37,165 nucleotides of DNA from Paludibacter propionicigenes (GTDB taxonomy: Bacteria; Bacteroidota; Bacteroidia; Bacteroidales; JAFGXI01): contig DYMG01000004.1 in NCBI GenBank assembly GCA_020721655.1, forward strand, positions 20,276-57,440, read 5' to 3'. Below the pieces are notes generated by a model. It had not been told where the DNA came from, did no database searches, and was given only the letters and a program-made list of their open reading frames with translations. Positions 1 through 37,165 of this stretch are shown here, piece by piece. Numbering within the stretch: the stretch's first letter is position 1; the number at the start of each line of letters is the position of its first letter. The position numbers and the translations under genes were made by a program.

Positions 1-195
1 GTAACACTAAATTACGGTAATTTTTTACAAGTTACTTTCGATTTTATTATAGTTGCATTAGCTGTTTTTATGTTAATTAAAGGAATGAACGCACTGAAGA
101 AAAAAGAAGAAGCTAAAATTCCTGCTAAGCCTGCTGAAATACCTAAAGAAGAGATTCTGCTTACAGAAATACGCGATTTATTGAAAAATAAGTAA
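1..195 (+). CDS. mscL: Large-conductance mechanosensitive channel MscL, C-terminal fragment (5' end outside window)
   Basis: Frame 1 reads [64 protein letters not shown], with the MscL TM2 and the [11 protein letters not shown]-terminal motif. Not in the ORF track because the start is missing. Confidence 0.92.
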
Positions 196-208
196 ATCTA
201 CATTTTTT

Positions 209-1480
209 ATGAATGAGTATTTTTTGCAATATATTTGGCGGTATAATTTATTCAATAAAATTGAATTTACAACTAATAACGAGCCTATTGAAATAATTTC
301 GGTAGGGCAGTTAAATACCGATAGTGGACCTGATTTTTTTAATGCAAAAATTAAAATTGGCACAACTATTTGGGTTGGAAACGTTGAAATTCACATAAAA
401 TCGTCGGATTGGGAACGACACAATCATCAAACCGATAATGCTTATAACAATGTTGTTTTGCACGTTGTAAGCGATTATGATAAAGATATTTGCGACTCAA
501 AAGACAGAATAATACCAACAGTAATTTTAAAATACGACAAAGAAATTGAACTAAGATACATTCAACTTTTGGAAAGTAAATATAAAATTAAATGCGAAAG
601 TGTTATAAATAAGGTAGATGCGTTTACAATATCATCTTGGCAAAATGCTTTAACAATTGAACGATTAAATATTAAAAGCGATATAATATTAGAAAAACTT
701 AAGCAAAATAAATACAATTGGGAAGAAACATTTTACCAAAGCGTGTTTAAGTATTTAGGAATGGGAACTAATTCTGAACCGTTTGAAATGCTTGCAAGAT
801 CAATAAATTTAAATGTTTTAGCAAAACACAAAAATAATTTACTAAGTATAGAGGCTCTACTTTTTGGGCAAGCTGGTTTTTTAGAGGAAAATATTATTGA
901 TGACGATTATTTTAATTTACTAAAGCGAGAATTTAAAATACTACAAGCCAAATACAGTTTAACCCCAATAGATAAATATTTGTGGAAATTTATGCGACTA
1001 CATCCTAAAAATTTTCCAAATATACGAATTGCTCAAGCATCAAACTTAATAAACAACTCGACGCATTTGTTTTCAAAAATAATTGAAACACAAAGTGTTA
1101 CAGAAATAGCAAAATATTTTAGTTTAGCTACTTCCGATTATTGGAAAACGCATTATGTTTTTAATAAACCTTCGGAATTTAAGGTTAAAAAAATAGGCAA
1201 ATCAACAATTGATGTTCTAATTATAAATGTAGTTGTTCCGTTTTTATTTGTTTATGGGAAAAATAAAAATTTACCCGAGTATATTGATAAATCTATTGCT
1301 TTTTTAGAACAAATACCTCCAGAAAAAAATTCAATAATAAAATATTGGGAAAGTTTAAACATTAAGGCAAAAAATTCTTTCGATTCGCAAGCCTTAATTC
1401 AATTACATAATAAATATTGTATTGAAAACAGATGCCTAAATTGTAGAATAGGCAATAAAATTTTATTGAAAACAATTTAA
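209..1480 (+). CDS. DUF2851 family protein
   Basis: 423 aa ORF; N-terminus ...LNTDSGPDFFNAKIKIGTTIWVGNVEIHIKSSDWERHNHQTDNAYNNVVLHVV resembles Bacteroidota DUF2851 proteins. Confidence 0.8.
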   Translation: MNEYFLQYIWRYNLFNKIEFTTNNEPIEIISVGQLNTDSGPDFFNAKIKIGTTIWVGNVEIHIKSSDWERHNHQTDNAYNNVVLHVVSDYDKDICDSKDRIIPTVILKYDKEIELRYIQLLESKYKIKCESVINKVDAFTISSWQNALTIERLNIKSDIILEKLKQNKYNWEETFYQSVFKYLGMGTNSEPFEMLARSINLNVLAKHKNNLLSIEALLFGQAGFLEENIIDDDYFNLLKREFKILQAKYSLTPIDKYLWKFMRLHPKNFPNIRIAQASNLINNSTHLFSKIIETQSVTEIAKYFSLATSDYWKTHYVFNKPSEFKVKKIGKSTIDVLIINVVVPFLFVYGKNKNLPEYIDKSIAFLEQIPPEKNSIIKYWESLNIKAKNSFDSQALIQLHNKYCIENRCLNCRIGNKILLKTI

Positions 1481-1482
1481 TC

Positions 1483-1947
1483 TTAGCTGATTTTATTATT
1501 TTCAATAGCTAAAAGGGTTTGCTTAATCTCAAGTCCACCGGCATAGCCAACCAATTTACCATTTTTGCCAATAACTCTGTGGCACGGAATTATTATTGGT
1601 ATAGGATTTTTATTGTTGGCATTTCCAACTGCTCGTACAGCTTTTTTGTTGTTTATTAGTTGTGCAATTTCTGAATACGATTTGGTTTGCCCATAAGGAA
1701 TGTTAATTAGTTTGTTCCACACTTTAATTTGAAAGTCGGTTCCTGTAAAGTTTAGTGGTATTGTAAATTGTTTCAATTTTCCATCGAAATACTTGTTTAG
1801 TTGAAAAATTGTGTCATCAATAATATCGTTTGAATTTTCTTTAATATTAAAATTATCATCAATAAATTTTATTGATACTAAAGCCGATTTTGTTGCAGTA
1901 AGTTGCAAAAAACCTATTTTAGAGTTTGTAATTTTAGTGAAATACAA
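1483..1947 (-). CDS. ogt: Methylated-DNA--[protein]-cysteine S-methyltransferase
   Basis: 154 aa; active-site motif IPIIIPCHRVIGKNGKLVGYAGG and the AVRAVGNANNKNP helix. Confidence 0.93.
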   Translation of the reverse strand: MYFTKITNSKIGFLQLTATKSALVSIKFIDDNFNIKENSNDIIDDTIFQLNKYFDGKLKQFTIPLNFTGTDFQIKVWNKLINIPYGQTKSYSEIAQLINNKKAVRAVGNANNKNPIPIIIPCHRVIGKNGKLVGYAGGLEIKQTLLAIENNKIS

Positions 1948-2653
1948 GTTTTTGTGTTTTTATAATTTTAGTGTCATCAATAATGTTTAAGATGTATATG
2001 CCTTTGTAATTATTTGTAAATAAGTGCGTTTCTGAACTAATTATGTTTTTTGAAATTATAATTTTTCCAGTAATATCGAATAAATTTGCTTTCATATTTT
2101 TTACTTTTGAAATGTTGTGATTTATTATAATTTCGTTATTTGTGTTCAATATAGAAATATTGCTTGTTTGTAAGGCGTTTATGTTTGTATGACTTGCTAA
2201 GCAAGTATCAATAAAATCGGTAATATAAGCAATATCAAGGTGTCGGTAATTTTTATCTGGACAAACAACATAATAACTTGGTGTTCCAATAACATTGTAT
2301 AAGCTCAATACAGAATCGTTTCCAATTGTAGAGAACATAGGGTAGGTTATTGGTCCGAAATCGTTTTTAAACTGCTCAATATCAGTACTATCGCCATAAT
2401 ACGATTCTATTCCCATAACTAAAACATTTGGGTTGTAATTTTGGTAAATAGTGTCTATACGAGAAGCGTTTTGCATACAAGAAGGGCATCCTACCGAATA
2501 AAAATTTAGCAAAACTGTTTTTCCTGCATTTAATTGTTCGTATAAATTATATGTGTTTCCATAAATGTCGGTTTGTACAAAGTTTGGGGCTTGCGAGTTC
2601 GCATTAATTATGCTTAAAACAGATGTTAGTAGAAGTATTAGTTTTTTTATCAT
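1934..2653 (-). CDS. Secreted TlpA/thioredoxin-fold protein with C-terminal T9SS-type sorting domain
   Basis: Signal peptide; FYSVGCPSCMQ (CxxC) thioredoxin-like motif; C-terminal ...NLFDITGKIIIS...YKGIYILNII..KIIKTQKLVFH resembles a type A CTD. Confidence 0.8.
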   Translation of the reverse strand: MIKKLILLLTSVLSIINANSQAPNFVQTDIYGNTYNLYEQLNAGKTVLLNFYSVGCPSCMQNASRIDTIYQNYNPNVLVMGIESYYGDSTDIEQFKNDFGPITYPMFSTIGNDSVLSLYNVIGTPSYYVVCPDKNYRHLDIAYITDFIDTCLASHTNINALQTSNISILNTNNEIIINHNISKVKNMKANLFDITGKIIISKNIISSETHLFTNNYKGIYILNIIDDTKIIKTQKLVFH

Positions 2654-2695
2654 AAAACAAAAGTAAAAAAATGAAATTAGAATTGTATTTTTTGG

Positions 2696-3130
2696 CTAAG
2701 TAAAAAAATTAGTAATTGTAAATTTTTCTGAATTTTTTTGTCCAATAATAAATTTATCGCCAATTTTAAGCCAAGCGTGTGCTTTTAATTTTTGTTGCTC
2801 GTTTTTTAAAACTCCAAAATATATGGTAGATTCTATATCTAATTTTTTTAATAAAAGTTTAGTTGTAAGTGCTTCTTCGAAACAATTAGTTCGCCAAAAG
2901 GAGTATTTGCTAACTCTTTTAACGTTTTTAAGTACTGTTTTTACTGTGTTTTCGTTGAATGTGTTTTGTGAAGTATTTATACCTTGTTTTCCAATTTTAT
3001 TTGCATAAAAAGAGGTGCTGAAAAATTTAATTAATATACGCACTTTTATTGATGTTAAAAGGGCTTTAATTAGATTATTTCGTTCAAAATTACCTAGTTT
3101 GTAATATTTTTTAATATTTTTTAAAATCAA
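2696..3130 (-). CDS. Transglutaminase-fold protein resembling lasso peptide biosynthesis B2 proteins (Transglut_core3-like)
   Basis: 144 aa; TNCFEEALTTKLLLKKLDIESTIYFGVLKNEQQKLKAHAWLKIGDKFI matches the Cys...G(I/V)...AHAW layout of the B2 family. Confidence 0.65.
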   Translation of the reverse strand: MILKNIKKYYKLGNFERNNLIKALLTSIKVRILIKFFSTSFYANKIGKQGINTSQNTFNENTVKTVLKNVKRVSKYSFWRTNCFEEALTTKLLLKKLDIESTIYFGVLKNEQQKLKAHAWLKIGDKFIIGQKNSEKFTITNFFT

Positions 3131-3226
3131 TATTTTTAAGTTTTTATTTTCAACAAATTTAATAAATTTAATTTAGTTGAGTAATAAAATTAATGTTTAC
3201 ATAATTTTAAGTTAGTATTCGGTAAA

Positions 3227-3234
3227 TACTTTTG
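3227..3234 (+). promoter_or_regulatory. Putative Bacteroidota -7 element (TACTTTTG) very close to the start codon
   Basis: TACTTTTG fits TAnnTTTG and lies 4 nt before ATG 3239. No convincing -33 TTTG was found. Confidence 0.35.
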
Positions 3235-3238
3235 CAAT

Positions 3239-5104
3239 ATGAAAATAAATTTCTTTTTACTGAAGAACAAAATTCTTTTTGCGAATTCAATTCTAATTTT
3301 TTTCTATTTTATATTAATTATTATTTTAATTCAACATAAAAATGAAGGTGATAATATTGTTGGCTTTCAAAGAAAAATATATGAGCTTAATTCGTTTATT
3401 GGTAGTGATTTAGATGCTATAAATTTATTTATGTTAAACGATAATATTAATGCAGATTTGTACAAGTATAATATTACAAAAAATATAATTACCCATAATA
3501 AGTTTGTTAAGAAAACAGATGTTTTAAGTAGTGAAATAAAACAAAATATTTATTACTCTGGTAATTATAAAGTTAAAATTGATTTTTTAGTTAGCCTTCA
3601 AGAAAATAGAACTTATGTTTTTAATTCACTTTTACAATTTCAAATAAAAAGGGGGTTTTCCGACTATGGTTACGAGGGTAATATGAGAAATTCAATTCAT
3701 TTTGTTGAAAATAACGATTTGCTACCTCTCTATAAAACGCTTATGTTTAGACGGCATGAAAAAGATTATATTATACGAAAAAATTATGAGTATATTCATA
3801 AATTAGAAGAATTGTATAATAAAACTATTAAGCAATTAAATTCAAAAACACAGGTGTATAGTAAATTGTACGATTACAACAAATGGTTTATGCAAATAGT
3901 AAAACTTGATTCAAATATATCAATAGAAAAAAATAGACTAAATTATTATGATGAAAAAATAAAAAAAACAATTACAGATATAAATAGTTTAATTGAATCT
4001 ACAAACCAAAAAATAAAGAAAGAAAATACTTATATAATTTTAAAATTGGCAATTTCATTTATTTTGATAAGTATTATTCTAAATTGGATTATTGCACATC
4101 ACATATCAAAAAAACTTCATAATTTAAACATTGCAATAAAAGATTTTATTGCTAACGATTATTTAATTCCGAGCAAATTTAATTATGAAATAAAACATGA
4201 TGAAATTGGTGAAATTATAACTAATTTTTTCAAGTTAGAAAGTCAAATTATTGGGTATATAAATAATTTTAATGTTCAATTATCACAAAGAACAAAGGAA
4301 ATTGAATTACAAAAACTTGTACTTCAAAATCAAAATAAAACAATATTCGATAGTATTAAATATGCAGAATCTGTTCAGAAATCGTTTTTGCCTAAAAATG
4401 AGCATCTTAAAAAAGTATTTAGCAGTGTTTTTATGGTTTATATTCCACGAGATATTTTAAGTGGCGATTTTATTTGGACAAGAACCATACAAACTAGAAC
4501 AAAGAATTTATCTTTTGCAATTTTAGGCGATTGTACGGGGCACGGAATACCTGGAGCAATGATTAGTATGGTTGCAATTACATCAATAAACGAAATAATA
4601 TTACATAAGCAAAAATATAGTACAGATACAATATTAAATAAACTAAATAATAAATTTATTGAACTTTTTCAAGAAGAAAGTAACCAATCAATAATGTATG
4701 AAGGTGTTGATATTGGTGTTATTTTAGTTGATAATAATGAAAATAAATTGGAATATGCTGGAGCCAATATTGACTTGCTTCTTATGAGAAAAGGGAATGT
4801 GGAGGTAATAAGTGGTAATAAAATTTCGGTTGGAAGAACAAATAATATTGATTTTAAATTTACTAAAACATCTATAAATATACAAAAAAACGATATGTTA
4901 TATCTGTTTTCTGATGGTTTTCAAGATCAATTTGGTGGAGAGTTAAATAAAAAATATAAGCGAAAAAATTTGCATCATTTTTTAAAATCTATTCACAATA
5001 AAGATGTTGAGGTGCAAAAAAATGAAATTGAAACTGAATTCCAGAAATGGAAAGGAGATTATTTTCAGGTTGATGATATTTCTGTTTTGGGTATTAAAAT
5101 TTAA
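3239..5104 (+). CDS. Membrane-bound HAMP/SpoIIE-type PP2C serine phosphatase
   Basis: 621 aa; two TM helices flanking an extracytoplasmic region, HAMP-like segment, coiled coil, then PRDILSGDFIWT...LGDCTGHGIPGAMISM...LYLFSDGFQDQFGG typical of SpoIIE phosphatases. Confidence 0.88.
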   Translation: MKINFFLLKNKILFANSILIFFYFILIIILIQHKNEGDNIVGFQRKIYELNSFIGSDLDAINLFMLNDNINADLYKYNITKNIITHNKFVKKTDVLSSEIKQNIYYSGNYKVKIDFLVSLQENRTYVFNSLLQFQIKRGFSDYGYEGNMRNSIHFVENNDLLPLYKTLMFRRHEKDYIIRKNYEYIHKLEELYNKTIKQLNSKTQVYSKLYDYNKWFMQIVKLDSNISIEKNRLNYYDEKIKKTITDINSLIESTNQKIKKENTYIILKLAISFILISIILNWIIAHHISKKLHNLNIAIKDFIANDYLIPSKFNYEIKHDEIGEIITNFFKLESQIIGYINNFNVQLSQRTKEIELQKLVLQNQNKTIFDSIKYAESVQKSFLPKNEHLKKVFSSVFMVYIPRDILSGDFIWTRTIQTRTKNLSFAILGDCTGHGIPGAMISMVAITSINEIILHKQKYSTDTILNKLNNKFIELFQEESNQSIMYEGVDIGVILVDNNENKLEYAGANIDLLLMRKGNVEVISGNKISVGRTNNIDFKFTKTSINIQKNDMLYLFSDGFQDQFGGELNKKYKRKNLHHFLKSIHNKDVEVQKNEIETEFQKWKGDYFQVDDISVLGIKI

Positions 5105-6012
5105 TAATCTTTTAACAAACTTGTTCGTTTTAAATTTTTAGATGTTAGAGGGTAAAATAAATAATAAACAATTGTGAATAAAATAGTTGCAATAGGTGAT
5201 ATGGCGAAAATTAAAAAGATTAAATAATATTTGAAAATTCGTATTAAAGGTAATCGGTTTGTATTTCCGGCTTTTCCTTTCGATAAAATTTTATTTGCCC
5301 AAATATTAAAAATACGTTTAGCATTTGTTTCGCTAATTTTTAATGCAAAATTAATAGGAACGCCGCCAATTTTAACTATTTCTGTTTGTAAATTGCCAAA
5401 GGTGTTATTTTTAAAAGCTTCGGTAATTAAATTTCCATATTTTTCAGATTCTACTATTTCTTTATTAGAAACGCCTGCATTTGGTAAGTTTTTGTACGGA
5501 CCTTTTTCTCCTGTAAACATCCATTTCATTATTGTTAACACGCTTATTAAATTATTGTGTTTGTCAACAAAAACAATGTTCCCAATGTGGTTGGCTTGCA
5601 ATTGTCGCAATTTTATTGATACATTTTTGTGTGCCATAATCCACATATTTCTGGCTCCAATAACAGTTAAAACTTTCGTGTTTTCAAGCATTTTGGAGTA
5701 TTTTTTTTCGTTTAAAAAGCTCCAAAAAGGTATTGATGGCGATAAGTACCAAACTTGATACGCTAAAATTATTAAATCGTATTTAGTTTTCTCAAAATCA
5801 ATGTGTTTTAATTCGCAATTTATACCTAAAACACTTTCTGGCATTACATCAAAAAATTCATCGCTACTCCAAGGAAAGTTGTACTTTTTAACTGGTTCAA
5901 TATTTTTATATGTTATGTGGTATTCGTTATTAGATAATGGTTTTAGAATGTTTGTTAGTAAATCTTTTAGTTGTCCCGATTGTGAATAATATACAACTAG
6001 TATTTCTTTCAT
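5101..6012 (-). CDS. Flavodoxin-fold protein with C-terminal membrane segment (resembles Bacteroidota proteins annotated dialkylresorcinol-condensing enzyme)
   Basis: MKEILVVYYSQSGQLKDLL N-terminal flavodoxin-like motif; FPWSSDEFFDVMPES; C-terminal hydrophobic YYLIFLIFAISPIATILFTIVYYLF. Confidence 0.6.
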   Translation of the reverse strand: MKEILVVYYSQSGQLKDLLTNILKPLSNNEYHITYKNIEPVKKYNFPWSSDEFFDVMPESVLGINCELKHIDFEKTKYDLIILAYQVWYLSPSIPFWSFLNEKKYSKMLENTKVLTVIGARNMWIMAHKNVSIKLRQLQANHIGNIVFVDKHNNLISVLTIMKWMFTGEKGPYKNLPNAGVSNKEIVESEKYGNLITEAFKNNTFGNLQTEIVKIGGVPINFALKISETNAKRIFNIWANKILSKGKAGNTNRLPLIRIFKYYLIFLIFAISPIATILFTIVYYLFYPLTSKNLKRTSLLKDY

Positions 6013-6014
6013 TT

Positions 6015-7214
6015 TTATTTTGTTTTTCTTAAAATTATTTTCGTTATTTCTGGTCTTATTCCTATTCTGCCAAGTAAGCCAATAAATCCTAAGCCTTTGT
6101 TTACATATAAATATTGTTTTTTATGCTTGTACAAGCCTCCCCATTCTTTATATTTTAAACTAACAGGCGACCATTGAAAATTTCCAAATTTAATTCCGGC
6201 TTGCATTGCATGTGTGTGTCCCGATAAGGTTAATTCTATATTAGTTTTGTCGGTAATTTTTTCTTTCCAGTGCGATGGGTCGTGGGAGAGGAGTATAACA
6301 AAATTGTTTGAACTAGTGTTTTGCAAAGCTTTGGTTAAATTGCCAAATTGAGAAAAAGGTGGTTTACCCCAATTTTCTACTCCAGCAATAATAATTGAAT
6401 CTACGTTTTTTTGTATAGATATATTGCTGTTTAATAGTAGTTTAAAACCAATTTGGGAGTGTTTGTTTTTTAGTTGAATTAAATTATTGTTTTTGTCTGA
6501 TGTGTTTTTCCAAGGGAAATAGTCGCCATAATCGTGGTTTCCAAGTATAGATAATTTGCCATCTTTAGCTTTTAGTTTTAAGAATGTGTTTTCGAAACCA
6601 TCAACTTCGTTTGCGGTGTTATTAACCAAGTCGCCTGTAAGGACTATTAAATCGGGGTTTTCCGAGTTTATTATTTCAACAGCTTTATTTATCCCTTTAG
6701 TATTTTTTAGCATACTACCTAAGTGTATATCAGATATTTGTATTATTTTATATCCGTCGAAATTAGATGGTAAGTTATCGAAAAATATTTCTTGTTTTTG
6801 TATTTTGTAGTTGTATTTGTTAAAAATAATTCCGTGAAGAATAAATAAAAAAATAATTGCAGATATTGACATTCCAATTTTAGAAATAATTGAATAACGA
6901 TTTGTAAATAAGCTTATTATATCTTCAAAAATATGGAATACTGAAATGTTTATTTTTGGAATGTAAAAAAGTATAAACAATGTAATAAATAAATAAAAAA
7001 TGTAAAATGAATATTCGTTTGAGCTAATATTCATTTTGTATAAACCTGTTAAAAATACTAATATTAAAATGGTAGGAATACTCCAATATAATATTTTAAA
7101 TAGTATTTTGTTAAAAAAAACGGCATTAAAACTTAATTTTATAGCTTTAAATGTGTAAAAATCAATAGAAAGTATTAGTGCAAATATTAAGAGTGTTATT
7201 ATCAAAATTTTCAT
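6015..7214 (-). CDS. Membrane-anchored calcineurin-like metallophosphoesterase
   Basis: N-terminal TM helices; motifs QISDIHLGS, LTGDLVNN, LGNHDYGDY, LSHDP, SGHTHAMQ. Confidence 0.92.
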   Translation of the reverse strand: MKILIITLLIFALILSIDFYTFKAIKLSFNAVFFNKILFKILYWSIPTILILVFLTGLYKMNISSNEYSFYIFYLFITLFILFYIPKINISVFHIFEDIISLFTNRYSIISKIGMSISAIIFLFILHGIIFNKYNYKIQKQEIFFDNLPSNFDGYKIIQISDIHLGSMLKNTKGINKAVEIINSENPDLIVLTGDLVNNTANEVDGFENTFLKLKAKDGKLSILGNHDYGDYFPWKNTSDKNNNLIQLKNKHSQIGFKLLLNSNISIQKNVDSIIIAGVENWGKPPFSQFGNLTKALQNTSSNNFVILLSHDPSHWKEKITDKTNIELTLSGHTHAMQAGIKFGNFQWSPVSLKYKEWGGLYKHKKQYLYVNKGLGFIGLLGRIGIRPEITKIILRKTK

Positions 7215-7229
7215 TTATTTGTTAAATAT

Positions 7230-8165
7230 TTATTCATTTGTTAAATAATAACGAAGGTTCTCGTTTGTTATTAATTTGTTTGTGAAAAGTTCGTTAACGC
7301 TTGTAAAAGCACCATTTTTTGAGCGGTAATCTATTATTTTTTTTGCTTCTTCGTATGTAATATAAGGATGGTTAGAGAGTTCTTGTTTGTCGGCAAAATT
7401 TACGTTTATTTTTAAAATATTTAAGCGGTTTACAAGCAATCCTAATTTCATTGTTAAATAGTTTTCTTCGCTTATTCCATAAACTTCGTTAAGTTGTGTA
7501 AGAGAAACATATCCGCCCAATATTTGGCGATATTTAAGTATTCTTTCGGCAGTTTTTGTGCCAATTCCTTTTACTTGGTCGAGTTGTTCTAATGTTGCTG
7601 AATTTAAATCGAGTTTGTTTTGTTGTAAATTGCTTTCATTTAGTTTTTCGCCTATTATAGGTTCTATTTGAATAAAAGAAGATAATTCTTGATATTTTTT
7701 ATCGTCTATTACAAAAATTTTCTTGAGGTCGTTTTTTGTTTTAATTCCTCCAGATTTTTTAATGAAATTTACTATAATTTTTGTTTGTTTTTCTGAAAAA
7801 CCAAAACTTTGCCATTCTGCTTCTGTTGCGGTATTTGGATTAAAATTGTGATAGTTGTTTTTCTTTTTTTTATTGTATGTTGATGTGTAATTTTTGTCGT
7901 AATTATTATATTTATTATAATATTTTTGCTTATAAATAGAATCACGAAGTTTTTGTTCCGCTAAATATTTGGTATCGTCAATTAATTTTTGATTGGTTTG
8001 CTGTTTTTCAAAAATATTTAGTTCTTTTTCAAATTTAGTAAAGTTTGGCTTTTCTTCAGATATTGATGCTTCAATATAATATATAAATGTGAAGAACAAT
8101 ATTATTAACAAAACAATATATAAAATACCTCGTCTTTCTTGTTTTGTGAAACTGAACTTTTCCAT
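7230..8165 (-). CDS. Helix-hairpin-helix (ComEA-like) protein
   Basis: N-terminal TM; repeated HhH segments FNPNTATEAEWQSFGFSEKQ, LDLNSATLEQLDQVKGIGTKTAERILKYR, INVNFADKQELSNHPYITYEEAKKIIDYR. Confidence 0.88.
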   Translation of the reverse strand: MEKFSFTKQERRGILYIVLLIILFFTFIYYIEASISEEKPNFTKFEKELNIFEKQQTNQKLIDDTKYLAEQKLRDSIYKQKYYNKYNNYDKNYTSTYNKKKKNNYHNFNPNTATEAEWQSFGFSEKQTKIIVNFIKKSGGIKTKNDLKKIFVIDDKKYQELSSFIQIEPIIGEKLNESNLQQNKLDLNSATLEQLDQVKGIGTKTAERILKYRQILGGYVSLTQLNEVYGISEENYLTMKLGLLVNRLNILKINVNFADKQELSNHPYITYEEAKKIIDYRSKNGAFTSVNELFTNKLITNENLRYYLTNE

Positions 8166-8206
8166 TTAAATTTAGCGTTTTATAAAGTTTAAATATTGTT
8201 TGTAAT

Positions 8207-9304
8207 TTACATGTTTTTTGTTAGTGAATCTACAACTTTAAATTGTTTAAAAAAAGTAGCTGCAAAAATTCTTAAAACAGTATAAGAAGGAACAGCTAAA
8301 ATCATTCCGGCAATACCGGCAACACTTCCTGCCGAAATAATTACTAAAAAAATTTCTAAAGGGTGTGCTTTTACACTGTTTGAGTATATAATAGGTTGTA
8401 TTATAATGCCATCGAGCAATTGAACAATTAAAAAAACTAAAGCAACAAAGCCAATAATTGGTATTATTTGGTTAAGTTCTAAATTTAAATTTATTGCTAT
8501 TGATAGAATTAGTCCAAAACTTACTGCAATAATTGGACCTACGTAAGGAATAATGTTTAGCATTCCGGCAAACAATCCAATTACAATAGCATGCTGAAAT
8601 TCAATTCCTACAATTAATAATCCAATAGTAATAAGTGTTGAAATAATAAAAACATCAATAAAAAGTCCAATAAAATAGCGTGTTAACAGTTGTTGAATGC
8701 TTAGCATTGCGTGTTTAATTTTATTGTCGTATTTATCTGGAACAACAAGCAAAATGCTTCTGTAAAATAGTTTTTCATCTTTAATGAAGAAAAATGCAAT
8801 GAAAGAAATTGCGAAAAAACCCATAAAAACATTACCAATTATTGAAGAAAATGTTGAAAAAATTGACTGAAAAAATTCCGGATTTAGTATTAGTCGCAAT
8901 TTGTTGGATATGTACGTGTTAAAATCGGTTCCTTCGGTGTTTACTTGATAAAATGTTTTTTCAATAAAATTTATAGGTTCTTTAAAAACTATTTCAACTC
9001 TGTTTATATTAAAACTTGAAAATACTTCTATTTCGTTTGCAATTATTGGAATAAAAACAGATATAGCAGAAAGTATTATTCCCCAAATAACTAAAAGACT
9101 TATAAAAGCTTTAATTGAACTATTTAATTGAAATTTACCTATTTTAATTTTTGAAAGTAACTTGCTTATTGGCGATGCAATTAATGATATTACAAAAGCA
9201 ATTATCACATAAATTACTATACTGCTAAAAATCCAGCATAAATAAGCTAATAGGAGTAAAGAGGTGGCAGTGTACCAATGGCTGTTTTTAATTTGCGATA
9301 GCAT
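8207..9304 (-). CDS. AI-2E family transporter (likely start MLSQIKNSHW, not the ORF-track start)
   Basis: Multi-TM protein; GLFAGMLNIIPYVGPIIAVSFG and C-terminal AIAGMILAVPSYTVLRI-type motif of AI-2E/PerM transporters. Confidence 0.88.
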   Translation of the reverse strand: MLSQIKNSHWYTATSLLLLAYLCWIFSSIVIYVIIAFVISLIASPISKLLSKIKIGKFQLNSSIKAFISLLVIWGIILSAISVFIPIIANEIEVFSSFNINRVEIVFKEPINFIEKTFYQVNTEGTDFNTYISNKLRLILNPEFFQSIFSTFSSIIGNVFMGFFAISFIAFFFIKDEKLFYRSILLVVPDKYDNKIKHAMLSIQQLLTRYFIGLFIDVFIISTLITIGLLIVGIEFQHAIVIGLFAGMLNIIPYVGPIIAVSFGLILSIAINLNLELNQIIPIIGFVALVFLIVQLLDGIIIQPIIYSNSVKAHPLEIFLVIISAGSVAGIAGMILAVPSYTVLRIFAATFFKQFKVVDSLTKNM

Positions 9305-9314
9305 ATAATTTTGT

Positions 9315-9851
9315 TTAATCGGCAATTACATAAATATCGGCTAAATTTCTACCATAACCATCATAATCTAAGCCATATCCAACAATAAAATCGTTAGGAA
9401 TATCGAAAGCAAAAAAATCTATATTTATATCTTTTTTATAGGCTTCTGGCTTAAACATTAAGGTTACAACAATTATCTCTTTTGGTTCGTAACCTTTTAA
9501 TTGTTTAATAATATTTTCTAGAGTAATTCCGGTATCAACAATATCTTCAATAATAATAACAGTTTTTCCTTCAATATCTTCATTTATACCAATTAACCTT
9601 TTTACATTTCCTGTACTTCCGGTTCCTTGGTACGAAGCTAATTTTAAGAATGTTATTTGGCTTGGAACTGTAATTTGTTTGTATAAATCAGATGCAAACA
9701 TAAATGAACCATTTAAAATACCTATAAAAAGAGGGTCTTTATCTTTTAAAAAAGCATTTAATTTATTAGCCATAAGAGTAATTCTTTCTTGAATTTGTTC
9801 GGCTTTTATGTATGGTTTAAATTCTTTATCAAGTATTTTTATTTTCTGCAT
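9315..9851 (-). CDS. hpt: Hypoxanthine phosphoribosyltransferase
   Basis: PRPP motif VIIIEDIVDTGITL; GILNGSFMFASDLY; VGYGLDYDGYGRNL. Start MQKIKILDKEF preferred over the ORF-track start. Confidence 0.93.
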   Translation of the reverse strand: MQKIKILDKEFKPYIKAEQIQERITLMANKLNAFLKDKDPLFIGILNGSFMFASDLYKQITVPSQITFLKLASYQGTGSTGNVKRLIGINEDIEGKTVIIIEDIVDTGITLENIIKQLKGYEPKEIIVVTLMFKPEAYKKDINIDFFAFDIPNDFIVGYGLDYDGYGRNLADIYVIAD

Positions 9852-9876
9852 AGTTAAAAAGTTTTTATTCAAAAGT

Positions 9877-9911
9877 AGTTGAAAGTTTATAAAGTTGAAA
9901 GTTTATAAAGT
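9877..9911. repeat. Short tandem repeat: 2 perfect copies of the 16-mer AGTTGAAAGTTTATAA plus a partial
   Basis: 9877-9892 and 9893-9908 are identical, followed by AGT. Confidence 0.9.
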
Positions 9912-9945
9912 AAAATTTTAAATCTATTTTTGAGGAAAAAAAGAA

Positions 9946-10452
9946 ATGAAACCAATTGTTAGTATTATTATGGGTAGCACTTCCGACTGGAAAGTTATGG
10001 AAAATGCAGCAAAACTGTTCGATGAATTAGAAATTCCTTTTGAAATTAATGCTCTTTCGGCACATCGAACACCCGAAAAAGTTGAAGAATTTTCTAAAAA
10101 TGCTGAAAACAGAGGGGTTAAAATAATTATTGCCGCAGCCGGAATGGCAGCCCACTTACCGGGTGTAATTGCTGCAAATACAACACTTCCGGTTATAGGA
10201 GTTCCAATTAACGCTTCGCTTGATGGTATGGACGCTCTTTTAGCAATTGTACAAATGCCTCCGGGTATTCCTGTTGCTACTGTTGGAATAAATGCATCGC
10301 TAAATGCCGCTTTACTTGCTGTACAAATGCTTTCGCTCGATAATGCTGAAATTGCAACGAAATCGAAAAAATATAAAGAAAGTTTAAAAAATAAAATAGA
10401 TAAAGCAAACCAAGAATTTGCTAACATAAAATTCAAATTTAAAACAAACTAA
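9946..10452 (+). CDS. purE: 5-(carboxyamino)imidazole ribonucleotide mutase
   Basis: MKPIVSIIMGSTSDWKVMENAAKLFDELEIPFEINALSAHRTPEK, AAAGMAAHLPGVIAA, PPGIPVATVGIN are PurE signature motifs. Confidence 0.97.
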   Translation: MKPIVSIIMGSTSDWKVMENAAKLFDELEIPFEINALSAHRTPEKVEEFSKNAENRGVKIIIAAAGMAAHLPGVIAANTTLPVIGVPINASLDGMDALLAIVQMPPGIPVATVGINASLNAALLAVQMLSLDNAEIATKSKKYKESLKNKIDKANQEFANIKFKFKTN

Positions 10453-10470
10453 AGTTGATAAATAATAATA

Positions 10471-10523
10471 AGTTCACAGTTAAAACATTTAATATTAAAT
10501 TAGAAAATTGTACATTGTGAACT
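10471..10523 (+). terminator. Possible weak hairpin in the purE-purA spacer (attenuator/terminator or incidental)
   Basis: AGTTCACA (10471-10478) pairs with TGTGAACT (10516-10523), followed by AATTTTTTTTAT. Confidence 0.3.
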
Positions 10524-10540
10524 AATTTTTTTTATATTTT

Positions 10541-11800
10541 ATGAAAGTAGATATATTATTAGGACTGCAATGGGGAGACGAAGGCAAAGGTAAAATTGTA
10601 GATTACCTTTCACAAAAATACGATGTAATTGCTCGCTTTCAAGGCGGTCCAAATGCCGGACATTCATTAGAATTTAATGGAATAAAACACGTTTTACACA
10701 CAATTCCTTCAGGTGTTTTTCACGATAAAACTATAAACATAATTGGCAACGGTGTTGTTATAGACCCAATTTTGTTTAAAAAAGAAGTGGAAGAACTAAT
10801 AAATTTAGGCGTAAATCCTTTTGAAAATGTTGTTATTTCAAAAAAAGCTCATATTATAATTCCATCGCATAAAGCTTTAGATTCGGCATCGGAACAAGCA
10901 AAAGGTAAAAACAAAATAGGCTCAACTTTAAAAGGAATTGGTCCTACTTATATGGATAAAACCGGAAGAAATGGTTTAAGAATTGGAAATATAACCGAAC
11001 CAAACTTTAAAGAAAAATATAACGACTTAGTATTAAAACATAAAAATATTTTAAAACAATTTAATTTCGAATTTAATTCTGAGGAAACAGAACCACAGTT
11101 TTTTGAAGCAATAGAATTCCTCAAAAAATTTGAACATATAAACAGCGAATTTGAAATAAATTCGTTGCTTAATCAAAATAATAAAATATTGGCAGAAGGA
11201 GCACAAGGCTCTCTTTTAGATATTGATTTTGGTACATATCCATTTGTAACATCATCAAATACAGTTAGTGCTGGTGCTTGTATAGGTTTGGGCATTGCTC
11301 CAAGTAAAATTGGTAAAGTTTATGGCATTTTTAAAGCTTATGTTACTCGAGTTGGTAGTGGTCCGTTTATAACAGAACTTCACGACGAAGTAGGCTCAGA
11401 AATTAGAAGCATTGGAAAAGAATATGGTGCAACAACCGGCAGACCTCGTCGTTGTGGTTGGATGGACTTAGTTATACTAAAATACGTGGTTATGATTAAC
11501 GGAGTTACCGATTTAATAATGACAAAAAGCGATGTTTTAGATAGTTTTGAAACTATTAAAATTGCTACCGCATATATTAAAGACGATGTAATTTCTGAAA
11601 ATATGCCTTTTGATATTGAAGGTTGGAAACCAATTTATAAGGAAATGAAAGGTTGGAATTGCAAAACATCTGACCTTAAAAATGAAAAAGAAATGCCTGC
11701 AGAAATGAAAGATTACATTTCTTTTATTGAGCAAGAAACTGGTGTTAAAGTTTCAATTGTTTCATTGGGACCAGACAGAGAGCAAACAATTTGCAGATAA
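10541..11800 (+). CDS. purA: Adenylosuccinate synthetase
   Basis: LGLQWGDEGKGKIVDYL, RFQGGPNAGHSLEFNG, GPTYMDKTGRNGLRIG, TTGRPRRCGWMDLV are PurA signatures. Confidence 0.98.
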   Translation: MKVDILLGLQWGDEGKGKIVDYLSQKYDVIARFQGGPNAGHSLEFNGIKHVLHTIPSGVFHDKTINIIGNGVVIDPILFKKEVEELINLGVNPFENVVISKKAHIIIPSHKALDSASEQAKGKNKIGSTLKGIGPTYMDKTGRNGLRIGNITEPNFKEKYNDLVLKHKNILKQFNFEFNSEETEPQFFEAIEFLKKFEHINSEFEINSLLNQNNKILAEGAQGSLLDIDFGTYPFVTSSNTVSAGACIGLGIAPSKIGKVYGIFKAYVTRVGSGPFITELHDEVGSEIRSIGKEYGATTGRPRRCGWMDLVILKYVVMINGVTDLIMTKSDVLDSFETIKIATAYIKDDVISENMPFDIEGWKPIYKEMKGWNCKTSDLKNEKEMPAEMKDYISFIEQETGVKVSIVSLGPDREQTICR

Positions 11801-11821
11801 ACAATCTGATAATTTAAAAAC

Positions 11822-11855
11822 AAAAAAGCCTTTCAAAATTTTGAAAGGCTTTTTT
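11822..11855. terminator. Bidirectional intrinsic terminator between convergent purA and S1
   Basis: Perfect palindrome AAAAAAGCCTTTCAAAA/TTTTGAAAGGCTTTTTT with A-tract and T-tract ends. Confidence 0.92.
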
Positions 11856-11873
11856 CGTATTTATAAAATCGTA

Positions 11874-13799
11874 TTATTTTTTATTTTCGTTCTCTAATTG
11901 AGTTTTCAAATCGGCAAGAGCAGAAACATCACCTAATGTTGTTTTTTCCATTACCATATTGTTGTTATTATTGTTACCTGAATTTCCTTTTTTAGATTTT
12001 CCAGAGTTAGAAGTAGCTTTTTTAATATCTTCTTTTCTTTCATCTTCAAAAATTCTACTGTGAGAAACAATAATTTTTTTACCTTCTTTAGAGAAATCAA
12101 TAACTTTAAATTCTAATTTTTCTTCTATTTTAGAGGCAGTACCGTCTTCTTTTACTAAATGTTTTGGAGTTGCAAAACCTTCTACACCGTAAGGAAGAGA
12201 AACTACAGCACCTTTTTCTGTAAGTTCAATAATTGTACCTTCATGAACAGTTCCTACTGCAAATAAATCTTCAAATACGTCCCAAGGATTTTCTTCAACT
12301 TGTTTGTGTCCTAAACTTAGTCTGCGGTTTTCTTTATCGACTTCAAGAACCATAACATCTAAAGTTTGTCCTATTGAAGTAAATTCTGCTGGGTGTTTAA
12401 CTTTTTTAGTCCAAGAAAGGTCTGAAATATGAATTAAACCATCAATACCCTCGTTTAGTTCTACAAAAATACCAAAGTTTGTAAAGTTACGAACTGTAGC
12501 TACGTGTTTAGAACCTACGGCATATTTTTGTTCAATATTTTCCCAAGGGTCAGGAGTAAGTTGTTTAATTCCTAAAGACATTTTTCTTTCATCTCTTTCA
12601 AGAGTTAAAATAACTGCTTCTATTTCATCGCCAACTTTCATAAAATCTTGTGCTGTTCTTAAGTGTTGAGACCACGACATTTCTGATACGTGAACTAAAC
12701 CTTCTACACCAGTTGCTATTTCAATAAATGAACCATAATCGGCAATAACAACAACTTTTCCTTTAACTTTGTCGCCTACTTTTAAGTCTGGGTCTAAATT
12801 ATCCCAAGGGTGAGGAGTAAGTTGTTTTAAGCCTAAGGCAATTCGTTTTTTATTATCGTCGAAATCTAAAATAACCACATTAATTGTTTCGTCTAATTTA
12901 ACAATTTCGTCTGGGTGGTTAATTCTACCCCAAGATAAGTCTGTTATGTGAATTAATCCGTCAACCCCACCTAAATCAATGAATACTCCGTAAGAAGTAA
13001 TATTTTTAACAGTTCCTTCAAGAACTTGTCCTTTTTCTAATTTAGAAATTATTTCAACTTTTTGTTGTTCTAATTCTGCTTCAATCAATGCTTTGTGCGA
13101 TACAACAACGTTTCTAAATTCGTTATTTATTTTAACAACTTTAAATTCCATTGTTTTTTCAACATAAACATCGTAATCTCTAATTGGTTTAACATCAATT
13201 TGAGAACCCGGTAAAAATGCTTCTATTCCAAAAACATCTACAATCATACCGCCTTTTGTACGACATTTAATAAACCCTTTAATAATTTCATCTTTTTCAA
13301 GAGCTTCGTTAACACGATCCCAAGAACGCATTGCTCTTGCTCTTTTGTGAGAAACAATCAACTGTCCATTATTGTCTTCTTGTGTTTCAACTAAAACTTC
13401 AACTATATCACCAATTTTTAAATCTGGATTATAACGAAATTCGTTAGCATTGATAATTCCTTCTGATTTGTAGCCTATGTTTACTACAACTTCACGTTTG
13501 TCTATAGATACAACTTTACCATTAATAACTTCATTTTCTACTATTGTAGATAAAGTTTCATCGTAAATTTGCTCTAATTCTTTTCTTTGATTGGCTTTGT
13601 AAGAATCGTCGCGATTGTTTAAAATATCCCAATCAAAATCTAAGTCAATTTCTTCCTTAGTTTTTGCATAAACTCGAACCTTTTTTTCAATTGGTTCTTC
13701 AACAATTACAGGAGCTTCTTCTGCAACAGAAGCCTCTTCTTTTAATTCAACATTTTCGACTACTTCGTCTTGAATGTCGTTTGTTTCATTTTCACTCAT
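11874..13799 (-). CDS. rpsA: 30S ribosomal protein S1 (about six S1 domains)
   Basis: Repeated S1 motifs (GTVKNITSYGVFIDLGGVDGLIHITDLSWGRINHP; GKVVVIADYGSFIEIATGVEGLVHVSEMSW; ATVRNFTNFGIFVELNEGIDGLIHISDLSW). Start MSENETND preferred. Asn/Gly-rich C-terminal linker. Confidence 0.95.
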   Translation of the reverse strand: MSENETNDIQDEVVENVELKEEASVAEEAPVIVEEPIEKKVRVYAKTKEEIDLDFDWDILNNRDDSYKANQRKELEQIYDETLSTIVENEVINGKVVSIDKREVVVNIGYKSEGIINANEFRYNPDLKIGDIVEVLVETQEDNNGQLIVSHKRARAMRSWDRVNEALEKDEIIKGFIKCRTKGGMIVDVFGIEAFLPGSQIDVKPIRDYDVYVEKTMEFKVVKINNEFRNVVVSHKALIEAELEQQKVEIISKLEKGQVLEGTVKNITSYGVFIDLGGVDGLIHITDLSWGRINHPDEIVKLDETINVVILDFDDNKKRIALGLKQLTPHPWDNLDPDLKVGDKVKGKVVVIADYGSFIEIATGVEGLVHVSEMSWSQHLRTAQDFMKVGDEIEAVILTLERDERKMSLGIKQLTPDPWENIEQKYAVGSKHVATVRNFTNFGIFVELNEGIDGLIHISDLSWTKKVKHPAEFTSIGQTLDVMVLEVDKENRRLSLGHKQVEENPWDVFEDLFAVGTVHEGTIIELTEKGAVVSLPYGVEGFATPKHLVKEDGTASKIEEKLEFKVIDFSKEGKKIIVSHSRIFEDERKEDIKKATSNSGKSKKGNSGNNNNNNMVMEKTTLGDVSALADLKTQLENENKK

Positions 13800-13939
13800 A
13801 AATAAATTTTTAAACAAATTAATAAGTTAGACATTATGTTATATAAATTGAGGTGCAAAAGTACTATTTTTTTATTAAAATCAATATGTTTTTTTTATTT
13901 TTATGCGTGCAATCGAAAAAGGTTATTTTATTTTGGATT

Positions 13940-14020
13940 AGACCTAATAGGTTTTAGTTAATTACTGATAATGCGACAGTTAAAATAGTTAGACTTTTCA
14001 AAATTAAACCTGTTAGGTCT
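13940..14020. repeat. Long imperfect inverted repeat in the divergent S1/gatE intergenic region
   Basis: AGACCTAATAGGTTT (13940-13954) versus AAACCTGTTAGGTCT (14006-14020): 15-bp arms with one G-T wobble and a ~51-nt loop. Confidence 0.8.
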
Positions 14021-14196
14021 GTTTATACTGCACTCTTTATTTTACTGCTATTTTGTTTCTAATATGCACGTTTTTAAGTGCATAATATAATGTTTTCTTT
14101 TAATCTTATTTTTTTGTAAATAATTCTTTTTTCATATTAAAATCTACATTACTTTTATAGCTTATATTTTTCGAAAAAATTAGAGATAAATAACGT

Positions 14197-16164
14197 ATGA
14201 AAAAGTTTGATGCTATTCAAAATTACGAAAATACAAAAAAAGCAATTGGCTATGTTTCTCGTAAAGTTGCAACACAAAATGACTACGACCGTATTGGCTT
14301 TATGTCGGGTTTAGAAGTCCATCAACAAATATTAACAAAAAACAAACTATTTTGCCGTTGTCCTGCCGGAGTTTTTAGCAAAAACAATGAGTTCGATGCC
14401 GAAATTATAAGGCATATGCGTCCAACACTTTCTGAATTAGGTGAGTACGATGGCACAGCGTTAATGGAGTTTAGAACTAAAAAAGAAATAACATATAGAA
14501 TTAGCAACAAAAACACCTGTACTTACGATATTGACGACACTCCACCTTTTCCAATAAATAGAGAAGCTTTAGAAAACGCCTTGCAAATATCGTTGTTGTG
14601 TAAATTTAATATAGTTGGAGAGGTTCATATTACACGAAAACAATATTTAGACGGAAGCATACCTGCCGGATTTCAGCGAACAGCAATTTTAGGTGTTGAA
14701 GGCGAAATTCCTTTAAAAAACAAGAAAGTTAGGTTAATTCAACTAAGTATTGAAGAAGACAGTTGTAGAGAAATTTCTGATATCGGACACAAGCGAGTGT
14801 ACAAAACCGACCGTTTGGGAATGCCGCTAATTGAAACAGTTACATACCCCGATATGGTTAACCCAAATGAGGTAAAAGAAGCCTGCGATTATATTCGATT
14901 TTTAAATAGAAGTACCGATAAGGTTAGAACAGGTCAAGGTGCTGGCAGACAAGATGTTAATGTTAGTTGTAAAGGAGGAACTCGTATAGAAATAAAAGGC
15001 GTATCGCACACAAAGTGGATACCAGAACTTACACATGTTGAGGCATTTCGCCAATGGGCTTTATTATCAATAAAACAAGAGCTAAATAAACGCATTTCAA
15101 ACACAAAAAATTGGAAAATTAATTACGAATATCTCGATTTTGATATGTTCGAAATAACTTATGAACCCATTAAAGTAGCAAAAGATAATCAATATAAATT
15201 AGTTGCAATAAATTTACCCGAATTTAAAGGCATTTTATCGCATTTTACACAGCCAACAAAAATGTTTGCCGATGAAATTTCCGATAGACTAAAAGTAATT
15301 GCTTGCATTGAAAAACCAAATATGGTTCATACAGAAGATTTTGTGTCAATAATATCTGAAATTGATTTAGAAATTATAGTACCAATGCTTAGAGCCGGAA
15401 ATAACGATGCACAAATTATTTTTTGGGGACCCGAAGATGATATAAAAACTGCAATAGAAGTTGTTGAAGAACGATGTAAAATGGCATTTGTTGGAGTGCC
15501 AGAAGAAACAAGGAAATCATTTTTTGATGGTAGTACAATTTTTGAAAGAGTATTACCCGGAGCCGACAGAATGTATCCAGATACTGATAGTGCACCAATT
15601 CCATTAGAAAACGAATATATTGAATCTTTATCGAAAAAATTGCCTGTAGAAATAGTTGACCGTTTTGCTCAACTTAAAAAATGGCAAATACCCGAAGATA
15701 CGTTTACTTATTTATTGAAAAATAATTTAGTGCCATTGATAGAAAAAATAGTAAACGAACTAAAATTTAACCCTCGTTTTATAGGCGTATTTTTAGGACA
15801 AAAATTAAAATATGTTGAAGGTCATTATAGAGCATCAGTAGAATTTGAGAATACTTCAATATTTAATCTTTTTAAATTTATAAAAGAAGAGAACTTAAAT
15901 AAGAACATTGCCGAAATAATGTTACCAATAATTTATCAAAACCCTAAAATGCAGTTAAATTCAGTTCTTCACGATTTAAAATTTAAAAAAAGAACAAAAG
16001 ACGAAATAATAGCGCCAATAGCATTTTTGCAAAATAAATTTGATGAAATAGGCAAAAACAAACCAAAAGAAGCCCAAATTAATTGGGTTATGGGCGAATT
16101 AAGAAAACAAGCTTTGGGAAATATAGACTTAAATGAATTGAGAAAAATAATTCTAAATTCATAA
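14197..16164 (+). CDS. gatE: Archaeal-type Glu-tRNA(Gln) amidotransferase subunit E (GatB-like core + GAD domain + YqeY-like tail)
   Basis: GFMSGLEVHQQILTKNKLFCRCPAG, QYLDGSIPAGFQRTAILGVEGEIPL, RLGMPLIETVTYPDM. GAD-type insertion with VGVPEETRKSFFDGSTIFERVLPGADRMYPDTDSAPIPL, characteristic of GatE rather than GatB. Confidence 0.93.
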   Translation: MKKFDAIQNYENTKKAIGYVSRKVATQNDYDRIGFMSGLEVHQQILTKNKLFCRCPAGVFSKNNEFDAEIIRHMRPTLSELGEYDGTALMEFRTKKEITYRISNKNTCTYDIDDTPPFPINREALENALQISLLCKFNIVGEVHITRKQYLDGSIPAGFQRTAILGVEGEIPLKNKKVRLIQLSIEEDSCREISDIGHKRVYKTDRLGMPLIETVTYPDMVNPNEVKEACDYIRFLNRSTDKVRTGQGAGRQDVNVSCKGGTRIEIKGVSHTKWIPELTHVEAFRQWALLSIKQELNKRISNTKNWKINYEYLDFDMFEITYEPIKVAKDNQYKLVAINLPEFKGILSHFTQPTKMFADEISDRLKVIACIEKPNMVHTEDFVSIISEIDLEIIVPMLRAGNNDAQIIFWGPEDDIKTAIEVVEERCKMAFVGVPEETRKSFFDGSTIFERVLPGADRMYPDTDSAPIPLENEYIESLSKKLPVEIVDRFAQLKKWQIPEDTFTYLLKNNLVPLIEKIVNELKFNPRFIGVFLGQKLKYVEGHYRASVEFENTSIFNLFKFIKEENLNKNIAEIMLPIIYQNPKMQLNSVLHDLKFKKRTKDEIIAPIAFLQNKFDEIGKNKPKEAQINWVMGELRKQALGNIDLNELRKIILNS

Positions 16165-16187
16165 TTTAAAATATTAAATAATAGACA

Positions 16188-17573
16188 ATGAATGCAGATT
16201 TCTTTCAAGGATACAAAGGAGAAGCCTTAGAGCTTCTAAAAAAATATAATGTTCGAGTTTGGGGACAAGCTGAAATTGATACAACCAGAGGTCAATTTAA
16301 AGGTACAGTATTACCTCGTTCAGAAAACGACGACAATAAACACATTGTCGTAAAAGTTATTACAGGTTATAATATTGGGGTTGATGTTTCTACAATTACT
16401 AAAATGAAGGAAACAGGTTACAAAAAAGCAAATTACGCAATTCCCGAAAAAGAATTTCCTACAACACCAAACTTGCCAAATGTAAAACTTTTTGGAACTG
16501 GAGGCACTATAGCTTCTCGTTTAGATTATAGAACAGGTGCAGTAATTCCAGCATTTTCACCGGGCGAACTTTATGGAGCCGTTCCTGAACTTGCCGATAT
16601 TTGCAATCTAAATACCGAAAAAGTTTTTGCTGTTTTTTCAGAAAATATGGGTCCAAGCCAATATATGGCTTTAGCAAAAGCAATAGGAAAAGAAATTGAA
16701 AAAGGAATAGACGGAATTGTAATTGGACACGGAACTGATACTTTGCATCATACGGCAGCAGCACTAACTTTTATGGTGCAAAATTCTCCTGTACCAATTG
16801 TATTGGTTGGGTCTCAACGCTCATCAGACCGCCCAAGTTCCGATGCAGCACTTAATCTTATGCACGCAATGAATGCCGCTGGAAATGGCGACATTGCAGA
16901 GGTTATGATATGTATGTTTGGTCCAACTTCCGACGATTACGGATTACTTCACAAAGGAACCAGAGTTAGAAAAATGCACTCATCGTACCGCTCAACTTTT
17001 AGAACTATAGGCGACACTCCTTTAGCAATGGTTAACAGATATTCTGTAACTCCAATTAAAAAAGATTATAAACCACGCCGAAAAGATAAAAACGTTCAAA
17101 TATTACCATTTTTTGAAACAAAAGTTGCAATGCTTTATTATTGGCCAGGAATTCAACCCGATGCCTTAGATTCTTTAATAGATTCGGGATATAAAGGAAT
17201 TATAATTATAGGAACCGGCTTAGGACACGTAAATAAAGAACTATATCCGGCTATTGAACGTGCAAAAGAAAAAGGAGTTATGCTTTTTATGACACTTCAA
17301 ACTCTTTGGGGATATGTAAATATGTTTGTTTACGATACAGGGCGAGACCTAATGGCAAAAGGAATTATACCGCTTGGAAATATGCTTCCAGAAGTTGCTT
17401 GGGTTAAATTAGGCTGGGTTATGGGACAAACAACCGATCCCGAAAAAGTTAAAGAAATGATGCTAACTCCTATTAATGATGAAATTACAGAGCGTGAACC
17501 ATACAACGGATACATTGTATTGCAAGGAGGAGTGCCTGAGGTTGAAGAATTTATAAAAAAAGTTAGAAAATAA
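16188..17573 (+). CDS. gatD: Archaeal-type Glu-tRNA(Gln) amidotransferase subunit D (asparaginase-like)
   Basis: N-terminal small domain (VRVWGQAEIDTTRGQFKGTVLPRSE) followed by an asparaginase-type domain with VKLFGTGGTIASRLDYRTGAVIPAFSPGEL and GIVIGHGTDTLHHTAAALTF. Adjacent to gatE. Confidence 0.93.
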   Translation: MNADFFQGYKGEALELLKKYNVRVWGQAEIDTTRGQFKGTVLPRSENDDNKHIVVKVITGYNIGVDVSTITKMKETGYKKANYAIPEKEFPTTPNLPNVKLFGTGGTIASRLDYRTGAVIPAFSPGELYGAVPELADICNLNTEKVFAVFSENMGPSQYMALAKAIGKEIEKGIDGIVIGHGTDTLHHTAAALTFMVQNSPVPIVLVGSQRSSDRPSSDAALNLMHAMNAAGNGDIAEVMICMFGPTSDDYGLLHKGTRVRKMHSSYRSTFRTIGDTPLAMVNRYSVTPIKKDYKPRRKDKNVQILPFFETKVAMLYYWPGIQPDALDSLIDSGYKGIIIIGTGLGHVNKELYPAIERAKEKGVMLFMTLQTLWGYVNMFVYDTGRDLMAKGIIPLGNMLPEVAWVKLGWVMGQTTDPEKVKEMMLTPINDEITEREPYNGYIVLQGGVPEVEEFIKKVRK

Positions 17574-17663
17574 TTTTTTAATCTTTGAAATATAACCCTC
17601 AAATTTTTATAAACAATTGCAATAAAATTTCATTGAAAAAAAGTGAAAAATTAACTTAATTTT

Positions 17664-20615
17664 ATGGATTTAAGTTTAGAATTACTAGACCTTTCAGAAA
17701 AAATAGAAGGAGAAATAAAAACCGATAACATAACCCGAATTATTTATTCTACCGACGCATCGGCATATAAAGAAATGCCAGATGCCGTAATTTTTCCAAA
17801 AAATAAAAACGACATAAAAGAAATAATACTTTTTGCAAATAAGTTTAAAATTCCAATAATTCCACGAACAGCAGGAACATCTTTAGCTGGTCAAGTTGTT
17901 GGAAAAGGAATTATTGTTGATGTATCAAAACACTTAACTAAAATTATTGAAATTGATGGGCAAAATAGAACCGTTACAGTACAACCAGGAGTTATTAGAG
18001 ATGAACTAAATTTAATATTAGCAAAACATAAATTATTCTTTGCCCCCGAAACATCAACCTCAAACCGAGCAATGATAGGTGGAATGGTTGGAAATAACTC
18101 TTGTGGAGCACATTCACTAATTCACGGCTCAACTCGCGACCATTTAATATCTGTTAAAGGATTTTTAGCTGATGGTTCTGAAGTGGAATTTGGAGCACTA
18201 TCAAACGAAGATTTTAAGAAAAAAACAGTAGGAGTAAGGCTCGAAAATAAAATATATAAACAAATAAACAAAATACTTTCTGATAAATTTTTTTTAGCCG
18301 AAATAGAAAAAGAATATCCATATAAAGAAATAAAACGCAGAAACACCGGTTATGCACTCGATGTTTTGGCAGAAAGTAGTGCGTTTTCGAATAATAATAC
18401 AGAATTTAACTTCGCTAAATTAATTGCAGGCTCAGAAGGAACTCTGTTCTTTATAACCGAAATAAAATTAAATTTAACAACAAAATTACCTTTAGAAAAA
18501 GCTTTGGTATGTGTACATTTAAATTCGGTAGCCGAAGCTGCTAAAGCAAACTTAATAGCATTAAAACACAAACCAGATGCCATAGAACTTATGGATAAAG
18601 ATATTATGGATTTGAGTAAAGAAAATATAACTCAAAAAAATAATAGATTTTTTATAAATGGCGACCCCGGTGCAATTATTATTGTGGAATTTTTGAGAAC
18701 ATCGAAAGAAAATATTCTTGAAGAAGCAAAGGCAATGGAATTGGAAATGAGAGAAAATAATTTAGGATTCGATTTTCCAATTATTTGGGGTAATGATATT
18801 AATAAAGTTTGGGATGTGAGAAAAGCAGGTTTAGGCTTGTTGGCAAACATTCCGGGCGATTTGAAAACAGTTCCTGTAATTGAAGATACAGCAGTTCGTC
18901 CGGCAGATTTACCAAATTATTTAGTAGATTTTCAAAATATTTTAGATAAACACAATTTAAAATGTGTGTATTACGCTCATATAGACACAGGCGAATTACA
19001 TTTTAGACCATTAATAAATCTAAAAACAATCGAAGGTCAAGAAGTTTTTCGTGATGTAGCCGAAGACGTTGCAAAACTTGTTAAAAAATATAAAGGCTCA
19101 TTAAGCGGAGAACACGGCGATGGAAGGCTTCGTGGAGAATTTATTCCTCTTATGTATGGCGAAAAAATTTATAATACTTTTAGGGAAATTAAAAAACTTT
19201 GGGACACAAACAACATTTACAATCCCGGAAAAATTATAGATACACCACCAATGGACTCATTTTTACGTTATAACGCTGAAAAAGAGATACCTCAAATTGA
19301 TACAATTTTTGATTTTTCTGCAACTCAAGGAATTTTAAGAGCTGCTGAAAAATGTAATGGCTCTGCCGATTGTAGAAAAACACACCTTTCGCAAGGAACA
19401 ATGTGCCCAAGCTACCAAGCAAGCAAAAACGAAAGCCAAACAACAAGAGCCAGAGCAAATATATTACGCGAATTTTTAACTAACTCTAAACAAAAAAACA
19501 AATTCAATCATAAAGAAATTTACGATGTAATGGATTTGTGCCTATCTTGCAAAGCTTGTAAGTCTGAATGCCCAAGTAATGTTGATGTAGCAAAACTTAA
19601 AGCCGAATTTTTACAGCATTATTATGACGAAAATGGAGCACCTCTTCGCTCAAAATTGATTGCAAATATTTCAAAAATAAATAAAATTGTAATTAAATTT
19701 AATCCGGTAACAAATTTGTTTTTCAAATGTAAAATAACATCATATTTAATAAACTCATTATTAGGATTTTCAGTTAAACGACAAATTCCACTTTTGCACA
19801 AAACAACATTAAATAATTATATTTCAAAAATAAAACAAGAGTCGGGCAAAAATGGAAAAGTTTATCTTTTTGTTGATGAGTTTACAAATTTTAACGATGT
19901 AGATTTGGGTATTATTGCAATTAGATTACTTAATAAGCTTGGCTATGAGGTTGTTGTAGAAAAAAATGTGGAAAGCGGAAGAACATACCTTTCTAAAGGA
20001 TTTTTGCGAAAAGCAAAAGAGCTTGCCAATGAAAACGTTAAACTTTTGAGCAATAAAATAACCAATGAAACTCCATTAATTGGTATTGAACCATCAGCAA
20101 TACTCACATTTAGAGACGAATACCCCGAACTTGTTGATAAAGAATTAGTAGAAAAATCGAAAGAATTAGCAAAAAATGCTTTAATGATTGATGAATTTTT
20201 GGCATCAGAATTTGAAAAAGGCAAATTTTCTACAGAATTATTTACCAAAGAAAAACAACATATAAAACTTCACGGACATTGTCAACAAAAGGCAATAGCA
20301 TCAACAAAACCAACCATAAAACTATTGTCGATACCAGAAAATTATACTTGCGAAGAAATTCCTTCGGGTTGTTGCGGAATGGCTGGCTCGTTTGGTTACG
20401 AGAAAGAACATTACGATTTGTCGATGAAAATAGGCGAATTAGTTCTTTTTCCAAATATTAGAAAAACTGAAGAAAGTATTATAATTGCTGCAACCGGAAC
20501 AAGTTGTAGGCATCAAATTAAAGATGGTACAAATAGAAAAGCATTACACCCTATAGAAATACTCTATAATGCTATAATACCGAAAGCATTCCTAACTCTT
20601 TCGGAAGTTCAATAG
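17664..20615 (+). CDS. FAD-linked oxidase/4Fe-4S (GlcD-GlpC-like) fusion oxidoreductase, YdiJ/D-lactate dehydrogenase-like
   Basis: FAD-binding PRTAGTSLAGQVVGKGIIVDVSKH; SGEHGDGRLRGEF; Fe-S motif CLSCKACKSECPSNVDV; C-terminal CCG domain SGCCGMAGSFGYE. Confidence 0.93.
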   Translation: MDLSLELLDLSEKIEGEIKTDNITRIIYSTDASAYKEMPDAVIFPKNKNDIKEIILFANKFKIPIIPRTAGTSLAGQVVGKGIIVDVSKHLTKIIEIDGQNRTVTVQPGVIRDELNLILAKHKLFFAPETSTSNRAMIGGMVGNNSCGAHSLIHGSTRDHLISVKGFLADGSEVEFGALSNEDFKKKTVGVRLENKIYKQINKILSDKFFLAEIEKEYPYKEIKRRNTGYALDVLAESSAFSNNNTEFNFAKLIAGSEGTLFFITEIKLNLTTKLPLEKALVCVHLNSVAEAAKANLIALKHKPDAIELMDKDIMDLSKENITQKNNRFFINGDPGAIIIVEFLRTSKENILEEAKAMELEMRENNLGFDFPIIWGNDINKVWDVRKAGLGLLANIPGDLKTVPVIEDTAVRPADLPNYLVDFQNILDKHNLKCVYYAHIDTGELHFRPLINLKTIEGQEVFRDVAEDVAKLVKKYKGSLSGEHGDGRLRGEFIPLMYGEKIYNTFREIKKLWDTNNIYNPGKIIDTPPMDSFLRYNAEKEIPQIDTIFDFSATQGILRAAEKCNGSADCRKTHLSQGTMCPSYQASKNESQTTRARANILREFLTNSKQKNKFNHKEIYDVMDLCLSCKACKSECPSNVDVAKLKAEFLQHYYDENGAPLRSKLIANISKINKIVIKFNPVTNLFFKCKITSYLINSLLGFSVKRQIPLLHKTTLNNYISKIKQESGKNGKVYLFVDEFTNFNDVDLGIIAIRLLNKLGYEVVVEKNVESGRTYLSKGFLRKAKELANENVKLLSNKITNETPLIGIEPSAILTFRDEYPELVDKELVEKSKELAKNALMIDEFLASEFEKGKFSTELFTKEKQHIKLHGHCQQKAIASTKPTIKLLSIPENYTCEEIPSGCCGMAGSFGYEKEHYDLSMKIGELVLFPNIRKTEESIIIAATGTSCRHQIKDGTNRKALHPIEILYNAIIPKAFLTLSEVQ

Positions 20616-20705
20616 GAATTGGACTAAACAGCTATTGCATCGGCATTATACAATTCATTTACTGGACACTATATATTGTTTATATTTGGTATAATTTAGA
20701 TATAT
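20570..20705 (+). repeat. Dispersed structured repeat, copy A (overlaps the 3' end of the oxidoreductase CDS)
   Basis: TTCGGAAGTTCAATAGGAATTGGACTAAACAGCTATTGCATCGGCATTATACAATTCATTTACTGGACA...TATTTGGTATAAT is near-identical to the sequence at 33620-33711. Ends carry near-inverted ATACCGAAA / TTTGGTATAAT. Confidence 0.85.
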
Positions 20706-20747
20706 AAAAAGTATTTAAAATAAAAACTAAAATATTAAAAAATAATG

Positions 20748-20778
20748 TTTGGAATTATCAAAAAATATTTTACTTTTG
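20748..20778 (+). promoter_or_regulatory. Bacteroidota-type promoter of tRNA-Ser(UGA)
   Basis: TTTG (20748-20751), 19-nt gap, TACTTTTG (20771-20778), upstream of the tRNA at 20789. Confidence 0.7.
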
Positions 20779-20788
20779 CACCGCTGTT

Positions 20789-20874
<86 letters not shown>

Positions 20875-20918
20875 AAAGAAGCAAAACAGATAAATTTAAA
20901 TATTTGTTTTGCTTCTTT
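20875..20918 (+). terminator. Intrinsic terminator after tRNA-Ser(UGA)
   Basis: AAAGAAGCAAAACA ... TGTTTTGCTTCTTT followed by T-tract. Confidence 0.85.
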
Positions 20919-21072
20919 TTTTAATAGCTTACGGTTGCCACACACAATAAAGATATAACACATTACAAAAAAATAAATTTCAGAATTTTATTTTCGATTT
21001 TTGGGGTAAAATATTTTTTGAATAATAAATAAAATTGTACATTTGTGAAAACGTAACTTAAAACATAAAAAC

Positions 21073-21561
21073 ATGAAACAATTATTTTTCACATTTAGTT
21101 TGCTTTTTGCAGGAAGTTTTTTATCTGCACAAAATCACGAAGTTGTTGCCTCTGCTGGAGGTTACGATACTACAAGTACTGTAAAAATTAGTTGGACAGT
21201 TGGCGAAACTGTAACTGAAACAATTACCGATAATAATAATATTGTAACACAAGGGTTTCATCAAACTAATTTGACAGCAACTCAAATTGAAGAAAATTTA
21301 ATTTATAATGTAAACTTTGCTGTAAATGTTTATCCAAATCCTACAGTTGAATTTGTTAATGTAGAAATTAAAGCTGATAATTTAGAGGAAGTTGTTTATG
21401 AATTAAACGACAATAACGGTAAATTGCTTTTAAAAGGTAGTTTTAAAACAAATATTGAAAAAATTAATTTTGAAAATTACAAGCCAAGTGTTTATTATTT
21501 AAGAATATACAATAATAAAGGAAATTTTTCTGACACATATAAAATTGTAAAAGGAAATTAA
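21073..21561 (+). CDS. Small secreted protein: SAGG...SWTxGExxTET...TQGFHQ module + T9SS type A sorting domain
   Basis: 162 aa; signal peptide; VVASAGGY..KISWTVGETVTETITDN..IVTQGFHQ; CTD with VYPNPTVEFVNVEI ... YYLRIYNNKGNFSDTYKIVK. Confidence 0.85.
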   Translation: MKQLFFTFSLLFAGSFLSAQNHEVVASAGGYDTTSTVKISWTVGETVTETITDNNNIVTQGFHQTNLTATQIEENLIYNVNFAVNVYPNPTVEFVNVEIKADNLEEVVYELNDNNGKLLLKGSFKTNIEKINFENYKPSVYYLRIYNNKGNFSDTYKIVKGN

Positions 21562-21593
21562 TTTGGATAGTATTAAAAAATTATATACCTTTG
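21562..21593 (+). promoter_or_regulatory. Bacteroidota-type promoter of the initiator tRNA
   Basis: TTTG (21562-21565), 20-nt gap, TACCTTTG (21586-21593), upstream of the tRNA at 21632. Confidence 0.7.
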
Positions 21594-21631
21594 CAACCTG
21601 TTAAAAAAGAAGTTCATTATGTAAAATATAT

Positions 21632-21703
21632 TGCGGGGTGGAGCAGAGGCAGCTCGGCGGGCTCATAACCCGTAGGTCGCAGGTTCGAGTCCTGTCCCCG
21701 CTA
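21632..21703 (+). tRNA. Initiator tRNA-fMet(CAU)
   Basis: Anticodon stem-loop CGGGCTCATAACCCG with the three G-C pairs diagnostic of initiator tRNA; D-arm GAGC/GCTC; acceptor GCGGGG/CCCCGC with an unpaired 1-72 position (T-T in this reading). Confidence 0.93.
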
Positions 21704-21705
21704 CT

Positions 21706-21739
21706 AAAAAAGGTTGACGAATATTTGTCAACCTTTTTT
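21706..21739 (+). terminator. Intrinsic terminator after tRNA-fMet
   Basis: AAAAAAGGTTGAC ... GTCAACCTTTTTT perfect 13-bp stem. Confidence 0.9.
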
Positions 21740-21755
21740 ATTTTAACCCAAAATC

Positions 21756-21882
21756 AGCATTAGGAAATGCTAATTCGATTAAGATTTTGTAATTCAGAAT
21801 TTTTAAAATTCTTCAAACAAAATCTAAGTCGGGGTTACCATCATAAAAGCAATAGTTCAATTTTATAAATCTTCTATTGCTT
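21756..21882. repeat. Cluster of three inverted-repeat structures in the tRNA-fMet/gpsA intergenic region
   Basis: AGCATT/AATGCT (21756-21771); AGATTTTGT...ACAAAATCT (21782-21825) enclosing AGAATTTT/AAAATTCT (21796-21812); AAGCAATAG/CTATTGCTT (21847-21882). Confidence 0.7.
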
Positions 21883-21904
21883 AATTCAGGTTTACAAAGT
21901 GAAC

Positions 21905-22894
21905 TTAATCTAAATTAGAAGTAAGTATTCCAAATTCTATTGTTGGGGAAATTTTATCGTAAAGTATGTTATAAACAGCATTAGTAATTGGCATATAAAT
22001 GTTAAATTTTTTGTTTATTTCATAAATGCCTTTTACCGCGTAATAACCCTCGGCAACCATACTCATTTCTAATTGAGCCGATTTTACCGAATACCCTTTA
22101 CCAATCATAGCACCAAAAGTTCTGTTTCTACTAAATTGTGAATAAGCGGTTACTAGTAAATCGCCTAAATAAGCCGAATTTTTAATGTCTCTTGTAATAG
22201 GGTGAACGGCATCAACAAATCGCTTCATTTCTTTTATAGCGTTAGAAATAAGAACAGCTTGAAAGTTGTCTCCATAACCTAATCCGTGAGCTATACCAGA
22301 GGCTACAGCCATTATGTTTTTTAAAATTGCCGAATATTCTGTTCCAAAAATATCGTCAGAACTTTTAGTTTTAATGTATCTACAAGCAAATAAATTTGAT
22401 AAAAATTCTGCGTCATCGTCGTTTTTTGCCGATGTTGTAAGGTACGATAGGCGTTCAAGAGCAACTTCTTCGGCGTGGCAAGGTCCGCTAACAACACCAA
22501 GTTTATCTAAGGGAACGTCGAAATTAATGTGAAGTAAATCGCAGGTTGTAAAATGCAAGTCGGGAATTATACCTTTTACAGCCGAAACCATAAATTTATT
22601 TTTAAAAATATCTTTTTTGCAGTTTTCTAAAGCAATGCCCAAATATGCTGAAGGTATTACTACTATAACCACATCGGCATCGGCAACTGTTTCCTCAATT
22701 GAGTTAAATAAGTTTAATTTAGATGTATCTAACTCAACACTAGTTAAATAAGTTGGGTTGTGATGGTGTTCTTTTATATGTTTTAAATCTGATTCTAATC
22801 GAATATACCAATTTAGTGTTTCAACATTATTTAATAGTATTTTAACTATTGCTGTAGCCCAACTACCATCGCCAATTACTGCAATTTTTTTCAT
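21905..22894 (-). CDS. gpsA: NAD(P)-dependent glycerol-3-phosphate dehydrogenase
   Basis: KKIAVIGDGSWATAIVKIL; VSAVKGI; VVSGPCHAEEVA; KNIMAVASGIAHGLGYGDN; YLGDLLVTAYSQFSRNRTFG. Confidence 0.95.
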   Translation of the reverse strand: MKKIAVIGDGSWATAIVKILLNNVETLNWYIRLESDLKHIKEHHHNPTYLTSVELDTSKLNLFNSIEETVADADVVIVVIPSAYLGIALENCKKDIFKNKFMVSAVKGIIPDLHFTTCDLLHINFDVPLDKLGVVSGPCHAEEVALERLSYLTTSAKNDDDAEFLSNLFACRYIKTKSSDDIFGTEYSAILKNIMAVASGIAHGLGYGDNFQAVLISNAIKEMKRFVDAVHPITRDIKNSAYLGDLLVTAYSQFSRNRTFGAMIGKGYSVKSAQLEMSMVAEGYYAVKGIYEINKKFNIYMPITNAVYNILYDKISPTIEFGILTSNLD

Positions 22895-22907
22895 CGTATT
22901 ATATTAA

Positions 22908-24629
22908 TTAAGCAATCCAATTTTTAACATCTTCTGGTTTTGGATTTGTTAGGTCCAATTTATGTTTTTTGTTCATTCCACAAAGTTCTTGGTGCAATTT
23001 GTTTGGGTTTGCTTGTTTTAAATCTTTTATGGTTAAAAAGCCTATTTTTTTGATTATTGAAACCCATTCAGGAGCAATTCCTAATTCAATAAATAATTGG
23101 TCGGCATCTTGTTGTATTTTCTTTTCCTGACGCATTTGCGGAAAAAATATAACATCTTGAATTGAGTGTGAGTTTGTCATAATCATTGCAAGTCGGTCAA
23201 TTCCAATACCTAAGCCCGATGTAGGAGGCATTCCAATTTCAATTGCACGTAAAAAGTCTTCGTCTAACATCATTGCTTCGTCGTCGCCACGTTTTGCTAG
23301 TAAAAGCTGTTCTTCAAAGCGTTGGCGTTGGTCTATTGGGTCGTTAAGTTCGCTGTATGCGTTGCAAATTTCTTTTCCGTTGCAAACGGCTTCAAAGCGT
23401 TCTACTAATCCTTTTTTGTTTCTATGTTTTTTTGCCAAAGGCGACATTTCAACAGGGTAGTCGGTAATGAATGTTGGTTGTATAAGTTTTGCTTCGCAGT
23501 TTTCGCCAAAAATTTCATCAATAAGTTTTCCTTTTCCCATTGAGTCGTTTATTGGCACGTTTAACTTTGTTGCTGTAATTCTAAGTTCAGCTTCGTCCAT
23601 TTTTGAAATGTCTATTCCGGTAAAGTGTTCTATTGCTTCAAACATAGTAAATCGTTTCCACGGACGTTGAAAATTTATTTCGTTTTCGCCTACTGTTATT
23701 AATGTTGTTCCGTGAATATCTATTGCAATTTTTTCGACCATTTCTTCAACTAAATCCATCATCCAATTATAATCTTTGTATGCAACATATAATTCCATTT
23801 GTGTAAATTCTGGATTGTGAAAGCGGTCCATTCCTTCGTTTCTAAAATCTTTTGCAAATTCGTAAACTCCATCAAACCCTCCAACAATTAGTTTTTTTAG
23901 ATATAATTCGTTTGCAATTCGCATATACAAAGTCATGTCTAAAGTGTTGTGATGGGTTTTAAATGGGCGTGCTGCAGCACCTCCGTAAATTGGTTGTAAA
24001 ATTGGTGTTTCTACTTCTAAGTATCCTTTATTGTTTAAAAATGTACGCATAGAATTTGTTAATTTTGTGCGTTTTAAAAAGGTTTCTTTTACATTAGAGT
24101 TTACTATTAAATCGGTGTAACGTTGTCTGTAACGTTGGTCTGGGTCTGAAAAAGCATCGTAAACTTCGCCATCTTTTTCTTTTACTATTGGAAGTGGTCG
24201 TAACGATTTGCTTAGAACTTTTAATTCGTGAGCTTTTATCGAAATTTCGCCCATTTGAGTTGTAAAAACATCGCCTTTAATGCCTACAATGTCACCAATA
24301 TCGAGTAATTTTTTAAAAACTGTGTTGTAGAATGTTTTATCGTCGGTTAAACAAATTATATCTCTATTTATATAAATTTGTATTTTGCCATATTGGTCTT
24401 GAAGTTCAAAAAATGAGGCATTACCCATTATTCTGCGGCTCATTATTCTGCCTGCTATACTTACGTTTGTGAAATTATTTTCGTCTTTATTATAATTTTG
24501 CTTTATGTCTATTGTTTTTACATTTACATCGTATTTTTCTGCCGGATAAGGATTTATTCCTAATTTAATAAGTTCTGCAAGTGAGTTGCGTCGCACAATT
24601 TCTTGTTCTGATAATTCAATATTACTCAT
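22908..24629 (-). CDS. lysS: Lysyl-tRNA synthetase class II with C-terminal HhH/SAM-like extension
   Basis: [90 protein letters not shown]; extra C-terminal ~65 aa. Confidence 0.96.
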
Positions 24630-24766
24630 TATTTTAATTATAAAATTCGTTGCAAAGATAATATTTAGCTATTAAAAATTGGCTTTTTATTTTATGAAAT
24701 CATTTTAATGTTTAATTAATGTAGCATTTAATCTATTTTAATACTTTTGTTGCCTAATTATTTATT

Positions 24767-26023
24767 ATGGAAAGAAAAAAAATAGTTGTTATTGGTGGTG
24801 GCTTTGCAGGAATGCAATTTGTGAAAAATATTGACCCTAATTTTTTCGATGTTTTATTAATTGATAAGGTTAATTATCATCAGTTTCAGCCTTTATTATA
24901 TCAAGTTGCAACTTCACAATTAGATATGTCGAGTATTTCGTTTCCTTTTCGTAAGAGTTTTCAAACTAAAAATAATTTAAATATCAGATTAGCAGAAGTT
25001 TTATCTATTAATTCTGATAAAAATATAGTTAATACAAACAATGGAGAATATTTTTATGATTATTTGATTGTAGCAACAGGCTGTACTACTTCTTTTTATG
25101 GCAATGAAAGTATAAAGAAAAATTCGTTTACATTAAAATCTGCACAAGAGGCTGTTGATATTAGAAATAATGTTTTATGTAATTTAGAGAAATCATTAAA
25201 TTGTTCTAAGTCGGAAATTAAACCTTTATTAACAATTGTAATTGCAGGTGGCGGACCAACTGGAGTTGAATTAGCTGGTTCTTTTTCTGAAATTAAAAAT
25301 TTTATAATTAAGAAAGATTTTCCTGAAATTGATGTAAAAAATGTTTCAATTATTTTGCTCGAAGGAAGTGATAGTATTCTGAGAGCTATGAGTATAAAAG
25401 CTCAAAAATACTCCAAAATTTATCTTGAAAAAATGGGTGTTGAAGTTCGTGTTAATACTTTAGTAAGCAATTTTAATGGTGAATTTATAACTCTTTCTAA
25501 TGGAGAAAAAATACAATCGAAAAATTTTATTTGGGTAGCCGGAATTATTGCAAATAAAATTGATGGACTTGAAAATGCAGAATATGTTAGCGGAAATAGA
25601 TTAAAGGTTGATATATTTAATAAAGTGATAAATTATGATAATGTTTATGCTTTAGGTGATGTTGCTAATATGAAAACATCTAAATATCCAAATGGACATC
25701 CTCAAATTGCTAATGTTGCTATTAATCAAGCTAAAAATTTGGCAAAGAATTTAAAATCAATGGTTTTGAATAGGAAATTAAAAGAATATGAATACAAAGA
25801 TTTAGGTTCAATGGCTACTGTTGGTAGAAACAAAGCATTGGTCGATGTCGGTTTTTTTAATTTTAAAGGTTTTTTTGCGTGGGTAATTTGGATGTTTTTA
25901 CATTTAATGTTAATTCTTAGCGTTAAGAATAAATTGATTATTTTTATTAATTGGGCTTCTAATTACTATTATAGAGATACATCTTTACGATTAATTTTTG
26001 GCAAAATGAGATATGATAAATAA
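24767..26023 (+). CDS. Type II NADH dehydrogenase / NAD(P)/FAD-dependent oxidoreductase
   Basis: KIVVIGGGFAGMQFVKNI; second Rossmann TIVIAGGGPTGVELAGS; VYALGDVANM; C-terminal membrane-associating segment GFFAWVIWMFLHLMLI. Confidence 0.93.
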   Translation: MERKKIVVIGGGFAGMQFVKNIDPNFFDVLLIDKVNYHQFQPLLYQVATSQLDMSSISFPFRKSFQTKNNLNIRLAEVLSINSDKNIVNTNNGEYFYDYLIVATGCTTSFYGNESIKKNSFTLKSAQEAVDIRNNVLCNLEKSLNCSKSEIKPLLTIVIAGGGPTGVELAGSFSEIKNFIIKKDFPEIDVKNVSIILLEGSDSILRAMSIKAQKYSKIYLEKMGVEVRVNTLVSNFNGEFITLSNGEKIQSKNFIWVAGIIANKIDGLENAEYVSGNRLKVDIFNKVINYDNVYALGDVANMKTSKYPNGHPQIANVAINQAKNLAKNLKSMVLNRKLKEYEYKDLGSMATVGRNKALVDVGFFNFKGFFAWVIWMFLHLMLILSVKNKLIIFINWASNYYYRDTSLRLIFGKMRYDK

Positions 26024-26056
26024 TGCAATTGGTATTATTTAATGAGGTCAGTCTAA

Positions 26057-26088
26057 AAAGTTATAAAGTTAAAAGTTTATAAAGTTAA
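26057..26088. repeat. AT-rich short repeat sharing the 16-mer of the hpt-purE spacer
   Basis: AGTTAAAAGTTTATAA (26067-26082), flanked by partial copies; 1 mismatch to AGTTGAAAGTTTATAA at 9877. Confidence 0.75.
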
Positions 26089-26210
26089 ATTATTGATAAT
26101 AAAAGTTTTAATTCAAATTTACAATAACACATAAAGTCCTGATAATTAAACGTATAGCCTATTTAATGAAAATTAAACTGACTTTTTATACCTGACTCTT
26201 TAATTAATAA

Positions 26211-26242
26211 AAAAAGCCGAATTTTTTTAAATTCGGCTTTTT
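26211..26242. terminator. Bidirectional intrinsic terminator between convergent NDH-2 and T9SS protein genes
   Basis: AAAAAGCCGAATTT-TTTT-AAATTCGGCTTTTT perfect 14-bp stem. Confidence 0.92.
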
Positions 26243-26259
26243 AAGTATTTGTTTTATAA

Positions 26260-27153
26260 TTAGTTTATTATTAACTTTTTAGTTTGAGATTTTCCGTTAT
26301 TTATTACTTCAATAAAATAAATTCCAGAATTTAATTCGCTTAGGTTTATATCTTTATCTAAACTTGAAATATTGTTAAATGTTTTTGTTAAAACAATTTT
26401 TCCAATTGCATTGTGAATGTTTACAGTAACATTTTTAGTATTACCCATTTTTATGTTTATAATATCATTAGCAGGATTTGGATTAACACTAAAATCGAAA
26501 TTATTATTAACATTTTCGATGCTTGTAACAACGCCTTCTAACCAAATATTATCAACTTCAAATTTAGAGCCTACTTGTGCAGTATTAACATCAGCAGAAG
26601 ATGATAAAATTATGTTTAAAGTGTCGGGGTCTAAGTTTGAGAGATATACTAAATCTGCTGTAAATTCGGTCCAAACATTTACAGTAGCATCAAATTTAAT
26701 TGCGCCAATAGCAATTGTGTCGGTAGAATTTTTTGTTAGATAAGCAATCGCAATAGCCGAGTCGCCACTAGCAGGTGTGTATTTGTAATAACCTTTTAGT
26801 TGTGCAGAACGAGTAGTGTAAGGTAATCCACCTGTGATTGTCATATTATTGTAATCAATAGTTCCGTAAGTAACAATACCAGGAATTGTGTTTCCCTGTA
26901 AGTCTTTGCCTTCCATAACAACATAAGAACTTCCTTCTTGAGGGGCAGCAGTACCTTTTGTTACAGTTTCAACTTCAAGGACATTAGCCATAACTACTAT
27001 GTTTGTTCCATCAAAATACTCTGGTAATTCGCCAATATTAGCAGCATTCCAAGTTTCAAAACTTTCGTGTCCTGTAATAATAGGCTCATTTTGAGCATTT
27101 AAGGCTAATGAGCCCAATAAGAACAATGTAAATAGAGTAAAATTTTTTCTCAT
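26260..27153 (-). CDS. Secreted T9SS type A sorting-domain protein (PCMD/carbohydrate-module-like ectodomain)
   Basis: Signal peptide; ESFETW...YVVMEGKDLQGNTIPGIVTYG..GLPYTTRSAQLKGYYKYTP..VDNIWLEG; CTD VNPNPANDIINIKMGN...LNSGIYFIEVINNGKSQTKKLIIN. Confidence 0.78.
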   Translation of the reverse strand: MRKNFTLFTLFLLGSLALNAQNEPIITGHESFETWNAANIGELPEYFDGTNIVVMANVLEVETVTKGTAAPQEGSSYVVMEGKDLQGNTIPGIVTYGTIDYNNMTITGGLPYTTRSAQLKGYYKYTPASGDSAIAIAYLTKNSTDTIAIGAIKFDATVNVWTEFTADLVYLSNLDPDTLNIILSSSADVNTAQVGSKFEVDNIWLEGVVTSIENVNNNFDFSVNPNPANDIINIKMGNTKNVTVNIHNAIGKIVLTKTFNNISSLDKDINLSELNSGIYFIEVINNGKSQTKKLIIN

Positions 27154-27246
27154 GATCTTTTTTTTAAGTTAATAAATTTTTAAAAGTTACACAAATATAG
27201 ACAATAATTTATATAATTTAGTTGCAAAAATATATAAATTTATAAA

Positions 27247-28017
27247 ATGTTTAAAATGAACACCATAACATATAAAGTAAATGAAAAAGGAATATGTTTA
27301 TTAAGTCTTAATAGACCGAATGTTCATAATTCGTTCAATATTGAGCTTTTAACAGATTTATCGCAAGCAATAAGTTATTTAAAAAATGATAAAAATGTAA
27401 GATTATTAATTTTAACAGGAGAAGGCGAAAAATCGTTTTCGTCTGGGGTAGATTTAAAAGTTCTTCAAAATTTCAGCTCTATTGAAGAAGCAAGAGATTT
27501 TGCAATTCTGTTAGAAAGCACTTCGGAAAAATTATTTAATTTCCCTAAACCAGTAATTTCTGCAATTAATGGTTTTGCCTTAGGTGGAGGTATGGGGTAT
27601 GCAGCCGCAACCGATTACCGAATAATAGCCGATACAGCTAAGGTTGGTTTTCCTGCAATTAAACTTGGAGCTATTTTACCTGTTACCTGTACGTTATATT
27701 TAAAAGAACTTATTGGAACAGCAAACACAAGAGATATTTTGCTTACAGGCAGAATGTTAAGTGCTTTTGAAGCTAAAGAAATTGGTTTGGTAAATAAAAT
27801 TGTGAGTAAAGAAATTTTAATTTCTGAAGCTTATAAAATAGCCGAACAAATTATAGAAGGAAGCGACGAAGCAATGTTTTACACAAAAAAAACAATAAAT
27901 TCGCTGTTAGCAACATCTATTGAAAGTCAAAAACTTTATGCTGCCGATAACTTTGCATACCTTTCGCAAACCAAAGAATGGAAAGAACGTATTAATAATT
28001 TTGGGAAAAATAAATAA
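27247..28017 (+). CDS. Enoyl-CoA hydratase/isomerase family protein (start may be 27256)
   Basis: LLSLNRPNVHNSFNIELL; GEKSFSSGVDLKVL; PVISAINGFALGGGMGYAAATDYRI; AKEIGLVNKIV. Confidence 0.92.
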   Translation: MFKMNTITYKVNEKGICLLSLNRPNVHNSFNIELLTDLSQAISYLKNDKNVRLLILTGEGEKSFSSGVDLKVLQNFSSIEEARDFAILLESTSEKLFNFPKPVISAINGFALGGGMGYAAATDYRIIADTAKVGFPAIKLGAILPVTCTLYLKELIGTANTRDILLTGRMLSAFEAKEIGLVNKIVSKEILISEAYKIAEQIIEGSDEAMFYTKKTINSLLATSIESQKLYAADNFAYLSQTKEWKERINNFGKNK

Positions 28018-28019
28018 AA

Positions 28020-29141
28020 ATGATTGAAGTTTTAAAACACACATTAAGCATAACCATTTTTGTTGTAGTAATGATGGTTGTTATTGAATTTTTTAATGTA
28101 AAAACAAGAGGTAGTTGGAGTAAAGTGCTTGAAAAAAACACATTCTTACAAGTACTTTTAGGAACATTTCTTGGTTTAATACCAGGCTGTTTAGGCTCTT
28201 TTACTATAGTTTCTATGTACACTCACGGAATTTTAAGCTTTGGAGCATTAGTTGCTACAATGCTTGCTACTTTTGGCGACGAAGCTTTTATAATGTTTGC
28301 TCTAATTCCAGAAGCAACAATAAAAATTACTATTGTGCTACTATTAATATCAATAATAGTAGGAGTACTAACAAATTTTTTTTTCAAAAAACAAAAATCG
28401 AATAATAAAAAGCATTTTGAAATACATAACGAAGACCAATGCAAATGTTTTAGCAAACAAGGTATTATCAATAATTTTAAAAAAATAAGTTTTATTAGAG
28501 CATTATTATTGTTTTCTACAATAGTTTTTCTGTTTTTAATAATAACAGGAGGTTCAGAACACCAACACAATCCACTAAATTTAGCACAATACAAAACCGA
28601 AATAAAAACAGAAAATACCCAAAATATAACAAACGTAGAAGAAAAAACTACATCTAATGAAAATACGGAACATAAACATTTAGATTGGGTTAAAATAACT
28701 TTTGCAATAGTACTTATTATAGCATTACTAATAATAACAATAGTTCCAGAACACTTCTTAGAAGAACATTTATGGAATCACGTCATTAAAAAACATTTCT
28801 TAAAAGTTTTATTATGGACTTTTGGAGTTTTACTACTTGTATTTGTGCTTCAGAAATATATTGATATAGAGCAGTTTATATCAAATAATTTATTCTTAAT
28901 TTTAATAGTTGCTGTTTTGGTTGGAATTATACCCGAATCTGGTCCACATTTAATTTTTGTTTCGCTGTTTATTTCTGGAGCAATTCCACTAAGTATTCTT
29001 TTGGCAAACTCAGTAGTACAAGACGGACACGGTGCTTTGCCTTTATTTGCCGAAGATAAAAAAAGCTTTGTTGTTATGAAAATAATTAACTTAGTAGTTG
29101 GGTTTGCTGTTGGCTCGGTTGGACTTTTAATAGGATTTTAA
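28020..29141 (+). CDS. Putative manganese transporter family membrane protein (ArsP_2/PF11449-like)
   Basis: Duplicated LLGTFLGLIPGCLGSFTIVSMY / VAVLVGIIPESGPHLIFVSLF motifs; DGHGALPLFAEDKKSFV; His-rich loops. Confidence 0.75.
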   Translation: MIEVLKHTLSITIFVVVMMVVIEFFNVKTRGSWSKVLEKNTFLQVLLGTFLGLIPGCLGSFTIVSMYTHGILSFGALVATMLATFGDEAFIMFALIPEATIKITIVLLLISIIVGVLTNFFFKKQKSNNKKHFEIHNEDQCKCFSKQGIINNFKKISFIRALLLFSTIVFLFLIITGGSEHQHNPLNLAQYKTEIKTENTQNITNVEEKTTSNENTEHKHLDWVKITFAIVLIIALLIITIVPEHFLEEHLWNHVIKKHFLKVLLWTFGVLLLVFVLQKYIDIEQFISNNLFLILIVAVLVGIIPESGPHLIFVSLFISGAIPLSILLANSVVQDGHGALPLFAEDKKSFVVMKIINLVVGFAVGSVGLLIGF

Positions 29142-29202
29142 CAAAAATAATTTTAAAAATCCAAAAAGTTAAGCTATTTTTAAAAACAGAAAATAATTAA
29201 AT

Positions 29203-30771
29203 ATGAAAAGATTTTTTATAAGCCTATTTTTTATAACAATATTTATAAATTTAAGTGCACAAGTTTCGTTTAAAGATGCACTAATAATGTTCGAACAAGA
29301 ACAATATTCTTTGGCATTAAAACAATTTTTAAGACTATACAAAAGCACCCCAGAAGATGTAGATTTAAATTACTATATTGCACTAACATACATAAAAGGC
29401 GATGAAAAAAAATCGGAAGCGCTTCAGTACTTAGAAAAAATTAAAAAAAACAAAACAGCAAAACATCCTAAAGACATTGATTATCAGTTAGCAATTGCCA
29501 ATTTTCATTCTCACAAATTTGACCAAGCAAAAACAATATTCTTAAAATACAAAGAAGATAATAGAGAAACCATTAAAATCGATGAAATAAAAAACATAAA
29601 CAGATACATAGAAAATTGCGACAATGCAATTGAACTAATCAAAAATCCGGTAAACGTAATTTTTGTTAATTTAGGAGATAACATTAACAGCAAATACTCG
29701 GAATACAACCCGTATGTTACCGAAGACGGGCAACAATTAGTTTACACATCAAACAAAAAATATATTTCAGAATTTCAAGAATTAATACACAATTCATATT
29801 GGAGTATTCCAAACTATGAAATTGAAAACACTGAATGGACAAAAATGAAAACATTTGGAAAAAATGTTAATACCGACTCTTACGAAGATGTTGTTGGAAT
29901 TTCTCAAGATGCTAATAAAGTTTTCATAAATCTTAAAGGTCCGGATTCTGAAAACGACATTTTTATAACAAATAAAGATGGACGAAAATTTACTGAACTG
30001 CAAGATTTAACAACTACAATAAACTCACCATATATTGAAGACGGGGCTTGCTTCTCTTTTAGCGAAGACACCATTTATTTCGCCAGCGATAGACCCGGCG
30101 GCTTTGGTGGGTTTGATTTGTACATATCAGTTCATTTACCAGATGGAAGTTGGGGAATACCTCAAAATTTAGGCAAAAATATTAATTCCACTTTCGACGA
30201 AAACTATCCACACATTTCTTACGATGGCTCTACACTATATTTTGCTTCAACCGGATTTAATTCAATGGGCGGTTACGATGTTTTCTCATCAAATAAAATA
30301 GCAAACGATTGGGCTACTCCTAAAAATCTCGGTTATCCTATAAACGATACTTATGACAATCAGGTAATTTCGGTTTTACAAAACAAAAGATACGCATATA
30401 TGTCTAAAGTTTTAGACGAAGGCTTAGGTTGCTCAGATATTTACAAAGTTATTTTTAAAGATGTGCCTGCACCAAGTTTAGTTTTTACAGGAACAATTTT
30501 AGTAGGAAAATCATATAAAGCAGAACCCTTAGAAAAATACAACGAAGACATTGAAATTACGGTCAAAAACAATGCAACAGGCGAAATTTTAGATGGCTTT
30601 ACTTACAATAAAACTACAAAGAAATATGTAGTGGCTCTAAAACCAGGTAAATATACTATTAACATAAAAGGAGATAAATATTTACCTCTAACTAAAGAAA
30701 TTAAAGTTTTTGATGTTCAGCCTACCGAAATAGTTACTACGGTTGATTTATTTCTTCAGCTGAAACCTTAA
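29203..30771 (+). CDS. Secreted TPR + PD40/WD40-like beta-propeller protein with C-terminal CarboxypepD_reg-like domain (PorE-like, no OmpA domain)
   Basis: TPR-like N-terminus; YNPYVTEDGQQLVYTSNK, DTIYFASDRPGGFGGFDLYIS, YPHISYDGSTLYFASTGFNSMGGYDVFSS PD40 repeats; VALKPGKYTINIKGDKYLPLTKEI. Confidence 0.82.
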   Translation: MKRFFISLFFITIFINLSAQVSFKDALIMFEQEQYSLALKQFLRLYKSTPEDVDLNYYIALTYIKGDEKKSEALQYLEKIKKNKTAKHPKDIDYQLAIANFHSHKFDQAKTIFLKYKEDNRETIKIDEIKNINRYIENCDNAIELIKNPVNVIFVNLGDNINSKYSEYNPYVTEDGQQLVYTSNKKYISEFQELIHNSYWSIPNYEIENTEWTKMKTFGKNVNTDSYEDVVGISQDANKVFINLKGPDSENDIFITNKDGRKFTELQDLTTTINSPYIEDGACFSFSEDTIYFASDRPGGFGGFDLYISVHLPDGSWGIPQNLGKNINSTFDENYPHISYDGSTLYFASTGFNSMGGYDVFSSNKIANDWATPKNLGYPINDTYDNQVISVLQNKRYAYMSKVLDEGLGCSDIYKVIFKDVPAPSLVFTGTILVGKSYKAEPLEKYNEDIEITVKNNATGEILDGFTYNKTTKKYVVALKPGKYTINIKGDKYLPLTKEIKVFDVQPTEIVTTVDLFLQLKP

Positions 30772-30772
30772 T

Positions 30773-31222
30773 TTATTCGTTTACATAATTTGGAATTTCC
30801 GAAATAAACTTAAAATTATTACTAATCTCATCTTTTTTAATATAAAAATGGGTAATTCCATTTGTTAAAATTATAAACTGTGGTTGTAAGCCATAATAAT
30901 ACTCAACAGCCTGATTAAAAGTTTTTTCCGTAATTTTTACTTTTGGCGATTTGCACTCAACTACAATTTTAGGAGTAAAATATTTATTGAAAATTAAAAT
31001 ATCGCAACGCAAAATATTCTTATTAATCTCAATTTTATGCTCAACAGAAAATAATGCTTTCGGATATTTTTTATCCTCAATCAGAAATTTAATGAAATTT
31101 TGCCTTACTTGCTCTTCTGGGGTATATTTCACATACTTTTTTCTTATCTCATCAAGAATGTAAATACCATTACTTTCTTCTTTAAACGTGAAATTATATT
31201 TTGGAAAATTTAAATTTATCAA
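30773..31222 (-). CDS. Type I restriction enzyme R N-terminal-like (HSDR_N_2) nuclease-fold protein, standalone
   Basis: VKYTPEEQVRQNFIKFLIEDKKYP...CDILIFNKYFTPKIVVECKSPKVKI...YYYGLQPQFIILTNG with PD-(D/E)xK-like D-x-ECK. Confidence 0.82.
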   Translation of the reverse strand: MINLNFPKYNFTFKEESNGIYILDEIRKKYVKYTPEEQVRQNFIKFLIEDKKYPKALFSVEHKIEINKNILRCDILIFNKYFTPKIVVECKSPKVKITEKTFNQAVEYYYGLQPQFIILTNGITHFYIKKDEISNNFKFISEIPNYVNE

Positions 31223-31317
31223 CTTTTTTTCATAAAAATAATCATTAAATTTAATTTACCCACAACAAAAAGTGGCGAAAATGCTAAAAAATTGTAAATT
31301 GCAAAAAATTTAAAAAA

Positions 31318-32088
31318 ATGGAAACAAAAAACGACATTGTTAGAGATTGGTTACCACGTTACACTGGCAGAGAATTAGCAGATTTTGGGCAATACATATT
31401 ACTAACAAACTTTAATCATTACATAAAATTATTTTCACAAAAATATAGCGTAGAAATTGTGGGTGAAGATAAACCAATGCCAAATGCAAGTTTCAACGGA
31501 ATTACAATCATAAATTTTGGAATGGGAAGTGCCAATGCCGCAACAATTATGGATTTACTCTCATCAATAGAAGTAAAAGCAGTGCTTTTTTTAGGAAAAT
31601 GTGGCGGTTTAAAAAAGAAAAGTAAACTTGGCGATTTTATCCTACCAATAGCTGCAATTAGAGGCGAAGGAACATCAAACGATTATTTTCCACCAGAAGT
31701 GCCTGCACTACCAGCTTTTAATTTGCAACGTGCCGTTTCTACAGCAATAAGAGATAAATATAAAGACTATTGGACTGGAACCGTTTTTACAACCAATCGC
31801 AGAGTTTGGGAACACGACGAAAAATTTAAAGATTATCTTCGCCAAATTCGGTCAATTGCAATAGACATGGAAACTGCTACAATTTTTTCAGTAGCATTCT
31901 ACAACGAAATTCCAGCAGGTGCATTGCTTTTAGTTTCAGACCAACCAATGATTTCCGAAGGAGTGAAAACCGCAGAAAGCGATAAAAAAATTAGCGATTC
32001 TTTTTTAGACGAACATCTCGAAATTGGTATTGTGGCATTAGAAACAATTAAAGATAATAGAAAATCGGTTAAACATTTAAGATTTTAA
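31318..32088 (+). CDS. amn: AMP nucleosidase
   Basis: Nucleoside phosphorylase fold; INFGMGSANAATIMDLL, FLGKCGGLKKKSKLGDFILPIAAIRGEGTSNDYFPPEVPALPAF, AIDMETATIFSVAF, LLVSDQPM. Confidence 0.9.
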   Translation: METKNDIVRDWLPRYTGRELADFGQYILLTNFNHYIKLFSQKYSVEIVGEDKPMPNASFNGITIINFGMGSANAATIMDLLSSIEVKAVLFLGKCGGLKKKSKLGDFILPIAAIRGEGTSNDYFPPEVPALPAFNLQRAVSTAIRDKYKDYWTGTVFTTNRRVWEHDEKFKDYLRQIRSIAIDMETATIFSVAFYNEIPAGALLLVSDQPMISEGVKTAESDKKISDSFLDEHLEIGIVALETIKDNRKSVKHLRF

Positions 32089-32115
32089 AATTTTGTGGAA
32101 ACTTAAATCAAATTT

Positions 32116-33348
32116 ATGGTATTAAATTATATTTGGATTTTCTTTTTTATTATAGCATTCGTTGTTGGAATTGTGCGTTTAGTCTTTTTTGGCGATGTTG
32201 ATGTGTTCCCAAATATGATGAATAGCACTTTCGATATGGCAAAAACCGGTTTCGAATTATCGCTTGGTTTAACTGGTGTTATGACTCTTTGGCTTGGATT
32301 TATGAAAATTGGTGAAGACAGTGGTTTTATAAATATTATTTCACGTATTATAAGCCCCCTTTTTAAACGTCTATTTCCCGAAATACCAAAAAACCACCCA
32401 GTTTCCGGAAGCATTATAATGAACCTTTCGGCAAATATGCTAGGGCTCGATAATGCTGCAACACCACTCGGTTTAAAAGCAATGTCGCAACTTCAAGAAT
32501 TAAACAACGACAAAAACACAGCATCAAATTCAATGATTATGTTTTTGGTTTTAAATACATCAGGGTTAACTATTATTCCAATATCAATAATGGTTTATAG
32601 AGCACAACTTGGTGCCGTAGACCCTTCCGATATTTTTTTACCAATATTATTGTCAACTTTTTTTTCAACACTAATAGGAATTATAACCGTTTCAATATAC
32701 CAAAAAATAAATTTATTTAATAAAGTAATTTTAGCTTTTTTAGGCGGATTTACACTACTTATTTCTGGTATAATATATTATTTTGCAAGTCTTACACAAC
32801 CAGAAATAAACTCAATATCAACACTTTCTAGTAATCTAATTCTTTTTTTAATTATTGCAAGTTTCATTTTTTTAGCATTCTACAAAAAAATTAATGCCTA
32901 CAATAGCTTTATTGATGGTGCAAAAGAAGGGTTTTCAATATCAATAAAAATAATACCGTATTTAATAGCCATATTAGTTGCCATTGGCGTTTTTAGAACT
33001 TCAGGAGCAATGGATTATGTTATTGAAATGTTTAAAACTAGCTTTAGTTATTTCGGTTTCGATACTCGTTTTGTTGATGCACTACCAACTGCTCTTATGA
33101 AGCCTTTAAGTGGAGCAGGAGCTAGGGGAATGATGGTTGATACTATGACCCAATTTGGTGCCGATAGTTTTGCCGGACGATTAGCCTGTACTTTTCAAGG
33201 AGCTTCAGATACAACATTCTATATTTTAGCCGTTTATTTTGGTTCTGTGAGCATTAAAAACACACGATACGCTGTAACAGCAGGTCTTATTTCCGATTTA
33301 GCGGGTGTTATTGCTGCTATTTTTATTGCGTATATGTTTTTTGGATAA
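32116..33348 (+). CDS. Nucleoside recognition domain protein (SpmA-SpmB fusion)
   Basis: GVMTLWLGFMKIGEDSGFINIISRIISPLFKRLFPEIPKNHPVSGSIIMNLSANMLGLDNAATPLGLKAM (SpmA-like) and SGAGARGMMVDTM..FAGRLACTFQGASDTTFYILAVYFG (SpmB-like). Confidence 0.92.
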   Translation: MVLNYIWIFFFIIAFVVGIVRLVFFGDVDVFPNMMNSTFDMAKTGFELSLGLTGVMTLWLGFMKIGEDSGFINIISRIISPLFKRLFPEIPKNHPVSGSIIMNLSANMLGLDNAATPLGLKAMSQLQELNNDKNTASNSMIMFLVLNTSGLTIIPISIMVYRAQLGAVDPSDIFLPILLSTFFSTLIGIITVSIYQKINLFNKVILAFLGGFTLLISGIIYYFASLTQPEINSISTLSSNLILFLIIASFIFLAFYKKINAYNSFIDGAKEGFSISIKIIPYLIAILVAIGVFRTSGAMDYVIEMFKTSFSYFGFDTRFVDALPTALMKPLSGAGARGMMVDTMTQFGADSFAGRLACTFQGASDTTFYILAVYFGSVSIKNTRYAVTAGLISDLAGVIAAIFIAYMFFG

Positions 33349-33364
33349 AAAAACAGCTCAAAAT

Positions 33365-33395
33365 TTTGATTATATAATTCAATTGTATAACTTTG
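33365..33395 (+). promoter_or_regulatory. Bacteroidota-type promoter of tRNA-Ser(GCU)
   Basis: TTTG (33365-33368), 19-nt gap, TAACTTTG (33388-33395). Confidence 0.7.
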
Positions 33396-33405
33396 CAAAA
33401 AGTTT

Positions 33406-33492
33406 GGAAATGTGGGAGAGTGGCTGAATCCACCAGTTTGCTAAACTGACGTACGAGCAATTGTACCGGGGGTTCGAATCCCCCCGTTTCCG
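33406..33492 (+). tRNA. tRNA-Ser(GCU)
   Basis: Acceptor GGAAATG/CGTTTCC; anticodon loop TTGCTAA (GCT); long variable arm GTACGAGCAATTGTAC; T-arm GGGGGTTCGAATCCCCC; G73. Confidence 0.96.
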
Positions 33493-33518
33493 CAAAAAAA
33501 AGCTATAATAAATAAAAT

Positions 33519-33548
33519 GCCCGATAATGAGAGTTGTTGGGCTTTTTT
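33519..33548 (+). terminator. Intrinsic terminator after tRNA-Ser(GCU)
   Basis: GCCCGATAA ... TTGTTGGGC (two wobbles) followed by TTTTTT. Confidence 0.75.
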
Positions 33549-33579
33549 ATTGTTTACACTTTTTTCAATAGTATCATTA

Positions 33580-33715
33580 ATACCGAAAACATATCTGTAA
33601 TAACGTGTTCCGAACTTGTTCGGAAGTCCAATTCATATTGGACTAAACAGCTATTGCATTGGCATTATACAATTCATTTATTGGACAATTATTGTTTGTA
33701 TTTGGTATAATATTG
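33580..33715 (+). repeat. Dispersed structured repeat, copy B (upstream of THUMP methyltransferase gene)
   Basis: TTCCGAAC-TT-GTTCGGAA palindrome, GTCCAAT-TCAT-ATTGGAC hairpin, then CTAAACAGCTATTGCATTGGCATTATACAATTCATTTATTGGACA...TATTTGGTATAAT shared with copy A. Confidence 0.85.
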
Positions 33716-33739
33716 AAAGATAATACTTAATTTTGCCAA

Positions 33740-34897
33740 ATGAATAAAACAGAAACAAATAAAGACTTTACAATTGTAGCAAAAACATTGTTCGGATTAG
33801 AAGAAATTCTTGCAAAAGAACTCGAAAACATTGGGGCAACAAACATTAAAATATTACAACGAGCTGTTATTTATAAGGGCAATAAAGAAATTTTATACAA
33901 AAGTAATCTGAATTTACGCACTGCAATTAGAATTTTAAAACCAATAAAATCGTTTGAAGCAAAAAACGAAAAAGAACTTTATAACGAAATAAAAAAAATT
34001 GATTGGGAAGAATTTTTAAGCATTAGCAAAACTTTTGCTATTGACGGAACTACAAGTGGCGAAATATTTAAACACTCAAAATATGTTTCACTTCTCACAA
34101 AAGACGCTATTGTTGATAAATTTAGAGATAAATTTGGAGAAAGACCATCTGTAGATATTGAAAATCCCGATATAAGAATAAATATTCATATAACCGACAC
34201 AAATTGTAGTGTTGCATTAGATAGCTCGGGTACCAATTTAGGAAAACGAGGCTATAAACTAAAACAAGTTTTTGCACCTCTTAGCGAAGTTTTAGCAGCA
34301 GGAATGGTTTTATCTACAAGTTGGAATGGCGAAAAAAATTTTATAGACCCAATGTGTGGTTCTGGAACCATTCCTATTGAAGCTGCATTAATTGCAAAAA
34401 ACATTGCACCCGGAAGTTTTAGAAATTTTGGTTTCGAAAATTGGAAAGATTTCGATAAAAATTTATGGAATCAACTAAAAAAAGATGCTAAAAATAGTAT
34501 TACAGAATGTAAAATTAAAATTTTTGGTTTCGATAACGATGAAAATGCAATTTCAATTTCAAAAGAAAATGCAGAAAGAGCTGGTGTTTTACCAATAATA
34601 TCTTTTAAAAAACAAGATTTTTTAAATTCAGAAAACGAAATTACTGAAAGCACATTAGTTTTTAACCCACCATACGGCGAACGATTGATGGAAGACGATG
34701 AAATAATCCCATTTTATCAAGAAATTGGAACGCAACTAAAACACAAATATAACGGTTGCGATGCTTGGATTTTAAGCGGAAACTTACGTGCAATAAAATT
34801 TATAGGCTTACGCCCTGCAAAAAAAATAGCACTTTTTAATGGTCCAATAGAGTGCCGTTTCAATAAATTTGAACTTTACAGAGGAAGTAAAAAATAA
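33740..34897 (+). CDS. THUMP domain class I SAM-dependent RNA methyltransferase (RlmL/YpsC-like)
   Basis: N-terminal ferredoxin-like/THUMP region; FIDPMCGSGTIPIEAALIAKNIAPG; FNPPYGERL. Confidence 0.92.
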   Translation: MNKTETNKDFTIVAKTLFGLEEILAKELENIGATNIKILQRAVIYKGNKEILYKSNLNLRTAIRILKPIKSFEAKNEKELYNEIKKIDWEEFLSISKTFAIDGTTSGEIFKHSKYVSLLTKDAIVDKFRDKFGERPSVDIENPDIRINIHITDTNCSVALDSSGTNLGKRGYKLKQVFAPLSEVLAAGMVLSTSWNGEKNFIDPMCGSGTIPIEAALIAKNIAPGSFRNFGFENWKDFDKNLWNQLKKDAKNSITECKIKIFGFDNDENAISISKENAERAGVLPIISFKKQDFLNSENEITESTLVFNPPYGERLMEDDEIIPFYQEIGTQLKHKYNGCDAWILSGNLRAIKFIGLRPAKKIALFNGPIECRFNKFELYRGSKK

Positions 34898-34903
34898 TAG
34901 TTT

Positions 34904-36037
34904 ATGTATTTGACTGTAAATATAATTCTAATTAGTATTACGTTTATTTTGGGTACAATATTTTTGGCTATACCTATTCCTGTAAATGTAGAATTGAAAA
35001 ATTATAAAATTTCATTAAAAATATTAGCATCTGCATATTTTGTTATGGCGTTACTTAACACTTTATTAATAAGTTTCGATTCTTCAAGCAACAACCCACA
35101 GTATTTTAGTTTTATTAATTTATTAGTATCATCGTTGCAAGCACTTTTGTTTACTTTTACATTAATAACGCTTATTAACCCAAGTTTTGTTAGCAAAAAG
35201 CGTTTGTTTAAAAATTTAATTGCTATTTTCACAATTCCAATATTTTATATAACATCTTATTTGTTTTTTGGAGATTGTTTTTTTTATAATTTTTCTAATT
35301 TTAGTAATTGTATTACATTTCCTTCTTTTATTTTTAGATTTATTTTTTTCTTATTTTATCTTACACAACTAGTTTATTATACAATACTTTTTATAAATGA
35401 AGAAAATAAGTATAAACAAAAATTGAATGATTATTTTTCCGAAACGACACAATTAGAGTTAAAATGGGTTGTTTATGCATTTTATTTTGCACTTTTTATA
35501 GGATTGATAGCTCTTGTATTCCAAATCTTTCCCGACGAGAAATTTGAAATAATATTTCCTGTGATTGTAGCAATATTCTATTCCGTTTTTGCTATTAAAT
35601 ACTTAAATTACAATAAAATATATAAAATTATACAACCTATATTAGAAAAATCAAGTTACCCTAAACGGCCTGCATTAGAGATTACTAAAAATAATTGGAA
35701 AAAATACAAATCTCAAATTATCTATGAAAAATATTTTTTAAAAGAAGGTATTACTCTCGAAGAAACGGCACAATTACTAAAAATAGGGAGAACAACACTT
35801 TCAGGGCTTATCAATTCGGAAGAAAAAGTAAATTTCAATACTTGGATCAACCAATTGAGAATTGAAGAAGCAAAAAAACTTTTTTTGGAAAATCCTGATT
35901 TTTCTATAGTCAGAATCGCCGAAATGACTGGCTTCAGCGAACATTCTAATTTCAGTCGCCAATTTAAACACATTATAGGAGAATCGCCTTCGATTTGGCG
36001 AAAAAAAACACAGCACAATTTAGTCGTAAATCAATAG
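34904..36037 (+). CDS. Membrane-anchored AraC-family transcriptional regulator
   Basis: N-terminal multi-TM region; C-terminal two-HTH AraC domain: GITLEETAQLLKIGRTTLSGLIN ... FNTWINQLRIEEAKKLFLENPDFSIVRIAEMTGFSEHSNFSRQFKHIIGESPSIWRK. Confidence 0.9.
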   Translation: MYLTVNIILISITFILGTIFLAIPIPVNVELKNYKISLKILASAYFVMALLNTLLISFDSSSNNPQYFSFINLLVSSLQALLFTFTLITLINPSFVSKKRLFKNLIAIFTIPIFYITSYLFFGDCFFYNFSNFSNCITFPSFIFRFIFFLFYLTQLVYYTILFINEENKYKQKLNDYFSETTQLELKWVVYAFYFALFIGLIALVFQIFPDEKFEIIFPVIVAIFYSVFAIKYLNYNKIYKIIQPILEKSSYPKRPALEITKNNWKKYKSQIIYEKYFLKEGITLEETAQLLKIGRTTLSGLINSEEKVNFNTWINQLRIEEAKKLFLENPDFSIVRIAEMTGFSEHSNFSRQFKHIIGESPSIWRKKTQHNLVVNQ

Positions 36038-36069
36038 CTAAAATTACAATTCCGTCATTATAAGCCTTT

Positions 36070-36123
36070 TTGTACGATTTTACCATAAAATTGTACGATT
36101 TTTCTATGTATTTGTATGTATTG
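36070..36123 (+). promoter_or_regulatory. Three 21-bp-phased direct repeats, candidate regulator-binding array
   Basis: TTGTACGATTTT at 36070 and 36091 (identical 12-mers), degenerate TTGTATGTATTG at 36112; start-to-start spacing 21 bp both times. Confidence 0.65.
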
Positions 36124-36189
36124 ATAAGTTACAAATTAATGATAATGCTTTCATTTGCATTAAAATTTTCTATTTCTAATATAAAATAA

Positions 36190-36678
36190 ATGCTTATGCG
36201 AAGATTCATTTTTACATTCGGATTAGGACTTGCTCTCATAGGAGCAAATGCCCAAACCGCATCGCCAGAACTTGTAAGTTCGGCAGGCAATAGTTTTAAC
36301 AACACAAGTTACCGATTGGATTGGTCAATCGGAGAGTGCGTAACAGAGACGCACAGTGCAGGAACTTACATAATAACGCAAGGGTTCCATCAGAATACCT
36401 ACATTATTACGGCAGTAGAAGATTTTAAGTCGGAAATTGAAATGTCGGTTTATCCAAACCCTACAAGTGACTTCATTTCGCTGATTTTTGCAAAAGTTAA
36501 AAACTTTGGCAAAGTTAGTTATACCGTAACCGATTTATCGGGTAAGGTATTACAATACAACGATTTTGCAAACGAAACCGAACAAATCGACTTTTCAACT
36601 TATGCAAACGGAACATATCTAATTTCAATTTCAGAAAACAACAAACAAATAAAATCATTTCAAATAATTAAAAAATAA
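36190..36678 (+). CDS. Small secreted protein: SAGN...DWSIGECVTET...TQGFHQ module + T9SS type A sorting domain (paralogous architecture to 21073-21561)
   Basis: 162 aa; signal peptide; LVSSAGNSFNNTSYRLDWSIGECVTETHSAG.YIITQGFHQN; CTD MSVYPNPTSDFISLIF...YANGTYLISISENNKQIKSFQIIKK. Confidence 0.85.
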   Translation: MLMRRFIFTFGLGLALIGANAQTASPELVSSAGNSFNNTSYRLDWSIGECVTETHSAGTYIITQGFHQNTYIITAVEDFKSEIEMSVYPNPTSDFISLIFAKVKNFGKVSYTVTDLSGKVLQYNDFANETEQIDFSTYANGTYLISISENNKQIKSFQIIKK

Positions 36679-36684
36679 GTAAAA

Positions 36685-37165
36685 ATGAAAAAAGTAAGTT
36701 TAATTTTAGTTGCGATATTATTCGCAGTAACAGGGGTTTGGTCACAAGCACCTAATATGTTTAAATATCAAGCAGTATTGCGCGATGCAAGCGGAAATAT
36801 TTTGGCGAACCAAAGCAAAACTGTTGTTATTGATATTTTGCAAAGCGATTTAACAACATCGGTTTTTAACGAAAGCCACAGCGTAACCACAACCGCACAA
36901 GGCTTAATAAACCTGAATATCGGCTCTGTAAATACAACAGATTTAGCATTAATTGATTGGACAGCCGACGAATATTTTGTTCAAATAACAATAGACGGAA
37001 TCGTTATGGGAACATCGCAATTGCTTTCCGTGCCTTATGCTTTGCATGCAGGAAATGGAAGCCAATGGACAACAACCAATAATGATATTTATTACAATAA
37101 TGGTAATGTCGGTATTGGAACTACTTCCCCAAATTCTGATGCCGATATCCATATTGTAGATAATT
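36685..37165 (+). CDS. Secreted tail-fibre-like / surface protein, N-terminal part (runs off the window)
   Basis: Open frame from ATG 36685 to the end: MKKVSLILVAILFAVTGVWSQAPNMFKYQAVLRDASGNILANQSKTVVIDILQSD...LLSVPYALHAGNGSQWTTTNNDIYYNNGNVGIGTTSPNSDADIHIVDN. Missing from the ORF track because it has no stop. Confidence 0.85.
   Translation, partial: MKKVSLILVAILFAVTGVWSQAPNMFKYQAVLRDASGNILANQSKTVVIDILQSDLTTSVFNESHSVTTTAQGLINLNIGSVNTTDLALIDWTADEYFVQITIDGIVMGTSQLLSVPYALHAGNGSQWTTTNNDIYYNNGNVGIGTTSPNSDADIHIVDN

Follow-up and report, generated by a model that had tools for sequence, protein, structure and literature searches.

The window, a stretch of 37,165 nucleotides from a genome assembly of Paludibacter propionicigenes (contig DYMG01000004.1), carries two adjacent genes that are predicted to encode both subunits of a GatDE amidotransferase, the enzyme known from archaea that converts Glu-tRNA(Gln) to Gln-tRNA(Gln). 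As the preliminary description had it, the open reading frames of 655 and 461 aa lie on the same strand, with 23 bp between the gatE stop codon and the ATG of gatD. The following features can be distinguished.

14197..16164, + strand: gatE, 655 aa, Glu-tRNA(Gln) amidotransferase subunit E (kinase/transamidase, tRNA-binding), assigned by NCBIfam, PDB and a structure model
14197..14280, + strand: N-terminal extension of about 28 aa (NYExTKKxIGYVxRKxATQ), in alignments conserved in the Bacteroidales clade and absent from archaeal sequences
14278..15084, + strand: GatE catalytic core with the GLEVHQQ, IEEDS and DRLG motifs, from alignment identities
15085..15486, + strand: GAD-like insert of GatE at about residues 297-430, lacking in GatB, from the alignment to archaeal GatE and the model
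15622..16161, + strand: helical and tail domain of GatE (GatB/YqeY-like), expected to bind tRNA and strongly diverged, from identities and a sub-threshold PF02637 match
16188..17573, + strand: gatD, 461 aa, amide-donor (asparaginase-like) subunit D, assigned by NCBIfam and PDB 2d6f_A and 1zq1_A
16275..16397, + strand: GatD_N, small N-terminal domain at residues 30-70 (PF18195, 40.4 bits, cut-off 25.7)
16479..17462, + strand: asparaginase N and C domains of GatD (PF00710, PF17763) with catalytic residues T107, T183, D184 and K262
17499..17570, + strand: C-terminal extension of GatD, EPYNGYIVLQGGVPEVEEFIKKVRK, about 18-24 aa past both archaeal GatD alignments

The GatE and GatD proteins

GatE scores above the cut-offs of the NCBIfam profiles NF003107 (471.7 bits against 456) and TIGR00134 (409.2 against 319.6), whereas GatB profiles reach at most 134 bits and fall far short of their cut-offs of 314 to 680. 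In the PDB, the protein matches 2d6f_C (1.1e-81) and 1zq1_C (3.5e-81) over nearly its full length, both being archaeal GatDE structures, from Methanothermobacter thermautotrophicus and Pyrococcus abyssi, respectively. An AlphaFold model based on 39 sequences (pLDDT 83.8) gave the same two structures as top Foldseek matches (1zq1_C with E 2e-38, and 2d6f), well above GatB. In Pfam, GatB_N is found and the GatB_Yqey tail, PF02637, stays under its cut-off. Core and tail are homologous to those of GatB, and bacterial GatCAB catalyzes the same overall reaction. Besides the low GatB scores, GatE differs from GatB by the presence of the insert and by its partner, an asparaginase-type GatD instead of the amidase-type GatA.

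The GatE core is the best preserved part, with mean identities of 82% within Bacteroidales, 66% to the other bacterial clade and 42% to archaea. The insert of about 130 residues aligns through archaeal GatE without large gaps, has an alpha/beta pattern in the model and gives weak Foldseek matches to bacterial AspRS, itself a carrier of a GAD domain; the Pfam GAD profile has no match on GatE. The preliminary description had proposed a GAD insertion and quoted FERVLPGADRMYPDTDSAPIPL as its sequence. An insert does exist. The quoted segment corresponds to residues 449-470 and belongs to the conserved core beyond the insert. The helical and tail domain is present, and helical in the model, and its identity is only 17% to the other bacterial clade and 15% to archaea, compared to 38% between two archaea. 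At the C-terminus, the archaeal motif RG(K/R)ADGK is altered to A.GN in the Bacteroidales consensus.

GatD likewise exceeds the cut-offs of its NCBIfam profiles (TIGR02153, 501.1 bits against 324; NF003217, 502.2 against 310) and matches 2d6f_A in the PDB (4e-114). With type I L-asparaginases it shares the catalytic domain and the T/T/D/K residues, and profiles for these enzymes match it as well, but the GatD profiles score higher, and GatD_N and the GatE partner set it apart. The four catalytic residues do not vary across 61 GatD sequences. A complete and, judged by these residues, catalytically intact GatDE is present in a Bacteroidota genome, as had been proposed. Archaeal alignments stop at residue 437 (2d6f_A) or 443 (1zq1_A) of GatD, and the C-terminal extension beyond them is conserved in the bacterial GatD alignment (A3).

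Both subunits are under strong purifying selection, as illustrated by dN/dS values between close genome pairs of about 0.03-0.09 for gatE and 0.003-0.04 for gatD. Of 80 named loci, 69 have the two genes side by side; several of the remaining 11 end soon after gatE. No further neighbor common to gatE or gatD was found across the 80 loci, nor did the region 5′ of gatE match an RNA element in Rfam. In 17 loci there is a neighboring cluster that resembles, by eye, an LPS-transport (OstA-like) protein, which was taken as unrelated.

Altogether, sequence, fold, catalytic residues and gene pairing are the reasons to classify the system as GatDE. It resembles archaeal GatDE in being made of two subunits encoded by a gene pair, in the combination of GatD_N with an asparaginase domain carrying the same catalytic residues, and in the succession of core, GAD-like insert and helical/tail domain in GatE. 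It is unlike archaeal GatDE in its diverged tail and altered C-terminal motif, as well as in the extensions at the N-terminus of Bacteroidales GatE and the C-terminus of bacterial GatD.

Spread and descent of bacterial GatDE

Counting GatE as present when above the curated profile cut-off in sampled genomes, it was found in 122 of the 295 genomes of the host's order (about 40%). The phylum-wide sample gave 30 of 396, and a sister class, probably Ignavibacteria, gave 32 of 119. The order is taken as Bacteroidales because the named relatives in GTDB species genomes belong there. In these species genomes, GatE relatives occupy at least 552 loci, of which the best 80 are nearly all from Bacteroidota; among the matches listed, the named ones are almost all uncultured Bacteroidales, Lentimicrobiaceae, Salinivirgaceae, Marinilabiliales and similar. 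GatE was not found in IMG/VR by a pattern search, and phage and plasmid records contained no full-length match.

In a tree of 73 GatE sequences, the gene of the window falls within one Bacteroidales clade of 42 rows (SH-aLRT 100). The other bacterial sequences form a clade of 27 rows from other classes of the phylum, next to one outlier (L058), and the archaeal sequences lie beyond a long branch; with only three of them the rooting is weak, and donor, direction and date are beyond the reach of this tree. In the GatD tree, the window gene is again inside Bacteroidales, together with L090 and L092, and no root was drawn there, as the branches to archaea and to the asparaginase outgroup are very long and erratic. 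Moreover, gatE and gatD resemble their flanking genes in base composition (GC 0.32-0.37, GC3 0.22). This similarity and the nesting in the Bacteroidales clade indicate that gatDE has long been present in Bacteroidota and did not enter this lineage recently. To go by the sequence comparisons, GatDE is thus part of an old, broad Bacteroidota clade, and the idea that this particular lineage obtained it from another domain is not supported. The ultimate origin of bacterial GatDE would still be archaeal. Transfer between bacteria is pointed to by a Bacteroidales-type GatE copy in the Ignavibacteriales metagenome-assembled genome L162 and the similar copy L060.

The host genome is no exception in carrying GlnRS, which was above cut-off in 265 of the 295 genomes of the order; AsnRS was so in 275. 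Among the GatE-positive genomes of the order that are at least 95% complete, 72 of 74 have GlnRS (a count combined from two tables), and elsewhere in the phylum this holds for 26 of 29. For the two exceptions in the order, G429 and G469, GlnRS occurs in congeners; those elsewhere, likewise near-complete, are G252, G288 and G315, the last two of which have a GatB-type protein. Binning artefacts are excluded as the cause of this coexistence by two genomes that consist of a single contig: G606 (4.8 Mb) contains gatE-gatD, GlnRS, AsnRS and GluRS, and G132 (3.67 Mb), from the sister class, contains gatE-gatD, GlnRS and GatB.

Published statements, including 2022 reviews, confine GatDE to archaea (PMC8762117). 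This is contradicted by its presence in about 40% of the sampled Bacteroidales genomes, nearly always together with GlnRS. Bacteria that have GatCAB alongside GlnRS and AsnRS were already known (PMC4206432), and a 2014 paper stated that no bacterium was known with both routes to Gln-tRNA; if bacterial GatDE has the archaeal activity, this statement is contradicted as well. No report of a bacterial GatDE was found in the open-licence literature. The sequences themselves are not hidden, as the NCBI profiles would already name both proteins GatD and GatE in public annotation; what appears unreported is the spread of bacterial GatDE, its coexistence with GlnRS and the altered tail.

Synthetases and tRNAs of the host

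The synthetase inventory, which had been suggested as a check on whether GatDE is the sole route to Gln-tRNA(Gln), was made by family-profile searches of the host assembly (2.49 Mb, 119 contigs, 92% complete). It yielded a full GlnRS of 565 aa (TIGR00440, 763 bits), an AsnRS (629.9 bits) and one bacterial-type GluRS. The gene adjoining glnS reads by eye as what is presumably the Bacteroidota gliding gene gldF. In the same 92% complete assembly, profile searches gave no amidase-family match for GatA, and PF02637 matched GatE only, leaving GatB undetected. With GlnRS and AsnRS both present, the gene content does not call for GatDE to form either Gln-tRNA or Asn-tRNA.

A single tRNA-Gln gene was detected in the host, and both this tRNA and tRNA-Asn start with U1-A72. 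The same pair was seen in all 35 tRNA-Gln genes from 28 genomes, GatE-positive and GatE-negative alike, and the archaeal-type A1-U72 in none of them; the idea of a tRNA-Gln identity switch in GatE-positive genomes was rejected on this basis. Archaeal GatDE has been described as contacting the D-loop and A1-U72 of tRNA-Gln (PMC9499178). The absence of A1-U72 is a trait of the host tRNA and not of the protein, and it weakens the claim that the substrate is recognized in an identical way. Unlike archaeal GatDE, the bacterial pair occurs in a host with GlnRS, AsnRS, a bacterial GluRS and a U1-A72 tRNA-Gln. The lack of the archaeal tRNA determinant and the divergence of the tRNA-binding tail are the grounds for treating it as a variant.

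The GluRS proteins are equally uniform. An arginine at the position of R358 in Thermus thermophilus, which we take to mark a discriminating GluRS, was present in 30 of the 30 examined, from GatE-positive as well as GatE-negative genomes. The idea that a non-discriminating GluRS might distinguish GatE-positive genomes was rejected for this reason.

Possible roles of GatDE beside GlnRS

As GlnRS makes Gln-tRNA(Gln) directly and GluRS looks discriminating, GatDE most likely works beside GlnRS. The explanation we favor, with moderate confidence, is that a genuine GatDE works on Glu-tRNA(Gln) next to GlnRS, as a repair or back-up enzyme. By analogy with archaeal GatDE, GatD and GatE would form a heterodimer, long inherited within Bacteroidota, in which the asparaginase-type site of GatD frees ammonia from glutamine or asparagine, while GatE would phosphorylate the side-chain carboxylate of the tRNA-bound glutamate on the way to glutamine. 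In a repair function, small amounts of Glu-tRNA(Gln) arising by GluRS error would be converted by GatDE; alternatively, the pair may provide a conditional second route when free glutamine or GlnRS is limiting. Both the substrate, Glu-tRNA(Gln), and the repair or back-up role are presumed. A hint at a substrate related to Gln-tRNA, which is only suggestive, comes from two genomes noticed post hoc among about 150: in G434, glnS, gatE and gatD form a tandem on one strand, separated by about 100 and 2 nt, and in G014, from another class, glnS runs toward gatD and ends about 9 nt away from it.

Several observations count against this explanation. The arginine in every GluRS clouds the supply of Glu-tRNA(Gln), all tRNA-Gln genes have U1-A72, and the GatE tail is strongly diverged. 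A broader view, put forward tentatively, is that in much of Bacteroidota GatDE could serve as a trans-acting fidelity factor or a specialized amidotransferase with re-tuned RNA specificity and a function unlike that of its archaeal relatives, and that these might be the first bacteria to combine the two routes to Gln-tRNA(Gln). Bacteroidales GatDE offers a natural system to ask why a direct and an indirect route are kept together.

The main rival explanation is that the substrate has changed, a reading compatible with the diverged tail and the bacterial-type tRNA-Gln. In a repurposed GatDE, the tail would steer the catalytic pair to another aminoacyl-tRNA, a tRNA-like RNA or a small molecule. 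The contrast between a tail at 15-17% identity outside the clade and a core at 66% to the other bacterial clade fits such a shift, as do the lack of A1-U72 and a gene content (GlnRS, AsnRS and a discriminating-type GluRS) in which neither amide aminoacyl-tRNA needs GatDE. However, both subunits exceed equivalog cut-offs for Glu-tRNA(Gln) amidotransferase, the glnS neighborhoods recur in two lineages, and the tail is weakly conserved in archaea too, so that a new substrate does not follow from its divergence alone. Such a change of substrate is regarded as rather unlikely.

It is improbable that GatD is mainly an asparaginase or glutaminase with GatE as a regulatory partner. GatD is the far better conserved subunit (mean column identity 83%, against 69% for GatE) and matches type I asparaginase profiles, yet the kinase/transamidase core of GatE is itself strongly constrained and the pair is kept together. 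Still less can be said for amidation of Asp-tRNA(Asn) in place of AsnRS or GatCAB. The shared U1-A72 start of tRNA-Asn and tRNA-Gln in the host would suit it, but AsnRS is present in the host and in most genomes of the order, and to our knowledge GatDE acts only on Glu-tRNA(Gln).

The possibility raised in the preliminary description, that Gln-tRNA(Gln) is made solely or mainly by GatDE in place of GlnRS and GatCAB, is hardly credible now. The missing GatA and GatB agree with a replacement of GatCAB in the narrow sense that these subunits were not found in the host genome, but the Gln-tRNA route there also has GlnRS. Unless that GlnRS is inactive, its presence refutes the proposal for the host, and the complete GlnRS of nearly all GatE-positive relatives speaks against it more widely; of the relatives without the enzyme, G429 and G469 have congeners that possess it, and a GatB-type protein is encoded in G288 and G315.

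Lastly, the profiles that name the two proteins carry archaeal titles, but contamination with archaeal DNA, a misassembly or a very recent arrival of the genes from an archaeon is next to inconceivable, as had been anticipated for misassembly from the neighboring genes, given the nesting in Bacteroidales, the neighbor-like GC and GC3, more than 550 relatives in species genomes with the best 80 nearly all from Bacteroidota, and the single-contig genomes. Its occurrence in these bacteria makes GatDE less reliable as a marker of archaeal DNA in metagenomes.

glnS beside gatE-gatD and the tRNA-Gln discriminator base

In one genome of the same order as the window (G434), glnS, gatE and gatD lie in tandem on a single strand (sequence record L233, 401-5587), with successive intergenic gaps of approximately 100 nt and 2 nt. 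In G014, a genome of a different class, glnS is convergent with gatD-gatE (L234, 918-5961), its end lying approximately 9 nt from gatD. Nearly all Bacteroidales tRNA-Gln genes that were read (L201-L230) carry discriminator A73, which is common to GatE-positive and GatE-negative genomes of the order; according to a review, A73 is the archaeal and G73 the bacterial state.

GatE copies in other lineages

GatE and GatD of the Bacteroidales type, to which the window's GatE belongs, also occur in an Ignavibacteriales MAG (L162, 5998-7950) and in one phylum genome (L060, 1501-3456), which suggests inter-class bacterial transfer, or else misbinning. A gatE-gatD pair of this type is also present on a Candidatus Aminicenantes MAG contig (L166, 5959-9355), the GatE being 61-63% identical to that of the window; this may reflect either transfer or a misbinned contig.

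A more divergent GatE (L058, 1471-3405) shares only 34-37% identity with the window's protein and has a long branch, possibly representing a third bacterial GatE type. Its genome, G358, also encodes GlnRS. Lastly, a megaplasmid of Natrinema thermotolerans contains an unannotated GatE (L170, 2629-4466) whose reading is interrupted at about 3495-3504 and so falls into two parts, apparently through a frameshift or an assembly error.

Other features of the window

20789-20873, tRNA-Ser-TGA gene
21073-21561, secreted protein of 162 aa, Por_Secre_tail sorting domain found on scan
21632-21703, tRNA-Met-CAT gene
33406-33492, tRNA-Ser-GCT gene
36190-36678, secreted protein of 162 aa, similar to that at 21073-21561

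The two secreted proteins look like a small paralogous family.
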